Origin: Actinobacteria bacterium HGW-Actinobacteria-7
GTDB lineage: Bacteria > Actinomycetota > Coriobacteriia > Anaerosomatales > PHET01
DNA: 44,328 nt
Reading direction: 5' to 3'
Assembly: GCA_002841275.1 (NCBI GenBank)
Contig: PHET01000018.1
Coordinates: 1-44,328, forward strand
Shown: one piece after another, positions 1 through 44,328 of the stretch
Numbering within the stretch: the first letter of the stretch is position 1
How the letters are laid out: each line of letters opens with the position of its first letter
Notes under the pieces: model-generated
The model's database searches: none
Told to the model about the DNA's origin: nothing
What the model saw: only the letters and a program-made list of their open reading frames with translations
Program-made: the position numbers and the translations under genes

Positions 1-956
1 GTGCCATCGACGCCGCCGGCAACCTCGCCAACATCGGCGTGACCGTCAACGTGCCCGAACCTCCCGACGCCACACCGCCGACGGCTCCGATGCTCACGGC
101 AGTCCCGGGCGACGCCGCAGTCACTCTGACGTGGAATGCGGCGCCTGACGCGTGGACGACGCGCATCCTGCGCTCAACCACTGGATTCGCAACCAGTCCC
201 GATGACCCCAGTCAGCAGCCGGTCTACGAAGGCGTGACATCCTTCTTCTCGGATACGTCCGTCCTCAACGATACGACCTACTACTACACGGCGTTCTCGT
301 CGGATGCTGCAGGCAACTGGAGCATAGGCTCGACGGTTACCGCTACTCCGGGTCTAGCCTTCTCGATCCTACTTTCCACGTCGGCTTCGACGGTCACGGT
401 CAACAAGTACGCGACTCTCACCGGCGAGTACTTCGACAGCGGTATCGTCGGCAGTGCGCCATCGTCAGTCTCGGTCTGGTCGAACGCGAATGGCGCCTGG
501 AAGCAAATCGGCAACGCGGCCTACTCGTCGAGGAATAAGGCCTACTCCTACAAGACACGTATCACGAAGACCACGTCGTTCCAGTTCCGAACTTCGGGAA
601 GCTCCGTTCGGTTGTCCGTGGTCTCGAACACGCTGCAGATCGCCGCGAAATCCACGGTCGCTCTGAGGTCGTCGACCAAGGTGCTTTCATATGGCAGTCG
701 CGCCAAGGTCGCGGGTGTGGTAAATGCGGATTCTCCGACGAGCGTCAAGATCTACCGCTATGCGTACAACTCATCAACCAAGAAGTGGATGTACAAGGGG
801 GCGGTCACTCCTGGAGTGACCGCCCGCACGTCCACATATGCTACGTTCTCGGCGACGGTGGCCCTGCCGAGAAGAGGCACATGGAAGCTTGTTGCCAAGC
901 ACAGTGCAGCGGGGACGACCACTCAGTCGAAGTCGGCCTACCGCCGCGTTCGCTAG
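1..956 (+). CDS. C-terminal part of a large surface protein with fibronectin-III/Ig-like modules (5' end outside window)
   Basis: The frame is open from the window edge (codons begin at base 3), so the gene starts upstream and the ATG-like codon at 39 is internal. The first visible residues (AIDAAGNLANIGVTVNVPE) are the tail of one module. A Pro/Thr linker follows, then a fibronectin-III-like module with 'AVTLTW' and 'YYYTAFSSDAAGNWS'. The last ~200 residues form two more beta-rich, Ser/Thr-rich modules of the kind seen at the C-termini of actinobacterial secreted or S-layer-like proteins, ending in basic 'SAYRRVR'. No LPXTG motif or C-terminal membrane anchor is visible. An extracellular adhesive or structural role is inferred from domain type only. 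A 27-nt palindrome lies inside the coding sequence at 799-825. Confidence 0.75.
   Translation, partial: AIDAAGNLANIGVTVNVPEPPDATPPTAPMLTAVPGDAAVTLTWNAAPDAWTTRILRSTTGFATSPDDPSQQPVYEGVTSFFSDTSVLNDTTYYYTAFSSDAAGNWSIGSTVTATPGLAFSILLSTSASTVTVNKYATLTGEYFDSGIVGSAPSSVSVWSNANGAWKQIGNAAYSSRNKAYSYKTRITKTTSFQFRTSGSSVRLSVVSNTLQIAAKSTVALRSSTKVLSYGSRAKVAGVVNADSPTSVKIYRYAYNSSTKKWMYKGAVTPGVTARTSTYATFSATVALPRRGTWKLVAKHSAAGTTTQSKSAYRRVR
799..825. repeat. 27-nt perfect palindrome inside the surface-protein gene
   Basis: Two 13-nt arms, GGGCGGTCACTCC and GGAGTGACCGCCC, flank a single central T. In RNA this folds to an 11-bp, GC-rich stem with a 5-nt loop. It encodes GAVTPGVTA in frame and lies about 130 bases before the stop codon. 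There is no T tract, so it is not a standard intrinsic terminator. Confidence 0.6.
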
Positions 957-1063
957 TCCGCTCTTCTTTCGGATGTGTTCACGTGCGCGTGGCCAAAGAG
1001 CGAGTGGTCGCGCGCCGGGGTCTGGCGAAGTGGAGGCGTCGACTCTGGACACATCCCGAATCC

Positions 1064-1972
1064 TCAGACCCTGAAGTCGAAGATACCGTCCTCAATCGGG
1101 TACATGCGCGTACACGCGGAACATCCGAATCCTCGATCCGAGCGGCTCAGGTCTCCGTGGCAAGCGGGGCACGCAAGGATTTCGCTCGCGTCATCGCCAG
1201 GGGCGAGTTCGCTGCCTCCTTGTGAGAACGACTGGCCGATCAGCCATGGAGCAATTCGCAATCTACCCATGAGCTGCGCCCACGAGGCGCCCGACGGCGA
1301 CTTTCGGCCCAATCTGTCAGTGATGTTCGCCAACGCGTTCACCACGACCGTCCCGCAATACTCTGGGTCCGAGAATCCCGCTTCACGCATGAGTGCACCG
1401 ACTCGACGGGGGTGATGCGAAATCAGCGTCGCCCACACAGGGACCGATTCGAGGGTGAAAGGGTTTCCTGAGCTTCGGTCGGCCAAGTAGCGCAGCACCC
1501 GGTGCGGGTTGCTCTTGTTGTGGTAGGAGAAGACGAAGGTCCCGTCTCGGGCTAGGATTCTATGCGCCTCTTCGAAAGCGCATTCCAGATTCTGTATGTG
1601 CTGGAGCACGCGGATCGTCAGAACTGCATCGAACGACGCTGGTTTGAAGGGCAGACGCGTCACGTCCGCTGCGACCAACACTGCGCGGTCGCCCAGCGTT
1701 TCGCGGGCGCCGTGCAGAAGAGAGAGCGATCCGTCACAGAGGACCACCCGCTCGAACCTGTCTACGTAGCAGGGGGCGAGTCGTCCATAGCCGCACCCGA
1801 GGTCGATGATGCTGCGCCCTGAAGCTGGCAGCAGCTCTGTGATGAGGTGCTGCTCGAGGGCGTCCAGTCGGTCAAGGCCGGGCTCCTCCCAGTACTCCTG
1901 GTACTCGATGTCCTCGTACAGCGAGAAGCTCTTCTCGGCAGGTGGGAACTTGTCAGGCAGCGACTTGGCCAT
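1064..1972 (-). CDS. class I SAM-dependent methyltransferase with C-terminal Trm112-like zinc ribbon
   Basis: 302 residues. The SAM-binding glycine motif is 'IIDLGCGYGRL', about residues 55-65. An acidic 'VLCDGS' lies at the end of beta-2, and 'FDAVLTIRVLQHI' is the usual methyltransferase_11 motif IV/post-IV region. The C-terminus (CPACHGDLSRSDRGFGCSAC) is a CxxC...CxxC zinc ribbon of the Trm112-like type, often fused to methyltransferases acting on small molecules or glycans. The ATG at 1972 is preceded by GGAGG about 11 bases upstream. Neighbours (FemAB-like transferase, second methyltransferase, ATP-grasp ligase) suggest a shared role in modifying a surface glycan or secondary metabolite. 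The substrate is unknown. Confidence 0.8.
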   Translation of the reverse strand: MAKSLPDKFPPAEKSFSLYEDIEYQEYWEEPGLDRLDALEQHLITELLPASGRSIIDLGCGYGRLAPCYVDRFERVVLCDGSLSLLHGARETLGDRAVLVAADVTRLPFKPASFDAVLTIRVLQHIQNLECAFEEAHRILARDGTFVFSYHNKSNPHRVLRYLADRSSGNPFTLESVPVWATLISHHPRRVGALMREAGFSDPEYCGTVVVNALANITDRLGRKSPSGASWAQLMGRLRIAPWLIGQSFSQGGSELAPGDDASEILACPACHGDLSRSDRGFGCSACTRMYPIEDGIFDFRV

Positions 1973-2188
1973 CGTTCTCAGGTCCTCCGCTCGGGTGCCA
2001 CCCCAACGATCCGTTCTTCGGCTTGGCCCACGTCGTAACGCGGCAGTCTGAGGGAGTGGCGCACTCTCGCGTTTGACAGGATGACGAAGGTCCCCCCGAA
2101 CCCAAGCAGTGCAGCGATTATCCTACGCAGTTGCCGTTTGTGGATAGGGCCTGCTCGGCGCCGCCCTGATGGCGAGGTAGGGAGTGGG

Positions 2189-3229
2189 TCACTCGACGTA
2201 TTTGTAGAGTAGCTCGCCGGTCGCCCGGCATACCCACAGAGGGGAGTGGCTGATAACCGCGTTGACCGCAGGCATGAGGTGACCGACGGCCGAACCTTCC
2301 GTCCGCGGAGGCAGGTGCGAGTAGGTCAGTGGCACCTCATCGGCTCCCCAGCCGCTCTTGAACGCCCTGAGACCTGTATTGGCGAGATCGGTTCTGCCCA
2401 TGTCGAAGACGTCATAGCCGTTCTCGCAACCCCAGCGGATTGCGGTCCAGAACAGCAGGTTGTTGGGTCTGAGGCTCAGCCCGTCGGCAGCCGATGCGCC
2501 GAACTTGTACGTGAGCGTGCGTTGCCAATGCAAAAAGACGGCCGCCGCCAGACACTGCTCATCCTTGTAGGCCAGCAGTACGAAGCCCAGTCCCTTGTCT
2601 ATGAGATTGCTGCCCAGAAGGTCGAAGAAGCGCCGAGGTTGAATCGGGACGCCCTGACGGCGCCTTGTCTCAAGATGCAGACGATAGAAGGCATCCAGGT
2701 CCTCGTGGCCTCGTCCCCATTCGATTCGCACCCCCTTCTTCTCGGAGGTTCGGACGTTGCGGCGGTGCATGGGCTGGAACCGACGAAATACCCCGTCGCT
2801 GTCTTGCGCGAGCTGGACAGTGTGCAAGACGTGGTGCGAGTATGTTTGGATAGCTGCGCGGGGTGGGAGATTGCAGCGCAACCCCATTGGGGGAGTATTT
2901 GAATCATCCGAGAGGACGACCAGGCTGTCGGTCAGACGTCCGCTCGATACGGCGCTATCGTGCAGGGGGGCACAATGGTCCGTGAACGGCAGGGACGTCC
3001 AATGGCGCCCTCTCAACCGGCTTCCGGTCTCCATCATGGGGATCCCGGCGCGCACGGCCCCGTCACCGTCTTGAACCGCGACAACGAATGGACGGTAGTC
3101 GTAGCACTCGGCAATCAGGTTCGTCCAAGCCGAGTGGTGAAAGATGTTGGCAGTGGACCGGGCCGAGACGAACTCAACCCAGGGTTCTCCCGCGGGGTCC
3201 AGGAACACCTGTTCCCAAGGTTTGATCAT
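2189..3229 (-). CDS. FemAB/GNAT-fold acyltransferase-like protein
   Basis: 346 residues from the ATG at 3229, which has GGGAGGG eight bases upstream; an in-frame codon at 3244 lacks that spacing. The C-terminal half (residues ~150-330) carries the pattern of FemAB/BioF2-like double-GNAT proteins: 'FYRLHLETRRRQGVP', 'LLAYKDEQCLAAAVFLHW', 'YKFGAS', then 'LLFWTAIRWGCENGYDVFDMGRTD'. Family members transfer aminoacyl or acyl groups to peptidoglycan precursors or exopolysaccharide components in the cytoplasm. No transmembrane segment is seen. It lies between two methyltransferase genes and starts divergently from the one at 3304, with about 75 bases between them. The exact acceptor cannot be deduced. 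Confidence 0.7.
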   Translation of the reverse strand: MIKPWEQVFLDPAGEPWVEFVSARSTANIFHHSAWTNLIAECYDYRPFVVAVQDGDGAVRAGIPMMETGSRLRGRHWTSLPFTDHCAPLHDSAVSSGRLTDSLVVLSDDSNTPPMGLRCNLPPRAAIQTYSHHVLHTVQLAQDSDGVFRRFQPMHRRNVRTSEKKGVRIEWGRGHEDLDAFYRLHLETRRRQGVPIQPRRFFDLLGSNLIDKGLGFVLLAYKDEQCLAAAVFLHWQRTLTYKFGASAADGLSLRPNNLLFWTAIRWGCENGYDVFDMGRTDLANTGLRAFKSGWGADEVPLTYSHLPPRTEGSAVGHLMPAVNAVISHSPLWVCRATGELLYKYVE

Positions 3230-3303
3230 GCGGCGCCCTCCCACTCACGCATCGTTCTCAGACTATCGCATATGACGGGGATCAACTGTGGAGGGGGAAG
3301 CCA

Positions 3304-4095
3304 ATGAGGGAGGATGCAGTCTCGCTCGAGGAGCAGCGGCTGAGCGGGGTCGAGGTGATCGAAGACTACCCGAGCTTCCATGAAAGGCACCGTATCTTTC
3401 CGGCGGTCTTCGAGAATCGGGAGCACAAGCGGATACTCGATGTGGCTGCGGGAGTAGGGTGCGCGGCACAGAGGATCCACAACGGCTATCCTGCCGAGCT
3501 CGTCTGCAATGATGTTGCGCCCACGAGTCTCAGGGTACTGGGCGGGATGGGGCTGAACACCGTCTCGTTCAATCTCGACGATGCGACCGAACCGTTCCCG
3601 CTCGACTCGGGCAGCTTTGACGCGGTTGTTGCTCTGGCGACCATCGAGCACCTTATCTACACCGATCACTTCGTCAAGGAGATACACCGCGTCCTGCCCG
3701 ACAACGGCCACTTCTACGTCTCGGCGCCCAACTACTCCGGATTGACCTACCTGCTGCCGTTCATGGTGTCCGGCAGGACCTTTCACGATCCCCTGGATCC
3801 TGAGTCTCGCTACGAGTTCTACGCCCATGTCCGGTACTTCACCTATAGAACGCTGCTGGAGTATGTCGGCTCGTTTGGCTTCGTCCCCGAGGCGGTCTAT
3901 CTCGGAGTACCGCAGGAGAGCACCAAGTACCGAACGCTCTGCGAGAAGTCGAAGATGAAGGCCGCCGCCTTCAGGTTCGCGATGACGACCGTGTACTCTC
4001 TCGGTTCTCCGAGATGGGCTGCTGAGCCGGTTTTGTGCTTCAGGAAGTGTTCCGGACAACAAGGGAGTGGGAAGCCGCGCAAGGTGGTGCTGTGA
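3304..4095 (+). CDS. class I SAM-dependent methyltransferase
   Basis: 263 residues; ATG preceded by GGAGGGGGAAGCCA. The SAM motif I is 'ILDVAAGVGCAAQ' (residues ~44-56). 'FDAVVALATIEHL' is the methyltransferase_11/UbiE-like signature, and 'EIHRVLPDNGHFYVSAPNYSGL' follows as expected for the strand after motif IV. The C-terminal third, with 'HVRYFTYRTLLEYVGSFGF', resembles methyltransferases found in O-antigen and exopolysaccharide clusters. It converges on the ATP-grasp gene with only seven bases between stop codons. The substrate is unknown. Confidence 0.78.
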   Translation: MREDAVSLEEQRLSGVEVIEDYPSFHERHRIFPAVFENREHKRILDVAAGVGCAAQRIHNGYPAELVCNDVAPTSLRVLGGMGLNTVSFNLDDATEPFPLDSGSFDAVVALATIEHLIYTDHFVKEIHRVLPDNGHFYVSAPNYSGLTYLLPFMVSGRTFHDPLDPESRYEFYAHVRYFTYRTLLEYVGSFGFVPEAVYLGVPQESTKYRTLCEKSKMKAAAFRFAMTTVYSLGSPRWAAEPVLCFRKCSGQQGSGKPRKVVL

Positions 4096-4102
4096 CGGAG
4101 CG

Positions 4103-5257
4103 TCAGTGCTTGAAGACCGATTTGAGCAGAGATGAGCACCGCTTGCGAAACGGCTTGGGATCCGTGGAATCCAGTATTGCGAACACGTGAGGGTCAAGAT
4201 ACGGCTTGAGATACCGACGCACCGGATAGCGCTCCTTGAACAGATACCCCGGGCTGGCGCTGAGGTCTCGGACCAGATCGATCCAGTACAGCCCCGTCTG
4301 CTGGCGTAGGGCCTCAGGCAATTTCCCGTGGACCAGATGCTCGTAGTGAATCCAAGGGAAGTTGATGCCGCAGCTGACCGCAAGAAGTGATGACAGATTG
4401 TGTCGTCCGTTTACCTCCATCAGCTTGTAGACTCCATCGCGCGCGTCTCGCTTGAATTCCGTGCAGGCGTAGCCGTGGAAGTCCATTGCTTGGAGGATCC
4501 TGCGCCCCGGTTCGAGGACCTCTGAGACGAATTGGCTCTGGGCGACGCACGGGGACCCTGTGTCGCGGGGGGCGTTCCTGATCTTGGCCGCGGTGAACTC
4601 CACCAGCGCTTTGCCGCCCCATGAGTACGAGTTGTAGTTCACCCCATGTGATGAATCGCCTGGGATGAACTCCTGTAGCACTACTTCGAACTTTGCGTCG
4701 GTCGCCTCGCGATATGCGTGGAGCATCTGGTCGAAGCTGTTGGCCATGACCATCTTCCTATGGAAGACTTCGAAGTACTGATGGCCTTGGCACGGCTTCA
4801 CCAGGCATGGGTACTGAACCTCGTTCGCGTATCGTTCGACGTCCTCGACCGAGCGGGGAACAGTCGTCTTTGGGGCCGGGATGCCGTACCTGTCGGCCAA
4901 GGCATACGTATGCTTCTTGTCGACGAACAGCTTCGTGATCTCCCACTCCGGGCATCCCACGATGTAGTGACGTTCAAGCAGTTCCTTGTGCCTGGAGACG
5001 GCCGCGAGCGTCGCGTCGGATGCCGGAATCAGGAAACTGCCCTCGAAGCGGGTGGCGTACCCCACCAAGAACTCAATGAAGTCGTCCTCGTTGCGCTCCG
5101 GGTGAGGCGAGCGGATCCGCTCCTGAACGTATTTCGAGACGTAGCCGTGATCGGCTTCATCGTAGTACATGGCGACTACAGGGACTCCCATGACTCCAAG
5201 TGCGCGAGTCATCCCCAGGCCCACGGTGTGCGACCCCAGTACGAGAGCCGGCTCCAT
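4103..5257 (-). CDS. ATP-grasp domain carboxylate-amine ligase
   Basis: 384 residues. An N-terminal preATP-grasp Rossmann segment ('ALVLGSHTVGLGMTRALG') is followed by an ATP-grasp fold with 'YPCLVKPCQGHQYF' (nucleotide-binding Lys) and 'VVLQEFIPG'. Catalytic acidic/Asn residues sit in 'YKLMEVNGRHNLSS', a typical ExNxR metal-binding motif. Such ligases activate a carboxylate with ATP and join it to an amine or thiol. The C-terminal ~90 residues, with many aromatic and basic residues, follow the pattern of surface-polysaccharide-associated members. A TATACT hexamer at 5302-5307 (minus strand) could be a -10 element 45 bases upstream of the ATG, but no good -35 is seen. The specific substrate is not recognisable. 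Confidence 0.72.
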   Translation of the reverse strand: MEPALVLGSHTVGLGMTRALGVMGVPVVAMYYDEADHGYVSKYVQERIRSPHPERNEDDFIEFLVGYATRFEGSFLIPASDATLAAVSRHKELLERHYIVGCPEWEITKLFVDKKHTYALADRYGIPAPKTTVPRSVEDVERYANEVQYPCLVKPCQGHQYFEVFHRKMVMANSFDQMLHAYREATDAKFEVVLQEFIPGDSSHGVNYNSYSWGGKALVEFTAAKIRNAPRDTGSPCVAQSQFVSEVLEPGRRILQAMDFHGYACTEFKRDARDGVYKLMEVNGRHNLSSLLAVSCGINFPWIHYEHLVHGKLPEALRQQTGLYWIDLVRDLSASPGYLFKERYPVRRYLKPYLDPHVFAILDSTDPKPFRKRCSSLLKSVFKH

Positions 5258-5401
5258 GTTCTGCTCCCCCCAGGCAGTACGGGTGCGCTACTCACGAAGC
5301 CAGTATACTCATGCTGCCGCTGTACACAGATGGTTCGACGCCGAGACGCGGACCATGGCTGCTCACGCGGATGATCTGACTCGTGTGGCGGGAGGCTCAC
5401 G

Positions 5402-6070
5402 TTGCCGCAAGTCGAATCCCAGACCGTCGAAGAGCTCCCCGTCGAGGAGCTCAAGGCATCGCTGCTCTCGCTCGACCGGCTCGCGGTCCGGCGCACTATG
5501 CTCGCTGCGGCGGCGTCCAGTACGCCTGTTACTGTCATTGACTCGCTGGTGGTGCCGGTACTCGAGCGCATCGGCCAGGGCTGGCAGGCCGGCGAGATCT
5601 CGCTTGCCGAGGTCTACATGGCTGGCCGGTTGGTCGAAGAGACCGTCGATGAGGTGCTGGGGGCGCCAGCCGCTTCCGCGCGGGCCAGCGCAGCCCACCC
5701 AAAGATCGCTATGTGCGTCCTTGAGGACTCGCACGGATTGGGCAAGCGCATCGTGTCGACGTGCCTCAGGGTCGCCGGCTTCGAAGTGCTCGACCTGGGC
5801 TTGCGCAGGACTGTCGAAGACATCGTTGAAGAGGTCCGGGCGAAGGGCATCGAGATCCTTCTGGTTTCCACCCTCATGCTGCGCGCAGCCCTGGCCGTGG
5901 GCACGCTTACGCGCCGCTTGGCCGAGGAGGACTTGGACCACGTCAAGGTTGTGGTGGGAGGCGCTCCGTTCCGCTACGACCCGAACCTGTGGCGCGAGGT
6001 GGGCGCGCATGCGTGGGGCTATTCGGCGTCAGAGGCCATAGAGGTCGTCTCGGCGATGGCGAGGGCTTGA
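5402..6070 (+). CDS. B12-binding corrinoid protein (methyltransferase cognate, MtbC/MtaC type)
   Basis: 222 residues; TTG start chosen because GGGAGG lies six bases upstream. An N-terminal helical B12-binding-2 cap domain (residues ~10-95) includes 'VVPVLERIGQGWQAGEISLAEVYMAG'. The C-terminal Rossmann-type domain carries the cobalt-ligand signature DSHGLG with H111, i.e. DxHxxG, followed by 'VVGGAPF'. Such proteins carry a methyl group on the corrinoid cobalt between a substrate-specific methyltransferase and an acceptor methyltransferase. The stop codon overlaps the start of the downstream UroD-like methyltransferase (TGATG), indicating translational coupling. The usual substrate-specific MtxB-type methyltransferase is not next to it in this window. 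Confidence 0.88.
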   Translation: MPQVESQTVEELPVEELKASLLSLDRLAVRRTMLAAAASSTPVTVIDSLVVPVLERIGQGWQAGEISLAEVYMAGRLVEETVDEVLGAPAASARASAAHPKIAMCVLEDSHGLGKRIVSTCLRVAGFEVLDLGLRRTVEDIVEEVRAKGIEILLVSTLMLRAALAVGTLTRRLAEEDLDHVKVVVGGAPFRYDPNLWREVGAHAWGYSASEAIEVVSAMARA

Positions 6071-7128
6071 TGACACCGGCCATGACCTCGCTGCAGCGTG
6101 TCGCCTCGGTGCTCTCCGGCGAGGTTCCCGATCGTGTCCCGATGTTCCTGTCCACAGGTCTGCACGGACCTGCGATGCTGGGCGTGAGCATGCGCGAGTA
6201 CTTCGGCTCCGCCGAGCTTATGGCTCAAAGCCAGTTGCTGAAGCGCGAGACCTATCGAGACGACATCGTGACGTCGTTCGCGTATGCGGCTGCCGAGGTC
6301 GAAGCGTTTGGGCAAGAGACGGTGTTTTACGAGAACGGCCCACCCAACGCCGGGCGCCCCGTGCTTTCGTCGCCGTCAGACATCGAGAAGCTCGACGTGC
6401 CCCGACTCGAGGACTGCGAAGCGCTCCAGCGCGGTCTTGAGGTCACTCGCATGCTGGCCGCCCAAGCGCCCGATGCTGCGATACTGGGCATCGTGATCGC
6501 CCCCAACTCGCTGCCCGTCATGCAGTTGGGGTTCGAGCGCTACCTGGACCTGATCTACGAGCAGCCTGACCTGCACGCACGGCTGCTTGAGGTCAACGAG
6601 GAGTTCTGCGCCGCATGGGCCAATGCCCAGCTCGAGGCCGGCGCGCATGCCATCGGCTTCTTCGACCCGCTCTCGTCGACCACGATCATGCCGCGCGATC
6701 TGCTCGAGCGTACCGGGCTCGCCAGCGCGAGAAGGACCTTCTGCGCGATCGACGGGACGGTACTCGCGCTACTGGCGTCGGGAGCGGTCATCCCGGTCAT
6801 CCGTGACTTCGTCGAGCTGGGTGTCGCGGGCGTGGGTGTGGGGCCTGACGAGGACATCGGGCTCGCGAAGGCGGCTGCGAAGGAATCGTGCGCGGTGATC
6901 GGCAACCTCAACGGCATCGAGATGCGCACGTGGACGCCCGAGATCGCCGAGAAGCACGTCAAGAACGCCATCGCTGCAGCGGGCGGCGGCGGTGGCTACA
7001 TCGTGTGCGACGGGCACGGTGAGATCCCGCACGAGGTGCCGCACGATGTGATCGCGGCGATTTCCGAGGCGGTACACCGGTGGGGCCACTACCCGCTCTC
7101 GTGGACGGATCTTCCAGCGGAACTGTGA
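6070..7128 (+). CDS. uroporphyrinogen decarboxylase-family (MtaA/CmuA-like) methyltransferase
   Basis: 352 residues from the ATG at 6070, which overlaps the corrinoid gene's stop codon. The UroD TIM-barrel pattern is clear: 'RVASVLSGEVPDRVPMF' at the N-terminus, 'MQLGFERYLDLIYEQPDLHARLL' in the middle, and 'CAVIGNLNGIEMRTWTPEIAEKH' towards the end. Family members move methyl groups between corrinoid proteins and CoM or tetrahydrofolate using a zinc site. The canonical H-x-C...C zinc ligands are not in the expected form: at the HxCG position the sequence reads FCAIDG (C225), and at the usual GC position CDGHG (C313, H316). The real substrate or acceptor is therefore open. Heme-pathway UroD is unlikely given the partner gene. 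Confidence 0.8.
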   Translation: MTPAMTSLQRVASVLSGEVPDRVPMFLSTGLHGPAMLGVSMREYFGSAELMAQSQLLKRETYRDDIVTSFAYAAAEVEAFGQETVFYENGPPNAGRPVLSSPSDIEKLDVPRLEDCEALQRGLEVTRMLAAQAPDAAILGIVIAPNSLPVMQLGFERYLDLIYEQPDLHARLLEVNEEFCAAWANAQLEAGAHAIGFFDPLSSTTIMPRDLLERTGLASARRTFCAIDGTVLALLASGAVIPVIRDFVELGVAGVGVGPDEDIGLAKAAAKESCAVIGNLNGIEMRTWTPEIAEKHVKNAIAAAGGGGGYIVCDGHGEIPHEVPHDVIAAISEAVHRWGHYPLSWTDLPAEL

Positions 7129-7228
7129 TCCAGCGCACGGTTTGTGCTGAATTAGTTGTGTGCGACTTCCGTTTGGGAGGCGCGACAGGTAGCATCTTCC
7201 TAGAGGCGGCGGCAGGGGAGGTGGGACC

Positions 7229-8956
7229 GTGGACAACGCGATTTCTCGGCCTGCCGAATACGCTATGGTTCTGGACCTCATGTCGCGCATGGCTGCGCTC
7301 GACAGTGAAGACAAGGCGATCGAGCGCATCTTCGAGCTTTTCATCGACTTGTGCGCCCCCGAGAAGCTCGCCTACGTCTCACTGGTCGACGGTGCGGTTG
7401 CCCGTGCCTATTGCCGACCGCTTGTGCCCGATCCCGAGGGCGTCGTGGAGCGGTTACGCGACTTCACGACCCCATGGGTCGAGTCGGACTCCGGCGCGGG
7501 ATTCATCCTTTCGGTCCAGCACGCGGGAGAGCGTCTCGGCGTGTTGGAGATCGAGGGCATAGCGTTGCCGGAGCAGCGGTCGCACTACCTTAATCTGGCC
7601 CTGACGACAGTCGATGTCATGGGGCTCGCCATCTCGAATGCCCGGTTGCACGAGCGGCTCGTGAGGGCTCGCGCAGATGCGCAAGGGGAACGGGACCTCG
7701 CGCGGGGGCTTCTGGGGCTGAGTGACGCACTCAACACCATCAACGCGACTATCAACTCGACGCTCGACTTCGGTGACATCATGCGCCACGTGGTGGTCGA
7801 GGCCGCAGAGGCCACCGGTGCCGACAGGGTCGGCATGTTGCGGCGCGGTGAGGACGGCTGGAAGCTCGTGTACGGCCACGGGTACCCGGCTGATGCGGTT
7901 GGCAAGGTCTATTCGAGTGCCCAGCTGCCATACGCTGTGCGCGCGGCAGTGCAGCGTGAGGTGGTTGTCGATAACGAGGCTGCGCGGGTGTTTGTCGCCC
8001 ACCCCGATGCCGCGCTCGCCGATGACACGGGTTCGATCATGACCGTCGCACTGACCCTCAAAGGTGAGGTGTTCGGCGTGCTGGCTTTCAGGGCCCGATC
8101 GAGCGGCGTTTTCAACGCCCGACGGGTGGACTTCGCCCGCAAGCTTTCGAGCTCACTGTCGCTTGCGCTGCACAACGCCCGGCTGTTCGAGAGCCAGAGG
8201 ACCATTGCAGACACGCTGCAGCAGGCGCTCTTGGTCATGCCCAGGCGCATCAGAGGCATTGAGTTCGGTAGCCTGTATCAGGCTTCGACTCTGGGCGAGG
8301 CGGTGGTTGGCGGGGACTTCTACGATCTGTTCGAGATCGACAACCGCAGCGTGGGCGTCGTGATCGGCGACATCGCCGGCAAGGGCCTGAAGGCGGCGAC
8401 GCTCACGTCGCTTGTGAAGGACTCGATCCGTGCGTACACCCACATCGACTCCTCGCCAGCGTGGACCATCGAGCAGACGAACAGCCTGCTCTTCGACTCC
8501 ACATCGGACTCGGATTTCGCCACCGTGTTCCTGGGGATTCTCGATACGGAGAGCGGCGAGCTCACGTACTGCAGCGCCGGACATCCTACGGCGCTGATCC
8601 GCGCGACCGATGGAGCCGTGCGAGGCCTGGCCGTCGGGTCCACTGTCATCGGCGCGTTCGAAGAGGTGGAGGCGCGCGATGGCACAGAGCGCCTCGCGCC
8701 CGGCGAGATACTGGTGCTCTACACCGACGGCATCACCGAGGCCCGCTGCAAGGATGACTTCTTCGGCGAGGAGCGTCTGGTCGAAACGGTGAGCCACACC
8801 GCAGCCACGACGGCCGAGATGCCCGAGGCCCTCGTGGAGGCCATCAAGAACTGTCCCGACGCGATGCTGCCCGACGACGTGGCGATCCTCTGTGTGTCGA
8901 TGGCCTCGCATGGAGATGGCGCAGTGCCGGCCCCCTCGGAGCCCTCACTCTTCTAG
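7229..8956 (+). CDS. GAF-GAF-SpoIIE (PP2C-type) serine phosphatase
   Basis: 575 residues; GTG start with GGGGAGGTGGGACC upstream. Two GAF-like sensor domains (residues ~10-140 and ~170-320) are joined by a helical linker. The C-terminal SpoIIE/RsbU-like PP2C domain (~330-560) has the metal-binding segments 'VVGGDFYDLFEI', 'VVIGDIAGKGLKAA', 'YCSAGHPTALI', 'LVLYTDGITEA' and 'PDDVAILCV'. Such proteins dephosphorylate anti-sigma-factor antagonists in response to a ligand or redox signal. No RsbV/RsbW partner is visible nearby. The gene follows the UroD-like gene after a 100-base gap and overlaps the convergent deacetylase gene by 12 bases. Confidence 0.88.
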   Translation: MDNAISRPAEYAMVLDLMSRMAALDSEDKAIERIFELFIDLCAPEKLAYVSLVDGAVARAYCRPLVPDPEGVVERLRDFTTPWVESDSGAGFILSVQHAGERLGVLEIEGIALPEQRSHYLNLALTTVDVMGLAISNARLHERLVRARADAQGERDLARGLLGLSDALNTINATINSTLDFGDIMRHVVVEAAEATGADRVGMLRRGEDGWKLVYGHGYPADAVGKVYSSAQLPYAVRAAVQREVVVDNEAARVFVAHPDAALADDTGSIMTVALTLKGEVFGVLAFRARSSGVFNARRVDFARKLSSSLSLALHNARLFESQRTIADTLQQALLVMPRRIRGIEFGSLYQASTLGEAVVGGDFYDLFEIDNRSVGVVIGDIAGKGLKAATLTSLVKDSIRAYTHIDSSPAWTIEQTNSLLFDSTSDSDFATVFLGILDTESGELTYCSAGHPTALIRATDGAVRGLAVGSTVIGAFEEVEARDGTERLAPGEILVLYTDGITEARCKDDFFGEERLVETVSHTAATTAEMPEALVEAIKNCPDAMLPDDVAILCVSMASHGDGAVPAPSEPSLF

Positions 8957-10120
8957 CAGCGGCGAGGCCGAGCACACCGCAGCGATCGCATGCAGTGTTG
9001 CCGCGAGCGCGTCATGCGCACTGGCATCGGACGGCGGCGGCCCGGATTCCTCGAACGTGCCGAGAGCTTGTGGCGCCGGCTGCTCGGCCGCACGCGCTTC
9101 ATCTGCGCAGCGCGCGAGCCAGGCAGGGGGCAGATCGGTCGGCACTTCTCGGCCAAGGAGGAGCGCCATGACCGAGGCCCACATCCGGGGGACTTCCGAG
9201 AAGGGCTGGTAGCCACCGCCTCCCAACACCACGATGCGACCGCCGGTGAGTTCGTCGGCGAGCGAGATGATTCCCGCGACGAGGCGCACGTAGCCGGCGA
9301 CTGAGAGGTCGAGATGGGTCAGCGGGTCGGTGCGGTGTGTGTCGGCGCCGGCCTGAAGCACGATCAGGTCTGGCGCGTATGCACGCAGCGCGGGGGCGAT
9401 GACCTGCTCGAGCACGAGCTGGTAGCACTCATCACCCGCATAGGGCGGCAGCGGCACGTCGATGCAGGCGCCCAGACCGGCACCTGTGCCGATGTCGGTT
9501 GCGCGGCCGGTGCCGGGGAACAGGTAGCGTCCGGACTCGTGGACCGAGAGGGTCAGCACGTCACCGCGCTCGTAGAACGCCGCTTCGACGCCGTCTCCGT
9601 GGTGCGCGTCGATATCCACGTAGGCGACGCGAAGGCCGGGGCGGGTGCGTATGGCGCGCTCGATTGCGACTACGGCGTCGTTGTAGATGCAGAAGCCTGA
9701 GGCGTGGTCGCGGTGAGCGTGGTGCAGGCCGCCAGCGGGCGAGTACGCTCGCACAGCGGTTCCGGCGACCACCGCATCGACCGCCGCGCACGTCGCGCCC
9801 ACCCCCAGCGCTGCTGCCTCATGCATACCTCGGAACGCGGGAGTGTCGCCCGGGCCTATGCCATAGTCCGGCTGCGCGGCCCCGCTTTGGGAGGCGGCCT
9901 TCACCGCGGATACATAGGCGCTGGCGTGTGCGAGCAGCAGGTCCGCGTCGCTCGCGGGGGAGGGTGAGGCGACTCGCGTCTGGGGCGGATCGAGCAGCCC
10001 CCACGCGTCCATCAGCGCGACCGCGAGCGAGAAACGCTCGGGGCGTAGAGGGTGGTTTTCGCTCAGCCGGTAGTTGGCCAGCGAGGAATTGTAGGAGAGC
10101 AGGACGGGCGTCGACTCCAT
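8945..10120 (-). CDS. histone deacetylase / AcuC-like superfamily amidohydrolase
   Basis: 391 residues from ATG 10120 (GGAAGG just upstream); a further in-frame ATG at 10162 has a poorly spaced ribosome site. The class I/II HDAC signature is complete: 'GGLHHAHRDHASGFCIYND' (tandem active-site His), the zinc ligands in 'DIDAHHGDG', then 'LQAGADTHRTDPL' and 'VVLGGGGY'. Bacterial members deacetylate acetyl-lysine (AcuC on acetyl-CoA synthetase) or acetylpolyamines. No acs or acu genes are adjacent, so the substrate is inferred only. The gene is transcribed away from the ornithine operon, sharing a ~150-base divergent region with it. Confidence 0.88.
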   Translation of the reverse strand: MESTPVLLSYNSSLANYRLSENHPLRPERFSLAVALMDAWGLLDPPQTRVASPSPASDADLLLAHASAYVSAVKAASQSGAAQPDYGIGPGDTPAFRGMHEAAALGVGATCAAVDAVVAGTAVRAYSPAGGLHHAHRDHASGFCIYNDAVVAIERAIRTRPGLRVAYVDIDAHHGDGVEAAFYERGDVLTLSVHESGRYLFPGTGRATDIGTGAGLGACIDVPLPPYAGDECYQLVLEQVIAPALRAYAPDLIVLQAGADTHRTDPLTHLDLSVAGYVRLVAGIISLADELTGGRIVVLGGGGYQPFSEVPRMWASVMALLLGREVPTDLPPAWLARCADEARAAEQPAPQALGTFEESGPPPSDASAHDALAATLHAIAAVCSASPLLEE

Positions 10121-10222
10121 CAGACCTTCCGTTCCCGAGGAGACACCACCGACAACGGGCATATCCCCTTATGACAGCGGAGTTCACCAAGTAGCTTCCC
10201 TCCGACGCCAAAACCTGTATCT

Positions 10223-10252
10223 TTGCATCAGATGGGCACACTTCTGCATAAC
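10223..10252 (+). promoter_or_regulatory. candidate sigma-70-type promoter of the ornithine operon
   Basis: TTGCAT (10223-10228) and CATAAC (10247-10252) are spaced by 18 bases and lie 18 bases before the ord start codon. They are the best -35/-10 pair seen in the short divergent region, but each deviates from consensus. No riboswitch-like structure was recognised here. Confidence 0.35.
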
Positions 10253-10270
10253 TCTCGAGAGGAGTCAGCG

Positions 10271-11281
10271 ATGGTCAAGGTCGCAGTATGGGGTACGGGC
10301 ATGATGGGGCAGGGCCTGTTGGGCTACCTGCTCGACCGACCCAAAGACGTCGAGATCGTCGGTGTCATCGACCGCCATCCTGAGAAGCACGGACGCACGG
10401 TAGGCGAGGTTGTCGGTGTCGACTGCGACATCCCCGTGACCGCTGACTTCGACTCCGTGCTCGCCAAGCGCCCCGATGTCACCTGCATTCTCACCGCCAG
10501 CAACCTGCATGAGATCGAGAGCCAGGTGGAGACCGCGGTCCGGGCCGGCACCAACGTCATCTGTATCGCCGAGACGCTCTCGTTCCCGTGGGCGACCGAC
10601 GCAGAGTGGGCCACCAAGTTCGACGCGCTCGCCAAGGAGTACGGTGTATCGATTCTGGGCACCGGCGTGAACCCGGGCTTCATCCTCGACGCACTCGTGG
10701 TCATGTGGAGCTCGGTCTGCCTGCGCGTCGACCATATCGAGGCGTCACGCATCAACGATCTCTCGCCGTTCGGCCCCACGGTCATGCTCAGCCAGGGCGT
10801 AGGCACGACTGTCGAGGAGTTCAAGGCTGGCGTCGCCGATGGAAGCATCGTGGGCCACATCGGCTTCCAGGAGTCAGTGGGCCTCATCGCCCGGGCGCTA
10901 GGCTGGAAGATCGACGAGATCGTCGAGACCCGCGAGCCCATCGTCACCACCGTCGAGCGTTCCACCCCGCACGTGCATGTCGCTCCCGGTGACGTGTGTG
11001 GATGCCGCCACACCGCCAAGGCGTACAGCAACGGCGAGCTCAAGATCGAGCTGATTCACCCGCAACAGATTCACCCGCACCTCGAGGGCGTGGATACCGG
11101 CGACTACATCAAGATATTCGGCGATCCCAACGTGCAGATGGCCAACTCGCCCGAGATTCCCGGCGGCAAAGGTACCTACGCCAGCACAGGCAACTACATC
11201 CCGCTGATCGTCGACGCCCCCGCAGGGCTGCTCACGGTGGTCGACATGCCGCTTCCGCGCTTCTGGTCTCCCACGGTCTAA
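10271..11281 (+). CDS. ord: 2,4-diaminopentanoate dehydrogenase
   Basis: 336 residues; ATG at 10271 preceded by GAGAGGAGTCAGCG. An N-terminal Rossmann fold carries 'VAVWGTGMMGQGL' (GxGxxG), and a dihydrodipicolinate-reductase-like C-terminal domain contains the typical Ord 'GTGVNPGFILDAL' and 'RINDLSPFGPTVM' stretches. The enzyme oxidatively deaminates (2R,4S)-2,4-diaminopentanoate to 2-amino-4-oxopentanoate with NAD(P)+. It is the first gene of an eight-gene run encoding the oxidative ornithine pathway, directly upstream of both thiolase subunits, which use its product. The operon context makes the assignment strong. Confidence 0.93.
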   Translation: MVKVAVWGTGMMGQGLLGYLLDRPKDVEIVGVIDRHPEKHGRTVGEVVGVDCDIPVTADFDSVLAKRPDVTCILTASNLHEIESQVETAVRAGTNVICIAETLSFPWATDAEWATKFDALAKEYGVSILGTGVNPGFILDALVVMWSSVCLRVDHIEASRINDLSPFGPTVMLSQGVGTTVEEFKAGVADGSIVGHIGFQESVGLIARALGWKIDEIVETREPIVTTVERSTPHVHVAPGDVCGCRHTAKAYSNGELKIELIHPQQIHPHLEGVDTGDYIKIFGDPNVQMANSPEIPGGKGTYASTGNYIPLIVDAPAGLLTVVDMPLPRFWSPTV

Positions 11282-11300
11282 TCTGCGAAAGGTGGTCGAC

Positions 11301-11633
11301 GTGGCTGTCTCCAACCGCTGCGAACAGGGCGAGTGGGTCGAGGTCGAGCGCGTGCTGCTCGAACCGGCCGACCGCTCACCCAACCTGCCCCCAGAGACTG
11401 CCGAGAAGCCCCTGCTGCTCTGGAGCAAGGGCTTCGCGACGGCGTCGGCGGCGTTGGGCGAGGAGCTCACGGTCGAGACGATGACCGGACGCAGCGTGAC
11501 CGGGCGCCTCTCGGCGATCAACCCCGGCTACACGCACACGTTCGGCTCGCCGGTGCCTGAGCTGTCCACGGTCGGCCGCGACCTGCGGGCCCGTCTTGCG
11601 ACCTGGCGTGCAAGCCAATCGGCGGGTGAGTGA
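11301..11633 (+). CDS. ortA: 2-amino-4-oxopentanoate thiolase, alpha (small) subunit
   Basis: 110 residues from GTG 11301, chosen because AAAGGTGG sits immediately upstream; an in-frame GTG at 11292 lies within that ribosome site. The sequence has the OrtA pattern 'GEWVEVERVLLEPADRSPNLP', 'LLLWSKGF', 'VETMTGRSVTGRLSAINPGY', 'THTFGSPVPEL' in the expected order and length. OrtA associates with the PLP subunit OrtB to cleave 2-amino-4-oxopentanoate with CoA, giving acetyl-CoA and D-alanine. Its stop codon is separated from the ortB ATG by one base. Confidence 0.93.
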   Translation: MAVSNRCEQGEWVEVERVLLEPADRSPNLPPETAEKPLLLWSKGFATASAALGEELTVETMTGRSVTGRLSAINPGYTHTFGSPVPELSTVGRDLRARLATWRASQSAGE

Positions 11634-11634
11634 G

Positions 11635-13047
11635 ATGGCAAGCGCATTCGACCAGATTATGGCGCGCAAGGGCGAGATCATGCTCCGCGCGCTGGGCATG
11701 GACTACGGCGACTTCGAGCGCAGCCCCATAGCCTTCGACTACGAGGGCATGATGGAAGCACACGGCTACTCGATCGACCAGATCATCGCGATCCAGGCCG
11801 CGGCCGGTGTGGGCAACACGCCGCTGCTGGAGCTCAGGAACATCACCGATCTGGTGCGCTCGTACAGCGAGCCCGGTCACGGCGCGCGCATCTTCGTCAA
11901 GGACGAGGCCGCCAATATGGCCGGGTCGTTCAAGGACCGCCGCGCCAGCATGTCCATCCACGCCGCTGCCGAGAAGGGCTATGCGGGCGTCATTGCCGCG
12001 ACCTCGGGCAACTACGGAGCCGCCGTCGCCAGTCAGGCGGCCCGCCACAACCTCAACTGCATCATCTGCCAGGAGGCGTTCGACTCGGCCCACGTGGGTC
12101 AGCCCGAGATCATCGAGAAGTCGCGCATCTGTGAGGCGTTCGGCGCCGAGGTCGTTCAGATGACCGTGGGGCCGGAGCTGTTCAGCCACATGCTCGAGCT
12201 GCTCGACGAGACCGGCTACTTCGCCGCGTCGCTCTATTCGACCTTTGGCATCTCGGGCATCGAGACGCTGGGCTACGAGGTCGCCAACGAGATGATGGCG
12301 CTGACAGGAGCGCCACCCACCCACGTGGTGATCACGCATGCAGGAGGGGGCAATACCACCGGTACCGCGCGGGGTCTCAGGCGTGCGGGTGCCCACGGCA
12401 CCGAGGTCATCAGCGCCAGCGTGGATCTCTCCGGTCTGCACATGGCCAGCGATAGAGACTTCAACCGCAAGAGCTTCACCACCGGCCACACCGGTTTCGG
12501 TGTGCCATTCGCCACGTGGCCCGACCGCGCCGACGTGCCGCGCAACGCCGCTCGTGCGCTGCGCTACATGGACCGCTACCTCACGGTGACCCAAGGCGAG
12601 GTCTTCTACGTCACCGAGGCGCTCGCCAAGCTCGAAGGCCTCGAGCGCGGGCCTGCCGGCAACACGGCGATGGCCGCAGCGATATCGCTCGCTCGCGACC
12701 TGCCGGCCGACGCGACCGTCGTGGTGCAGGAGACCGAGTACACCGGCGCGGGCAAGCACCACTGGGCGCAGCTCAACTTCGCCCGCGAGCAGGGCATCGA
12801 AGTCCGCCTGGGCGACCCGCGCGAGAACAAGCCAGGCACAGCGATCGTCATTCCCGAGAAGCCCGAGCAGATCCGCGCGATCGACTTCGACTTGGTCCGG
12901 CTGCGCTCGAGCTACGTGCGCAACGCGCTTTCGCACGCACCGGAGGGCTATGTTCCCACCGCCGATGACATCGCGTTTCTTGCCCAGGACACCAACAGCG
13001 ATCCGGAGTTCGTCGAGAAGACGATCGCCACACTCAAGGAGGCATAG
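11635..13047 (+). CDS. ortB: 2-amino-4-oxopentanoate thiolase, beta (PLP) subunit
   Basis: 470 residues; ATG at 11635. Fold-type II PLP enzyme related to threonine synthase. The PLP lysine is K100 in 'NMAGSFKDRRAS', the substrate/phosphate-binding segment is 'ATSGNYGAAVASQAA', and a Gly-rich loop 'ITHAGGGNTTGTARG' follows. Length and motifs fit OrtB, which carries out the PLP-dependent thiolytic cleavage together with OrtA. It is flanked by ortA and oraS. A long open frame on the opposite strand (11518-13299) is a codon-bias shadow. Confidence 0.93.
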   Translation: MASAFDQIMARKGEIMLRALGMDYGDFERSPIAFDYEGMMEAHGYSIDQIIAIQAAAGVGNTPLLELRNITDLVRSYSEPGHGARIFVKDEAANMAGSFKDRRASMSIHAAAEKGYAGVIAATSGNYGAAVASQAARHNLNCIICQEAFDSAHVGQPEIIEKSRICEAFGAEVVQMTVGPELFSHMLELLDETGYFAASLYSTFGISGIETLGYEVANEMMALTGAPPTHVVITHAGGGNTTGTARGLRRAGAHGTEVISASVDLSGLHMASDRDFNRKSFTTGHTGFGVPFATWPDRADVPRNAARALRYMDRYLTVTQGEVFYVTEALAKLEGLERGPAGNTAMAAAISLARDLPADATVVVQETEYTGAGKHHWAQLNFAREQGIEVRLGDPRENKPGTAIVIPEKPEQIRAIDFDLVRLRSSYVRNALSHAPEGYVPTADDIAFLAQDTNSDPEFVEKTIATLKEA

Positions 13048-13050
13048 AGC

Positions 13051-13413
13051 ATGGTCCGTGAGGACACGTTCGACCACGCGCACCAGTACCTCATGGGGCT
13101 CACCGATGAGGAACTGCAGATGCGCTTCTGGCACCTGACTCAAGAGATCGTCGACCCGCTGGTCGAACTCGCGCGGACACATACGTCGCCGTCGATCGAG
13201 CGCAGCGTGCTGATGCGCATGGGCATCGACTCGCCAACCTGCGGTGCGGTGGTGGCCGAGTGCGAGACGCGCGGGCTTCTGGGCCACGGTGCTGGGCATG
13301 TCGTGCTTGTGTGCATGCGCGAGTGGGACTGTGACGCGCCTACTGCGGCAGCTAACCTCGCCGCGGGCAAAGGCTGGAAGATAGCTGAGGCGAAGTGGGG
13401 GAGCGCACGATGA
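13051..13413 (+). CDS. oraS: D-ornithine 4,5-aminomutase, small subunit
   Basis: 120 residues; ATG at 13051 with AAGGAGG inside the end of ortB. The OraS signature is clear: 'LTDEELQMRFWHLTQEIVDPLVELA', 'HTSPSIERSVLMRMGI' and 'GLLGHGAGHVVL' match the family in order and in size (about 120 residues). The small subunit pairs with OraE to form the adenosylcobalamin- and PLP-dependent mutase that turns D-ornithine into 2,4-diaminopentanoate. The stop overlaps the oraE ATG (ATGA at 13410-13413), so the two subunits are translationally coupled. Confidence 0.94.
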   Translation: MVREDTFDHAHQYLMGLTDEELQMRFWHLTQEIVDPLVELARTHTSPSIERSVLMRMGIDSPTCGAVVAECETRGLLGHGAGHVVLVCMREWDCDAPTAAANLAAGKGWKIAEAKWGSAR

Positions 13414-15620
13414 GCGATACGCTGCCGCCGCTCAAGCCCAACGAGAAGCTCGACATCGCCGCGCTGCTCGACGGGATCGAGAACTACCGTCCGCGCCGGA
13501 TAGGCTGGACCTGGCGCGAGAAGATCAACAACCAGAAGCTCTACGAGTTCACCTACCGCGAGACCTCGAAGGGGCTTGCCAACAGCATCCCACTGCCTGC
13601 AGCCCACTACTTCGACAACATCGACCCGCAGCCGGACTGCGTGGTGACCACCGAGATCGCCTCAGGGCGCTTCGAGGACGACATCCGCCGCATGCGCATG
13701 GCCGCTTGGCACGGCGCCGACCACATGATGGTCATCCGCACCGCCGGCCAGAGCCACATCGACGGTCTGCTCGAGGGCACGCCGGAAGGCGTGGGTGGCA
13801 TCGCGGTCACCCGCAAGCAGTGCCGCGTCACCCGCCGCGCGCTCGATCTGATCGAGGACGAGGTGGGCCGCCCGATCAACTACCACAGCTACGTCAGCGG
13901 TGTGGCCGGGCCCGAGATCGCGGTCATGTTCGCCGAGGAGGGCGTCAACGGCGCTCACCAGGATCCGCAGTACAACGTGCTGTACCGCAACATCAACATG
14001 TACCGCAGCTTCGTGGACGCGGCCGTCGCCAAGCGCATCATGCGCTCGGTGCGCATGTTGCAGATCGACGGCGCCCACAACGCGAATGCCACCGCGGTCA
14101 AGGCGTGGAAGGTCATGCCCGAGCTGCTGGTGCAGCACGCGATCAACTGCGCCTTCTCGGTGAGCGTTGGCATGCCCAAGGAAGACATTGCGCTCTCCAC
14201 GGTGCCGCCGGATGCCGCGCCTGCACCGTGCATGCGTATGGACCTGCCCTACGCGGTCGCGCTGCGCGACCTCTTTGGCGAGTACAAGATGCGCGCGCAG
14301 CAGAACACCCGCTACATGGAGTCCGATTCGCGCGACGCCACCGTGAGCCACGTGATGAACCTCATGATCTCCCGGCTCACCAGCGCCGACATCCAGTCGA
14401 CCATCACGCCCGATGAGGGCCGGAACGTCCCGTGGCACTACAACAACATCGCAGCGGTCGATACCGCCAAGCAGTCGCTTCTGGGCATGGACGGCATCCG
14501 CGACATGGTGAAGCTCGACCGGGAGAACCCCGAGCTCAGGAACCGTGTGCGGGAACTCAAGGAGCGCGCCGTACTGTTCCTCGAGGCCATGGTGGCCGAC
14601 GGCGGCTACTTCGCGAGTGTGGAGGAGGCGTACTTCGTCGACTCGGGCGAGTATCCCGAGACCAACGACGACGGCATCCGTCGCTTCTCGGACGGTGGCC
14701 TCGCCGAGGGCTCGATCGTCGAGCGTGCCGATGACTACATCGCCCCGGTCTGCCATCACTTCGGCGTGAACAACCTGCCTCGAAGCGTAGAGAAGCCGTG
14801 CCACGCCATCGGCGGCTGCACGCTGTGCGACCGCGACAAGGTGCCGTTCATCGACGAGCTCGACCCCGAGGACAACGTGAACGTGCGGCTCGCCCGCACG
14901 GCTGAGGTGCGCGAGGGCGGCCTGGTGACACCCGAGGTCGAGTGGGCCGGCGACGGCGTCGTCGCGGTCACGATGTTTCTGCCTGTGCCCGAGCGCATCG
15001 CCGAGGCGGCCGCGCTCGAGATCGGCCGCTCGATGAACCTGATCTGCCCCGAGATCATCCACAAGCAGGTCATGCACCCCGCCGAGGGCACGCTGGTTGA
15101 GATCAAAGGCGTGCTTAACGTGGCGATCGATCCTGCCACCCTGGTGATCACCGAGCCGGTACCGCCGCTCTCGGACGAAGAGATCCGCGAGTTCGTCTCG
15201 GAGAAGAACCTTCGCTGTGTGGCGGGGACCGTGGGCATGGACGAGCACTCGGTGGGCATGCTCGAGATCATCGACATCAAGCACGGCGGGCTCGAGAAGT
15301 GGGGCTTTTCCTGCACGTATCTGGGCACCTCGGTGCCGGTCGAGAAGCTGCTCGACGCGGCTATCGAACACGGCGCGCAGGTCGTGCTGATCTCGACCAT
15401 CATCACGCACGGTGACATGCACCGCACCAACATGGAGAAGCTCGCGGACCTCGCCGTCGAAAAGGGCGTCCGAGACAAGCTGCTGCTTATCGCGGGAGGT
15501 ACACAGGTCACCGACGAGCAGGCCAAGGGCTGGGGCATGGACGCCGGCTTTGGCCGCAAGACCAAAGGTCTCGATGTCGCGAGCTTCGTGGTGAAGACGA
15601 TGCGCCAGAGGGGTATGTAG
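13410..15620 (+). CDS. oraE: D-ornithine 4,5-aminomutase, large B12/PLP subunit
   Basis: 736 residues. An N-terminal TIM-barrel region (~1-480) is followed by a linker and a C-terminal Rossmann B12 domain. The cobalt-ligand motif DEHSVG places the axial His at H613. Eleven residues on, 'DIKHGG' supplies K624, the position corresponding, as I recall, to the PLP lysine (H618/K629) of the Clostridium sticklandii enzyme. The protein binds both adenosylcobalamin and PLP and performs a radical 1,2-amino shift on D-ornithine. It is coupled to oraS. Its inactivation during turnover probably explains the GlmL-like reactivase two genes downstream. Confidence 0.95.
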
Positions 15621-15672
15621 CAGCGAGTCAGACCCGCACCGTCCTTACACTCAACAAAGGTGGAACCTGCAC

Positions 15673-16611
15673 ATGAGCAAGAAGACCGTAGTGGTCGCAC
15701 TGGGTGGAAACGCCCTGCTGAAGCGGTCCGAGCCCATGACCGCCGAGGCTCAGCGCGCCAACGTCAAGATTGCTTGCAAGGCGCTGGCGCCGCTGGCCGA
15801 GACGTACAACCTGGTCATCGCGCACGGCAACGGCCCGCAGGTAGGGCTGCTCGCACTCCAGGCGGCCGCCTACACGGCCGTGGAGCCGTACTCGCTCGAC
15901 GTTCTGGGCGCCCAGACCCAAGGCATGATCGCGTACATGGTCGAGCAGGAGCTGGGCAACCTGCTGCCCTTCGAGAAGCCGCTTGCGACGGTACTCACGA
16001 TGGTGGAAGTCGATCCGGCCGACCCGGCGTTCAGCGACCCCACCAAGTTCGTGGGGCCGTGCTACGACGAGGCGCAGGCCGACGAACTCGCTGCCGCCAA
16101 AGGCTGGATCTTCAAGCGCGATGGCGCATCTTGGCGCCGTGTCGTCGCCTCGCCCAAGCCCAAGCACATCTTCGAACTCGCGCCGATCCGCTGGCTCATG
16201 GAGAAGGGCACGGTCGTCATCTGCGCGGGCGGCGGGGGCATCCCCACCGTCTATCTGCCGGATGGGACGCGCACGCTCGTGGGTATCGAGGCGGTCATCG
16301 ACAAGGACCTCGCGGGCGAGCTGCTCGCCGAGAAGCTCGATGCGGACATCTTCGTCATGGCCACCGACGCCGAGGGTGTCTACCTCAACTGGGGCAGACC
16401 GGAGCAGGAGCTGCTGGGTTGGGTCGCTCCTGAGGAGCTTTCCGGCCACGAGTTCGCCGCTGGCTCGATGGGCCCCAAGGTCGAGGCCGCGATACAGTTC
16501 GCGCGATCCGCGCCCGGCAGACGCGCGGCAATCGGTCGGCTGGAAGACATCAGCCGCATCGTCGAGGGCGAAGTGGGCACCAACGTGGTCTCGGTACAGA
16601 GCCCACGATGA
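15673..16611 (+). CDS. arcC: carbamate kinase
   Basis: 312 residues; AAGGTGG nine bases before ATG 15673. Amino acid kinase fold: '[19 protein letters not shown]' at the N-terminus, '[15 protein letters not shown]', '[15 protein letters not shown]', '[14 protein letters not shown]', '[16 protein letters not shown]' and the C-terminal '[14 protein letters not shown]' are all diagnostic. The enzyme makes ATP from carbamoyl phosphate and ADP, the last step of the arginine deiminase or citrulline route. Its place between oraE and the reactivase links ATP generation from arginine or citrulline to ornithine breakdown. No arcA or arcB is visible in this window, so carbamoyl phosphate must be made by enzymes encoded elsewhere. 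Confidence 0.95.
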
Positions 16612-17975
16612 CGTCCGCCACCGCCGAGCCGACACGACGTCCGGTCGACGCCCTGGTCTTCGAGATCGGGTCGACCACCACGGTCGTCTCGGCGTTTGGC
16701 GGGTTTGGTGGTGACGGCGATTCGGGCGGGCCGCGGCTGATTGCACAGGGGTTTGCGCCCACCTCGGTGGCGCAAGGCGATGTGGGCATAGGACTCGACG
16801 CCGCGCGAACCCAGCTGGAGGCCGTCACAGGCCCGCTGGCGCCCACTGTCACTCTGGCGACATCCTCGGCCGCAGGCGGTCTTCGCATGACGGTGCACGG
16901 CCTCACACAGCGTATGACCGCGATGGCGGCGCGTGAGGCGGCTCTGGGTGCGGGCGCCGTGGTCGAGTACACGACCGCGGGGCTGCTGCGCGATGGCGAC
17001 CTGCGTCGCATCGAGGAGATCGCCCCCAGCCTCATCCTTCTGGCCGGCGGCGTCGAGGGCGGCGACTCGGAGACGGTGCTGCACAACGCCGAGCGCATCG
17101 CGACGCTGAGCGTGCGCCCCATCGTCGTCTACGGTGGTAACTCAACGGTGGCTGGAGAGGTCCGGGCGTTGCTCGAAGGTGCCGGGTTCCGCTTCCGCGC
17201 CACGCGCAACGTCTATCCGGGCATCGACGAGCTGGACATCGTCCCCGCGCGCGCGGTGATCCACGACGCGTTCGAGGAGCACATCACGCACGCGCCCGGC
17301 ATGGAGGCGCTCGCTAAGACGGTGACCGGCCGCATCCTGCCCACGCCCGGCGCGGTCCTGCTTGCCGCCGAGGCGCTCGCGGATGCCGTGGGTGACCTCG
17401 TGGTGGTCGACGTGGGAGGTGCGACCACCGACGTCCACTCGGTGACCGACGGCGCGCCCGAGATCAGCGCGATCGCCACCGAACCCGAGCCGCACTCCAA
17501 GCGCACGGTCGAAGGCGACCTGGGCACCTTCGTGAGCGCCCGCCATGTCGCCGAGCTCCTACCCGAGGCCCAGCGACCCGAGACCCTGCCGCCCGCGATT
17601 CCCACGACTGCCGAGGAGATCGAGGTGGCCGTCACGCTCGCCCGCACCGCCGCGGTCACCGGCGTGCACCGCCACGCGGGCTCGCTGCTGCAGCTCTACA
17701 CACCCACCGGCCGCCAGACGGTCGCACGAGGACGCGACCTGACCGCGTGTCGGATCCTGATCGGCACCGGCGGCGCGCTCACGCGGCTGCCGGGCGGCAC
17801 GGCGATCCTGGAGGCGACGCGCGCGGGTTCCTCGGCAGGGGAGAAGCTGCTGCCGCCCTCGGATGCGCAGACCACGCTGGATCGCGACTACGTCTTCGCC
17901 TGCTGCGGAGCGCTGCTCGCGCATTTCGATACGAACGCGGTTGTGGCGCTCATGCGCCGCAGCACTGGGCTTTAG
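16608..17975 (+). CDS. GlmL/MutL-family ASKHA ATPase, probable reactivase of ornithine aminomutase
   Basis: 455 residues; ATG overlaps the arcC stop (ATGA). ASKHA/actin-like ATPase: phosphate-1 loop '[14 protein letters not shown]', phosphate-2 loop '[15 protein letters not shown]', adenosine-type loop '[15 protein letters not shown]'. It belongs to the family annotated GlmL/MutL, unrelated to mismatch-repair MutL, that accompanies glutamate mutase and ornithine aminomutase. Family members are thought to release damaged cobalamin from the mutase at the cost of ATP. The position in the ornithine operon supports a role on OraSE; direct biochemistry for this member is unknown. Confidence 0.85.
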
Positions 17976-17987
17976 GGAGACTGCCGG

Positions 17988-19085
17988 ATGCTTGCACAAG
18001 CCACGATCACGATCGACCTCGAAGCTATCGAGCACAATGCGCGCGCGGTGGTCTCGGCGCTCGGACAGCGCGACATGGATGTCGTGGGCGTCACCAAGGT
18101 GACCTGCGGTGACCCGTACGTCGCCCGGGCAATGCTCGCGGGAGGCGTGGGTGCGCTGGCCGAGTCGCGCCTCGAGAACCTCGCCGGCCTGCGCGCCGCC
18201 GGCATCGAGGCCCCGCTGTGGCTGCTTCGCGCCACGACCCCCGGGCTTGCCGAGAAGACCGTTGCGCTCGCCGACGTGTCGCTCGAGAGTGATGTGGACG
18301 CGGTGCGCGCGCTCAACGCCGCCGCCGCGCAGGCCGGGGTGCGCCACAGCATCGTGGTGATGGTTGATATCGGTGACCTGCGTGAGGGTCTGATGCCGGA
18401 TGCGGTTCCGGAGTTCCTGCGGGAAGTCGTCGACCTCGACCACATCGACGTTGTGGGTGTCGGCGCGAGTCTGACCTGCTACGGGGCGATCGTCCCGGAT
18501 GCGCGCAACCTCGGCGTGCTCACAGAGGTTGCACGAGCGGCAGAGCACTACCTGGGCCGCCCGCTGTGGATCTCGGCGGGAAGCTCGACCTCGATCGCGC
18601 CGGTGCTTGCCGGGAGCCTGCCCCAGGGCGCTCATGACCTGCGGATAGGCGAGGCGATCGTGCTTGGCGTGGATCCCGCGACCCGCGAGCCCATCGCCGG
18701 GCTCGACCTGCGCGACGACGCGATCACACTGTCGGTGCCGGTGATCGAGTGCGCCATCAAGCCCAGCAAGCCGCTGGGTACGTCGGCCCAAGACGCGTTT
18801 GGCGGCGTCCCCAGATTCGAGGACCGGGGGATGCGCCGCAGAGCGCTGTGCGCCATCGGACGACAGGATGCCGCTCCTGACGACCTCACGCCGCTCGACC
18901 CGCGCGTGCAGGTGCTCGGCGCGTCGAGCGACCACCTCGTACTCGACGTCGACGAGATGGGTGAGCCCCCGCACTCGGGAGATGCGCTCGAGTTCCGGCC
19001 GTCGTACTCGGGCACCTTGCGGCTGTTCACTTCGCCGTATGTTCTGAGGCGCTATCTGGGCTCGGGCGGGGTACCATTGGGGTAG
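17988..19085 (+). CDS. orr: ornithine racemase (fold-type III PLP, alanine racemase N-domain family)
   Basis: 365 residues; GGGAG before ATG 17988. N-terminal TIM-barrel start 'TITIDLEAIEHNARAV' is followed by the PLP lysine K37 in 'VVGVTKVTCGDP', then 'GVGALAESRLENLAGLRAAGI' and 'ISAGSSTSIAPVL'. The sequence follows the YhfX/Orr branch of alanine racemase-like enzymes rather than Alr itself. It is predicted to convert L-ornithine to D-ornithine, the substrate of OraSE. It is the last gene of the run, 12 bases after the reactivase. Placement at the 3' end, rather than the 5' end as I recall for clostridia, is a difference in order only. Confidence 0.9.
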   Translation: MLAQATITIDLEAIEHNARAVVSALGQRDMDVVGVTKVTCGDPYVARAMLAGGVGALAESRLENLAGLRAAGIEAPLWLLRATTPGLAEKTVALADVSLESDVDAVRALNAAAAQAGVRHSIVVMVDIGDLREGLMPDAVPEFLREVVDLDHIDVVGVGASLTCYGAIVPDARNLGVLTEVARAAEHYLGRPLWISAGSSTSIAPVLAGSLPQGAHDLRIGEAIVLGVDPATREPIAGLDLRDDAITLSVPVIECAIKPSKPLGTSAQDAFGGVPRFEDRGMRRRALCAIGRQDAAPDDLTPLDPRVQVLGASSDHLVLDVDEMGEPPHSGDALEFRPSYSGTLRLFTSPYVLRRYLGSGGVPLG

Positions 19086-19138
19086 GACGGGTTGGCGCCC
19101 GTCTGTTCTGCCGCCGTCACGAGGAGCGTCGATACGAC

Positions 19139-19981
19139 ATGCGCAAGTTCACTGTGATCACGGACAGCACCGCCGATATCGCGCCCGACATAGCCGCAGA
19201 GCACCTCATCACCGTCGTACCGTTGTCGGTCTGCTTCGGGGCCGAGACGTTTCTGGACGGGAGCATCTCCCAAGAGGAGTTCTTCGCTCGGATGAACGCC
19301 GCTGCCAACCTACCTACTACCTCGCAGCCGCCCGTGGGTGCATTCGTCGAGGCCTATGGGAAGGCCCTGGAATCCGCCGAGCAGATCATTTCGGTCCACA
19401 TCTCGAACCGGCTCTCAGGCACCATCGAGTCAGCCCGCCAGGCCGCCGAGCAGTTCGCCGGCAAGGTGCACGTGTTCGACTCGCTGAATCTATCGTGGGG
19501 TCTGGGCCTGCAGGTCATGGAGGCCGCTGCGGCAGCTGCACACGGGCACACCGTCGAGGCGACGCTCGAGCGCCTCGCAGGCGTGCGCGAGCGCGTCAAG
19601 CTGATCGTGGGGCTCGACTCGCTCGATAATCTGGCGCGCGGCGGCCGTATCGGCAAGGTCTCGGCGATGCTGGGCGCGCTACTCAACCTCAAGGTCACCC
19701 TCACCGTCGATGAAGAGGGCGCGTTCGTTCCGCTGGCAAGATCGCGCGGGGAGAGGGCGGCGCTCGAACACACGATGGAGTGGGTCGCACAGCAGATGGG
19801 CTCGATCAAGCGCGGCTCGTTCGCCGTGGGGCACGCGCTGTCCGCAGCGCGGACCGAGAAGCTCGCGCAGGCGATCCGAGAGAAGTACGACGTGGAGAGC
19901 ATGGTCGTCTACGAGGCAGGCGTCGTGATCTGCACCCACACCGGAACCGGCTGGGGCGTAGCAGTACTACCCGCCGAGTAG
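19139..19981 (+). CDS. DegV family fatty-acid-binding protein
   Basis: 280 residues. DegV signature: N-terminal 'VITDSTADIAPDIAAEH', 'FLDGSISQEEFFARM', 'LPTTSQPPVGAF', 'SVHISNRLSGTIESA', and the lipid-site 'LDNLARGGRIGKVSAMLGALL'. C-terminal 'GVVICTHTGTGWGVAVL' is the usual end. Known members bind a fatty acid (FakB-like) for phosphorylation by FakA. No fakA is adjacent. It starts 53 bases after orr and is followed closely by a small membrane protein gene. A second copy lies at 28915. Confidence 0.9.
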   Translation: MRKFTVITDSTADIAPDIAAEHLITVVPLSVCFGAETFLDGSISQEEFFARMNAAANLPTTSQPPVGAFVEAYGKALESAEQIISVHISNRLSGTIESARQAAEQFAGKVHVFDSLNLSWGLGLQVMEAAAAAAHGHTVEATLERLAGVRERVKLIVGLDSLDNLARGGRIGKVSAMLGALLNLKVTLTVDEEGAFVPLARSRGERAALEHTMEWVAQQMGSIKRGSFAVGHALSAARTEKLAQAIREKYDVESMVVYEAGVVICTHTGTGWGVAVLPAE

Positions 19982-19990
19982 GGACACCGC

Positions 19991-20515
19991 GTGGCCGTCT
20001 ATACGTCAGGCATCGATTCCCAGATAACCGAGCTGCTGCGCAGTCGCGGCCACGTTCTGCCCTACAACCTCGCCGGGATCCCTGACGAGGAGGGTATCGA
20101 ACTCCTGCAGCACTACTTGGAACTCCACCCGGAAGAGACCACGTTGATCTTTGACGGGTCCGAGCTGCGCCTCGCCCCGGCAGCACCTCCTGCTCAACCG
20201 CAGATCGCAGGGGTCGGCTCCCGGCCGCAGGCCTCCGGGCTGAGCCCGGTCGATCAAGTGCTTCAGGCGCCCGTGGGGAAATCGATGCTCGACACCAAGG
20301 CTGCCGGCGGTCACGTTTCGCGCTGGTGGTGGACGCTCCCGCTGTCGTTTCTGGTGCTTGGCGGCGTGATCGCGTGGTGGTTCAACCGCGAGCGAAACCC
20401 CACGGTGGCGTGGGCGCTGCTGATCACCGGCATCGTGATGACGATCATCACCGTGGCCACTCTGGGCCCCTCTTCGGCGCTGCTCAAAGGGCTTGTCTCG
20501 ACGATGTCGCCCTAG
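19991..20515 (+). CDS. small membrane protein of unknown function
   Basis: 174 residues from GTG 19991, nine bases after the DegV stop, so probably co-transcribed. The N-terminal ~80 residues are soluble, with 'ITELLRSRGHVLPYNLAGIPDEEGIELLQHYLELHP'-like helices. A Pro/Ala-rich linker follows, then two transmembrane segments: about 113-133 (WWWTLPLSFLVLGGVIAWWF) and 140-160 (AWALLITGIVMTIITVATLG). No family recognised. A membrane-anchored adaptor is one possibility, but nothing supports a specific function. Confidence 0.6.
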   Translation: MAVYTSGIDSQITELLRSRGHVLPYNLAGIPDEEGIELLQHYLELHPEETTLIFDGSELRLAPAAPPAQPQIAGVGSRPQASGLSPVDQVLQAPVGKSMLDTKAAGGHVSRWWWTLPLSFLVLGGVIAWWFNRERNPTVAWALLITGIVMTIITVATLGPSSALLKGLVSTMSP

Positions 20516-20593
20516 GCTGCGCCGTCCGGGTGCCGGCGATACGAGGATGTCAGTCCCTCGTGGCAGGATGAGTCGTCCGAGAGGAGCCTGCCA

Positions 20594-21136
20594 ATGACGT
20601 ACTACGAGACCGATCCCGCCGTCTTGGGCTGGTTCGACAGCGCGTTGAGCCACCCGACTGCGCACATCCGCCGAAGCGCGCTGACCCTGCTCGAACACGT
20701 CGACTGCGCGCGACGTGAGGAGTGGTTCGAACGCGCGCAGCTCGATCCCGATCCCACCGTCGCAGCCCTTGCAGTGGTCGTGAGGACGGCTGCAGCGCTT
20801 CGTGGCGCTCAGCGCATCGACCTCTATGAGAGCGATCTGGCCACCGGGGTGGATGCAGACGACCTGAAGTGGGAGTGGGAGTACGAGATGGTCGTGTGCG
20901 ACGGGTTCAGTATTCCCCGCACGCAGATGCTTGGCTGGTCCAAACAGGAAGACGATGGTCTGGCTCGCGAGTTCGCGCTGTTCAAGTGCTATGCGGGCAA
21001 AGAGGCCGAGGCGTGCAATGCCACCGTGGTGATCGTCTCGAAACGACTGGTGACCCGGTACACGCGTGGCGCGCGATCACTCAACGAAGCCATGCTGTGG
21101 CACCAGCAGGGGAGGCCCGGCTACGCGGAGCCCTAG
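20594..21136 (+). CDS. conserved hypothetical protein, helical HEAT-like N-terminus
   Basis: 180 residues; GAGAGGAG before ATG 20594. The first ~80 residues ('HIRRSALTLLEHVD', 'DPDPTVAALAVVVRTAAAL') look like one or two HEAT-type helical repeats. The second half holds acidic and Trp-rich 'DDLKWEWEYEMVVCDGF' and ends with 'SLNEAMLWHQQGRPGY'. No transmembrane segment or catalytic motif recognised. It converges on the Fe-S protein gene, with ten bases between stop codons. Confidence 0.55.
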   Translation: MTYYETDPAVLGWFDSALSHPTAHIRRSALTLLEHVDCARREEWFERAQLDPDPTVAALAVVVRTAAALRGAQRIDLYESDLATGVDADDLKWEWEYEMVVCDGFSIPRTQMLGWSKQEDDGLAREFALFKCYAGKEAEACNATVVIVSKRLVTRYTRGARSLNEAMLWHQQGRPGYAEP

Positions 21137-21146
21137 TCGAGCCCAC

Positions 21147-21983
21147 CTACCAGAGCGTGGCCACCGCAGGCACCGTTGACCTGTCGACCAGCGCGAGGGC
21201 GTCACTGCGGCATACCGAGCGGCAGATGCCGCAACCGTAGCACTGCTCGGCGTGCAGGGTGACGCGGCCCTTCTCGGCGGTGAAGGCATCGAAGGGGCAG
21301 ATGCGAGCGCAGCGCCCGCATGCGGTGCACTGTTCCTCGTCGAGCACGGCGACGGTCTCGGCGCGCCACATCATCTGCAGCTCGTAGCCGGCGGTCAGGC
21401 GCATCGCCATGCAGCCGCTCTCGAGGTTGCAGTTGCAGATGGCCGCCGCGAACGGGGTGTGGAAGGTCCAGACGGAGTGCAGCAGCCCTTCGTCTTCGCA
21501 CGAACGCACCAGCGCCATCGCCTCGTCTGAGGTGACGGTGTGGAAGTCCTCGAGCCCGGGACCGCTCTCGTAGTCCTTGAAGCCGGCTTCGAGAATAGGA
21601 GTGACGGGCTGGGTGGTGACCAGGATGCAGACCTCATCGGCCTTCTTGCCGGGGGTGTTCATGCGGCAGATGCACGGAATCACCGTGATCGAGGTCGCCA
21701 GCGCGAAGACCTTCTCGCACTCCTCAAGGGGGAGCACCTGCCCGAAGTGCAGCTTCTGCATGTGTCGGGAGGCCGCGGCCTTGCCCGCACGGGCCAGAGG
21801 GGCCGGGAGATATTCGGCGCGGTCCAGCCACTTGATCGCGCCTTCGCGCATCTGGGGGAATCCGCTGATGAAATCGACCATGTAGTCGCGACGCTTGAGG
21901 TCGCTCTCGAGGTCGAATGCGTAGTTCTTAGCTTGCAGATACCATCGTTCGCCTTCGCCGTGCTCGACGCAGAACTGGCACAC
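21147..21983 (-). CDS. 4Fe-4S ferredoxin-domain protein
   Basis: 278 residues; GTG start at 21983 directly after the stop of the small upstream gene. The C-terminus holds two [4Fe-4S] motifs: 'CTACGRCARICPFDAF' and 'CYGCGICRSVCRSDA' (the second with Arg instead of Pro after the last Cys). Extra cysteines occur upstream: 'MCQFC' at the very N-terminus, 'VIPCICRMNTPGKKADEVC' near residues 98-116, and 'AICNCNLESGC' near 185-195, so more than two clusters are possible. No membrane segment. It is likely a cytoplasmic electron carrier or oxidoreductase subunit. A catalytic partner is not adjacent. Confidence 0.8.
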   Translation of the reverse strand: MCQFCVEHGEGERWYLQAKNYAFDLESDLKRRDYMVDFISGFPQMREGAIKWLDRAEYLPAPLARAGKAAASRHMQKLHFGQVLPLEECEKVFALATSITVIPCICRMNTPGKKADEVCILVTTQPVTPILEAGFKDYESGPGLEDFHTVTSDEAMALVRSCEDEGLLHSVWTFHTPFAAAICNCNLESGCMAMRLTAGYELQMMWRAETVAVLDEEQCTACGRCARICPFDAFTAEKGRVTLHAEQCYGCGICRSVCRSDALALVDRSTVPAVATLW

Positions 21984-22172
21984 CTAGACCTGCTCCTGTG
22001 CCTTGCGGATCGCCCGCTCGGTGCGCTCGTGGCGAGTGACCAGCTCGTTCTCGGCGTAGGGGTCGTCGTAGATCGAGGGAGCCTCCTCAAAGGGGGCAAG
22101 CAAGTCAGGGCCGACGACAACTATAGGGTCGCGGTCCTCTTGTGGGTTCGAGCTCGGACTGGTTGACGTCAT
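21984..22172 (-). CDS. small acidic protein, cotranscribed with the Fe-S protein
   Basis: 62 residues from ATG 22172, chosen because GGGAGGAC is eight bases upstream; an in-frame ATG at 22193 lies before that ribosome site. The sequence is Ser/Pro-rich then acidic ('DPIVVVGPDLLAPFEEAPSI', 'DDPYAENELV') and ends in a charged helix 'RHERTERAIRKAQEQV'. No family recognised. The stop codon abuts the GTG of the Fe-S gene with no gap, implying coupled translation and a related function. Confidence 0.6.
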   Translation of the reverse strand: MTSTSPSSNPQEDRDPIVVVGPDLLAPFEEAPSIYDDPYAENELVTRHERTERAIRKAQEQV

Positions 22173-22266
22173 GTGCGCGTCCTCCCTGCTCATTCACTCG
22201 CTGCGCCACACCCTCGACGCACTGCTAACTGTACCCCTCACATCTGTGTCGTCACGTGCCGTTTGC

Positions 22267-22285
22267 GAGAATTAACATGGTTCTC
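22267..22285. promoter_or_regulatory. inverted repeat upstream of the NAD-salvage genes, possible operator
   Basis: GAGAA and TTCTC arms separated by nine A/T-rich bases lie in the divergent region between the small acidic protein gene and pncB, about 87 bases before the pncB ATG. The A/T-rich patch stands out in G+C-rich surroundings. No specific regulator can be assigned. Confidence 0.3.
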
Positions 22286-22371
22286 ACAACTCCTCCGGGG
22301 CGACTGGAAGACTCGCGTACGCGTGTGCGTGCTACGGTGGAACCATCTTACTTGAGAGGGGATCCACACTC

Positions 22372-23838
22372 ATGAACGATCAGCATCAGTCGTCCTCGAT
22401 GCTTACCGACCTGTACCAGCTGACCATGGCCCAGGCGTACCTGAGCGCGGGTACCGCGACCACTGAGGGCTGCTTCCACCTCTACTACCGCACAAACCCG
22501 TTTGGCGGCGGCTACGCGATCGCCAGCGGACTGGAGCAGGCCATCAAGCACCTGACTTCGATGCGGTTCGGTGACGAGGACGTCGCCTACCTGGCGACGC
22601 AGACCGGGGCCGACGGACATGCACTGTTCTCGGCCGATTTTCTGGCGTGGCTGCGCGAGGTACGCTTCACCGGCGATGTCGATGCGGTGCCCGAGGGCAC
22701 GGTCGTGTTCGCTCGCGAGCCGCTGCTCAGAGTGTGCGGCCCGCTGCCCATCTGTCAGATCGTCGAGACGGCGCTGCTCAACATCATCAACTTCCAGACA
22801 CTCGTGGCCACCAAGGCGTCACGGTGTTGTCTGGCTGCCGAGGGCGGTCCTGTTGTCGAGTTCGGTCTGCGACGTGCCCAGGGTCCCGACGGGGGTCTCT
22901 CGGCAAGCAGGGCTGCGTTCATCGGCGGCTGTACCGCCACTTCCAACGTGCTCGCGGGGCAGCGTCTGGGGATTCCGATCTCCGGGACGCACGCGCACTC
23001 GTGGGTGATGGCGTTCGACTCGGAGCTCGAGGCGTTCCAAGCGTATGCCGAGGCGATGCCCAACAACGTCACGCTGCTGGTGGACACCTACGACACCATC
23101 GAAGGCGTGCGCAACGCGGTGAAGGTGGGGCTCAAGCTCCGCGAGCGTGGCCACGAGCTGCTGGGAATCCGGATCGACTCCGGAGACCTCGCGTGGCTGT
23201 CCCGCCGTGCACGCGAGATCCTGGACGAGAGCGGATTCCCTGAGACCAAGGTGATCGCGAGCAACGAACTCGACGAGCATCTCATCACCTCGCTCAAGGA
23301 CCAGGGAGCCGCCATCGACGTGTGGGGAGTGGGCACCAAGCTCGTCACCGCATGGGATCAGCCCGCTTTGGGCGGCGTGTACAAGCTCTCCGCGATCCGT
23401 CCACAGGGCGGCCAGTGGAGCCCGCGACTCAAGGTGTCCGAGCAGACAGCGAAGGCGACCACCCCGGGCGTGCTGGGCGTGCGCAGGTATGTGCGCGACG
23501 ACGGTTCGTGGGCCGGAGACATGATCTACGACACGCTCAACCCTCCGCACGGCGAGACCACGATGGTGCACCCGGAAGATCCGCTCCGCTCGACCTGCTA
23601 CACCGAGTCGGTCGCATCCGAGGAGCTGTTGGTCCCGGTGTTTCGCAGCGGCCAGGCGGTCTACCAGTCGCCGTCGGCCGGCGAGATTCGCGCGCGTGCC
23701 ACCCACCAGCTCGAAGCACTCGACGCGTCGCACAAGCGGTTCCTGAACCCCCACACCTACAAGGTGGGGCTGGAAGAGGGGCTCTCGCGCCGCAGGCTCG
23801 AACTCATCGCCGCTTCGCGAGTCCCTGAGAAGGAGTGA
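22372..23838 (+). CDS. pncB: nicotinate phosphoribosyltransferase
   Basis: 488 residues; GAGAGGGG before ATG 22372. Type II NAPRTase pattern: 'MLTDLYQLTMAQAYLSAG' at the N-terminus, 'CFHLYYRTNPFGGGYAIASG', 'LNIINFQTLVATKASR', 'FGLRRAQGPDGG', 'GTHAHSWVMAF', then 'GIRIDSGDLAWLSRRAREIL' and 'VWGVGTKLVTAWDQPALGGV'. It converts nicotinate, PRPP and ATP to nicotinate mononucleotide, the committed step of NAD salvage. It is followed after four bases by pncA, which supplies nicotinate. Confidence 0.95.
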   Translation: MNDQHQSSSMLTDLYQLTMAQAYLSAGTATTEGCFHLYYRTNPFGGGYAIASGLEQAIKHLTSMRFGDEDVAYLATQTGADGHALFSADFLAWLREVRFTGDVDAVPEGTVVFAREPLLRVCGPLPICQIVETALLNIINFQTLVATKASRCCLAAEGGPVVEFGLRRAQGPDGGLSASRAAFIGGCTATSNVLAGQRLGIPISGTHAHSWVMAFDSELEAFQAYAEAMPNNVTLLVDTYDTIEGVRNAVKVGLKLRERGHELLGIRIDSGDLAWLSRRAREILDESGFPETKVIASNELDEHLITSLKDQGAAIDVWGVGTKLVTAWDQPALGGVYKLSAIRPQGGQWSPRLKVSEQTAKATTPGVLGVRRYVRDDGSWAGDMIYDTLNPPHGETTMVHPEDPLRSTCYTESVASEELLVPVFRSGQAVYQSPSAGEIRARATHQLEALDASHKRFLNPHTYKVGLEEGLSRRRLELIAASRVPEKE

Positions 23839-23842
23839 GTAG

Positions 23843-24460
23843 ATGAGGGCACTGCTACTCGTCGACATCCAGAACGACTTCATGCCGTTTGGATCGCTGC
23901 CTGTCCCGCACGGCGACGAGGTGGTTGCTGTAGCCAACGCGCTGATGGACTCGGTCGACTTCGTCGTGGCGACCCAGGATTGGCACCCGCAGACCCACGG
24001 CAGCTTCGCTTCGAATCACTACGGGCGCGCGCAGGGAGATATCGTCACGCTGGGCGGTGTGAGCCAGGTGCTCTGGCCCGACCACTGCGTCCAGGGACTC
24101 CCGGGCGCGTCGTTTCACGCGGCGCTGAACGTCGCGCGCATCGACGCAGTCGTGCGCAAGGGCACCGACCCGCTCATCGACTCGTACAGCGGATTCTTCG
24201 ACAACGGTCACCGGCAGGACACAGGGCTCACCGACCTGCTCCGATCGCGTGGGGTGACCGAGCTTGTGGTAGTGGGGCTGGCGACTGACTACTGCGTGAA
24301 ATACACGGCGCTCGACGGCGAGACCGAGGGCTTCGACGTGGTTGTCATCGAAGACGGCGTGAGGGCTGTGGACCTGAGTGCCGGAGACGGCGAGAAGGCG
24401 CTGGCCGAGATGCGCGAAGCGGGATGCAGGGTGGAGCATCTCCGGGATCTTCTGGGCTGA
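23843..24460 (+). CDS. pncA: nicotinamidase
   Basis: 205 residues; GAAGGAGTGAGTAG before ATG 23843. Isochorismatase-fold amidase with catalytic triad D8 (ALLLVDIQNDF), K106 (VVRKGTDP) and C151 (GLATDYCVKY). Metal ligands D46 and H48 (ATQDWHPQTH) and H81 (LWPDHC) are present. It hydrolyses nicotinamide to nicotinate for PncB, encoded just upstream in the same unit. A long inverted repeat begins ten bases after its stop codon. Confidence 0.95.
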   Translation: MRALLLVDIQNDFMPFGSLPVPHGDEVVAVANALMDSVDFVVATQDWHPQTHGSFASNHYGRAQGDIVTLGGVSQVLWPDHCVQGLPGASFHAALNVARIDAVVRKGTDPLIDSYSGFFDNGHRQDTGLTDLLRSRGVTELVVVGLATDYCVKYTALDGETEGFDVVVIEDGVRAVDLSAGDGEKALAEMREAGCRVEHLRDLLG

Positions 24461-24470
24461 GAGAGCGAGG

Positions 24471-24569
24471 GACCACCTCTTGCGACCGGGCGGCTGCATG
24501 TGTGCTGCCTGCGTGGGGGGCGGGGTACTGGTGTGGTGTGAGTACGGTGCCCGGTCGCGAGAGGTGGTC
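24471..24569. repeat. 21-bp inverted repeat with 57-nt loop between pncA and the convergent gene
   Basis: The left arm (24471-24491) begins GACCACCTCTTGCGACC, and the right arm (24549-24569) is its reverse complement with one mismatch in 21. The 57-nt loop is G/T-rich and contains a further short stem, GTACT...AGTAC. The unit sits exactly between two convergent stop codons. It could act as a bidirectional transcription terminator, form a stable RNA, or be a short palindromic repeat element. There is no T tract. Confidence 0.65.
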
Positions 24570-24577
24570 GGGATAGG

Positions 24578-25150
24578 TCAGAAAAGCTCCCTCATTCCGG
24601 CGAACACATCGGATGCGTAGTCGAGATGCCAGTCCTCGAGGGATAGGTAGAACTTCGGGTTGAACGTCATGCCCATCGCCACCGCGAGTTCGATCACGGC
24701 CTCGAGCAGGTGATCGCTCGTGATGATCAGATCCAGGACATCACCGGTGATGTAGTCGTCGGTGACCGGCACACTGTTCCAGAAGAACTTCGCTCCACGG
24801 TCCTTGAGGATGATGTCGAGCACGAGGTTTCCCGCGGTGGTCACCACGAGTTCGATGCCATCCGGGAGGTCCCGGCCCATCGAGGCCATGTGGCGCTCCA
24901 TGCCGGTGGTACGGCAGAGCGTCTGTTCGTCGGTGTGCATGGGGAAGGGTGAGGCGGGCAGCTCGCGCAGGACTTCGCGCATGTTGCAGGCCGCGACCAG
25001 GGTCATTTCGGGGACCTGGCTGGATAGTAGGTCCAGAGCGATGTTCGCCTCGGCCGCCGAGGTGGAGTTCAACAGAATGCGCAGCATCTCACGGCGTTCG
25101 CCGTGATAGTGGCTGCGTATGTGTGTGAGTCCGGTGGTGGCGGTGATCAA
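24578..25150 (-). CDS. conserved hypothetical protein
   Basis: 190 residues from TTG 25150, preceded by CACAGGGAGCTCCCC; an in-frame TTG at 25180 and an ATG at 25087 are alternatives. The stretch before 25087 (ITATTGLTHIRSHYHGERRE) looks coding, which favours the longer form. The protein is mixed alpha/beta with 'AEANIALDLLSSQVPEMTLVA', 'GIELVVTTAGNLVLDIIL' and 'VLDLIITSDHLLEAVIELAV'. No transmembrane segment or known catalytic motif. Function unknown. It converges on pncA across the inverted repeat. Confidence 0.6.
   Translation of the reverse strand: MITATTGLTHIRSHYHGERREMLRILLNSTSAAEANIALDLLSSQVPEMTLVAACNMREVLRELPASPFPMHTDEQTLCRTTGMERHMASMGRDLPDGIELVVTTAGNLVLDIILKDRGAKFFWNSVPVTDDYITGDVLDLIITSDHLLEAVIELAVAMGMTFNPKFYLSLEDWHLDYASDVFAGMRELF
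25089..25106. repeat. 18-nt perfect inverted repeat near the start of the hypothetical gene
   Basis: TCACGGCG and CGCCGTGA flank TT. It lies immediately upstream of the internal ATG at 25087 on the minus strand. If that ATG were used, the hairpin would cover the ribosome-binding region. If the TTG at 25150 is used, it is simply coding sequence. Confidence 0.4.
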
Positions 25151-25256
25151 GGGGAGCTCCCTGTGCGAGCGGGGTGTCAATCATGTCGCGTATGACGGTT
25201 ATCGTCTCTGCGACACCCGCAGACAAGGGTGGTCCAATCCGTACATGTGACTCGCG

Positions 25257-26903
25257 TCACACCACAGGATCGGGCGAATACCAGTTCTCGATGGCGACCG
25301 CATCACTCAGGCCCATATGGCGCACCCGGAACACGGATTCGGACGAGCCCGAGACGGTCGCGAGGTGCAGCGTGGCAAGCCCCGCGTGGCGCTGGAAGGG
25401 CGACTGCCGGATGGCAAGCGACTGGATGCGCGAGCGCTCGATACGCACCCGGTAGCGCCCAAAGACGCCGTAGGTCACCGCGATCGCGTTCTTGTCGGCG
25501 CCGAACCCGGCAGCGCGCCAGGCGAGCACGCGGGTGGTCGCGACGATGCCCGCTGCCAGCAGGACGGATGCGGTCAGGATGAGCGGCGTGGCAAGCGCGA
25601 GCGCCTCGGAGGTCTGCAGCGCGGCGTTGGCAGCCAGGGGCAGTCCCACGGCTGCCAGTGTCGCCAGTGCGGTGAGCGAGGTGGGCAGCAGCACGTAGAA
25701 GCGCAGCGCATGCGGAGGGACCTGCTTGGTCTGCGGGAACTGCTCGGCCTCGGGCAGCAGCTGGTGCATCAGGGGCCGCACCTGCTTGGAGCTGGTGATG
25801 GGAATCAGCGCCGAGGCGGTGGTCGACTGGTTGTCCTCGCTGCGTCCAAACCCTGCGGTGTTGACCCGCACGGCACTCAGCTTGAACAGCCGCCGCAGCG
25901 GCGTCGATTCGACGATCACAGCTTGGATGCGGCGCACCGGCACGCTGGTCATGCGCCGCTCCATCAGCCCGGCCTCGGTCTCGAGCCGGGGACCTGCTCG
26001 GCGAACACGGAATCCGAAGTCACGCGCCACGGTCGTGGCAACCGCGATGCCGCCCACGACAACGAAGAGCAGGATTCCCGAGAGAAGCAGCGCCGGCAGG
26101 GCAAGCGAACTCACGACCGAGGTCGCGGCGTCTGTGGTGTCGGAGCCGAACATCTGGAACACCTGCCCGCTGAAGCCCACTGCGGCGAACAGCGCGACCA
26201 ACGGTGCGTTGGAGGTCAGCGCCGCGACGACCAGTGAGCTCAGCGGCACCGCGTGCTCGAAGACGGTCTCGGTCTCCGGGTGCTGGTCGCCGCCCAGCAT
26301 GCCTCGGAAGTCGCTCATGTGTGACAGCGGATCGCTGGCGGCCGCTGCGGCTGCGGCAGCGGGCTGGGGCGCGGACTCGGGGCCGGCGTCCCCCACAGGA
26401 GCGGCAGTCGTGGTCGCAGCGGGGGCGACCGCCGCAACTTCGCGCCGCTTGCCGGAGATCAGGTGCGCGCGGAGCATCTCGGCAGAGGCTAGGGGGATCG
26501 AGCCTATCTTGGCCTCGGCATCGCCGCTGCCTCCACCCGCGGTCTGGACCACCACGTCGGAAAGGCCCATGAGCCGAGAGAACAGGTCAGCGCGGATATC
26601 GACGCCCTGGACGCGCGCCAGCGGGATCGAGCGGTGCTTCTTGATCAGCCAGCCCGACTGGATCACCAGGTCGTCGCCCACGATGCCGTAGAGGAAGTAG
26701 GACCAGGTGAGCCAGGCCGATCCCGCGGTGATCGCGCTGATCAGCAGTACCAGCGCAGCGAAGCCCAGGACCGCGAGCCCGCCGTCACGCGCAGCCCCAA
26801 AGACCATGACCGCGAACAACCCCACCAGCGTCTGGCTGAGCACCTTCGCGGAGCGCACGACCACCGTCAGCGGGTGGGTGCGCTGCAGATCAGAGTCCGC
26901 CAT
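25257..26903 (-). CDS. multi-domain bacterial PH (bPH2, YdbT-like) membrane protein
   Basis: 548 residues. Two N-terminal transmembrane segments (~20-65) are followed by a bPH2 domain with 'GDDLVIQSGWLIKKHRSIPLARVQGVDI'. A low-complexity Ala/Pro linker (~155-200) precedes more membrane segments (~235-305), a second bPH2 domain ('ETEAGLMERRMTSVPVRRIQAVIVE'), another membrane pair (~405-460), and a third PH-like domain ending in 'VFGRYRVRIERSRIQSLAIRQS'. The layout matches Bacillus YdbT, which acts with YdbS and has been linked to resistance to some bacteriocins. The start overlaps the upstream PH gene by 14 bases, so the two are coupled. Confidence 0.82.
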   Translation of the reverse strand: MADSDLQRTHPLTVVVRSAKVLSQTLVGLFAVMVFGAARDGGLAVLGFAALVLLISAITAGSAWLTWSYFLYGIVGDDLVIQSGWLIKKHRSIPLARVQGVDIRADLFSRLMGLSDVVVQTAGGGSGDAEAKIGSIPLASAEMLRAHLISGKRREVAAVAPAATTTAAPVGDAGPESAPQPAAAAAAAASDPLSHMSDFRGMLGGDQHPETETVFEHAVPLSSLVVAALTSNAPLVALFAAVGFSGQVFQMFGSDTTDAATSVVSSLALPALLLSGILLFVVVGGIAVATTVARDFGFRVRRAGPRLETEAGLMERRMTSVPVRRIQAVIVESTPLRRLFKLSAVRVNTAGFGRSEDNQSTTASALIPITSSKQVRPLMHQLLPEAEQFPQTKQVPPHALRFYVLLPTSLTALATLAAVGLPLAANAALQTSEALALATPLILTASVLLAAGIVATTRVLAWRAAGFGADKNAIAVTYGVFGRYRVRIERSRIQSLAIRQSPFQRHAGLATLHLATVSGSSESVFRVRHMGLSDAVAIENWYSPDPVV

Positions 26904-27378
26904 CGTCCGTCACCCGTGCGAGCGTTGCGATGCGGTCGCGCAGGTCGGCGGCGTGCTCATCGGTGAGCGCCGGGATGGTGTGCTTGTTGGCCGCCGTCCA
27001 GATGTGGACGTCCGAGAGGCCCAGCGCGCGCATGATGGGCCCCTGTGCCGTGTCCACGTGCTGGACGCGCACCATGGGGATGACCGTCTGCGTGACGATG
27101 ATCAGCCCTTCGCGCAGGCGAATCTCCTCTTCGCGGACCTCCCAGCGCCACCGCCGGTAGCGGATCTCCGGGAAGATGCCCACCACCAGGATCACGACGC
27201 CCATCATCAGCGCGAAAGCCGCCAACGCGATCCAGCCGGGGATGCCCATCATGCTCGCGAGCGCCGGGAAGACGATCGCGATCATCAGCGGCACGATGAC
27301 CGCGAGGCCCGCTTCGAGGCGCCACGCGGTCTTGACCCGTGGGTCGAGGTGGTTGGCTGGTGTCTGTAGGTCGCTCAT
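26890..27378 (-). CDS. bacterial PH (bPH2, YdbS-like) membrane protein
   Basis: 162 residues from ATG 27378 (MSDLQTPANHLDPRVKTAW); the longer open frame upstream is non-coding overlap with the neighbouring gene. Two transmembrane segments (~22-42 and 49-70) are followed by one bPH2 domain with 'EEEIRLREGLIIVTQTVIPMVRVQHVDTAQGP' spread over residues ~80-115. It is the usual small partner of the YdbT-like protein immediately downstream. Confidence 0.82.
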   Translation of the reverse strand: MSDLQTPANHLDPRVKTAWRLEAGLAVIVPLMIAIVFPALASMMGIPGWIALAAFALMMGVVILVVGIFPEIRYRRWRWEVREEEIRLREGLIIVTQTVIPMVRVQHVDTAQGPIMRALGLSDVHIWTAANKHTIPALTDEHAADLRDRIATLARVTDDGGL

Positions 27379-27415
27379 GGTGCCAGTGTAGAGCACCGTT
27401 TGTTCAGGCGCGCGC

Positions 27416-28771
27416 TCAGAGCATCCCACGATCGCGCAGGAAATCATCGACCACCTCGTCGATGCCCGGGGCCTCGCGGTCCACCACACGGTAGGTGACC
27501 CGCACCATGGGCTTGTCGATCTTGATGAGGCGCGCCAGGTCGATAGGCGTCCCGATGGCGACCACGTCGGCATCGGTGGCGTTGATGGTGGCCTCGAGGT
27601 CGGCGAGCTGGGCTGCCGAGTAACCCATGGCAGGCAGCACGTCGGTCATGTGCGGGTACTTGGCGAAGGTGTCCTTGAGCGAGCCCACTGCAAACGGCGT
27701 CGCATCGACCAGCGAAGCGGCACCGGCAGCCTTGGCCGCGAGCGCCGCGGCTCCGTAGCGCATGCCGCCGTGCGTGACTGTGGGGCCGTCCTCGACGGCG
27801 AGCACGCGCTTGCCGGTCAGGGCGCTGGGGTCGCTCGCGGAGATCTCGCTGTCGGTGAGCACCAGGCGCGCCGTGGGATTGTAGGTCGCTGCTGCAGCGA
27901 CAAGATCGTCGACGGCGCTTTGCTCGGCGGTGTTGACCTTGTTGATGAGCAGGACATCGGCGCGCAGGAAGTTCACCTCGCCGGGGAAGTACATGCGCTC
28001 GTGGCCGGGGCGGTGGGGGTCCAGCGCGACAATCTCGAGGTCACTCTTGTAGAACGGCCAGTCGTTGTTGCCGCCGTCCCACACGATGACGTCGGCCTCC
28101 TTCTCGGCCTCGCGCAGAATCGCCTCGTAGTCGACGCCGGCCATAACGACGGCGCCCACTTCGACCAGGTGCTCGTACTCCTCGCGCTCCTCGACGGTGA
28201 CGCCCAGCTCGTCGAGGTCCTCGATGCTCGCGTAGCGCTCGACGCGCATGGCGGTCAGGTCGCGGTACGGCATCGGGTGGCGGATGTCGACGGCTTTGAG
28301 GCCGTGTTCGCGCAGCCGCTCGAAGATCCGCCGAGAAATGCCCGACTTGCCTACGCCCGTGCGTACCGCACACACGCTGATGACGGGCTTGCTGGAAGGC
28401 ACCATGCTCGCGTCCGGGCCGATGATGCGGAAGTCCGCACCGGCGGCGAGCACCAACGACGCCTTGTGCATGAGGTCGGTGTGAGCGACGTCGCTGTAGG
28501 CGAACAGCACCTCGTCGATGTCGTGCTCGGCGATGAGTGCCGTCAACTCGTCTTCCGGGTGGATGGGGATGCCGTCGGGGTAGCGCGGGCCGGCGAGGGC
28601 TGCTGGGAAGGTGCGGTCGTCGATGCCGGGGATCTGCGTCGCGGTGAACGCGATGACCTCGATAGTCGGGTCGTCTTTCAGGGTAACTAGGAAGTCGTGG
28701 AAGTCGCGTCCGGCCGCTCCCATGATAATCGCGCGGCGGGGGGCGGGGATGGTGTTGGCGGTGACGGACAT
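27416..28771 (-). CDS. cyclic 2,3-diphosphoglycerate synthetase-family P-loop NTPase
   Basis: 451 residues from ATG 28771, with GAGAGGAG upstream. The N-terminal Rossmann-like domain starts 'RRAIIMGAAGRDFHDF'. A P-loop NTPase domain follows, with Walker A 'VRTGVGKSGISRR' (GVGKS at ~139-143), 'VIVWDGGNNDWPF' and 'VLLINKVNTA'. This architecture matches the archaeal cyclic 2,3-DPG synthetase and its bacterial homologues. The archaeal enzyme cyclises 2,3-diphosphoglycerate, a thermoprotective solute. In bacteria the function is unclear, so this may be a different small-molecule NTPase. It is transcribed divergently from the second DegV gene. Confidence 0.8.
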   Translation of the reverse strand: MSVTANTIPAPRRAIIMGAAGRDFHDFLVTLKDDPTIEVIAFTATQIPGIDDRTFPAALAGPRYPDGIPIHPEDELTALIAEHDIDEVLFAYSDVAHTDLMHKASLVLAAGADFRIIGPDASMVPSSKPVISVCAVRTGVGKSGISRRIFERLREHGLKAVDIRHPMPYRDLTAMRVERYASIEDLDELGVTVEEREEYEHLVEVGAVVMAGVDYEAILREAEKEADVIVWDGGNNDWPFYKSDLEIVALDPHRPGHERMYFPGEVNFLRADVLLINKVNTAEQSAVDDLVAAAATYNPTARLVLTDSEISASDPSALTGKRVLAVEDGPTVTHGGMRYGAAALAAKAAGAASLVDATPFAVGSLKDTFAKYPHMTDVLPAMGYSAAQLADLEATINATDADVVAIGTPIDLARLIKIDKPMVRVTYRVVDREAPGIDEVVDDFLRDRGML

Positions 28772-28914
28772 GCGCAGCTCCTCTCGGCAGAATTGCATAA
28801 GTCCCACGCGATAATGGATACCCATCTGGGGCGGAGATGAGTCGGCCGCCCGCGCGTTGCGCAGCTGCGTTACAGTGTCTCTATCACCTGTACACATGAA
28901 CCGGGGGAGTCCTC

Positions 28915-29778
28915 ATGCCTGTCAGTGTTGTGACCGATTCGACTGCTTCGATGCCGGCCGAGGAGATCGCCGCCTTCGATCTCGACGTCGTGTCGCTGTG
29001 GGTCAACGACGGCGATAGCCACGTGCCCGACACCGACATCGACTTGCACGAGTTCTTCGCGCGTCTGAGCAACACCGCGGCGCTTCCCACCTCCAGCCAG
29101 CCCTCGGTCGAGGCGATGGTCGAGGCGTTCACCAGAGCGATCGAGCGCGGATCCGATGTGGTTGGCGTGTTCATCTCCGAGCAGATGAGCGGCACCATCC
29201 AGGCCGCTCGCCTCGCCGCGCAGATGGTGGCCGAGCAGTTCCCCGCCGCCCGCATCGAGCTTGTGGACGGTCGCTCCAACTGCATGCAGGAGGGCTACGC
29301 GGTGCTCGCTGCAGCGAGGGCCGCCAAGGCGGGGGAGAGCATCGAGCGGTGCGTGCAGGCCGCCATCGAGACCACCAAGCGCACGCGCTTCCTGTTCTCG
29401 CCGGCGTCACTGGAGTATCTACGCCGAGGCGGACGTATCGCCGCCGCCTCCGCGCTTCTGGGCCAGCTGCTCCAGGTGCGACCGATCCTCACTGTTGAGG
29501 AAGGCGAGGTCACGACCTTCGCCAAGGTGCGCACGACCAGCCGTGCGCTCGCCGAGATGGGCCGCAAGTTCGCCGATGACGTCAAAGAGTTCGGGCTTGC
29601 CAACGTCATCGTGCACAACATCGGCGACCCCGCACCCGCCATCGCTTTCGCACACGAGTTCGTCGAGCCGGTCACTGGTGGGCCGGTACGCGTGGTGCCC
29701 ACAAGTGCCGTCATTGGCGTGCACGTGGGACCCGCAGTAGGGCTCGTCTACGAGACACAGGGGGACTTGCGACCGTGA
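28915..29778 (+). CDS. DegV family fatty-acid-binding protein (second copy)
   Basis: 287 residues; GGGGGAGTCCTC upstream of ATG 28915. 'VVTDSTASMPAEEIAAFDLDV', 'DIDLHEFFARL', 'ALPTSSQPSVEAMVEAF', 'VFISEQMSGTIQAA' and 'EYLRRGGRIAAASALLGQLLQVRP' give a clear DegV assignment. It is only moderately similar to the copy at 19139, so it is not a recent duplication. It is predicted to present a fatty acid to a FakA-type kinase encoded elsewhere. Confidence 0.9.
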   Translation: MPVSVVTDSTASMPAEEIAAFDLDVVSLWVNDGDSHVPDTDIDLHEFFARLSNTAALPTSSQPSVEAMVEAFTRAIERGSDVVGVFISEQMSGTIQAARLAAQMVAEQFPAARIELVDGRSNCMQEGYAVLAAARAAKAGESIERCVQAAIETTKRTRFLFSPASLEYLRRGGRIAAASALLGQLLQVRPILTVEEGEVTTFAKVRTTSRALAEMGRKFADDVKEFGLANVIVHNIGDPAPAIAFAHEFVEPVTGGPVRVVPTSAVIGVHVGPAVGLVYETQGDLRP

Positions 29779-29818
29779 GTTCATCCCACTTGGCAAAGCG
29801 CGTGCTCCTGGTTCGCTC

Positions 29819-30355
29819 ATGACAGACAACAACTCAGCCACCGCAACGCCGCCCGTCGCATCGGCGACCCCCCGCGGCTCCCGCTTCACCCCGCGCGCAG
29901 GCGTGCGCGTACAGCTGTTCTCGGCGGCGCTTATGTGGGCGATCGGCGCGAGCATCCTGATAGTCCGCGGCGTCATCTACGTGTCCGACCGCTCGTGGCA
30001 CTCGTGGTTGTTTGGCGGCGGTCTCGCCATCGCCATCGCCATCCCCAAGTCGCGCTACCTGCTCGATCGCGTCGCTGCCAAGGCCGTCGCACGCATCCGC
30101 CTACGAGGCCGCTCGTGCTACTTCGGCTTCTTCTCGTGGAAGTCGTGGCTCCTGGTTGGCACCATGATGGGCGGCGGCATCGGGCTGCGTCACCTCATCG
30201 TGCACCCCAACGTCATTGGCGCCGGCATCATGGGAGCGCTCTACATGGGCATCGGCTCGGCACTCGCCATCGCGGACCGCATCTTCTGGCTCGCGGCCCT
30301 GCAAAAGCACCTGCCCTACGGGCTCGACGCCGAAGCAGAGGTTCCGGCCGCCTGA
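29819..30355 (+). CDS. integral membrane protein of unknown function
   Basis: 178 residues. The soluble N-terminal ~28 residues are Thr/Pro-rich. Four transmembrane segments are likely: ~30-52 (LFSAALMWAIGASILIVRGV), ~64-78, ~108-126 (WLLVGTMMGGGIGLRHLIV) and ~131-150 (VIGAGIMGALYMGIGSALAI). Basic loops follow each pair. It starts 40 bases after the DegV stop with a weak ribosome site. No family recognised. Confidence 0.6.
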   Translation: MTDNNSATATPPVASATPRGSRFTPRAGVRVQLFSAALMWAIGASILIVRGVIYVSDRSWHSWLFGGGLAIAIAIPKSRYLLDRVAAKAVARIRLRGRSCYFGFFSWKSWLLVGTMMGGGIGLRHLIVHPNVIGAGIMGALYMGIGSALAIADRIFWLAALQKHLPYGLDAEAEVPAA

Positions 30356-30421
30356 CGCAACTCCGCCCGATAGGGGACAATGAAGGGGTAACCCGTTCGT
30401 CCCCCAAGGAGGTCGCGTCGC

Positions 30422-30994
30422 ATGAAGGTAGTCGCCGTCAACGGTTCCGCACGCAGGAACGGCAACACCGCCATTCTCATCGAAGCCGCGCTCGAGCCCC
30501 TGCGCGCCGCTGGCCACGACTGTGAGGTCATCAACCTCGCCGGCAAGGACATCCGAGGCTGTACCGCCTGCGCCAAGTGCCGCGAGAAGGTCGACCGCAA
30601 GTGCCACGGCCGCAAGGACGACCTCAACCCCATGCTCGAGACGCTCTTCACCGCCGATGCGATCCTGCTGGGCAGCCCCACCTACTACGCCGATATCACC
30701 TCAGAGATGAAAGCCCTCATCGACCGAGCAGGCTACGTCTCCGGCGGTAACGGCAACCTCTTCGCCCGCAAGCCCGGCGCCGCCATCATCGCCGTGCGCC
30801 GAGCCGGCGGCATCCACGCGATGGACTCCATCAACCACTTCTTCCTCATCGGCGAGATGTTCGTCGTGGGCTCCACCTACTGGAACGTCGGATTCGGCGG
30901 CCCCAAGGGTGCGGTGTCCGAGGACGAAGAAGGCCTCAGAACCATGCGCCGCCTGGGCGAGAACATGTCCTGGCTGCTGGGCAAGCTCGCGTAA
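30422..30994 (+). CDS. NADPH-dependent FMN reductase / iron-sulfur flavoprotein
   Basis: 190 residues; CAAGGAGG before ATG 30422. Flavodoxin-like fold: FMN phosphate loop 'VNGSARRNGNTAIL', a compact cysteine motif 'CTACAKCREKVDRKC' (residues ~44-58) as in iron-sulfur flavoproteins, 'AILLGSPTYYADITSEMKAL' and 'GAAIIAVRRAGG'. It is likely a cytosolic electron-transfer flavoprotein or quinone reductase of an anaerobe. It is the last G+C-rich chromosomal gene before the cassette array. Confidence 0.85.
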   Translation: MKVVAVNGSARRNGNTAILIEAALEPLRAAGHDCEVINLAGKDIRGCTACAKCREKVDRKCHGRKDDLNPMLETLFTADAILLGSPTYYADITSEMKALIDRAGYVSGGNGNLFARKPGAAIIAVRRAGGIHAMDSINHFFLIGEMFVVGSTYWNVGFGGPKGAVSEDEEGLRTMRRLGENMSWLLGKLA

Positions 30995-31402
30995 GTACCC
31001 TGCCGAGAAGACCGGGCTGCTACCGAGTGCGGCCGCCGCTCGCGGGGATGCCGTGCTCAGACAGTCCTCGCCGGGGGCCCGCGGCGCTACGCGGCGCGCC
31101 ACTGGCGCCCCGCTACGCGCCTTCCCCGCCTGCGGAACTGCGCGCGGCACCCCCACGAGCGGCGGCGTACGTGGTTGCCCTAATGCCCCAGTACCGGAGC
31201 CTCTGAAGGGCATCTTCTCGTGCTGCGATCTTGTCGGCCTGGTTGTTCAGGTCCCTGGAATCCGTGGAGTGTCTCACCCGCGCTCGGGGGGTTATGCGGA
31301 CTGCGGATGACTGGACAGGCAATATGTGGCAGAGTGCAGGGCGGGGATAGGCAGACTGCGTTTATTGCGGGTATGCGGCTTACGCGATCTGGTGATGCAG
31401 GG
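30995..31402. other. gene-free region left of the cassette array
   Basis: About 400 bases without a convincing gene on either strand. The first half is extremely G+C-rich and contains a direct repeat CGCTACGCG at 31085-31093 and 31111-31119, with many GGCGC-type inverted pieces. The second half drops in G+C towards the array. No integrase or integrase remnant, tRNA or clear promoter could be recognised. Confidence 0.5.
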
Positions 31403-31409
31403 GTTAGGC
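31403..31409 (+). other. GTTAGGC recombination core at the left end of the array (attI-like boundary)
   Basis: GTTAGGC fits the integron core GTTRRRY exactly, and no attC stem precedes it. It stands 15 bases before the TTG of the first cassette gene, followed at once by CCATAGGAG, the gene's ribosome site. This is the expected appearance of the attI x attC junction. Whether the upstream sequence is a true attI cannot be told by eye. Confidence 0.5.
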
Positions 31410-31424
31410 CCATAGGAGTTTCGC

Positions 31425-32735
31425 TTGAACGCATCCTTCGAAATTGCATACGCCGCTGCGGCTGGACACCTGTGCCTGTTCACAGGAACGGGATTCTCAA
31501 AGGCGGTCACCAGTAACGCCGCACCTTCTTGGCAGGCCCTTCTTGAGTCAACATGCGAGGGTCTTCCGAATGAGGAGGGACTGAAGGCCGCCCTCTTCGA
31601 TCCTTCTGCGAAGAACAGGCTCGCTCTTGACGAAGCGGCGCAGGTCATTGCGATTGAACGTCAGAAGGCCGGACTTCCTGACATCCATGATGCTGTTGGC
31701 GAAATGATCGCTGGACTCGCTCCGTCTGGCGACAATTCCATGATTTCGGCGTTCTTGTCTGAGAATCGAATCCAGGTCATCACCACAAACTATGACAAGC
31801 TTCTTGAGGGTTTGGTCGTGCACGGAGACGTCAACTCCATCTGTCCGGGATTGCCGGTTCCCCGCGCAACCGCAGCGGTCAATGTCTACCACGTTCACGG
31901 ATCGACTGACTCCCCGGCCAACATGATAGTGACGTCCAACGACTACATGGCATTCATGCGGGGCGAATCCTTCTTCTCGCGGAAACTGAGCACGATTCTC
32001 TATGAGAACACAGTTGTGATCCTCGGATACTCACTAGGAGATGCGAACCTTCGCGCCATCTTGGGCGACTACAGAGGGTTCGCTCGTGAGCAACTAATTG
32101 GGGGCAACATCGTGCTTGTCTCCAAGGATGTCGTCGATCAGCATCTGAAGGACTACTACGCATCCTGCTACGGCATGAGGGTGATCGACGACATAGACAT
32201 TGACACTCTCTTTGCGTTCATCAGTGCTTCGATTCCTGCAGCCAAGGCCTCTGTAGAGTCTTCCATGTACGCAACTCGGAAACTGCTCGAGGAGAACGAA
32301 TTCTACGCAGACAGCTACTTGAAATCGCGTGTGTCCTTCTTTGAGATAGTGGCCTCGCTGGGGGCAATCGGAAGAAGCATTTGCAGCCCCGACGTCGTGT
32401 CTGCGTTGGGTGCGGTCATTGCTAAGAAGACCGAATTCACGGGTGTCAAGGATGCGTGGGTGCAGTATGACCATCTCGCAGAGTGGCTAATATACCTAGG
32501 AAGCATCTTGGAGATCGCCGGTACCTCTATGGAGCCCGTGTACCTACACGCAGTAAGGCAGTCTATGAGCACCATGTCGAAGGTGTTGTATTACGGTTTC
32601 TCATGGCAGGCCTACAAGACGTGGGATGCCACCTGGTTCGACATACTTGCACCAAATCGGCTCCTGATTCGCGATTACATCGCCGCCAACCTTGTCTACA
32701 AGGAAGATGCTCTTGAGATAGTCAACCGTGGCTAG
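31425..32735 (+). CDS. SIR2-like NAD-binding protein, probable antiphage NADase (cassette 1)
   Basis: 436 residues; TTG start with AGGAG six bases upstream. Prokaryotic SIR2 domain (residues ~10-265): 'LFTGTGFSKAV' (GTGFS 21-25) for NAD, 'TTNYD' (120-124), the active-site His in 'HVHGS' (156-160), and 'GYSLGDANLR' (201-210). The remaining ~170 residues are helical with no recognised domain. SIR2 proteins of this class deplete NAD+ on phage infection in DSR, Thoeris-like and related systems; activity here is inferred. The gene is A/T-richer than flanking chromosomal genes. Its stop codon lies one base before the attC R'' box. Confidence 0.85.
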   Translation: MNASFEIAYAAAAGHLCLFTGTGFSKAVTSNAAPSWQALLESTCEGLPNEEGLKAALFDPSAKNRLALDEAAQVIAIERQKAGLPDIHDAVGEMIAGLAPSGDNSMISAFLSENRIQVITTNYDKLLEGLVVHGDVNSICPGLPVPRATAAVNVYHVHGSTDSPANMIVTSNDYMAFMRGESFFSRKLSTILYENTVVILGYSLGDANLRAILGDYRGFAREQLIGGNIVLVSKDVVDQHLKDYYASCYGMRVIDDIDIDTLFAFISASIPAAKASVESSMYATRKLLEENEFYADSYLKSRVSFFEIVASLGAIGRSICSPDVVSALGAVIAKKTEFTGVKDAWVQYDHLAEWLIYLGSILEIAGTSMEPVYLHAVRQSMSTMSKVLYYGFSWQAYKTWDATWFDILAPNRLLIRDYIAANLVYKEDALEIVNRG

Positions 32736-32736
32736 G

Positions 32737-32821
32737 GCCTAACCCCGGCTTCGAGCAGACGGCGCAAGCGTTACGCTTCTGGATCTGGCTTGACCGCTGC
32801 TCAAGCCGAAACACGTTAGCC
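32737..32821 (+). other. attC site 1 (85 bp)
   Basis: R'' GCCTAAC (32737-32743) pairs with R' GTTAGCC (32815-32821). L'' CGGCTTCGAGCAG pairs with L' CTGCTCAAGCCG except for one extra C, the extrahelical base that is a hallmark of attC. The central region is a variable spacer containing AAGCGTTACGCTT, a further hairpin. It belongs to the same sequence family as the sites at 34259 and 37207. Confidence 0.88.
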
Positions 32822-32885
32822 AGACATACGAGGCGCTGAGTTTGATGTGAATGCCGTGCGGTAGCTTCTTGGGGGGAGAGGTCGC

Positions 32886-33428
32886 GTGGATCCAACAGAG
32901 AGGGTTCTATTCGCCGAGATCAATGAGCATCTCAGAGCGACGGACACCAAACACGTGCAGGTCTCGATTGGGTACTTGGGCGCAATGTCGATTGTTGCAT
33001 CGATTATTGCCCAGCGACCAAGTGAACTGACGACGAATAGTCTTGCGAATGTTATCGCCTATTCGCTGGTCATCGCCATCGGGATCGCGGCGTACTCCGC
33101 CCAAGAATGGTATCGGGCCTGGAAACTACACTACATCGACTGCGCTTGTGGCCTCATGTGCAAGTGCAAGATTAGTGATGACCATAGGCCTTCTTGGCTC
33201 AGGAGAGAGAAGGGGCAGTCAAAGGCCGCGGTCTCCCTTCCGTTCGTCCGCGGAAACTTCGACAACGCCTTGCACTACCTTACCGCTGCGTTCACCTTGG
33301 TGTTCGCGGGCCTACTCGGAGCCGTTCTCCTTGATCCATGGTCGCTGGGTTTCCTTGTTGTGGCGTTCGTTGCGGATCTCATGGTCTTGGTGCTTGTGTT
33401 GATCCGGTTCCATGACCTTGATGCGTAG
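32886..33428 (+). CDS. four-TM membrane protein of unknown function (cassette 2)
   Basis: 180 residues; GTG start with a GGGGGGAGAGG ribosome site. Two transmembrane pairs: ~44-63 (VQVSIGYLGAMSIVASIIAQ), ~75-95 (ANVIAYSLVIAIGIAAYSAQ), then a Cys-containing soluble loop ('DCACGLMCKCK') with basic residues, then ~130-150 and ~155-175. The hairpin arrangement is that of small membrane effectors in some defence modules, but no family is recognised. The N-terminus MDPTER resembles that of the next cassette (MDPAER). Confidence 0.6.
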   Translation: MDPTERVLFAEINEHLRATDTKHVQVSIGYLGAMSIVASIIAQRPSELTTNSLANVIAYSLVIAIGIAAYSAQEWYRAWKLHYIDCACGLMCKCKISDDHRPSWLRREKGQSKAAVSLPFVRGNFDNALHYLTAAFTLVFAGLLGAVLLDPWSLGFLVVAFVADLMVLVLVLIRFHDLDA

Positions 33429-33460
33429 AGCGTCATGTGCAGCCGTTCACTCGCTCTGCT

Positions 33461-33544
33461 GGCTAACAAGGGCATCAATCGACTTCGCAAGTCCTCAGTT
33501 ACCATGGAAATCATCGGGCGCGAGTCATGCCCAACACGTTGGAC
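33461..33544 (+). other. attC site 2 (84 bp)
   Basis: R'' GGCTAAC and R' GTTGGAC (33538-33544, a fit to GTTRRRY) flank L''/L' arms built on GGGCAT...ATGCCC. Internally it is nearly identical to the site at 35393, including GACTTCGCAAGTCCTC and TTACCATGGAA, but is one base shorter in L'', so its stem is slightly decayed. Confidence 0.82.
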
Positions 33545-33561
33545 AGACGGGGGGGGAACGG

Positions 33562-34233
33562 ATGGATCCAGCGGAGAGAACGGATGTCCCTGGCGCTGCC
33601 AACTCAGCAGCGGAAACTCCGCCTGATCGTCTCTCCCAGCTTGAGACTCGGGTGCGCGAGCTTGAAGAACGTGTGCCCAAGACCCAGTTGCTGGACCATC
33701 GGCTTCTGCCTCGCGCTTTCGCAGTCCTCGGGCACTATTTCTTGGCCGGGCTGATTATCTATGTGGCCGTGCTCGCCGTAGTGCTGCCGCTTGGTGCTCT
33801 TCTTTACCGCTTCTCACCGGACGCTGCATCATCCGGGGACAAGGTCATACGGCAAGGATCACCGCTCGGTAGTGTCGCCAGCTTGCCCGTGGACGCATCG
33901 GGTGTAGGCACACTGACGGGGGCACCCACCGGAGAAGCCATGATGGATGACAACTCAGGGTCGTTCGTTCTGGCGCTCGTTCCGGCACCTGCCGGAATAA
34001 GGGATGGGACCACGGTTGATGTTGCGATCGACCGCTCGACGAAAGCATATCGCGGCCGTATCGGTGGCCCGCTCGGCAATCCGCTCGAAGCCATGAATGG
34101 TGAAGATGGACCCAGCGACGCAGATCCGAGTGCGGCAGGCACTGTTGTCGTGCGATTCCACCTCGAGGAGGGAAAAGTCCTGGCTGACCGTCTCGAACTC
34201 TCGGATGACTCTCCTGCCGGCTTCGAGTGGTGA
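33562..34233 (+). CDS. coiled-coil / single-TM protein with extracytoplasmic domain (cassette 3)
   Basis: 223 residues from ATG 33562, with GGGGGGG just upstream; an in-frame start inside the attC is excluded. A short coiled coil 'LSQLETRVRELEERV' (~25-40) is followed by one strong transmembrane segment ~58-82 (FLAGLIIYVAVLAVVLPLGAL). The C-terminal domain of ~140 residues is Gly/Ser/Asp-rich with beta pattern ('GSFVLALVPAPAGIRDGTTVDVAI'). The type II orientation is inferred. No family recognised. The gene ends 25 bases before the next attC. Confidence 0.6.
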   Translation: MDPAERTDVPGAANSAAETPPDRLSQLETRVRELEERVPKTQLLDHRLLPRAFAVLGHYFLAGLIIYVAVLAVVLPLGALLYRFSPDAASSGDKVIRQGSPLGSVASLPVDASGVGTLTGAPTGEAMMDDNSGSFVLALVPAPAGIRDGTTVDVAIDRSTKAYRGRIGGPLGNPLEAMNGEDGPSDADPSAAGTVVVRFHLEEGKVLADRLELSDDSPAGFEW

Positions 34234-34258
34234 GCGCTCGCAAGGCACTTCAGCTGGT

Positions 34259-34343
34259 GTCTAGCAAAGGCATCGAGTAGACGGCGCAAGGTAGACTGCG
34301 GAAAAGAGGGTGTGGGCCGCTGCTCATGCCTAACACGTTAGAC
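34259..34343 (+). other. attC site 3 (85 bp)
   Basis: R'' GTCTAGC (one base off consensus) and R' GTTAGAC (34337-34343, full consensus). L'' AGGCATCGAGTAG pairs with L' CTGCTCATGCCT with an extrahelical C after AGGCAT. It shares GTAGACGGCGCAAGG- and GGCCGCTGCTCATGCC-type blocks with the sites at 32737 and 37207. Confidence 0.86.
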
Positions 34344-34360
34344 CGAAGAGTGGGGGACGG

Positions 34361-35398
34361 TTGGCCGGCTTCAAGACATTCGGCACCTCGATTGTCTATC
34401 CGCCATCGATTGACCCCGGAGTTCGGGCAGTCGGCGTTCCTCATGTCTGGCGCGCATCTTCTGCCCCTGACCCTACACGGCGCTTCTGGTGTGACGACGA
34501 GGGTCTGCGGAGTTGGCACTCACGCCCACAACCGACTGGCCATGCAGATCCGTTCGGCCTGCAGCCTGCAAGGCAGCTCGTCGTTCGGGCCCGCCACCTT
34601 GAGACGGTCGACCACGTGGTCTCGCTGATTCACTGTGGTTGCCTCGCGGCATATCCCGACCTCTTTCAGAACCGCGAGAGTAGTTTTGTGTACGACTTGG
34701 AGGACGCTGCGGGCGATGAAGTGCCGCCATCTTCAATTGCTGACGGGTTTCAGTGCTTCGACCAGGCAAGTATCGGCGTTGAAGCGGCCGCCCGCGCCTG
34801 GGGCAATTCCGGCGCTGAATACGCGCTACTGAAATACCGCTTCAGTCTTGAGCGCGACTGGTTCACTCCACACTCCGCGGCTCCTCGCCATCGCGACATC
34901 TTCGCCTACAAGTACGACGATCCTCGAAGCCAGGTCAACGCGGCGTTTGCAATTGTCGCCGCCTACTCAGTAATCGAGGAGCTTGGGCTCGAAGTGCGAT
35001 CCAGCCAGAAGAAGCCCCGGTTCCTCAAGGATTCCGGCAATGCTTGGAATCCTGAAGTACTTGATGACATCAACGCCCGCTTGGAGGCGGCCGGCATCCC
35101 GGCCGATTCAACCGTCGGTTGGCTGTGGCGAGGATCGCGAACCGATGTTGAGCGTGAAATCGATCCGAAGCTTGGCAAGCAGGCGGAATGGAATCGAAGA
35201 TTCGGTACACGCGACAGAATGCTCGCGCTAGCGGACGCCATCCACTACGTCAGCTGGTTGCGAAACTACATCGCCGCGCACAAGTTGCGGGCTATAGCCA
35301 CTGAGGTATCGCCGTATGAGGTTCATAACGCACAGATGGTAGCCCGGCGAGTTCTCCTCGGCTTTCTCGGCCTATGGAACCGTTTGGTCTCGGGCTAA
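34361..35398 (+). CDS. HEPN-like protein of unknown function (cassette 4)
   Basis: 345 residues; TTG start, GTGGGGGACGG upstream. No transmembrane segment. The first ~200 residues are mixed ('YPDLFQNRESSFVYDLED', 'QVNAAFAIVAAYSVIEELGLEV'). The C-terminal ~100 residues are helical and contain R-N-Y-I-A-A-H (R301-H307), i.e. RN-x4-H, inside 'VSWLRNYIAAHKLR', which fits the RX4-6H motif of HEPN ribonucleases. The HEPN call rests on this motif and helical context only. The stop codon lies inside the following attC R'' box, usual for cassettes. Confidence 0.6.
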   Translation: MAGFKTFGTSIVYPPSIDPGVRAVGVPHVWRASSAPDPTRRFWCDDEGLRSWHSRPQPTGHADPFGLQPARQLVVRARHLETVDHVVSLIHCGCLAAYPDLFQNRESSFVYDLEDAAGDEVPPSSIADGFQCFDQASIGVEAAARAWGNSGAEYALLKYRFSLERDWFTPHSAAPRHRDIFAYKYDDPRSQVNAAFAIVAAYSVIEELGLEVRSSQKKPRFLKDSGNAWNPEVLDDINARLEAAGIPADSTVGWLWRGSRTDVEREIDPKLGKQAEWNRRFGTRDRMLALADAIHYVSWLRNYIAAHKLRAIATEVSPYEVHNAQMVARRVLLGFLGLWNRLVSG

Positions 35399-35477
35399 CA
35401 AGGGCGTCGACTCGACTTCGCAAGTCCTCGGTTACCATGGAAGTCATCGGGCGCGAGTCATGCCCAACACGTTAGCC
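35393..35477 (+). other. attC site 4 (85 bp)
   Basis: R'' GGCTAAC (35393-35399) and R' GTTAGCC (35471-35477) are exact reverse complements. L'' GGGCGTCGACTCG pairs with L' CGAGTCATGCCC with an unpaired C after GGGCGT and one G-T type mismatch. The gene's TAA stop is embedded in R''. It is the best-preserved site of the array together with site 1, and is nearly identical to the site at 33461. Confidence 0.9.
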
Positions 35478-35497
35478 GGATTCACTGGGGGGTGGGT

Positions 35498-36232
35498 ATG
35501 GGCAGCAAGGCCCGAGTCAAGTTCTTGAATCGCGCGGCCCGCTACGACGGTGACATCGAGTTCGTTGACGTCATCTACACCGCGGTTATTGCGGACCACA
35601 TGACTCCCGAAGACGGCGTGCCGCTGTTTGCTGGCGTCGATGTCGGTCGGCATCCGCGACTTGCAGGGCAGAAGCCAACTAGTGACAACCGCCGTCACGT
35701 TGCAGGGCACTTGCGCAGATCGGTGTACGCCTCGTACATCAAGGACTTGTACGAGGATTTCGCGGAGTACCTGATGGAGATTGTCTCGGTGGCTCGCAAA
35801 GGGTCGAAGCCCACTGACATCGCACGAGAGCATAAGGTCACGCTAGAAGCGGGCGAGATACTGGACTGCCACTCTCTGGAGGACGTACTCGGCCTCGTCA
35901 CAGCATCGTTCTTTGACCGGCTCGAGCAGATGAGCAACACGAAGCGAATTCTGCAGCTTCTGAACGACGGGCTCGGTCTTGATCTGGATGCAGTCGTCGT
36001 AGCAGCGGCTCAGCCGTACGTGGAACTGCGGCACCTACTTGTGCATACAGATGGTGTCGCAAGCCCAGAGTTCTGCGCGGAGTTTCCCGACTTCTAAGCG
36101 TTCCCCGATGAGACCATCAAGGTTACAGACGGCACAGTCCGTGACGCGCGTAGTGCCGTGACTGCGCTGGTTGAACACATTGACTCTAAAGCCGTGGCAG
36201 CGGGTCTGGTTACGGCCCACGATATGCAGTGA
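35498..36232 (+). pseudogene. RiboL-PSP-HEPN-like ribonuclease gene interrupted by an in-frame TAA (cassette 5)
   Basis: From ATG 35498 (GGGGGG five bases upstream) the frame runs 199 residues to TAA 36095-36097. The same frame then continues open for 44 more codons (AFPDETIKVTDGTV...) to TGA 36230-36232. The continuation has protein-like composition and the expected C-terminal helix of HEPN proteins ('SAVTALVEHIDSK'). The catalytic HEPN motif R178-H-L-L-V-H183 followed by 'TDGVAS' lies before the stop and resembles the RHLIVH-type motif of RiboL-PSP-HEPN proteins. The gene may be inactivated, or it may make a truncated but active form. A sequencing error in one codon is possible. Confidence 0.68.
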
Positions 36233-36246
36233 CTACGAGGATAAGC

Positions 36247-36328
36247 GGCTGGCAAGAAGCGGATCGATCCGACTTCGCTAGTGCTCAGCCACAATGTGAG
36301 TCAACGAGCGCGGGTCCGCCAGATAGGC
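36247..36328 (+). other. attC site 5, degenerate (82 bp)
   Basis: It aligns along its length with sites 2 and 4 (shared CGACTTCGC, CATGTGAGTCA-like and AGCGCGG blocks), but R'' reads GGCTGGC and R' reads GATAGGC, so both core boxes are mutated. The stem arms (GCGGATC.. with ..GGTCCGC) pair only in part. It is probably a decayed, non-recombining site. Confidence 0.6.
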
Positions 36329-36407
36329 AGGGAAGACGGGAAGGCCAAATCACAGGGGTACGCGCTAGACTCGATTTGGAAGTGCAGCCGTTCAGAGGGG
36401 GACTTTG

Positions 36408-37181
36408 ATGGCGGTCTATCAGGACAAGGCGCGCGAGCGCGTCGCGAAGGGGATTCGCAAGTTCAAGAGCGTCGCGCAGAAGGCTCGCACGAATGGTGCG
36501 AAAGAGAGCGACACGCGCCTTATCGTCTCCTCGATCGTGAGCGATGTCTTTGGATGGGACGCCTTCAACAACCTGACCGGCGAGTATCGCATCAAAGGCA
36601 GCTTCGCTGATTTCGTCATCCGAAAGGATGGCAAGCACTTCGTCATCATCGAGGTCAAGGCGATTTCGTCCAAGCTCAACGACAAGCATCTCTATCAGGC
36701 CGTCTCTTACGCTGCGAGCGAGGGCGTCGAATGGGTCATCCTCACCAACGGCGCTGAGTGGCAGCTGCATCGGGTTCTGTTCAACAAGCCGGTTGAGAAC
36801 GAGCTGGTCTTCGAAGTCAGCCTGCTCGACGAGGACATGAAGCCCAAGGACAAGGTTGACCTTCTGTATCTCCTGACGCCGGAAGCGCAGCGCAAGGATG
36901 AGCTCGAAGTGTTCTACCAACGCACGCGAGCTCTGGCGTCGAACAACATCGCCAAGCTCCTGCTCAGCGAGTCAGTACTTACCAAGTTGCGCGCTGAAAT
37001 CAAGGCGGACTCGGGCAATCGCATCGCACTCGACGAACTCGCGGAGATCCTGGTCGGATGTGTGATTCGTCAGGATGCTCAGGGCGATCACGTCAACAAG
37101 CAGCTGAAGCGTGTCCAGAAGGCGGCCAAGACGCCGCGCAAGCCGGCGGCCGTTTGTCCACCGGCTATGGCGACGGAATAG
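36408..37181 (+). CDS. standalone HsdR N-terminal-type PD-(D/E)XK nuclease (cassette 6)
   Basis: 257 residues from ATG 36408, with GAGGGGG six bases upstream. Type I restriction R-protein N-terminal (HSDR_N) fold: 'DTRLIVSSIVSDVFGWDAFN', catalytic D68 in 'GSFADFVI', E82 and K84 in 'VIIEVKA', then 'LYQAVSYAASEGVEWVILTNGAEW'. No helicase domain follows, and no HsdM or HsdS is nearby. A role in restriction-like defence or nucleic-acid cleavage is inferred. The C-terminus ends in a basic Lys/Pro-rich tail. The leader between attC and gene is longer (80 bases) than in other cassettes. Confidence 0.8.
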   Translation: MAVYQDKARERVAKGIRKFKSVAQKARTNGAKESDTRLIVSSIVSDVFGWDAFNNLTGEYRIKGSFADFVIRKDGKHFVIIEVKAISSKLNDKHLYQAVSYAASEGVEWVILTNGAEWQLHRVLFNKPVENELVFEVSLLDEDMKPKDKVDLLYLLTPEAQRKDELEVFYQRTRALASNNIAKLLLSESVLTKLRAEIKADSGNRIALDELAEILVGCVIRQDAQGDHVNKQLKRVQKAAKTPRKPAAVCPPAMATE

Positions 37182-37206
37182 GCCGATCTGACGCCTGTCG
37201 ACTGCG

Positions 37207-37291
37207 GCCTAGCCCCGGAATCGAGCAGACGGTACAAGGTAGGATGTAGAAGGGACGGTTTGGGCCGTCGCTCATGCGTAGCACGTCACGT
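37207..37291 (+). other. attC site 6 (85 bp, partly decayed right end)
   Basis: R'' GCCTAGC (37207-37213), then CGGAATCGAGCAGACGG, and on the right GGCCGTCGCTCATGCG as in sites 1 and 3. The aligned R' is GTCACGT (37285-37291), which departs from GTTRRRY; GTTTGAC at 37290-37296 is an alternative core. Alignment to sites 1 and 3 gives exactly 85 bp. Confidence 0.7.
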
Positions 37292-37319
37292 TTGACAGAA
37301 TCGAGGATGGGGGTCTCGG

Positions 37320-38678
37320 GTGAGCACAAGCGAAGCGACCAAGGCGGTCGCCAGAGTAGAGCGCAGCGTAGAGAAACTCGCTAGGGGAGCCTCAGAGGCG
37401 GCGACCAAAGGTTTCGTGTCAGCCGACCGCATTCAGGACTCGCTTCACCTCGTTTCAGGCCAAATGCGAGGAATGGAGTCCGCAATCGGGATGCTGGTCT
37501 CGGCAGTCGATTCAGGGTTCGCGGAGATCTCGTACGAACTACATGTGCAGTCGGATTACTTGAGGCAAATCCTTGAGGTGCTGCAGGCCCCGCTCGACAC
37601 GCAGTCTCGCGAGCTTCGACGACGTGCCCAAGAGGCCTATGCGAATGGCTGGATTGACGAGGCGCAGGAGGACTTCGAGCGATCTCGCGAGCTGAACAAG
37701 TACGACTTCACTGTTCATCAGTACTTGGGGAATATCGCCTTCTTCCATCGTGAAGACTTCAAGGCGGCGGACCAGTCCTACGCGGCGGCCGCGAAGTACG
37801 CTGCCCCAAAGTCTGATTTCGACGCTGCCCTTGCTCTACTGAGTCGAGCCGCAGTATCGCAAGCTGGCGAAGACGTGTTGGGTGCCCTGGAGTTCGCGGA
37901 GCAGGCGCTCTCGACCAGCCCGGATCTGCCTGAGGCTCAGTACGCTGTCGCGCGATACCTGGCCGCCTCCGGTAGCACAGACGAAGGTCGCATCCGCCAG
38001 CTACTGCTCTCAAGCTTTCGTTCGCGGCTGGCGCTCTGCTTGGCAGCCGCAGGCGATGGGGCGTTCACAGCACGGCGCTCGCTTGTCGACGGGGTAGTCG
38101 AGGAGTATCGCGCATACCTTCGTGAGAGATTCAGCACCCTCAGATCCGCTTGGTCGCGGGCTTGCGATTCCGTCCAGCCGATCACGAGCCTGCCTCATGC
38201 GCAGCAGGCATTAGCCGCTTCGGCTGATGGCCGCTCGAGACTGACCCTGGTTGAAGGGATTGCACGGCGAGACACTGTGGTCGACCTATTCGACGCAGAC
38301 CTACAGCTCAAGAACGGTTTTGCCAACCTGCAGTCTCAGCTGCGCCAGGGCGTTGCCAGCGCGCGGAGCCGTGTGCAGGGCGAAGATTCGAGCCGCAATC
38401 AGAAGGCATCGTCTGCGGGGAGCAGGACGGCGGGAGTACTTGCGCCCATTCTCGTAATTGTGGGGCTGCTGGGGGGGTGCTCTGCGGGCTTCAGCTCCGT
38501 TGATGGCTCAGCCGGCAGCTTGCTCAACATCCTGTTCTTCCCGATAGTGGGCGGATTCCTGGGATTCGGACTTGCGAAGCTGATAGGGACGGGAATCGGC
38601 ACACCTACAGATCGAAGTAGCTTGATACAGCAGTATGCTGCGATTGAGCAAGCGGTCTCATCCGTGTCAATCGGCTAG
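37320..38678 (+). CDS. coiled-coil/TPR protein with C-terminal membrane pair (cassette-like gene 7)
   Basis: 452 residues; GTG start with GGGGGTCTCG upstream. The N-terminal ~110 residues are helical and amphipathic ('ATKAVARVERSVEKLARGAS'), likely coiled coil. TPR-like repeats lie at ~115-240 ('AQEAYANGWIDEAQEDFERS', 'YLGNIAFFHREDFKAADQSY', 'ALEFAEQALSTSPDLPEAQY'). The middle is helical, and two transmembrane segments lie near 375-395 (VLAPILVIVGLLGGCSAGF) and 405-425. No enzyme motif was seen. It could be a sensor or scaffold. No convincing attC follows it, so it may be the last cassette, one with a lost attC, or a resident gene. Confidence 0.65.
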   Translation: MSTSEATKAVARVERSVEKLARGASEAATKGFVSADRIQDSLHLVSGQMRGMESAIGMLVSAVDSGFAEISYELHVQSDYLRQILEVLQAPLDTQSRELRRRAQEAYANGWIDEAQEDFERSRELNKYDFTVHQYLGNIAFFHREDFKAADQSYAAAAKYAAPKSDFDAALALLSRAAVSQAGEDVLGALEFAEQALSTSPDLPEAQYAVARYLAASGSTDEGRIRQLLLSSFRSRLALCLAAAGDGAFTARRSLVDGVVEEYRAYLRERFSTLRSAWSRACDSVQPITSLPHAQQALAASADGRSRLTLVEGIARRDTVVDLFDADLQLKNGFANLQSQLRQGVASARSRVQGEDSSRNQKASSAGSRTAGVLAPILVIVGLLGGCSAGFSSVDGSAGSLLNILFFPIVGGFLGFGLAKLIGTGIGTPTDRSSLIQQYAAIEQAVSSVSIG

Positions 38679-38719
38679 GACTGCCGGCGACCATCTGTCG
38701 AACGAGAGGACCGTGCAGA

Positions 38720-38771
38720 CAAGAGCGTCCTCCTGTGTACGGTGCAGCAGCAATCGCGTGAGGCGCTCTTG
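38720..38771. repeat. 12-bp inverted repeat with a single unpaired T
   Basis: CAAGAGCG-T-CCTC (38720-38732) pairs with GAGG-CGCTCTTG (38760-38771), leaving one bulged T and a 27-nt loop, in the gap between the TPR gene and the next gene. The bulge recalls an attC extrahelical base, but no R''/R' core boxes flank it. Confidence 0.45.
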
Positions 38772-38849
38772 CAGCTTATCCGCGACATGCTTGCGGAACA
38801 TGAATGACGTTTGTTTGGACGGATACACAACTGCGGTCGGGAGACTAGC

Positions 38850-39365
38850 GTGCAACACCAGAACCCTAGGCAATCCACCAAGTCCAGTGTTCAGCTGCAG
38901 CCCACGCCGCTGGAACTCGAGATGTACAAACAAGCCCACGAAACACGACGGAAGTGGGAGGGCTACATCTGGCAATGGGGCGTGGTCGTCACCGCATTAG
39001 TCTCGTTCTCTGCGGTTCTACTGGCGGCGCCCTCAAAGACCGGCGGCCTGTCTTCATTGTCAGAGGGCGCACCGGAGATCGTGTTTCTCGGCAAGGCGAT
39101 GCTCTTCTTGCTGGCCATATTCCTGCTGTCGATTGCGCTGAACGTGTTTCGCGCTCGACAATTGATGAAGCGGATTGAGCGGACTATTGTGCGGTTCCAC
39201 GACACATTCGGGTTGACTGCCTTCCCAATTGTGCCCGGTGAACTTGATGATTCATCCAACCGCTTCTCATGGTTCTTGAGCTCAACGCGCTACTCGGTGC
39301 TGGCGCACTTCCTCGCCTTCGCCGTCTTCTTGTCAATCGCAATCTATGAGGTGTTCTCGAGATGA
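38850..39365 (+). CDS. small membrane protein of unknown function
   Basis: 171 residues from GTG 38850, chosen for GGGAG seven bases upstream; the longer frame from 38811 lacks a ribosome site. Likely three transmembrane segments: ~45-63 (WGVVVTALVSFSAVLLAAP), ~82-102 (AMLFLLAIFLLSIALNVF) and ~147-168 (HFLAFAVFLSIAIYEVFS). The middle loop is basic ('RARQLMKRIERTIVRFHDTF'). The stop overlaps the cupin ATG (ATGA). No family recognised. It may belong to the array's tail. Confidence 0.6.
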   Translation: MQHQNPRQSTKSSVQLQPTPLELEMYKQAHETRRKWEGYIWQWGVVVTALVSFSAVLLAAPSKTGGLSSLSEGAPEIVFLGKAMLFLLAIFLLSIALNVFRARQLMKRIERTIVRFHDTFGLTAFPIVPGELDDSSNRFSWFLSSTRYSVLAHFLAFAVFLSIAIYEVFSR

Positions 39366-39724
39366 TTAGGATTCACGCGACCGACGCGCAGCGTTGGGAC
39401 GTTCGGCAGGGCTACGAAAAGCGCGCTCTTATGCCGTTAGGTTCTCTCGCGGGTCGCGCGATTCAGCTCCAAGAGACGATGATCCGTCCTGGAGACAACG
39501 TGGCAGCCCATCATCACTGCGAGCAGACCGAGATCATCTACATCACCAGTGGGAGTGGGCGTTTCAGCGTTAGCGGCGAGGAGTTTGGGGTGGCGTCCGG
39601 AGATATCGTCGTGATTGAGCCCGGAGAGAGCCACGACGCCGGTTGTGATGGCGCGGCGCCGCTTCGGTTCCTTACGTTCAAGCTTGATTACGCGAAAGCA
39701 GACAGCGATACAGTGTGGGAGTGA
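39362..39724 (+). CDS. cupin-fold protein
   Basis: 120 residues; ATG overlaps the preceding stop. Single cupin_2 barrel: 'VAAHHHCEQTEIIYITSGSG' is the first cupin motif, G(X)5HXH(X)3-4E-like with H50-H52 and E56-like metal ligands, and 'GDIVVIEPGESHDAG' is the second (final His). It may be a small metal-binding isomerase, dioxygenase or sensory domain. Coupling to a membrane protein gene gives no further clue. Confidence 0.8.
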   Translation: MIRIHATDAQRWDVRQGYEKRALMPLGSLAGRAIQLQETMIRPGDNVAAHHHCEQTEIIYITSGSGRFSVSGEEFGVASGDIVVIEPGESHDAGCDGAAPLRFLTFKLDYAKADSDTVWE

Positions 39725-39733
39725 ATACGGTGC

Positions 39734-39772
39734 GTTCCGAAATGGGCGTGTCCTGTGAGTTCAGGTCGGAAC
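39734..39772. terminator. hairpin after the cupin gene, possible terminator
   Basis: GTTCCGA (39734-39740) pairs with TCGGAAC (39766-39772), and inside it CCTG...CAGG adds a second stem next to the first on the right side. There is no T tract, so termination is uncertain. The remaining ~160 bases before the ABC genes show nothing else. Confidence 0.3.
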
Positions 39773-39936
39773 AACATCACTAGCACTCTTGCGCTCGGGC
39801 CTACCTGAGTGGCTGGGCTGAAGGATCCACGAGCGGGCGTCCTCACTCGGCGCAGCCTTTCGGGCCCCACTGCCTTTTCATGCTCAGGCACGCCCGTGGC
39901 GCGCACTCAGCGCCAGCGCCCCCGCTTATCGCTCCG

Positions 39937-40698
39937 CTACGAGATTCTGCGGCGGTAGACGACCATGGCGAAGCTGTAGGCGACGACGAGTGTGCCGACG
40001 CACCAGGCCAGCGCGATCCAGATGTCGGTGCCGACCGGCTGCTGTGCGAACAGGTCGCGGATCGCGTTGACGATCGATGTCACCGGCTGGTGCTCGGCGA
40101 AGGCGCGTACCGGGCCGGGCATGGTGTCGGTGGGCACGAATGCTGAGCTGATGAATGGCAGCAAGATGAGCGGGTAGGAGAACGCGCTCGCGCCGTCCAC
40201 GGTCTTGGCGGAGAGACCAGCGATCACAGCGAGCCACGTCAACGCCAGCGTGAACAGGATCAGGATGCCGGCGACCGCGAGCCACGCCAGCACGCCCGCT
40301 CCCGAGCGGAAGCCCATGATCAGGGCGACGAGTACGACAACCACGAGCGAGATGAGATTGGCGACCAGCGAGGTCAGCACGTGCGCCCACAGAACGGACG
40401 ACCGTGCGATCGGCATGGACTGGAATCGCTCGAAGATGCCGCTCTGCATGTCCAGGAAGAGCCGATATGCGGTGTAGGCGATGCCTGACGCGATCGTGAT
40501 GAGCAGGATGCCGGGCAGCAGGTAGTTCACATACGAATCCGACCCTGTGTCGATTGCACCGCCGAGCACGTAGACGAACAGCAGCATGAAGGCTACTGGC
40601 ATGATCGCGGTCGTGATGATGGTGTCCAGGCTGCGCGTGATGTGGCGCAGGGATCGTCCCGTCAGGACGGCGGTGTCGCCGAAGAAATGACTGCTCAT
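39937..40698 (-). CDS. ABC-2 type exporter permease (DrrB-like)
   Basis: 253 residues with six predicted transmembrane segments ('TIITTAIMPVAFMLLFVYVL', 'LLPGILLITIASGIAYTAY', 'LISLVVVVLVALIMGF', 'WLAVAGILILFTLALTWLAV', 'LILLPFISSAF', 'WIALAWCVGTLVVAYSFAM'). The ABC-2 signature 'IFERFQSMPIARSSVLWAHVL' links TM2 and TM3, and 'FAEHQPVTSIVNAIRDLF' is typical of DrrB-type drug exporters. The start overlaps the ATPase gene end by four bases. The pair would export a drug or lipid-like compound; the substrate is unknown. Confidence 0.88.
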   Translation of the reverse strand: MSSHFFGDTAVLTGRSLRHITRSLDTIITTAIMPVAFMLLFVYVLGGAIDTGSDSYVNYLLPGILLITIASGIAYTAYRLFLDMQSGIFERFQSMPIARSSVLWAHVLTSLVANLISLVVVVLVALIMGFRSGAGVLAWLAVAGILILFTLALTWLAVIAGLSAKTVDGASAFSYPLILLPFISSAFVPTDTMPGPVRAFAEHQPVTSIVNAIRDLFAQQPVGTDIWIALAWCVGTLVVAYSFAMVVYRRRIS

Positions 40699-41510
40699 CG
40701 TTGCTCCTCACTCGTCCGTGCCGACGCGCGGTCACTGCCAGCGGCGCCGTTTCTGCCGTCGGCGCCGACGATCGCGAGGAAGACGTTCTCGAGGGTCGGT
40801 TGTTTCTCGACGTATTCGACCTTGGCGGGGGGGAGTAGCTGCTTGAGCTCGGCGAGGGTGCCGTTGACGATGATCCGACCCTCGTGGAGGATCGCGATCC
40901 GATCGGCGAGCTGCTCGGCCTCGTCGAGATACTGCGTCGTCAGCAGCACGGTCGTGCCGTTCTCGGCGAGTTTCCGGACGGTCTGCCATACCTCGAGGCG
41001 CGCCTGGGGGTCGAGCCCGGCCGTCGGCTCGTCGAGGAAGATGACCGGCGGATTCCCGATGAGGCTCATCGCGATGTCGAGACGGCGACGCATACCACCG
41101 GAGTATGTCGACACCTTCCGCGCGCTGGCGTCGGTCAGCGAGAAGCGATCGAGCAGATCATCCGCAATCGTGCCCGGGCTCTCGAGGTGCCGCAACCGGG
41201 CGACCAGCACGAGGTTCTCCCGACCGCTCAGGATTCCATCAACGGCCGCGAACTGCCCGGTGAGGCTGATGGACTCCCGCACGTTCGCAGCCTGCATCGC
41301 GACATCGGAGCCGTTGACGCTGGCCGTCCCCGCGTCGGCCTTGAGCAGCGTGGACAGGATGTTCACGATCGTTGTCTTGCCCGCCCCGTTCGAACCGAGC
41401 AGGGCGAAGATGCTGCCCCGCGCCACGTCGAAGTCCACGCCGCGCAGCACGTGGAGGTCCTTGTATGACTTCTCCAGGCCCTGCACGTGGATAGCTGAAT
41501 CTGTGGTCAT
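40695..41510 (-). CDS. ABC exporter ATP-binding protein (DrrA-like)
   Basis: 271 residues. Walker A 'LLGSNGAGKTTIV', Q-loop 'SLTGQFAAVD', signature 'YSGGMRRRLDIAMSL', Walker B 'VIFLDEPTAGLDP', H-region 'VLLTTQYLDEAEQLADRI'. The C-terminal ~50 residues follow the DrrA pattern ('PTLENVFLAIVG'). It forms a transporter with the adjacent permease. ATG overlaps the preceding DUF1048 stop codon (ATGA). The operon order PadR-DUF1048-ATPase-permease implies regulation by the PadR repressor. Confidence 0.92.
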   Translation of the reverse strand: MTTDSAIHVQGLEKSYKDLHVLRGVDFDVARGSIFALLGSNGAGKTTIVNILSTLLKADAGTASVNGSDVAMQAANVRESISLTGQFAAVDGILSGRENLVLVARLRHLESPGTIADDLLDRFSLTDASARKVSTYSGGMRRRLDIAMSLIGNPPVIFLDEPTAGLDPQARLEVWQTVRKLAENGTTVLLTTQYLDEAEQLADRIAILHEGRIIVNGTLAELKQLLPPAKVEYVEKQPTLENVFLAIVGADGRNGAAGSDRASARTSEEQR

Positions 41511-41872
41511 TGCGTCCCGCCTCGCTCCGCGTCCTCGATCGAGGCGATCAGGCGCGCGCGCTCCTTATCGATCCAATGCGTGCCACTGTAGGACTGGGCG
41601 AATGTCTCGGCGAACTCGACCGGGTCCTCGCCGACGATCGTGCGCACCGGCGTGCCGTCAACGGCGGCGCGCTCCCAGAGCTCGACAAAGTCGCCCATCA
41701 TCGTCATGAGGGTTTTTCCGTCCGTGAAGCCCGCGTAGTACATAAAGTACCGCTGTAGCGCCTTCGCGGCGGTGCCGTACGGCTCGGGAAGCGCATCGAT
41801 GCGCGCCTTGTACAGCTTGTACTGCTTCTTCTGTTCGAGGGACCCGGTGATGGTCTCGATCCATTTGGCCAT
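41507..41872 (-). CDS. DUF1048 family protein
   Basis: 121 residues from ATG 41872, with AGGAGAGTAGTC upstream. 'WIETITGSLEQKKQYKLYKARIDALPEPY' and 'ALQRYFMYYAGFTDGK' are the DUF1048 pattern of small helical proteins that accompany PadR regulators and ABC exporters in actinobacteria and firmicutes. Biochemical role unknown. Two bases separate it from the padR stop. Confidence 0.8.
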   Translation of the reverse strand: MAKWIETITGSLEQKKQYKLYKARIDALPEPYGTAAKALQRYFMYYAGFTDGKTLMTMMGDFVELWERAAVDGTPVRTIVGEDPVEFAETFAQSYSGTHWIDKERARLIASIEDAERGGTQ

Positions 41873-41874
41873 GA

Positions 41875-42201
41875 CTACTCTCCTTTGCGGAGCTGTTCGA
41901 GGCGTTCTGCGAGGAAGCTCCAAGTCCCCCAGAAATCTTCGAGATACTCCTGTCCCTGAGCGTTGAGCGAATAGACTTTGCGCGGTGGCCCCTTCTCGGA
42001 TGGGTGCTTCTCCACGTCGACGAGGCCTCTCTGCTCGATCCTGATTAGCAGCGCGTAGACGGTGCCCTCGGCAATGTCGGAGAAACCCATCTCCCGCAAC
42101 CGTGCCGTGATCTCGTAGCCGTACGCAGGCCGTGCGGACAGGATCGCGAGGACGATGCCCTCCAGCGTTCCTTTGAGCATCTCCGTCATCTGCCTGCCCA
42201 C
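41875..42201 (-). CDS. PadR family transcriptional regulator
   Basis: 108 residues; GTG 42201 with GAGGTGA six bases upstream; ATG 42189 is an alternative. The winged-helix PadR N-domain is clear: 'MLKGTLEGIVLAILSARPAYGYEI', 'GFSDIAEGTVYALLIRIEQRGLV', 'EKGPPRKVYSLNAQGQEYL'. PadR repressors usually control the adjacent exporter and respond to its substrate. A 24-bp palindrome lies 26 bases upstream and is a likely autoregulatory operator. Confidence 0.9.
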   Translation of the reverse strand: MGRQMTEMLKGTLEGIVLAILSARPAYGYEITARLREMGFSDIAEGTVYALLIRIEQRGLVDVEKHPSEKGPPRKVYSLNAQGQEYLEDFWGTWSFLAERLEQLRKGE

Positions 42202-42227
42202 GGAACATCACCTCGGTCTACTCAGCA

Positions 42228-42251
42228 TTACTAGCTACTGGTACATAGTAA
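42228..42251. promoter_or_regulatory. 24-bp palindrome upstream of padR, candidate operator
   Basis: TTACTA-GC-TAC-TG-GTA-CA-TAGTAA: 18 of 24 positions are symmetric, in an A/T-rich patch directly upstream of the padR operon. The size and position fit a dimeric winged-helix repressor site. The 257 bases from here to 42508 hold no other recognised feature. Confidence 0.55.
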
Positions 42252-42508
42252 CACAGAGTAGTTGGGGCGCAAGCTGCATCTAGTGGCAGGAGTTCCCAGG
42301 GTGGCAGCGTTCGGAGACCCGGAAGACCAAGCCAACAGACCAAAGACGGAGCGCTCCGGGCTCAGGAGGGGCGGCCGTGTGATGTATCCTCGGCTAGGAG
42401 GTGCGCGCGGCCGGGTTTCTGGCCATGCGTAGAAGCGTTGGGCGTACGCGCTCACAGGTGTGTCGAGAGCGCCTTGGGTGAACTTGGGACTTATCGAAGG
42501 GGGCTGTC

Positions 42509-43096
42509 GTGCCAGCGCATTCACGAAGAAGCCGAATCGTGGTCGCCGCAGCGATCATGTGCATCTCGATGCTCTTGATGGGCTGTTGGGTGTACGAGGA
42601 GTTCGTCAGTTTTGCCAACGACGGCGAAGTTCCCTGGCGCACCCAGAAGTCGACGCAACAAACCGACACCCCTGCTCCGTACTATGACTCTGGGGACGAC
42701 GCTGCAGCCGCAGAAGGCGCGGCGAGCGAGGCACCGATCTTCGACAACCAGAATATTCTCGCGGTCCAGAACGGTGGTACGTCACCGACGTTCAAGGTCT
42801 CTTCCCCAACTACCGTTACCAAGATCCAGAACTACCACTGGAACGACGCCGCTGGCAACGGTTCCACCGGCCAGATCTCACTGAAGGCAGGCGACGGGAA
42901 GGTATACGGCCCCTGGGAGACCGTGGGGACACCTGGACAGGGCGACGTGCCCAACGCCTACTGGACGGCCAGCCCCAACGTGACCCTTCCTGCGGGAAGC
43001 TACACGATCATCGATTCCGACCCAGGTACGTGGTCGCAGAACGCGGATTCCGGCGGTGTGGGCTTCGCGCAAGTGTACGCGGAGTCTGGGAAATAG
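42509..43096 (+). CDS. putative secreted lipoprotein of unknown function
   Basis: 195 residues; GTG start with GAAGGGGGCTGTC upstream. A signal peptide with basic N-terminus 'HSRRSRI' and hydrophobic core ends in the lipobox LLMGC (Cys about residue 26), so membrane lipid anchoring is likely. A Ala/Asp/Glu-rich low-complexity linker follows. The ~110-residue C-terminal domain has beta pattern ('FKVSSPTTVTKIQNYHW', 'LPAGSYTIIDSDPGTW'). The function is unknown. It converges on the chagasin-like gene. Confidence 0.65.
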   Translation: MPAHSRRSRIVVAAAIMCISMLLMGCWVYEEFVSFANDGEVPWRTQKSTQQTDTPAPYYDSGDDAAAAEGAASEAPIFDNQNILAVQNGGTSPTFKVSSPTTVTKIQNYHWNDAAGNGSTGQISLKAGDGKVYGPWETVGTPGQGDVPNAYWTASPNVTLPAGSYTIIDSDPGTWSQNADSGGVGFAQVYAESGK

Positions 43097-43145
43097 CGCT
43101 CGCGCGCGGCCGACCAGCCCGTGACTGACGGGGTTGAATGAACCG

Positions 43146-43535
43146 CTACTTGAGCGTGACGCTCCACGTCTTCTCGGCGGGCACGTTCTTCTCCCAGGGG
43201 CGGCGGTACTCTAGCTTCAGTTCGCCTGCGCCCGAAGAGCCGGCCGCGAACGTGAAGACCTGCGTCCCGCTCGCGCCTACGGCTCCGGAGCCCTCGGGTG
43301 CCTTGTAGACGGGGTCACCGAGCTGCGTCATGGGGCCGGCGTCGGCAACCACCCACTGAAACCCCGTAGTGGCATTCGACGGTAGTCGGACGATCAGTTT
43401 CTGCCCGGCGCTGAGGTCGACCGTGCGCCCGGTGTCCTTCTCGCCCAGCGTCAGTGGCTCTGCCCTCGCACAGCCTGCTGCGAGAAGCACCACCATGACT
43501 GCGGCGACGACCAAGAACAAGGAACGCGATTTCAT
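43146..43535 (-). CDS. chagasin-like (I42) cysteine protease inhibitor lipoprotein
   Basis: 129 residues from ATG 43535, with AGGGGGATATCAG upstream. Signal peptide ends in lipobox LLAAGC. The I42/chagasin inhibitor loops are all present in order: 'NATTGFQW' (for NPTTGY), 'GASGTQVF' (for GxxGxxxF) and 'YRRPW'. It probably inhibits papain-like cysteine peptidases at the cell surface. Confidence 0.88.
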   Translation of the reverse strand: MKSRSLFLVVAAVMVVLLAAGCARAEPLTLGEKDTGRTVDLSAGQKLIVRLPSNATTGFQWVVADAGPMTQLGDPVYKAPEGSGAVGASGTQVFTFAAGSSGAGELKLEYRRPWEKNVPAEKTWSVTLK

Positions 43536-43595
43536 CTGATATCCCCCTCGCATCACGGCATCTGACTCATGAGACGAATGGTACCCACCGAGAGT

Positions 43596-44328
43596 TCACG
43601 CATGACCGGCGGGAGCTTCTCGGTGTCCGAGTGAGCGCTCTAGGCCGTCAAGTATCAGGCCGAGGCCGAATTCGAAAGCGGCTTCCTGGTCGAAGGGATT
43701 CTCGGCGTACTCCATCGCGACGCTCGCCGCGAACGGATACCCGCCGTCCGGGATGGCCGCCAGAATCTCCCGAGCCGCCTCGGTGTCTTTCAGCTCGTCC
43801 TCAATAGAGACATCGGGCCGCTGTCGCTCGAAGCCGTAGATGTAGCTGTCGAGCACAAGAAATGCGTTCGCTGCGGCCGCGGGTGAGAAGCCGGCTTGAA
43901 TCAGCACGCCGAGGACGCGGTCCATGTAAGCCAGGTTGTTCGGACCGGTCCGGTCACGGGAGTCAATCAAGCCCGCGGCCCACGTGTGATGTGCGAACAC
44001 TTTGCGCAAGGAGACTGCCCGGCGCCGCATCGCGTCCTTCCAGTCCGCACTTTCGCCAAGCACGTCGATCTCGGCCCACGCGAGGTCCATCATGCCGCTC
44101 AGAAGGTCGTCCTTGCCGGCGATGTGGTTGTACAGCGACGCCGCTTTGACCTCGAGCCTTCTGCCGAGTTCGCGCATGGTGACCGACTCGATCCCGGACT
44201 CGTCTGCAAGTTCCACGGCCGCGCGTAGGACGCGCTCCCGATTGAGGGTGTCCCGCGGTTCCTTGCTGTCTTTCGAGGGAGTGATGATGACGCCTCCTGC
44301 GGTCGGTGGTCGGCTGCTCTTCCTTGAC
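43596..44328 (-). CDS. TetR family regulator (5' end outside window)
   Basis: The frame runs from the stop at 43596 to the window edge with no stop. The first possible start codon (GTG 44216) is inside the HTH domain, so the start is beyond the window. The HTH is 'ERVLRAAVELADESGIESVTM'-like over its length, then 'RELGRRLEVKAASLYNHIAGKDDLL'. The C-terminal domain ('FAHHTWAAGLIDSRDRTGP', 'LVLDSYIYGFERQRP', 'FEFGLGLILDGLER') is of the tetracycline-repressor TetR_C type. The regulator probably controls a neighbouring gene outside the window. Confidence 0.82.
   Translation of the reverse strand, partial: SRKSSRPPTAGGVIITPSKDSKEPRDTLNRERVLRAAVELADESGIESVTMRELGRRLEVKAASLYNHIAGKDDLLSGMMDLAWAEIDVLGESADWKDAMRRRAVSLRKVFAHHTWAAGLIDSRDRTGPNNLAYMDRVLGVLIQAGFSPAAAANAFLVLDSYIYGFERQRPDVSIEDELKDTEAAREILAAIPDGGYPFAASVAMEYAENPFDQEAAFEFGLGLILDGLERSLGHREAPAGHA

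Follow-up and report, generated by a model that had tools for sequence, protein, structure and literature searches.

The window, the 44,328-nucleotide stretch of contig PHET01000018.1 of Actinobacteria bacterium HGW-Actinobacteria-7 that was analysed here, carries a gene for a SIR2-family protein at the left end of a cluster of integron recombination (attC) sites. The features of the locus are as follows.

31403..31409, + strand: left cassette boundary, an R' type core GTTAGGC, 22 nt before the start codon
31414..31418, + strand: ribosome-binding site AGGAG, read in the sequence; cassette relatives have the same layout
31425..32735, + strand: SIR2-family gene, TTG start, 436 amino acids, complete open reading frame including the stop codon
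31425..32252, + strand: SIR2 NADase-type domain, residues 1-276 (Pfam, fold match and invariant motifs)
31788-31790, + strand: catalytic Asn122 (invariant motifs)
31896-31898, + strand: catalytic His158 (invariant motifs)
32196..32732, + strand: conserved helical C-terminal domain, residues 258-436 (AlphaFold2 and alignment), a proposed infection sensor
32737..32821, + strand: attC of the SIR2 cassette (covariance model 81.9 bits; bottom-strand folding z -3.3)
33461..33544, + strand: attC of the second cassette (covariance model 83.1 bits)
34259..34343, + strand: attC of the third cassette (covariance model 94 bits)
35393..35477, + strand: attC of the fourth cassette (covariance model 95.3 bits)
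36247..36324, + strand: degenerate attC (covariance model 25.3 bits)
37207..37290, + strand: last recognised attC of the array (covariance model 68.7 bits)

The SIR2 gene has the properties of an integron gene cassette, being bracketed by complementary R' and R'' cores and followed by a foldable attC. The R'' core GCCTAAC, one base past the stop codon, is the exact reverse complement of the GTTAGGC at 31403-31409, which is the relation expected between the two termini of a cassette that circularises. Within the family, 4 of 33 loci show a perfect R'/R'' pair around the gene, compared with 4 of 1,056 mismatched locus pairs; together with the matches to the attC model, this places the cassette status above chance. 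The attC covariance model was built from five sites (90% paired cells) and its covariation score was reached by none of 500 shuffles. It recognised six sites in the window (E 3e-29 to 3e-6, five of the six having also built the model) and 24 in the genome as a whole, distributed over three contigs: that of the window (6), C10 (10) and C6 (8). The model found no attC upstream of the SIR2 gene in 30900-31403, consistent with the proposal of the first-pass annotation that this is the first cassette. That proposal holds for the array; it does not extend to the privileged first position of an integron, as no integrase gene (intI) accompanies the array. Between an FMN reductase gene and the array lies a large imperfect inverted repeat with 29-nt arms (31032-31166), pieces similar to which occur on contigs C11 and C6.

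Neither intI nor attI was recognised beside the array in the window, which thus does not hold a complete integron; the array is a cluster of attC sites without an adjacent integrase, flanked by ordinary genes. The sole IntI above the cut-off in the genome is intact (478 bits) and is encoded near the end of another contig, C19 (L012, 7941-8975). The covariance model recognised no attC in the last 9.6 kb of C19, and no copy of the left flank of the array, which would mark attI, was found near this intI. Contig C10 begins inside an attC and, with IntI lying near the end of C19, the two contigs may be adjacent in the genome. A scan of 30950-32900 detected no sigma-70-like promoter, although the scan covers one sigma factor type and is not fitted to this host. 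The absence of a recognisable promoter in front of the gene suggests that the SIR2 copy may be silent here. The further expectation that a first cassette would be the best expressed is unsupported, since the integrase gene is on a different contig and neither attI nor a sigma-70-like promoter could be recognised at the array.

The open reading frame comprises 436 intact codons, and its TTG start aligns with the starts of its relatives. The sole Pfam match of the protein is to SIR2_2 (PF13289), over residues 118-253 (72 bits, E 7e-20; cut-off 24.5 bits). The complete set of SIR2 NAD-site motifs that had been claimed for the protein is indeed present (TGTGFS, TTNYD, HVHGS and GYSLGD) and varies across the 33 aligned family members only by a few conservative changes, none of which is at a catalytic residue; Asn122 and His158 are invariant in all 33. 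The protein contains five cysteines and no zinc-module CxxC motif, while a canonical sirtuin has two CxxC pairs. An Rfam scan returned nothing useful. The AlphaFold2 model of the whole protein, derived from a 33-sequence alignment, has a pLDDT of 87.9. Superposition of the predicted fold of residues 1-276 on DSR2 gave a Z score of 23.3 (2.7 A over 245 residues), followed by KomC (22.8), ThsA (22.6), Avs5 (17.8), human FAM118B (16.2) and SIR2-HerA (13 to 15.7). The canonical sirtuin 3jwp, with a Z score of 12.7, is far below the defence NADases.

DSR2, KomC and ThsA, the solved effectors nearest to it in structure, are components of anti-phage systems (PMC10981675). By sequence alignment, with positions counted by hand, Asn122 and His158 correspond to DSR2 Asn133 and His171, respectively, the latter being the residue altered in the DSR2 H171A structures. 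The window protein and DSR2 share the SIR2 NADase fold, the matching Asn and His and, probably, the union of effector and sensor in one protein. DSR2, however, is much longer, at about 1000 residues, and recognises the phage tail tube protein through a large C-terminal part, whereas the C-terminal domain of the window protein has only 179 residues and is unrelated in sequence. The NCBIfam equivalogs for DSR1 and DSR2 (profiles of about 1200 residues requiring 1400 bits) scored 23.2 and 16.5 bits, through the SIR2 part only. ThsA, from Thoeris, resembles the window protein in total length and in combining a SIR2 domain with a C-terminal domain. In ThsA the latter is a nucleotide-sensing SLOG domain, and the partner of the protein is the TIR protein ThsB. 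By contrast, no SLOG domain was detected in the window protein, in which the match to the ThsA profile stops at residue 217; thsB is absent from the cassettes of the window, and the relatives have no conserved partner gene. KomC shares the fold of the SIR2 domain but has about 280 residues, with little beyond that domain, and acts in a complex with KomB (KomBC), while the window gene, whose relatives have no conserved neighbour, appears to stand alone and encodes its own C-terminal domain. Regarding SIR2-HerA (Nezha), no HerA helicase gene adjoins the SIR2 gene, the relatives share no common neighbour and the next cassette has no Pfam match. With the PADLOC model PDC-S25, a 517-residue profile, the match is confined to a best stretch at residues 118-215 (E 6e-25).

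The C-terminal region had been described as helical and uncharacterised, and both attributes were upheld: it is helical in the model and displays neither a Pfam match nor a convincing match to any family or fold. Modelled alone, the domain adopts a confident fold (AlphaFold2 pLDDT 93), and its invariant residues among the aligned members include A344, W345, Q347, Y348, W394, A396, W400, W404 and N411. A fold search of the PDB with this domain returned nothing at E below 0.001, the best Z score, 7.8 to helical arrays, being within the range of common arrangements, which is no proof that the fold is new, and a BFVD structure search gave no significant match. A separate PHROG exists for the C-terminal part alone. 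As the domain matches nothing known, its proposed role as the infection sensor derives by analogy only.

The full-length family is already catalogued as PHROG 7567, which the window protein matches from residue 3 to 420 on positions 3-419 of 434 (E 4e-136), as do all 33 members. That PHROG has no recorded function, and the NCBI label is "SIR2 family (deacylase)". The suggestion that the gene represents a new family member needs qualification, since PHROG 7567 already covers the family in full. The 'SIR2 family protein' that RefSeq records on P1-like phage-plasmids belongs to this same full-length family (one P1-plasmid homologue is WP_023156640), while the window member is a chromosomal integron cassette. 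No published report naming or testing the family was found, the system lists of Darracq 2025, Getz 2025 and Kieffer 2025 lying outside this comparison. A tblastn search matched 190 plasmid records, of which 124, mostly from E. coli, covered at least 80% of the query. An alignment-based scan recovered relatives at 45 genome loci, of which about 33 are complete or almost complete in length, and on 24 viral contigs; a query with the single protein had returned nothing from either the genome or the viral contigs. The aligned members are 39-55% identical to the window protein across its whole length. Nearly all relatives are in Proteobacteria, and no full-length relative was present among 395 further genomes from the phylum to which the window belongs, indicating that this copy was probably acquired from afar, with Proteobacteria the most likely source.

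The relatives are single genes and no neighbour is conserved across the loci, from which the gene appears to be autonomous. In three Proteus loci, L013 (11097-12008), L032 and L036, a gene encoding 303 amino acids shares eight bases with the beginning of the SIR2 gene. A two-gene system with this partner was rejected as a general arrangement, as the gene is common to these three loci only. In three relatives the SIR2 and C-terminal parts occupy separate frames (L045, 6001-7304; L047, 5986-7286; L073, 3509-4812), the split in L073 falling at a run of seven A. The break positions differ between the three, which argues against programmed frameshifting and makes plain frameshifts likelier. The existence of frameshifted copies would be understandable if the gene can impose a cost.

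In P1-like phage-plasmids the SIR2 gene lies between mat and lxc-ulx-darB. The same slot in P1 itself is occupied by the EcoP1 restriction genes res and mod, and res-mod is listed among the regions that vary between P1-like elements (PMC9603915). One allele group of the SIR2 gene was found in 64 of 5426 complete E. coli genomes, with 66 of its 67 places on plasmids; 699 genomes contain the lxc-ulx backbone and 84 contain P1 res. Nine P1-like plasmids, sampled at even steps down the ranking, held in this slot the SIR2 gene (three plasmids), GNAT (two), EAL/HTH (two), RelA/SpoT (one) and IS1-flanked host genes (one). The mat-lxc slot is thus a site for variable cargo that often, and not only, holds defence genes; GNAT and EAL proteins, for example, have no known defence role, which weakens the slot as evidence for the anti-phage reading. 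The RelA/SpoT-domain gene found in the SIR2 slot of one P1-like plasmid (L142, 5335-6462) is another candidate defence gene.

Elsewhere, relatives adjoin the type I restriction genes hsdS-hsdR (L022), the Gabija genes gajA-gajB (L033), a DRT3 reverse transcriptase with its partner (L045), a gene for a TIR protein (L019) and one for a second SIR2 protein (L023), these neighbours having been noted locus by locus, without a matched control set. Several other relatives sit singly beside murA, lepA or similar housekeeping genes, which counts against a defence role. The family does not, however, show the pattern that the first-pass annotation had named as refuting its reading, homologues consistently in non-defence housekeeping contexts.

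The cassette form is not confined to the window and is supported, with varying strength, in as many as six further genomes. In three of these, an Ectothiorhodospiraceae MAG (L017), an unclassified MAG (L021) and Lacimicrobium (L026), the gene lies between perfect R'/R'' cores, with R' 22 nt ahead of the TTG start; the Lacimicrobium pair extends into the stop codon and has no clear attC behind it. Photobacterium indicum (L019) and Colwellia (L023) show attC-like repeats behind successive genes and a similar distance from R' to the TTG start. Vreelandella (L029) shares this left end, with weak attC evidence. Taken singly, the candidate attC sites of the window, L017, L021 and L026 have strong foldability, and those of L019, L023 and L029 weak foldability. 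An integron integrase above the cut-off is encoded in the genomes of L017, L019 and L026; the only integrase in the L023 genome is damaged. The cassette label requires three changes on the family tree, and a single clade was rejected with labels that had been set after inspection of the loci, arguing against one common cassette origin and for repeated capture by integrons, or for movement of the gene out of them again. Anti-phage integron cassettes have been reported (Darracq 2025, Getz 2025 and Kieffer 2025, as cited in PMC12444791), and these resemble the locus described here in placing a defence gene within an attC-bounded cassette.

The predicted fold, the catalytic residues and the contexts of the relatives strongly support the original prediction of a mobile anti-phage NADase. 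The gene is probably a single-gene anti-phage system in an integron cassette, in which a SIR2 NADase under the control of its C-terminal domain depletes NAD+ upon infection. The most parsimonious mechanism would be that of an abortive-infection NADase which, like the far larger DSR2, combines effector and sensor in a single chain. In the resting cell the N-terminal SIR2 domain, a predicted NAD+ hydrolase, would be kept inactive by the helical C-terminal domain or by the oligomeric state of the protein. Recognition by the C-terminal domain of a phage component, or of a phage-caused change, would then activate the enzyme, and the resulting loss of NAD+ would cause the infected cell to stop growing or to die before phage release. 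It is very improbable that the protein is instead a conventional sirtuin, which would use NAD to deacylate proteins in a housekeeping or regulatory capacity. While RefSeq names the E. coli members 'SIR2 family NAD-dependent protein deacylase' and some relatives do reside among housekeeping genes, the lack of the zinc-module motif, a fold that resembles the defence NADases much more closely than it does a genuine sirtuin, and a scattered occurrence on mobile elements with no fixed genomic place are at odds with such a function.

The identity of the carriers (P1-like phage-plasmids, viral contigs and integrons) would suit a gene directed mainly at plasmids, satellites or rival prophages to the benefit of its own mobile element. 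This is considered unlikely, if less so than a sirtuin, as the nearest effectors of solved structure (DSR2, KomC and ThsA) all come from anti-phage systems (PMC10981675) and relatives also adjoin chromosomal defence genes. A different view, which is compatible with the single-gene anti-phage system favoured above, accepts the defence family as real and regards the window copy as silent cargo in an orphaned attC array. The window's lack of integrase, attI and promoter match, together with its degenerate attC sites, lends this some credence, but the frame of 436 codons is intact and retains all the invariant residues, and the promoter scan was not fitted to the host; silence of this copy is therefore possible but doubtful. 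The fuller version of the preferred reading, that of a stand-alone anti-phage NADase with a new C-terminal sensor, a fixed distance from the ribosome-binding site and start codon to the recombination site, and three independent routes of spread (integron cassettes in several bacterial groups, the P1-like restriction slot and chromosomal defence neighbourhoods), is put forward tentatively, with the balance leaning slightly against the complete set of claims. Were it true, the fixed spacing would provide for translation wherever the cassette lands.

If the anti-phage role is correct, the gene would add a SIR2 defence family of single genes which the PADLOC and NCBIfam searches made here detect via the generic domain only, although it is frequent on the P1-like phage-plasmids of E. 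coli. Its small conserved C-terminal domain would then be a place to seek a new mode of phage sensing, and repeated capture of the candidate defence gene by integrons would make the idea of integrons as defence libraries testable outside Vibrio.

Other cassettes of this genome also merit mention. The second cassette of the window (32886-33428) encodes a 180-amino-acid membrane protein with a very weak SLATT-like PADLOC match (E 0.011), and a further cassette gene at 36405-37181 encodes an orphan HsdR_N-like PD-(D/E)XK protein (PF13588, E 2e-8), possibly a defence gene. On contig C10 the ten-attC array extends over most of the contig (L110, 1-11830), and its cassettes include small paired genes that resemble toxin-antitoxin pairs.
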